The notes beneath the pieces are model-generated. The model ran no database searches, was not told the DNA's origin, and was given only the letters and a program-made list of their open reading frames with translations. This document shows, piece by piece, positions 1-10,316 of a stretch of DNA of 10,316 bases. The DNA lies in contig DQUR01000047.1 in the NCBI GenBank assembly GCA_015662175.1, forward strand, positions 1-10,316, in the 5' to 3' direction. Source of the DNA: Thermococcus paralvinellae. GTDB taxonomy: Archaea; Methanobacteriota_B; Thermococci; Thermococcales; Thermococcaceae. The stretch's first letter is position 1. Each line of letters begins with the position of its first letter. Both the position numbers and the translations under genes were made by a program.

Positions 1-2
1 TC

Positions 3-77
3 ACCGAGGAGCTTGAGAGAGAGCTTGAAGACCTGAAAAAATTTACGTCAAATAATCTAGCAAGCTCCTCACCTTAA
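3..77 (+). CDS. C-terminal tail of an unidentified protein (5' end outside window)
   Basis: An open plus-strand frame enters from the left edge and ends at TAA 75-77. It reads a charged Glu/Leu/Lys-rich helix (TEELERELEDLKK) followed by a short polar tail ending in SSP. The composition and the codon choice (GAG, CTT, AGA, AAA) resemble the other genes here, which is why I think it is real. It overlaps the 3' end of the minus-strand gene at 43-429 by about 35 bases, a tail-to-tail overlap. Too little is present to name the family, and chance readthrough cannot be excluded. Confidence 0.45.
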   Translation, partial: TEELERELEDLKKFTSNNLASSSP

Positions 78-429
78 TCTTCCTCTTCAACGCGTCACAA
101 ACTTCTCTCCCATCAAAATCAGGGGAATACTCAACACCAAGCTCGTTAAGGAAGAATTTCATTATCTGAAAGTCATTATCTGAAAGGCGTATTTTGACTT
201 GTTCCCTTCCATTTCTACAGCTATGAGGGCTTACCACGATTTCCAATATTATATTAAAATTCAATCTCACACCCAAATCCACATCAATAAAGCTTATCTT
301 TTCTTGTGTTTTGAATTTTTTCACAAGAGCATTTGGAAATCTTGATTTCAGCTTTTCTATAAGCTTTATCGCCCTCTCATACTGCTCTTCAGTGAGCTCA
401 GCCTTGAGCCTAACCCCCTCAAGGATCAT
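43..429 (-). CDS. hypothetical protein, divergent to reverse gyrase (128 aa)
   Basis: I do not recognise this family. The protein is 128 residues, soluble and rich in Lys, Arg and Glu. It has no signal peptide, membrane segment or metal-binding cluster; it has only one or two isolated Cys. The N-terminal third (TEEQYERAIKLIEKLKSRFP) looks like a long amphipathic helix, the middle is beta-rich, and the C-terminus is helical. A longer frame starts at GTG 439-441, but I chose ATG 427-429: a GGTGAG Shine-Dalgarno lies about five bases before it, and the likely TATA box (461-468 read on this strand) would place transcription start near or below the GTG. It is divergent from reverse gyrase with about 75 bases between the starts, so the two may share promoter control. 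Function unknown. Confidence 0.72.
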   Translation of the reverse strand: MILEGVRLKAELTEEQYERAIKLIEKLKSRFPNALVKKFKTQEKISFIDVDLGVRLNFNIILEIVVSPHSCRNGREQVKIRLSDNDFQIMKFFLNELGVEYSPDFDGREVCDALKRKIKVRSLLDYLT

Positions 430-460
430 GCTCTCACCCACGAGAGAAATCTAAAAAATC

Positions 461-468
461 CTTATAAA
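461..468. promoter_or_regulatory. TATA box of the reverse gyrase promoter, possibly bidirectional
   Basis: CTTATAAA is preceded by an A-rich stretch (AAAAAATC) that fits an archaeal BRE. It is about 25 bases before an expected start near 490, giving a leader of roughly 15-20 bases before ATG 507. Read on the minus strand the same box is TTTATAAG and lies about 35 bases before ATG 429 of the opposite gene, so it could serve both directions. A second minus-strand candidate is TATTTAAG at 479-486. Assigned by position and consensus only. Confidence 0.5.
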
Positions 469-506
469 CTCTGCATCACTTAAATAGCCCATTAGAGGGT
501 GAAAAA

Positions 507-3500
507 ATGAAGGCGATTTATAGAGAAATGTGCCCAAACTGTGAGGATAGAATTAGTGATGAACGCCTGTATAAGAAGCATCCGTGTAATGTCTGTCTCG
601 ATGAGGAGATTCAAGCTGGGATTTACTTTGATTTGATAACAGGCATTAGAGAAGCCCTCAAGCTGAGGGGAACGCTAAAACGCTGGGAGGAAATTTACAG
701 ACTTGAGAAAAAGCTGAGGGAAATTGAAGAGTTCTTTGAGAAGGCCACAGGTTTTAACCTCTGGAGCGCGCAAAAAACATGGGTAAAGAGGCTAATCAAA
801 AACAAGAGCTTTTCCATAATAGCCCCAACGGGTATGGGAAAGAGTGTTTTTGGCTCATTCATGGCACTGTATTATGCCAAAAAGAAAAAGAAAAGCTACA
901 TAATTTTGCCAACAACGCCACTTGTGATGCAGACAATCAAGAGGGTGAGAGCATTTGCAGAGAAGGCTGGCGTTGAAATCAACCCTGCCTATTACCACGG
1001 TGGTATGAAGAAGAAGGAAAAAGAGGAGATGACCGAAAAAATCGCGAATGGAGATTTTGACATCCTCATAACCTCAGCCCAATGGCTCGCGAGGAATTTT
1101 GATGAAATGCTTAAGGACAAAAGGTTTGACTTCATTTTTGTTGATGACGTTGACGCATTTTTGAAAGCCTCGAAGAATATTGACCGCTCCCTCATTCTGC
1201 TTGGCTTTACAGAGGAGGTAATCCAGAAGGCCTGGGAGATTATAAGACTGAGGAAGCAGATGGCAAAGTTCCTCAATGGTAACAGTCCGGACAAGCAGGA
1301 GCAACTCAACGAACTTAACAAGCAGATTAACAAGCTTGAGAGAGAAATAAGAAAATTCAAGCGCGAGAATAAAATCGGAGTATTGATTGTGGCCTCGGCA
1401 ACCGGAAGCGCAAGGGGGGATAGGATAAAGCTCTACCGTGAGCTTCTGGACTTTGAGGTGGGGAGTGGGAGGTCGGCGTTGAGGAATGTTGTTGATAGCT
1501 ATCTCTTCCCGGAGAAACCAGTCGAGCAACATGTTGAAGATCTCTTAGCAAAGCTTGGCAAGGGAGGATTGATTTTTGTCCCGATTGATCAGGGAATTGA
1601 CTATGCAGAGAAGCTTACACGGTACCTTCAAGATAAGGGCTTCAAGGTTGAGCTCGTCTCTGCAAAAAATAAGAAGGGCCTTGAAAAGTTTGAAAACGAG
1701 GAGATTGACTATTTGATCGGTGTTGCGACCTATTATGGGACCATAGTTAGGGGATTGGATTTGCCACACCTGATTAGATATGCAATCTTTACAGGCGTGC
1801 CGAAATTTAGGTTCAGCCTCGATTTGGAGCAACCCACAATCTACAGGGTTTTGGGGTTGATGAGTGAAGTCATGGAATTCCTTGATGATGAGGATAGAAG
1901 GGAAGGCGAAAGACTGTATGCCCGCTTAAGGCGTTTGATTAGGAACATTCCACAGTTTGAACTGATGAAAATTGAAGAGGCGTTAGCTGAAGGTCTACCC
2001 TTAGAAGGATTCCACAATCATGTTCTTGAAGTGTTTAAACAGTGTGTTGAGTTCTTGAGGAGAGTTCTAAAGAAAGAAGAAGTGCTCAAGCGCATAGAGG
2101 AAGATCCATTTGTCAGCCTTAAAGAGGAGGAAGGGAAATGGTACATTGAGATCCCAGACGTGAGAACATACATCCAGGCAAGCGGAAGGACTTCCCGTCT
2201 ATTCGCCGGTGGAATTACAAAGGGTCTCAGCGTGATAATAGTTGATAACGAGAAGGTCTTTAATGGCTTGAAGAGGCAGATGAGATGGCGCTTTGCAGAA
2301 TTTGAGATGAAGCCATTTGAAGAGCTCAACCTCGAGGAGCTTCTCAGGGAGATAGACGCTGATAGAGAAAAGGTCAAGCTAATTCTTGCTGGGAAGATAA
2401 GTGAAAAAACGAAGGACTTGGTTAAGTCTGCCCTTATGATAGTTGAAAGCCCGAACAAAGCCAGAACAATAGCCGGCTTCTTCGGGCAACCAAGCAGGAG
2501 AAGGATTGGCGATCTGGTGGCATATGAAGTCAGCATAGGCGATAGGATGCTGACGATTTTGGCAAGCGGGGGACATATGTTCGACCTCGTTACAACGGAA
2601 GGCTATCACGGTGTCCTCATGGAGGAGAGGGATGGAAAGCTTTACTTCATTCCGGTCTATGACACAATAAAACGCTGTAGGGACTGTGGTCATCAGTTCG
2701 TTGACTGGGAAGAGAGGGGAGTCTGTCCAAGGTGTAGCTCAAGGAATGTCAGAGATGCCCTCGAGAATGTAACTGCAATGCGTGAAATAGCTCAGGAGGT
2801 TGATGAAATTCTCATAGGGACTGACCCAGATGTCGAGGGAGAAAAGATTGCATGGGACATCAGGAATGTCCTGAGCCCCTACACACCGAACATAAAGAGA
2901 ATCGAGTTCCACGAGGTTACAAGGCCGGCCATATTGAAAGCATTGAATGAGGCAAGGGACGTTAATGAGTTCAGGGTTAATGCCCAGCTGGTGAGGAGAA
3001 TAGAGGACAGATGGATTGGGTTCGAGCTCAGCCAGAAACTGTGGGAGGTATTTGAGAACAGAAATTTATCAGCGGGTAGGGTTCAAACACCGGTTCTTGG
3101 ATGGGTGATACAGAGATACAGGGAGTTCGTTGAGAGCGAAACCGACTTCATTGCGCTAACCCTGGAGAATGGCTTAAATGTAACCTTAGAAGGTGTCAAA
3201 GAGGAGATTGAAGAGGTAATCGTTGAAGATGTTCAGATTGAGGAGAGGGAACTCAATCCATTCCCGCCGTATACCACGGATACAATGCTTCAGGATGCTT
3301 CAAGATTTTTGGGATTTTCCGCTCCCTATGCAATGCAGCTGGCACAGGATCTTTTCGAACTCGGTCTTATCACCTATCACAGAACCGATTCAACCCGTGT
3401 CAGCAACACGGGTATTGAAGTTGCAAGGGAATACATCAGGGAAGAAATTGGGGAGGAATACTTCGCCCCGAGGAAGTGGGGTGAGGGAGGAGCACACGAG

Positions 3501-4157
3501 TGTATAAGGCCTACAAGGCCAATTGATACTGGAAGGTTAATGCAGTTGTTGAGGGATGGTATCATTACCCTTGCAAGGGGACTCACGAGGGACCATTTCA
3601 GGCTTTATGATATGATATTCAAACGCTTTATGGCATCGCAGATGAAGGCTGCAAATATCCTCCATGAAAAGGCTGTAATTAATGCAAAAATAGCCAGAAC
3701 TGAAATTGAAGGGTATATTGAGATGATCTTTGATGGCTGGACTAAGTTAAGGGCACCGCCACTGAGGAAACTGCCAAAACTTGAGAAAGGGCAGAAACTT
3801 AAGGTCGTTGAGATTAAGAAATGGAGAGCTTCAAAGGTTCCCCTCTATACCCAGGGTGATCTAATCGCCTTAATGAAGGAGCGCAAGATTGGAAGGCCCT
3901 CAACTTATGCAAAGATTGTTAAGACACTCCTTGACAGGCATTACGTCATCGAGACAAGGGGAAGGAAGAAGCTGATCCCAACGGAACTTGGGACTAAAGT
4001 CTACCACTACCTTATAAGTAAATACAGGGAACTTGTAAGTGAGGAAAGGACGAGGCAACTTGAAGAGCTTATGGACCTGGTGGAAGAAAATAAGGTGGAT
4101 TATCAGGAAGTACTGAACAATATGTATGTAGAGATTAAACAATACATTTTAAAGTGA
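507..4157 (+). CDS. rgy: reverse gyrase
   Basis: Reverse gyrase introduces positive supercoils using ATP and is the hallmark topoisomerase of hyperthermophiles. This 1216-residue protein has every expected part. The N-terminal zinc finger has C9/C12/C27/C30. The helicase-like half has Walker A at 106-113 (APTGMGKS), a DDVD Walker B at 213-216, an SAT-type motif III at 297-299 and motif VI around 555-564 (QASGRTSR). The latch insertion lies about 360-530. The type IA topoisomerase half begins near 640 with the TOPRIM Glu647 and the acidic D773/D775/E777 set; a second zinc finger has C724/C727/C740/C743; the catalytic Tyr is Y957 in GLITYHRTD. The length matches intein-free family members; there is no intein beside the active site. 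Start: ATG 507 with GAGGGTG six bases upstream. It is monocistronic or read toward trmBL2. Confidence 0.98.
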
Positions 4158-4173
4158 TTTTGTGCTCTTTTTA
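4158..4173 (+). terminator. T-rich putative terminator after reverse gyrase
   Basis: The bases directly after the reverse gyrase stop are T-rich, with runs of four and five T. Archaeal RNA polymerase terminates on such oligo-T stretches without a hairpin. The runs are short, so termination may be partial and some transcripts could continue into the trmBL2 region. Confidence 0.3.
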
Positions 4174-4182
4174 TCTATACTG

Positions 4183-4215
4183 CTACCTTAACCAAAAAAT
4201 TTAAAATTAAGGTAG
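4183..4215. repeat. 9-bp inverted repeat upstream of trmBL2
   Basis: CTACCTTAA (4183-4191) is matched by its exact reverse complement TTAAGGTAG (4207-4215) around a 15-base A/T-rich spacer. It lies about 100 bases upstream of the trmBL2 TATA box and just after the reverse gyrase stop. It could be an operator, a hairpin in the 3' end of the reverse gyrase mRNA, or both. It does not match the Thermococcales glycolytic motif (TATCAC-N5-GTGATA). Confidence 0.6.
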
Positions 4216-4268
4216 AGTAAAATCTTTGTATGTTGATGCAATAGAGGTAAAATCAGATGGAGTTATGT

Positions 4269-4294
4269 TTAAATAAGATGCTTAAATAAGATGC
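4269..4294 (+). repeat. perfect tandem 13-bp repeat upstream of the trmBL2 promoter
   Basis: TTAAATAAGATGC occurs twice with no gap (4269-4281 and 4282-4294). The second copy ends about 22 bases before the TATA-like element, where an archaeal activator would sit. The spacing of 13 bp is slightly more than one helical turn. It may be a recent slippage duplication or a two-site regulator target. Confidence 0.75.
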
Positions 4295-4310
4295 AAAACT
4301 AATAGGGTTA

Positions 4311-4324
4311 AAAAAGTTATATAC
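4311..4324 (+). promoter_or_regulatory. BRE/TATA element of trmBL2
   Basis: AAAAAG followed by TTATATAC (4317-4324) is a good archaeal BRE/TATA pair. It predicts a start near 4345 and a leader of about 25 bases before ATG 4369. The close match to consensus fits a gene whose orthologues are very highly expressed. A weaker A/T box lies at about 4199-4209, inside the inverted repeat. Confidence 0.6.
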
Positions 4325-4368
4325 CCTAAGCTCGCATATGTTTTAACAAAAATATGGTGGTGGTAAAA

Positions 4369-5163
4369 ATGGCAAAAGATAGAATGGTAGAACTCTTACA
4401 AGAACATTTTGAATTGAACTTATATGAGGCAAGGGCATATGTTGCCTTAGTTGCGTTTGGTGTCCTTACTCCAGCAGAGCTAGCAAGTGTTTCCGAAGTT
4501 CCAGCACCAAGGACTTACGATGTGTTGAGGAGCCTTGAAAAGAAGGGTTTTGCAATCAGCCAACCGGGCAAGGTAAATAAATACAGGCCAGTACATCCCA
4601 AGAGTATCCTTGAAAAGTTCATTGCGGATTGGCAGGAAAGGGTTAAGGAAGAGCTTGAGGCTAAGAAGAAGGCCAAAGAGGAACTGCTTGAACTCATGAC
4701 CCCATTGATAGAGACAGAAATTCCGAAGTATGGTGTTGAAAGGGTTTGGGTTGTTAGGGGAATTAGGAACTCAACGCTCAAGACAAAAGAAATGCTTGAG
4801 GGAGTTCAAAAGGAGATGCTCCTTGCTGATGATGGTTATATAGCAATAAACCTCGAAGATGATATCATTAAAGCTATTGACAAAGGTGTTACAGCCAAAA
4901 TTGTTGTTACCAAACAGGTACTTCCAAGACTACAATCATCAAAGCTCATGGACTACTATAAGGACGGCAAACTTGAGCTCAAGGTTATTGATAGCCTTGA
5001 ACTGCCAATGTTAATCTGCGATGAGGAGGTATTCTTTGCATTGGAGGACATGGCTGCCAGATACTTCAACTATGAAACCCAGGTCTGGATTAAGGACTTC
5101 AGGGTTGTTAATCTCTTCAAAGGGAAGTTTAATGAATACTGGCAGAAGGCAGAAAAAGTTTAA
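4369..5163 (+). CDS. trmBL2: TrmB-family chromatin protein / transcriptional regulator TrmBL2
   Basis: The protein has 264 residues. A winged-helix domain covers about residues 16-75, with recognition helix near 47-60 (PRTYDVLRSLEKKG). A Lys/Glu-rich coiled coil at about 80-115 should dimerise it, and a C-terminal domain follows at about 125-264. The TrmB sugar-sensing domain looks shortened, as in TrmBL2. In T. kodakarensis (TK0471) and P. furiosus (PF0496) TrmBL2 is an abundant, largely sequence-independent DNA-coating protein that forms thick fibres and represses many genes. Start choice: ATG 4369 is preceded by a strong GGTGGTGG site; the in-frame ATG at 4354 lies upstream of this site, so I reject it. 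The length then equals that of known TrmBL2. It sits 211 bases after reverse gyrase, an association known in Thermococcales. The paralogue assignment rests on length and neighbourhood. Confidence 0.9.
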   Translation: MAKDRMVELLQEHFELNLYEARAYVALVAFGVLTPAELASVSEVPAPRTYDVLRSLEKKGFAISQPGKVNKYRPVHPKSILEKFIADWQERVKEELEAKKKAKEELLELMTPLIETEIPKYGVERVWVVRGIRNSTLKTKEMLEGVQKEMLLADDGYIAINLEDDIIKAIDKGVTAKIVVTKQVLPRLQSSKLMDYYKDGKLELKVIDSLELPMLICDEEVFFALEDMAARYFNYETQVWIKDFRVVNLFKGKFNEYWQKAEKV

Positions 5164-5166
5164 TGT

Positions 5167-5180
5167 CTTTTCTTTTTTTT
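5167..5180 (+). terminator. oligo-T terminator of trmBL2
   Basis: Directly after the trmBL2 stop are two T-rich runs, the second of eight T (5173-5180), in the 32-base gap between convergent genes. This is a typical archaeal intrinsic terminator for the plus strand. No equivalent T run for the minus-strand operon is seen in the gap. Confidence 0.6.
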
Positions 5181-5195
5181 ATCCGAGATTTCCCA

Positions 5196-5513
5196 TCATT
5201 CACCTTCCAGCCTTTTATACCTTTCCATGATGTCTATTATCCTTTCCATAACTTTTAAGTGCTTTTCAAGTTCTTCAATATCGTTGGGCAAACTGTTTGC
5301 TAACGTCTTTAGCTTTTCCATTAGTATTTCCTCAATGTCCTTAAGTTCCGCTTTTTTCTGCTTTCCCCGATGCTCACACACCGGGCAAAAAACTCTTCCA
5401 TTGAGCTCAAAAAGGGGAGAGCCACATTTGGGGCAGTGTTTATCGAGCATCTTTGCCCCTGAAAGTAGAAGAGGGGTTATTATTTTTCTGATCTCCTCAT
5501 CGCTCAACGCCAT
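5196..5513 (-). CDS. zinc-ribbon protein, Sjogren syndrome/scleroderma autoantigen 1 (p27) family
   Basis: This 105-residue protein has an N-terminal helix with the LLLSGAKMLDKHCPKCGSPL-type signature of the autoantigen p27 family. A zinc ribbon follows with C27/C30 and C43/C46 (CPKC, CPVC), then a highly charged helical C-terminus (about 53-105) that may form a coiled coil. Archaeal members are common, but no biochemical role is established that I know of; the ribbon suggests a nucleic-acid or protein interaction. ATG 5511-5513 lies one base after the stop of the upstream ureohydrolase-like gene and has a GGTGAG site in the end of that gene. An upstream GTG at 5525 would overlap by 11 bases and is less likely. 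The two genes are probably translationally coupled. Confidence 0.82.
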   Translation of the reverse strand: MALSDEEIRKIITPLLLSGAKMLDKHCPKCGSPLFELNGRVFCPVCEHRGKQKKAELKDIEEILMEKLKTLANSLPNDIEELEKHLKVMERIIDIMERYKRLEGE

Positions 5514-5514
5514 C

Positions 5515-6243
5515 TCACTCACCACTCAGCAGTTGAAACACATCAATTAATGCCCTCTTACCCATGCGTGAACGCTTTATCCTGTCCGAAATCTCTGCTA
5601 TGTCAAACGCCACAATTTTAAAGTTCTTTTTAATCCTTTCGAGGATATGGAGGAGCTCCTCCAGTGTAAGTTCACCATGCTGAAAGCGGGCGATTTTATA
5701 CTCAGGCAACAAAACATCCAAATCAACGGTAAGATAAATTTCCTCTCCAAGGTATTTCTTTACATCTTTGATTATCTCCTCTATTGAGTGGGTTTTTAGG
5801 CTTTTATATGCCTTCCATTTCCCCCCTGTTTTTTTACTCCTTGGTAGAGCGGGAAATATCTTAACCCTCCTTGTCCATAACTTAGTTCCTTCTGTGGTGG
5901 GTATCATCAAAACCGGTCCTATAACGGAGGCTTTCTCAATTATTCTTTTTTCGAGAGCGTATGCAAGCCAAGAGCCATGGTCCAGATAATCGTGCATTAA
6001 GTCAGTGTGAGCATCTATACTTATAAGTGCCCCTGGTTTAAGCTTCTGAACTATACCATAGGTCGTAAGGTGCTCCCCAATTATATATGCCCTGTCAACA
6101 GGCAACCTCTCAGGGAGTAGCTCAATTGTGTTTGACTCAACGATCATGTATTCATCGATGAGCTTATTCCTCCTCAGGAGATTGAGAGCATACATGACAC
6201 CCTCTCTGTTTGGTTTTTCTCCAAACGGAATAAACGTAACCAT
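5515..6243 (-). CDS. divergent ureohydrolase (arginase/agmatinase-fold) protein
   Basis: This 242-residue protein retains all six Mn-ligand positions of ureohydrolases by my reading: H58 (GEH in place of GGDH), D77/H79/D81 (DAHTD), and D174/D176 (TVDLD). A second His, H89, follows in DHGSW, and E217 in FDIAEISD fits the substrate-binding Glu. It departs from the family elsewhere: it is shorter than the usual 290-320 residues, the last motif is DLDVLLP rather than DxDxxDP, and the APGTG loop is absent. It is therefore probably a metal-dependent amidinohydrolase-like enzyme, but not a standard agmatinase, and the substrate is unknown. It starts at ATG 6241-6243 with GGGAG upstream, and leads a two-gene operon with the zinc-ribbon protein. 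Confidence 0.8.
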   Translation of the reverse strand: MVTFIPFGEKPNREGVMYALNLLRRNKLIDEYMIVESNTIELLPERLPVDRAYIIGEHLTTYGIVQKLKPGALISIDAHTDLMHDYLDHGSWLAYALEKRIIEKASVIGPVLMIPTTEGTKLWTRRVKIFPALPRSKKTGGKWKAYKSLKTHSIEEIIKDVKKYLGEEIYLTVDLDVLLPEYKIARFQHGELTLEELLHILERIKKNFKIVAFDIAEISDRIKRSRMGKRALIDVFQLLSGE

Positions 6244-6273
6244 TGCAACTCCCAGAATTTAATCCAGGGAACT

Positions 6274-6283
6274 CTTTTTAAAC
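6274..6283 (-). promoter_or_regulatory. TATA-like element of the ureohydrolase operon
   Basis: Read on the minus strand this is GTTTAAAAAG, about 35 bases upstream of ATG 6243. That is a suitable distance for a short-leader archaeal transcript. It is assigned by position and A/T content only. Confidence 0.4.
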
Positions 6284-6311
6284 TTAGTCCATTAACTCCC
6301 GGCCATTATTA

Positions 6312-6333
6312 CAAGTTTTTTGTCAAAAACTTG
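6312..6333. repeat. 9-bp inverted repeat upstream of HPS-PHI
   Basis: CAAGTTTTT (6312-6320) and AAAAACTTG (6325-6333) are exact reverse complements around a 4-base centre. The element lies in the 154-base divergent region, immediately before the A/T-rich TATA candidate of HPS-PHI. Its placement next to the BRE fits an operator or activator site; it lies upstream of the expected RNA start, so an RNA hairpin role is less likely. Confidence 0.6.
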
Positions 6334-6336
6334 AGA

Positions 6337-6348
6337 GTTAAAATTAAA
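6337..6348 (+). promoter_or_regulatory. candidate TATA region of the HPS-PHI operon
   Basis: GTTAAAATTAAA is the most A/T-rich element upstream of the gene and predicts a transcript start near 6366-6370, about 30 bases before ATG 6398. It is weaker than the trmBL2 promoter and could be replaced by a neighbouring A/T box. Confidence 0.35.
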
Positions 6349-6397
6349 AAGTGTGCGAATTGATGTTGGAGTGATTAAAAATTTGGAGGAGTTCAAG

Positions 6398-7618
6398 ATG
6401 ATTTTACAGGTTGCACTGGATTTAACCGATATTGAGCAGGCTATTTCTATAGCAGAAAAAGCTGCTCGTGGTGGCGCTCACTGGCTTGAGGTTGGAACCC
6501 CCCTCATCAAAAAGGAGGGAATGAGAGCGGTTGAACTTATGAAGAGGCGCTTTCCAGACAGGAAGATAGTCGCTGACTTAAAGACCATGGACACCGGAGC
6601 CCTTGAGGTTGAAATGGCAGCGAGGCATGGGGCAGATGTTGTCTCAATTCTTGGTGTTGCCGATGATAGGACGATAAGAGACGCCCTCATGGTGGCAAGA
6701 AAGTATGGGATCAAAGTTATGGTGGACCTAATAGGCGTTAAGGACAAGGTCAGGAGAGCAAAAGAGCTTGAGGAGATGGGGGTTCATTATATCCTTGTCC
6801 ACACAGGAATAGACGAGCAGGCTCAGGGAAAAAGTCCCCTTGAAGATTTAGAAAAGGTCGTCAAAGCAGTTAAAATTCCAGTTGCAGTTGCTGGAGGATT
6901 GAACTTGGAGACGATTCCCAGGGTTATTGAGCTGGGAGCAACTATAATCATCGTTGGAGGGGCCATAACCAAAGCAGAGGATCCGGAAGAGGTAACAAGG
7001 AGGATAATCGACCTCTTCTGGGGCGAATACATGCAGACGATAAAAAAGGCAATGCATGACATAACTGAACACATTAACCACGTTGCAGATGCCCTCAGAC
7101 TTGATGAGGTTAGGGGACTGATAGACGCAATGATCGGGGCCAACAAAATTTTCATATACGGAGCCGGGAGAAGCGGATTGGTTGGTAAGGCATTTGCAAT
7201 GAGACTGATGCATCTTGACTTTAACGTCTATGTTGTTGGTGAAACAATAACCCCGGCATTTGAAGAGGGCGATCTGCTTATAGCGATAAGTGGAAGCGGT
7301 GAGACGAGAACGATAGTGGATGCCGCCGAGATTGCAAAAAATCAGGGGGGAAAGGTTGTTGCAATAACATCATACAGAAACTCAGCACTTGGCAGGCTGG
7401 CCGATGTTGTGGTTGAAATTCCTGGAAGGGCTAAGACAGACGTCCCGACAGATTACATAGCGAGGCAGATGTTAACCAAGTATAAGTGGGTGGCTCCTAT
7501 GGGAACTTTATTCGAGGACTCAACGATGGTATTCCTGGATGGTGTAATCGCACTTTTAATGGCAACATTTCAGAAGACCGAAAAGGATATGAAGAGGAAG
7601 CATGCGACCTTAGAATAG
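6398..7618 (+). CDS. hps-phi: bifunctional 3-hexulose-6-phosphate synthase / 6-phospho-3-hexuloisomerase (HPS-PHI)
   Basis: The 406-residue fusion joins the two ribulose monophosphate enzymes. Residues 1 to about 210 form an OMP-decarboxylase-like barrel with the DxKxxD motif D60-L-K62-T-M-D65, HTGID at 135-139 and AGGL at 165-168. Residues about 215-406 form a SIS isomerase domain with GAGRSGLVGKAFAMRL from 255 and SGSGET at 298-303. HPS joins formaldehyde and ribulose 5-phosphate; PHI interconverts hexulose 6-phosphate and fructose 6-phosphate. In T. kodakarensis the fused enzyme (TK0475) runs in reverse to make ribulose 5-phosphate, since Thermococcales lack the classical pentose phosphate pathway. 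I chose ATG 6398 because GGAGGAG lies six bases upstream; the earlier in-frame GTG at 6353 has no such site. It is the first gene of a tight plus-strand run. Confidence 0.96.
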   Translation: MILQVALDLTDIEQAISIAEKAARGGAHWLEVGTPLIKKEGMRAVELMKRRFPDRKIVADLKTMDTGALEVEMAARHGADVVSILGVADDRTIRDALMVARKYGIKVMVDLIGVKDKVRRAKELEEMGVHYILVHTGIDEQAQGKSPLEDLEKVVKAVKIPVAVAGGLNLETIPRVIELGATIIIVGGAITKAEDPEEVTRRIIDLFWGEYMQTIKKAMHDITEHINHVADALRLDEVRGLIDAMIGANKIFIYGAGRSGLVGKAFAMRLMHLDFNVYVVGETITPAFEEGDLLIAISGSGETRTIVDAAEIAKNQGGKVVAITSYRNSALGRLADVVVEIPGRAKTDVPTDYIARQMLTKYKWVAPMGTLFEDSTMVFLDGVIALLMATFQKTEKDMKRKHATLE

Positions 7619-7626
7619 GTGTTGTC

Positions 7627-8415
7627 ATGGTTTCCTTTACCCATATTTTTGTGGGAATTGGCAACAGCGGAATTAGAGTGATAAAAAATATGAATATGGA
7701 TATACCCAACGCCATTGGGGTAACCCTTGACTCTTCTTACTATCTCCTTGGCAGAAGGAGGCCCTCCTTTGTGAAGCAGATTAGGGATTTTTTTGGTAAT
7801 CTTAATGATGACACAATAATCTGGGTTATATTTGAGGATAAGCCGATTAACATTAAAATTGTAAACCTAATCAATGATAGCCTGCCAAGAAAGGTGATTC
7901 GCTTAGCTTACGTTCTCTCACCCTACAGAGAGCTCGTCTATGAGGGAAAACCTGAGTGGGCCAGTAACTTTGAAACCGTCTTCTATGATTCTCTCTCGGA
8001 GTTCTTAAATGACTACACCTCAGTACCTTTGGAAGATGCCTTCAATAAGGCAAGTGAGCAGATTGGCATCATGTTTTCGAAGCTTTACCATTACCTCGAA
8101 AATCAAATGCTTGTTAACGTTGACTATGCTGATCTATTTAACATGGTAAAAGGTGGTAACGTTGGAATACTAAGGATTTTAAGGGAAGTGGACTTTGAGT
8201 GGAACTGGGGGATGTGGGATAGGGGATTGATAAACATAATGGTCGGTAAAAATGTTCCTCTAAAAAGTGCTCACGAGATTTTGAAGAGGTTTCAACACCT
8301 CCTAAAGGAGAAGGATATAATATGGGGCATCAGGACAAATGAAGAGCTCGAAAATGAGATAGAGATACTGGCACTTTTAATCAAGAGGTGGTCAAATGGA
8401 GGCAATCCTGTTTGA
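7627..8415 (+). CDS. degenerate FtsZ/tubulin-superfamily protein lacking the GTP-binding signature
   Basis: This 262-residue protein resembles archaeal FtsZ by motif order. IFVGIGNSGIRVI (7-19) corresponds to the T1 strand-loop. DDTIIWVIFEDKPIN (61-75) occupies the GGGTGTG (T4) position, but the glycines are gone. PLEDAFNKASEQI (134-146) matches the core helix H7, with S143 where FtsZ has the guanine-contacting Asp. LVNVDYADL (162-170) matches the T7 loop with N164/D166/D169 retained. RGLINIMVGKNVPL (199-212) and DIIWGIRTNEELENEI (230-245) match the C-terminal domain. It is about 100 residues shorter than FtsZ, with no C-terminal peptide. It probably cannot bind GTP but could present T7 to another FtsZ's nucleotide. 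ATG 7627 has AGGTG five bases upstream and lies 8 bases after the HPS-PHI stop; longer frames intrude into that gene. The homology is my motif-level reading. Confidence 0.75.
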   Translation: MVSFTHIFVGIGNSGIRVIKNMNMDIPNAIGVTLDSSYYLLGRRRPSFVKQIRDFFGNLNDDTIIWVIFEDKPINIKIVNLINDSLPRKVIRLAYVLSPYRELVYEGKPEWASNFETVFYDSLSEFLNDYTSVPLEDAFNKASEQIGIMFSKLYHYLENQMLVNVDYADLFNMVKGGNVGILRILREVDFEWNWGMWDRGLINIMVGKNVPLKSAHEILKRFQHLLKEKDIIWGIRTNEELENEIEILALLIKRWSNGGNPV

Positions 8416-9040
8416 CTTAGATGAAACGCTTCTAACGGAAAAGCCATTGGTGGCATTCTTCCTTCCCCAGATCTATGAAAAAATCGCAAAAAAACTTGGA
8501 ATTGATAGGGAAAGTGCCAGAATCAGATTTCTCCGGGAAGTGATGAGCCGAAAAAATACCTACGAGTGGCATGACTGGAACTTTTTCTTCAGACTTTTCA
8601 ACCTAGATCTGAGGTATGAGGAACTTCTAACTGCTTATCCCCATAAGATTCGTGTATTTCCAGACGTAATACCAACTTTAGAATGGCTAAAAGAAGAAGG
8701 ATACAGACTTGGCATTATCACAAGTGGGCCCAAATATCAAAGGCTCAAGCTCAGGATAGCGAAACTCGATAATTACTTTGACGTAATCGTTACAAGGGAT
8801 GACCTGAAAACAGTAAAGCCCGATCCCAAAATATTTCTCTATGCCTTAGAAAAGCTTAAAGTTGAACCGGATGAAGCAATGATGATCGGGGATAGTCTTG
8901 AGCAGGACGTTTACGGTGCAAAGAGTGTTGGTATGGTTACCGTCTGGATAAATAGAAGTAATGACAAGGGTTATAACTTTGCCGATTATGAGATCAGAAC
9001 GCTTCATGAATTAAGAAAAATCCTGGAGGGTTTAGAATGA
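8396..9040 (+). CDS. HAD-superfamily phosphatase
   Basis: The 214-residue protein has all four HAD motifs: D7-L-D9-E-T (nucleophile and acid/base), T109/S110 in GIITSG, K141 in VKPDP, and G165-D166-S with D171. An alpha-helical C1 cap lies at about 15-85, between motifs I and II, as in phosphoglycolate-phosphatase-like and other small-molecule phosphatases. The substrate cannot be read from sequence. ATG 8396 lies 20 bases inside the end of the FtsZ-like gene, with GAGGTGG a few bases upstream, so translational coupling is likely. Its stop overlaps the next gene's start as ATGA. Confidence 0.93.
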   Translation: MEAILFDLDETLLTEKPLVAFFLPQIYEKIAKKLGIDRESARIRFLREVMSRKNTYEWHDWNFFFRLFNLDLRYEELLTAYPHKIRVFPDVIPTLEWLKEEGYRLGIITSGPKYQRLKLRIAKLDNYFDVIVTRDDLKTVKPDPKIFLYALEKLKVEPDEAMMIGDSLEQDVYGAKSVGMVTVWINRSNDKGYNFADYEIRTLHELRKILEGLE

Positions 9041-9216
9041 GGGAGGTATTCAAAAAAGAGGGGATCTTTGTTGAGTATGAAGAGAAGGTGGTTGAACTTG
9101 AGAATGGTGATAAGCTGGTTCACACACAGGAAAAGCCGACAAAACTCTGGTGGGAGCTGAAGGAAGCACTCAAAGGGAAGAGGGTTAGAGTAGTGGTATA
9201 CGAAATCGAGGAATGA
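9037..9216 (+). CDS. 59-residue hypothetical protein
   Basis: This short frame starts at ATG 9037, which overlaps the HAD stop as ATGA. GGAGGG lies six bases upstream, and the stop is TGA 9214-9216, three bases before the next ATG. The product is highly charged and soluble. It begins with a beta-like Glu/Val stretch (FVEYEEKVVELENGDKLV), has KLWWELKEALKGK in the middle (two adjacent Trp at 38-39) and ends in a beta strand (RVRVVVYEIEE). I do not recognise the family. Coding status is supported by the junctions and the Shine-Dalgarno site on both sides. A small partner protein for a neighbour is one possibility. Confidence 0.78.
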   Translation: MREVFKKEGIFVEYEEKVVELENGDKLVHTQEKPTKLWWELKEALKGKRVRVVVYEIEE

Positions 9217-9219
9217 GGA

Positions 9220-10026
9220 ATGATAGCCCACATCATAAATACTGACGTCTACGGCAGGGGAATTTTGAAGGTCTATCTGGAGTATCGCCTTCAGAATTTC
9301 GATTTTTTGAAAAATGCCGCAAAACTGCTCTTGGATAATTCAGAGAAGGTTTTGATTGTCTCAAGCTTTCCAATTCCTCCAATGAACATCTGTGAAACTG
9401 ACGGGCCTCTGGGAGCTCTGGCACTATACAAAGCTGTTGAGAGGATTGGAGGAAAAGCTGAGATCTGGGCACATGGGCAGGTAAAGAAAGCTCTGGAACC
9501 TTTTAAGGTAACATTGGTAGAAAATCCTAGAATCGAGAGTTATTCTATTCTTGTAAGTGTGGAAACCGCCGGGAGAAGTAAAGACGGGAATTATTACTCA
9601 ATGAGCGGGCTCAAGGTGCTAACCCCTCCATTTGATGAGCTCTTTTTGAAAGCAAGGGAGATCGGTGTTCCCACCATCGGGATCGGTGACGGTGGCAACG
9701 AGATAGGCATGGGGAATATTAAGCATCTCATTGAAAAGTACATTCCTCTCGGAGAAAAGATTGCAACTATTGTTGAAACCGATGAACTCATAGTTTCAGC
9801 TGTCTCCAACTGGGGAGCTTACGGATTGGTTGCTCAGGTTTCACTTGAAATTGGAGAGAATCTTCTGAAGGATTGGAATGAACGAAAGAACCTAATGACT
9901 ATGGTCTCTGCCGGATTAATTGATGGCATAGTTAAGAAACCTGTTATGAGTGTTGATGGATTAAGTGTTGAAATTCATGAAAAAATCGTTGAGCTTTTAA
10001 AGGAGACGGTGAATCATCAGCTTTAG
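9220..10026 (+). CDS. D-glutamate cyclase-like (DUF4392) domain protein
   Basis: The 268-residue protein carries the D-glutamate cyclase C-terminal domain signature. ETDGPLGA (60-67), VETAGR (114-119), GIGDGGNEIGMG (154-165) and SNWGAYGL (196-203) are the conserved blocks. This domain is known from mammalian DGLUCY, which converts D-glutamate to 5-oxo-D-proline. Many prokaryotes have the domain alone, as here. Whether the archaeal protein acts on D-glutamate is unproved. ATG 9220 lies three bases after the previous stop, with GAGG close to it. Start spacing is short, which fits translational coupling. The next gene starts 20 bases after its TAG. Confidence 0.87.
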   Translation: MIAHIINTDVYGRGILKVYLEYRLQNFDFLKNAAKLLLDNSEKVLIVSSFPIPPMNICETDGPLGALALYKAVERIGGKAEIWAHGQVKKALEPFKVTLVENPRIESYSILVSVETAGRSKDGNYYSMSGLKVLTPPFDELFLKAREIGVPTIGIGDGGNEIGMGNIKHLIEKYIPLGEKIATIVETDELIVSAVSNWGAYGLVAQVSLEIGENLLKDWNERKNLMTMVSAGLIDGIVKKPVMSVDGLSVEIHEKIVELLKETVNHQL

Positions 10027-10046
10027 CCAGAATTCGGGTGATTGCA

Positions 10047-10316
10047 ATGAAAATTGAAGACTTCATAAAAGATGAGAAAAGCTTGGATCTAATCAGAAAG
10101 GCTGAAGAATTTGCCAGAAGCTTTTTTGAGGGGGAAGGCACCCACGGATTTTCCCCCTGCTTTCAAGGGGCCTTGCGATATCATGGAGGAGAGCAGCTAA
10201 GGCTAAAACCTCCAGATCTGCACCCTCTTTTTCTCCAATGTGCATGCAGAGTGCGAGGACCCTTTCAGTGTGTGAAAATCCGTGGGTGCCTTCCCCCTCA
10301 AAAAAGCTTCTGGCAA
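10047..10316 (+). CDS. HD-domain hydrolase, 5' part; frame corrupted after about residue 36
   Basis: ATG 10047 follows GGGTGA at a five-base gap and lies 20 bases after the DUF4392 stop. The first 36 residues (MKIEDFIKDEKSLDL... to EGTHGFS) are a plausible HD-family N-terminus. From 10154 the plus-strand frame stays open to the window edge but reads Cys/Pro-rich nonsense. The expected continuation lies on the opposite strand: read on the minus strand from 10316 toward 10111, the frame gives ARSFFEGEGTHGFS then HTERVLALCMHIGEK and LLHDIARPLESRG. That includes the first His (10270-10272) and the His-Asp pair (10180-10185) of the HD superfamily. HD proteins are metal-dependent phosphohydrolases; the substrate is unknown. 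The gene is therefore broken in this sequence, either by real inversion or by a fold-back artefact. Confidence 0.8.
   Translation, partial: MKIEDFIKDEKSLDLIRKAEEFARSFFEGEGTHGFSPCFQGALRYHGGEQLRLKPPDLHPLFLQCACRVRGPFQCVKIRGCLPPQKSFWQ
10111..10153 (+). repeat. left arm of perfect inverted repeat (at least 43 bp)
   Basis: These 43 bases are the exact reverse complement of 10274-10316. They are ordinary coding sequence of the HD gene, codons for about ARSFFEGEGTHGF. The match ends at 10154/10273. On the outer side it cannot be followed because the window ends. Confidence 0.97.
10154..10273 (-). other. inverted 120-bp segment encoding the HD-domain core
   Basis: Read on the minus strand this segment continues the HD protein (HTERV ... 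EGADLEVLALAALLHDIARPLESRG) that starts on the plus strand at 10047. It joins in frame to the sense reading of the right repeat arm. Its orientation is opposite to the rest of the gene. Confidence 0.85.
10274..10316 (-). repeat. right arm of perfect inverted repeat, cut by the window edge
   Basis: This is the exact reverse complement of 10111-10153 and ends on the last base of the window, so its true length is unknown. It is a second copy of HD-gene coding sequence on the other strand. Confidence 0.97.

Follow-up and report, generated by a model that had tools for sequence, protein, structure and literature searches.

The window analysed here, that is, the whole stretch of 10,316 nucleotides (positions 1-10,316 of the forward strand of contig DQUR01000047.1, in the Thermococcus paralvinellae assembly GCA_015662175.1), contains on its plus strand a coding sequence of 262 residues (7627..8415, with an ATG at 7627 and the stop codon ending at 8415) for an FtsZ-family protein apparently devoid of a GTP pocket, hereafter FZL. 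Upstream lies hxlAB (6353..7618, plus strand), a bifunctional 3-hexulose-6-phosphate synthase/6-phospho-3-hexuloisomerase gene (NF041755, 552 bits for a cut-off of 500), the stop codon of which (TAG, 7616-7618) is eight bases from the FZL start and is overlapped by what reads as a ribosome-binding site, AGGTG (7617..7621, plus strand). Downstream, a gene for a HAD-family hydrolase (8396..9040, plus strand; TIGR02253, 183 bits for a cut-off of 169.75) overlaps the 3' end of FZL by 20 bases. The hxlAB product makes or breaks hexulose phosphate, which in these archaea is a path to pentoses.

A longer in-frame ORF for FZL, from a GTG at 7486, was rejected, as it overlaps hxlAB and has a start that is unused by relatives; the Met at 7627 is the start of the alignment in 56 of the 63 relatives having a residue there. 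At the other end, residues 256-262 (8391-8415 of the window, over the start of the HAD gene) are present in just 13-14 of 72 relatives. As for hxlAB, the frame is listed from GTG 6353, but its true start is probably downstream, at about 6398, since orthologue matches begin only at residue 9-16. Gene order and strand (hxlAB-FZL-HAD) were the same at 23/23 loci examined (23 of the 24 long loci, L033 being left out, with only the genes of the window looked for). The hxlAB and FZL matches are at most 54 bases apart at 22 loci, and 867 bases apart in L079. Many FZL loci also have, further upstream, genes for TrmBL2, a zinc-ribbon protein and an arginase-family protein; in L071 and L074, the TrmBL2 and zinc-ribbon genes are separated by other sequence (about 2.2 and 3.8 kb, respectively) that is missing in the window. 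The operon neighbours of FZL are metabolic, with no known division gene among the window genes looked for at the 23 loci.

The FZL ORF is real and its codon evolution is purifying. NG86 dN/dS values are 0.076-0.091 in three same-genus comparisons (L003, L004 and L005; L006 and L007 had no defined dS, L008 was left out, and so were four of the six rows of one comparison set, which were mis-oriented), with a dS of about 1.0-1.3 that is near saturation, and 47 of 272 columns are invariant in the 68-row FZL alignment (47 of 255 in the test by region). FZL evolves faster than the FtsZ1, FtsZ2 and CetZ of the same genomes: across ten genome pairs, its identity is 47.5-63.6%, against 76.5-93.9, 69.2-80.3 and 83.2-91.8%, respectively. 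Such rapid change, together with a shortened fold and an extra broken copy in genome G070, is what might be expected of a functionless FtsZ copy in decay, but the low dN/dS, the 47 columns invariant in 68 sequences and the presence of FZL in 89 of 94 genomes reduce the likelihood of this to practically nil. A pseudogene was rejected on the dN/dS and the ubiquity of the gene.

Kinship, distribution and origin

The kinship of FZL with FtsZ is beyond chance. The ftsZ profile TIGR00065 matches FZL with an E value of 6.4e-6 and 25.7 bits, far under its cut-off of 295.2 (examples of Thermococcaceae FtsZ1 and FtsZ2 score 453 and 369 bits), PF12327 (FtsZ_C) does so with 0.0041 and 17.8 bits (cut-off 27), and M. 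jannaschii FtsZ in the PDB is matched with 4.2e-4 by the single sequence and 4.8e-7 by the family profile. A chance resemblance was rejected on the TIGR00065 and M. jannaschii FtsZ matches. There is no PF00091 match in the protein, and FZL is absent from all 31 PF00091 matches in the ten genomes searched. The model of FZL displays a Rossmann domain, H7, T7 and a C-terminal domain, which is the FtsZ fold, with no extra domain in 262 residues. In FtsZ, the C-terminal tail is used for partner binding; this tail and the linker are missing in FZL, the consensus of which stops at W255, right after S10. The original prediction of an FtsZ-like fold with H7, a T7 loop and a C-terminal domain is thus upheld by profile and PDB matches and by the predicted fold; none of the three outcomes it had named as refuting (no profile match, another fold, an unconserved NxDxxD) appeared.

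FZL is found in 89 of 94 Thermococcaceae genomes at an E value of 1e-9 or better, all 89 being at 5e-81 or better (the 94 genomes are those of the order Thermococcales, all from this one family), including 72 of the 74 that are at least 90% complete, and in 0 of 21 genomes from elsewhere in the phylum at the 1e-9 threshold. A true absence from the five remaining family genomes was rejected; since hxlAB has no orthologue in G036, G050 and G057, and G062 and G064 contain only fragments of it truncated where a contig ends, it is the assemblies that lack the locus. In G070, the intact copy is at C3 and the second copy (G070:C2:360944-361698) is broken over two frames. A profile search returned 86 relatives, many without an organism name, of which every one bearing such a name is from Thermococcus, Pyrococcus or Thermococci/Thermococcaceae, and a single-protein search of genome contigs returned four loci, all from Thermococci or Thermococcales. 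Each of the ten genomes searched has FtsZ1, FtsZ2 and CetZ beside FZL, in keeping with the co-conservation with canonical FtsZ across Thermococcales that had been proposed as a check. The window's own assembly (75% complete) has just one PF00091 match. In genome G004, PF00091 has a fourth, weak match (31.3 bits; G004:C1:1627565-1627783) within a 1135-residue frame, which may be the FtsZl1 described by Makarova and Koonin.

In profile comparison using hhalign, FZL scores 82.6 with FtsZ2, 63.1 with FtsZ1 and 21.5 with CetZ (E 0.046 for the latter); the secondary matches of the FZL genome scan at 1e-9 are FtsZ of 405-440 residues. In a C-terminal tree including 13 of 68 FZL sequences, the FZL branch, 3.0 substitutions per site long, joins Thermococcaceae FtsZ2 (UFBoot 90). 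The AU test, which took 7 of those 13, gives p values of 0.68-0.70 for FtsZ2, 0.11 and 0.30 for FtsZ1 and 0.25 for CetZ, with an IQ-TREE warning of too few replicates. FZL is most likely a reduced FtsZ paralogue of Thermococcaceae derived from FtsZ2, an affinity that is a lean rather than proof as the AU test rejects neither FtsZ1 nor CetZ. CetZ was set aside as the closest relative on its profile score, the lowest, although it is still allowed by the AU test. A duplication on the Thermococcaceae stem followed by fast change fits, since sister families are without FZL. The FtsZ1 and FtsZ2 labels were assigned here, the shorter FtsZ being FtsZ1 (L059, 445 bits against M. jannaschii 'FtsZ homolog 1' and 363 against Odinarchaeota FtsZ1), and the longer FtsZ2 by elimination (L092, 301 and 291 bits, respectively). 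In eight of ten Thermococcaceae FtsZ2 (loci L092-L101, with L100 and L101 as exceptions), T4 is GMGNGTGTG rather than GMGGGTGTG.

FZL is like Thermococcaceae FtsZ2 and FtsZ1 in its fold, H7-T7-H8, S9 and NxDxxD, but unlike them it is without T3, T4, H9, the C-terminal tail and the guanine Asp, while the CetZ of Thermococcales retains GFGGGTGAG and a TLD[AG]SD T7, in contrast to FZL with its missing nucleotide loops. Two other diverged FtsZ-like families, FtsZl1 and FtsZl2, have been described (Makarova and Koonin, 2010; PMC2875224); FtsZl1 is distinguished by a coiled coil and VWA-type neighbours and lacks a recognisable T6-H7, and FtsZl2, which is proteobacterial, retains every nucleotide loop. 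FZL differs from both in having H7 and T7 but no nucleotide loops, and its hxlAB and HAD neighbours (23/23 loci, among the window genes looked for) and model free of extra domains are not those of FtsZl1. A 'highly divergent TSF protein' has been reported in T. gammatolerans EJ3 and Thermococcus AM4, where it was viewed as strain-specific or redundant (Brown and Duggin, 2023; PMC9856176). This protein is probably FZL, since relative P0079 is named FtsZ/tubulin family protein [T. gammatolerans] and the genome matched to it (G019) has only three PF00091 matches. If so, the strain-specific remark is corrected by its occurrence in 89 of 94 family genomes.

The former nucleotide side and the T7 loop

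When aligned with FtsZ1, FtsZ2 and CetZ, FZL is without the S3-T3 stretch, eight T4 residues, part of T5-H5 and helix H9. Judging from its sequence, FZL has lost the T3 and T4 loops holding GTP and the side chains recognising guanine. The loss of the GTP site that had been predicted is borne out by the whole family: G.GTG is found in none of 86 relatives, T3 and T4 are deleted, and the guanine-contacting Asp in helix H7 (residues 135-159; 8029..8103, plus strand), which had been read as replaced by Ser and is S143 here, is gone in 85/85 (S in 55, A in 19, T in 8, G in 3). Two details had to be revised. GGGTGTG, said to be replaced by FEDKPIN (residues 69-75; 7831..7851, plus strand), is indeed gone in 86/86, but not by a residue-for-residue exchange, as the alignment displays an eight-residue T4 deletion, with strand S4 going directly into helix H4. 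T1, said to have lost most of its glycines, retains them in G10-x-G12-x-x-G15 (7654..7671, plus strand; 82/83, 82/83 and 81/83, respectively), and G10, G12 and N75 are conserved in 82-83 of 83-86 relatives. In S. aureus FtsZ, D46 and Q48 (T2-H2) contact the T7 of the neighbour (PMC8936486); the corresponding FZL positions are small residues and Tyr in the simplest register, the aligner having put a gap there.

The T7 loop (N164-V-D166-Y-A-D169; 8116..8133, plus strand) is N-x-D-x-A-D, more precisely N-[IV]-D-x-A-D, in 85/85 relatives spanning it (the one remaining, a fragment of 141 residues, does not), so the NxDxxD conservation among orthologues that was anticipated is complete. Constraint is not confined to the fully kept T7, since in the 68-row alignment 5/15 columns are invariant in T7-H8 (p 0.12) versus 6/9 in S6-T6, beside the former pocket (p 0.0016), which is the most enriched stretch; the rebuilt pocket side is thus more constrained. 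This former nucleotide side (S5-T5-S6-T6, residues 99-122; 7921..7992, plus strand) has not decayed but has near-invariant residues of its own (P99, E102, L103, P109, W111, F115, T117, F119, Y120, D121 and S122), which makes a second partner or ligand possible there. Helix H9 is replaced by a Trp-rich loop special to the FZL family (W192-x-W194-G-x-W197-x-R-G200; 8200..8226, plus strand), with W-x-W-G-x-W in 84-85 of 84-85 relatives, and the FtsZ_C-like C-terminal domain (residues 199-254; 8221..8388, plus strand) comprises strands S8-S10 and helix H10. S9 (38%) and T7-H8 (37%) have stayed most similar to FtsZ2, and the least similar regions are S10 (4%), S4 (7%), the Trp loop and S5 (both 12%), and T5-H5 (13%). 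Since the poorly kept S10 and Trp loop sit in the C-terminal domain, the pattern is not simply one of a lower half kept and an upper half lost.

Near-invariant residues on both faces would suit an FZL that assembles with itself into a polymer or dimer without GTP, the T7 of one molecule fitting into what was the pocket, now rebuilt and acidic, of its neighbour. We consider this very improbable since T7 is acidic as is the pocket side (E/D70, E102, D121), which by simple reasoning should repel each other, and since the loops that T7 contacts in FtsZ, T3 and T4, are missing. A stronger contender, though on balance an unlikely one, is that FZL regulates sugar-phosphate metabolism or serves as a scaffold for it, with the rebuilt former GTP side binding a metabolite, HxlAB or the HAD protein, and T7 propping the H7-H8 corner or meeting another partner. 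Consistent with this are (i) the hxlAB-FZL-HAD order at 23/23 loci, (ii) the lack of an intact hxlAB in all five FZL-less genomes, (iii) the near-invariance of P99, E102, D121 and S122, and of G10, G12 and N75 (82-83 of 83-86), and (iv) S6-T6 being the most enriched invariant stretch. However, operon partners need not share a function, and the similarity kept with FtsZ sits in T7-H8 and S9. We know of no structural need for D166, and this residue corresponds to the swinging catalytic Asp in FtsZ structures (PMC8936486).

Possible functions of FZL

The GTP hydrolysis site of FtsZ is made half by each of two subunits. According to one report (PMC8936486), the GTP of the lower subunit in the filament is acted on by N208, D210 and D213 in the T7 of the upper one, and assembly is suppressed by N208L, D210N and D213N and, on the opposite side, by D46A and R143Q. 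The same report argues that the filament grows at the end where T7 is exposed, and that toxicity goes with mutants defective in the T7-side interface but not with those defective on the GTP side. In FZL, the T7 set is kept as N164, D166 and D169 and the opposite-side set is missing; the receiving loops are kept in the FtsZ1 and FtsZ2 of ten genomes. The simplest reading is that FZL would sit above FtsZ2 or FtsZ1 as the upper subunit, against the face that carries the nucleotide, placing its T7 acids on the GTP of the FtsZ subunit below. Since its own upper face could not accept another T7, the filament would end at FZL. The explanation that we favour, tentatively and with somewhat less than even confidence, is thus that FZL docks its T7 face on the GTP face of FtsZ as an end-specific GTPase activator or cap, at the non-growing end.

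This location makes it doubtful that FZL would block further addition, as the original prediction had it, since a T7-only protein would bind the GTP-exposing end, which is probably opposite to the growing end that exposes T7 (PMC8936486). By analogy with the non-toxic mutants impaired at the GTP side, FZL would rather be a mild tuner of turnover or length at the non-growing end, leaving growth unblocked, and, being made together with hxlAB, the dose of this regulator may track sugar-phosphate/pentose metabolism. Several observations weigh against the end-specific activator or cap: (i) invariance in T7-H8 is within chance (5/15, p 0.12) and the opposite S6-T6 is more enriched, so that the working surface of FZL might be on that opposite face, (ii) the operon neighbours are metabolic and none is a known division gene, (iii) FZL changes faster than FtsZ1, FtsZ2 and CetZ and (iv) its FtsZ2 ancestry is insecure (UFBoot 90, branch of 3.0, with FtsZ1 and CetZ kept by the AU test).

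The same surface logic, and the upper-face deletions that would make FZL a dead-end partner, apply if FZL instead sequesters FtsZ monomers via T7 on their nucleotide face with no stimulation of hydrolysis, or is a weak link in filaments, thereby lowering the effective FtsZ concentration. This we regard as unlikely. SulA blocks FtsZ using an unrelated fold, and with such a precedent the invariance of both T7 Asp (85/85) would not be required of a pure blocker. A bolder reading, which combines the activator or cap with a metabolic or ligand-sensing role and which we find distinctly improbable, is that FZL is a natural FtsZ half-enzyme, with T7 firing GTP in trans at the non-growing end and the rebuilt pocket reading a sugar phosphate, thereby coupling division to pentose supply.

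The proposed end-specific activator or cap can be set beside known regulators. MciZ and SulA, the folds of which are unrelated to FZL, each act on one FtsZ face, as proposed for FZL; SulA, like MciZ, binds the bottom (T7) face, and the FtsZ part of ARC3, from plant chloroplasts, is without GTP residues. MciZ caps FtsZ filaments and binds the bottom (T7) face of FtsZ (PMC8936486), whereas FZL would bind the opposite, nucleotide face. ARC3 is an FtsZ-derived inhibitor of FtsZ assembly (PMC5471200), a chimera of FtsZ according to a reference title, but unlike FZL it is multi-domain, from plants and of independent origin. As an FtsZ regulator, FZL would be an archaeal parallel to ARC3, that is, a protein which may control division filaments instead of building them. 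A conserved protein that has kept just one half of the site would offer a direct means of finding out which end of the filament governs turnover, in organisms with genetics (Thermococcus kodakarensis and Pyrococcus furiosus) for which we found no described FtsZ regulators. We found no description of a GTP-pocket-less archaeal FtsZ or of the half-site property in the open-licence literature, nor any literature mention of the locus tags TK0475/0476/0477, and among the papers listed the mentions of PF0220 or PF0221 are mostly unrelated. FtsZ-type names are already carried in public records by at least six of the 86 relatives (P0031, P0043, P0045, P0060, P0069 and P0079).
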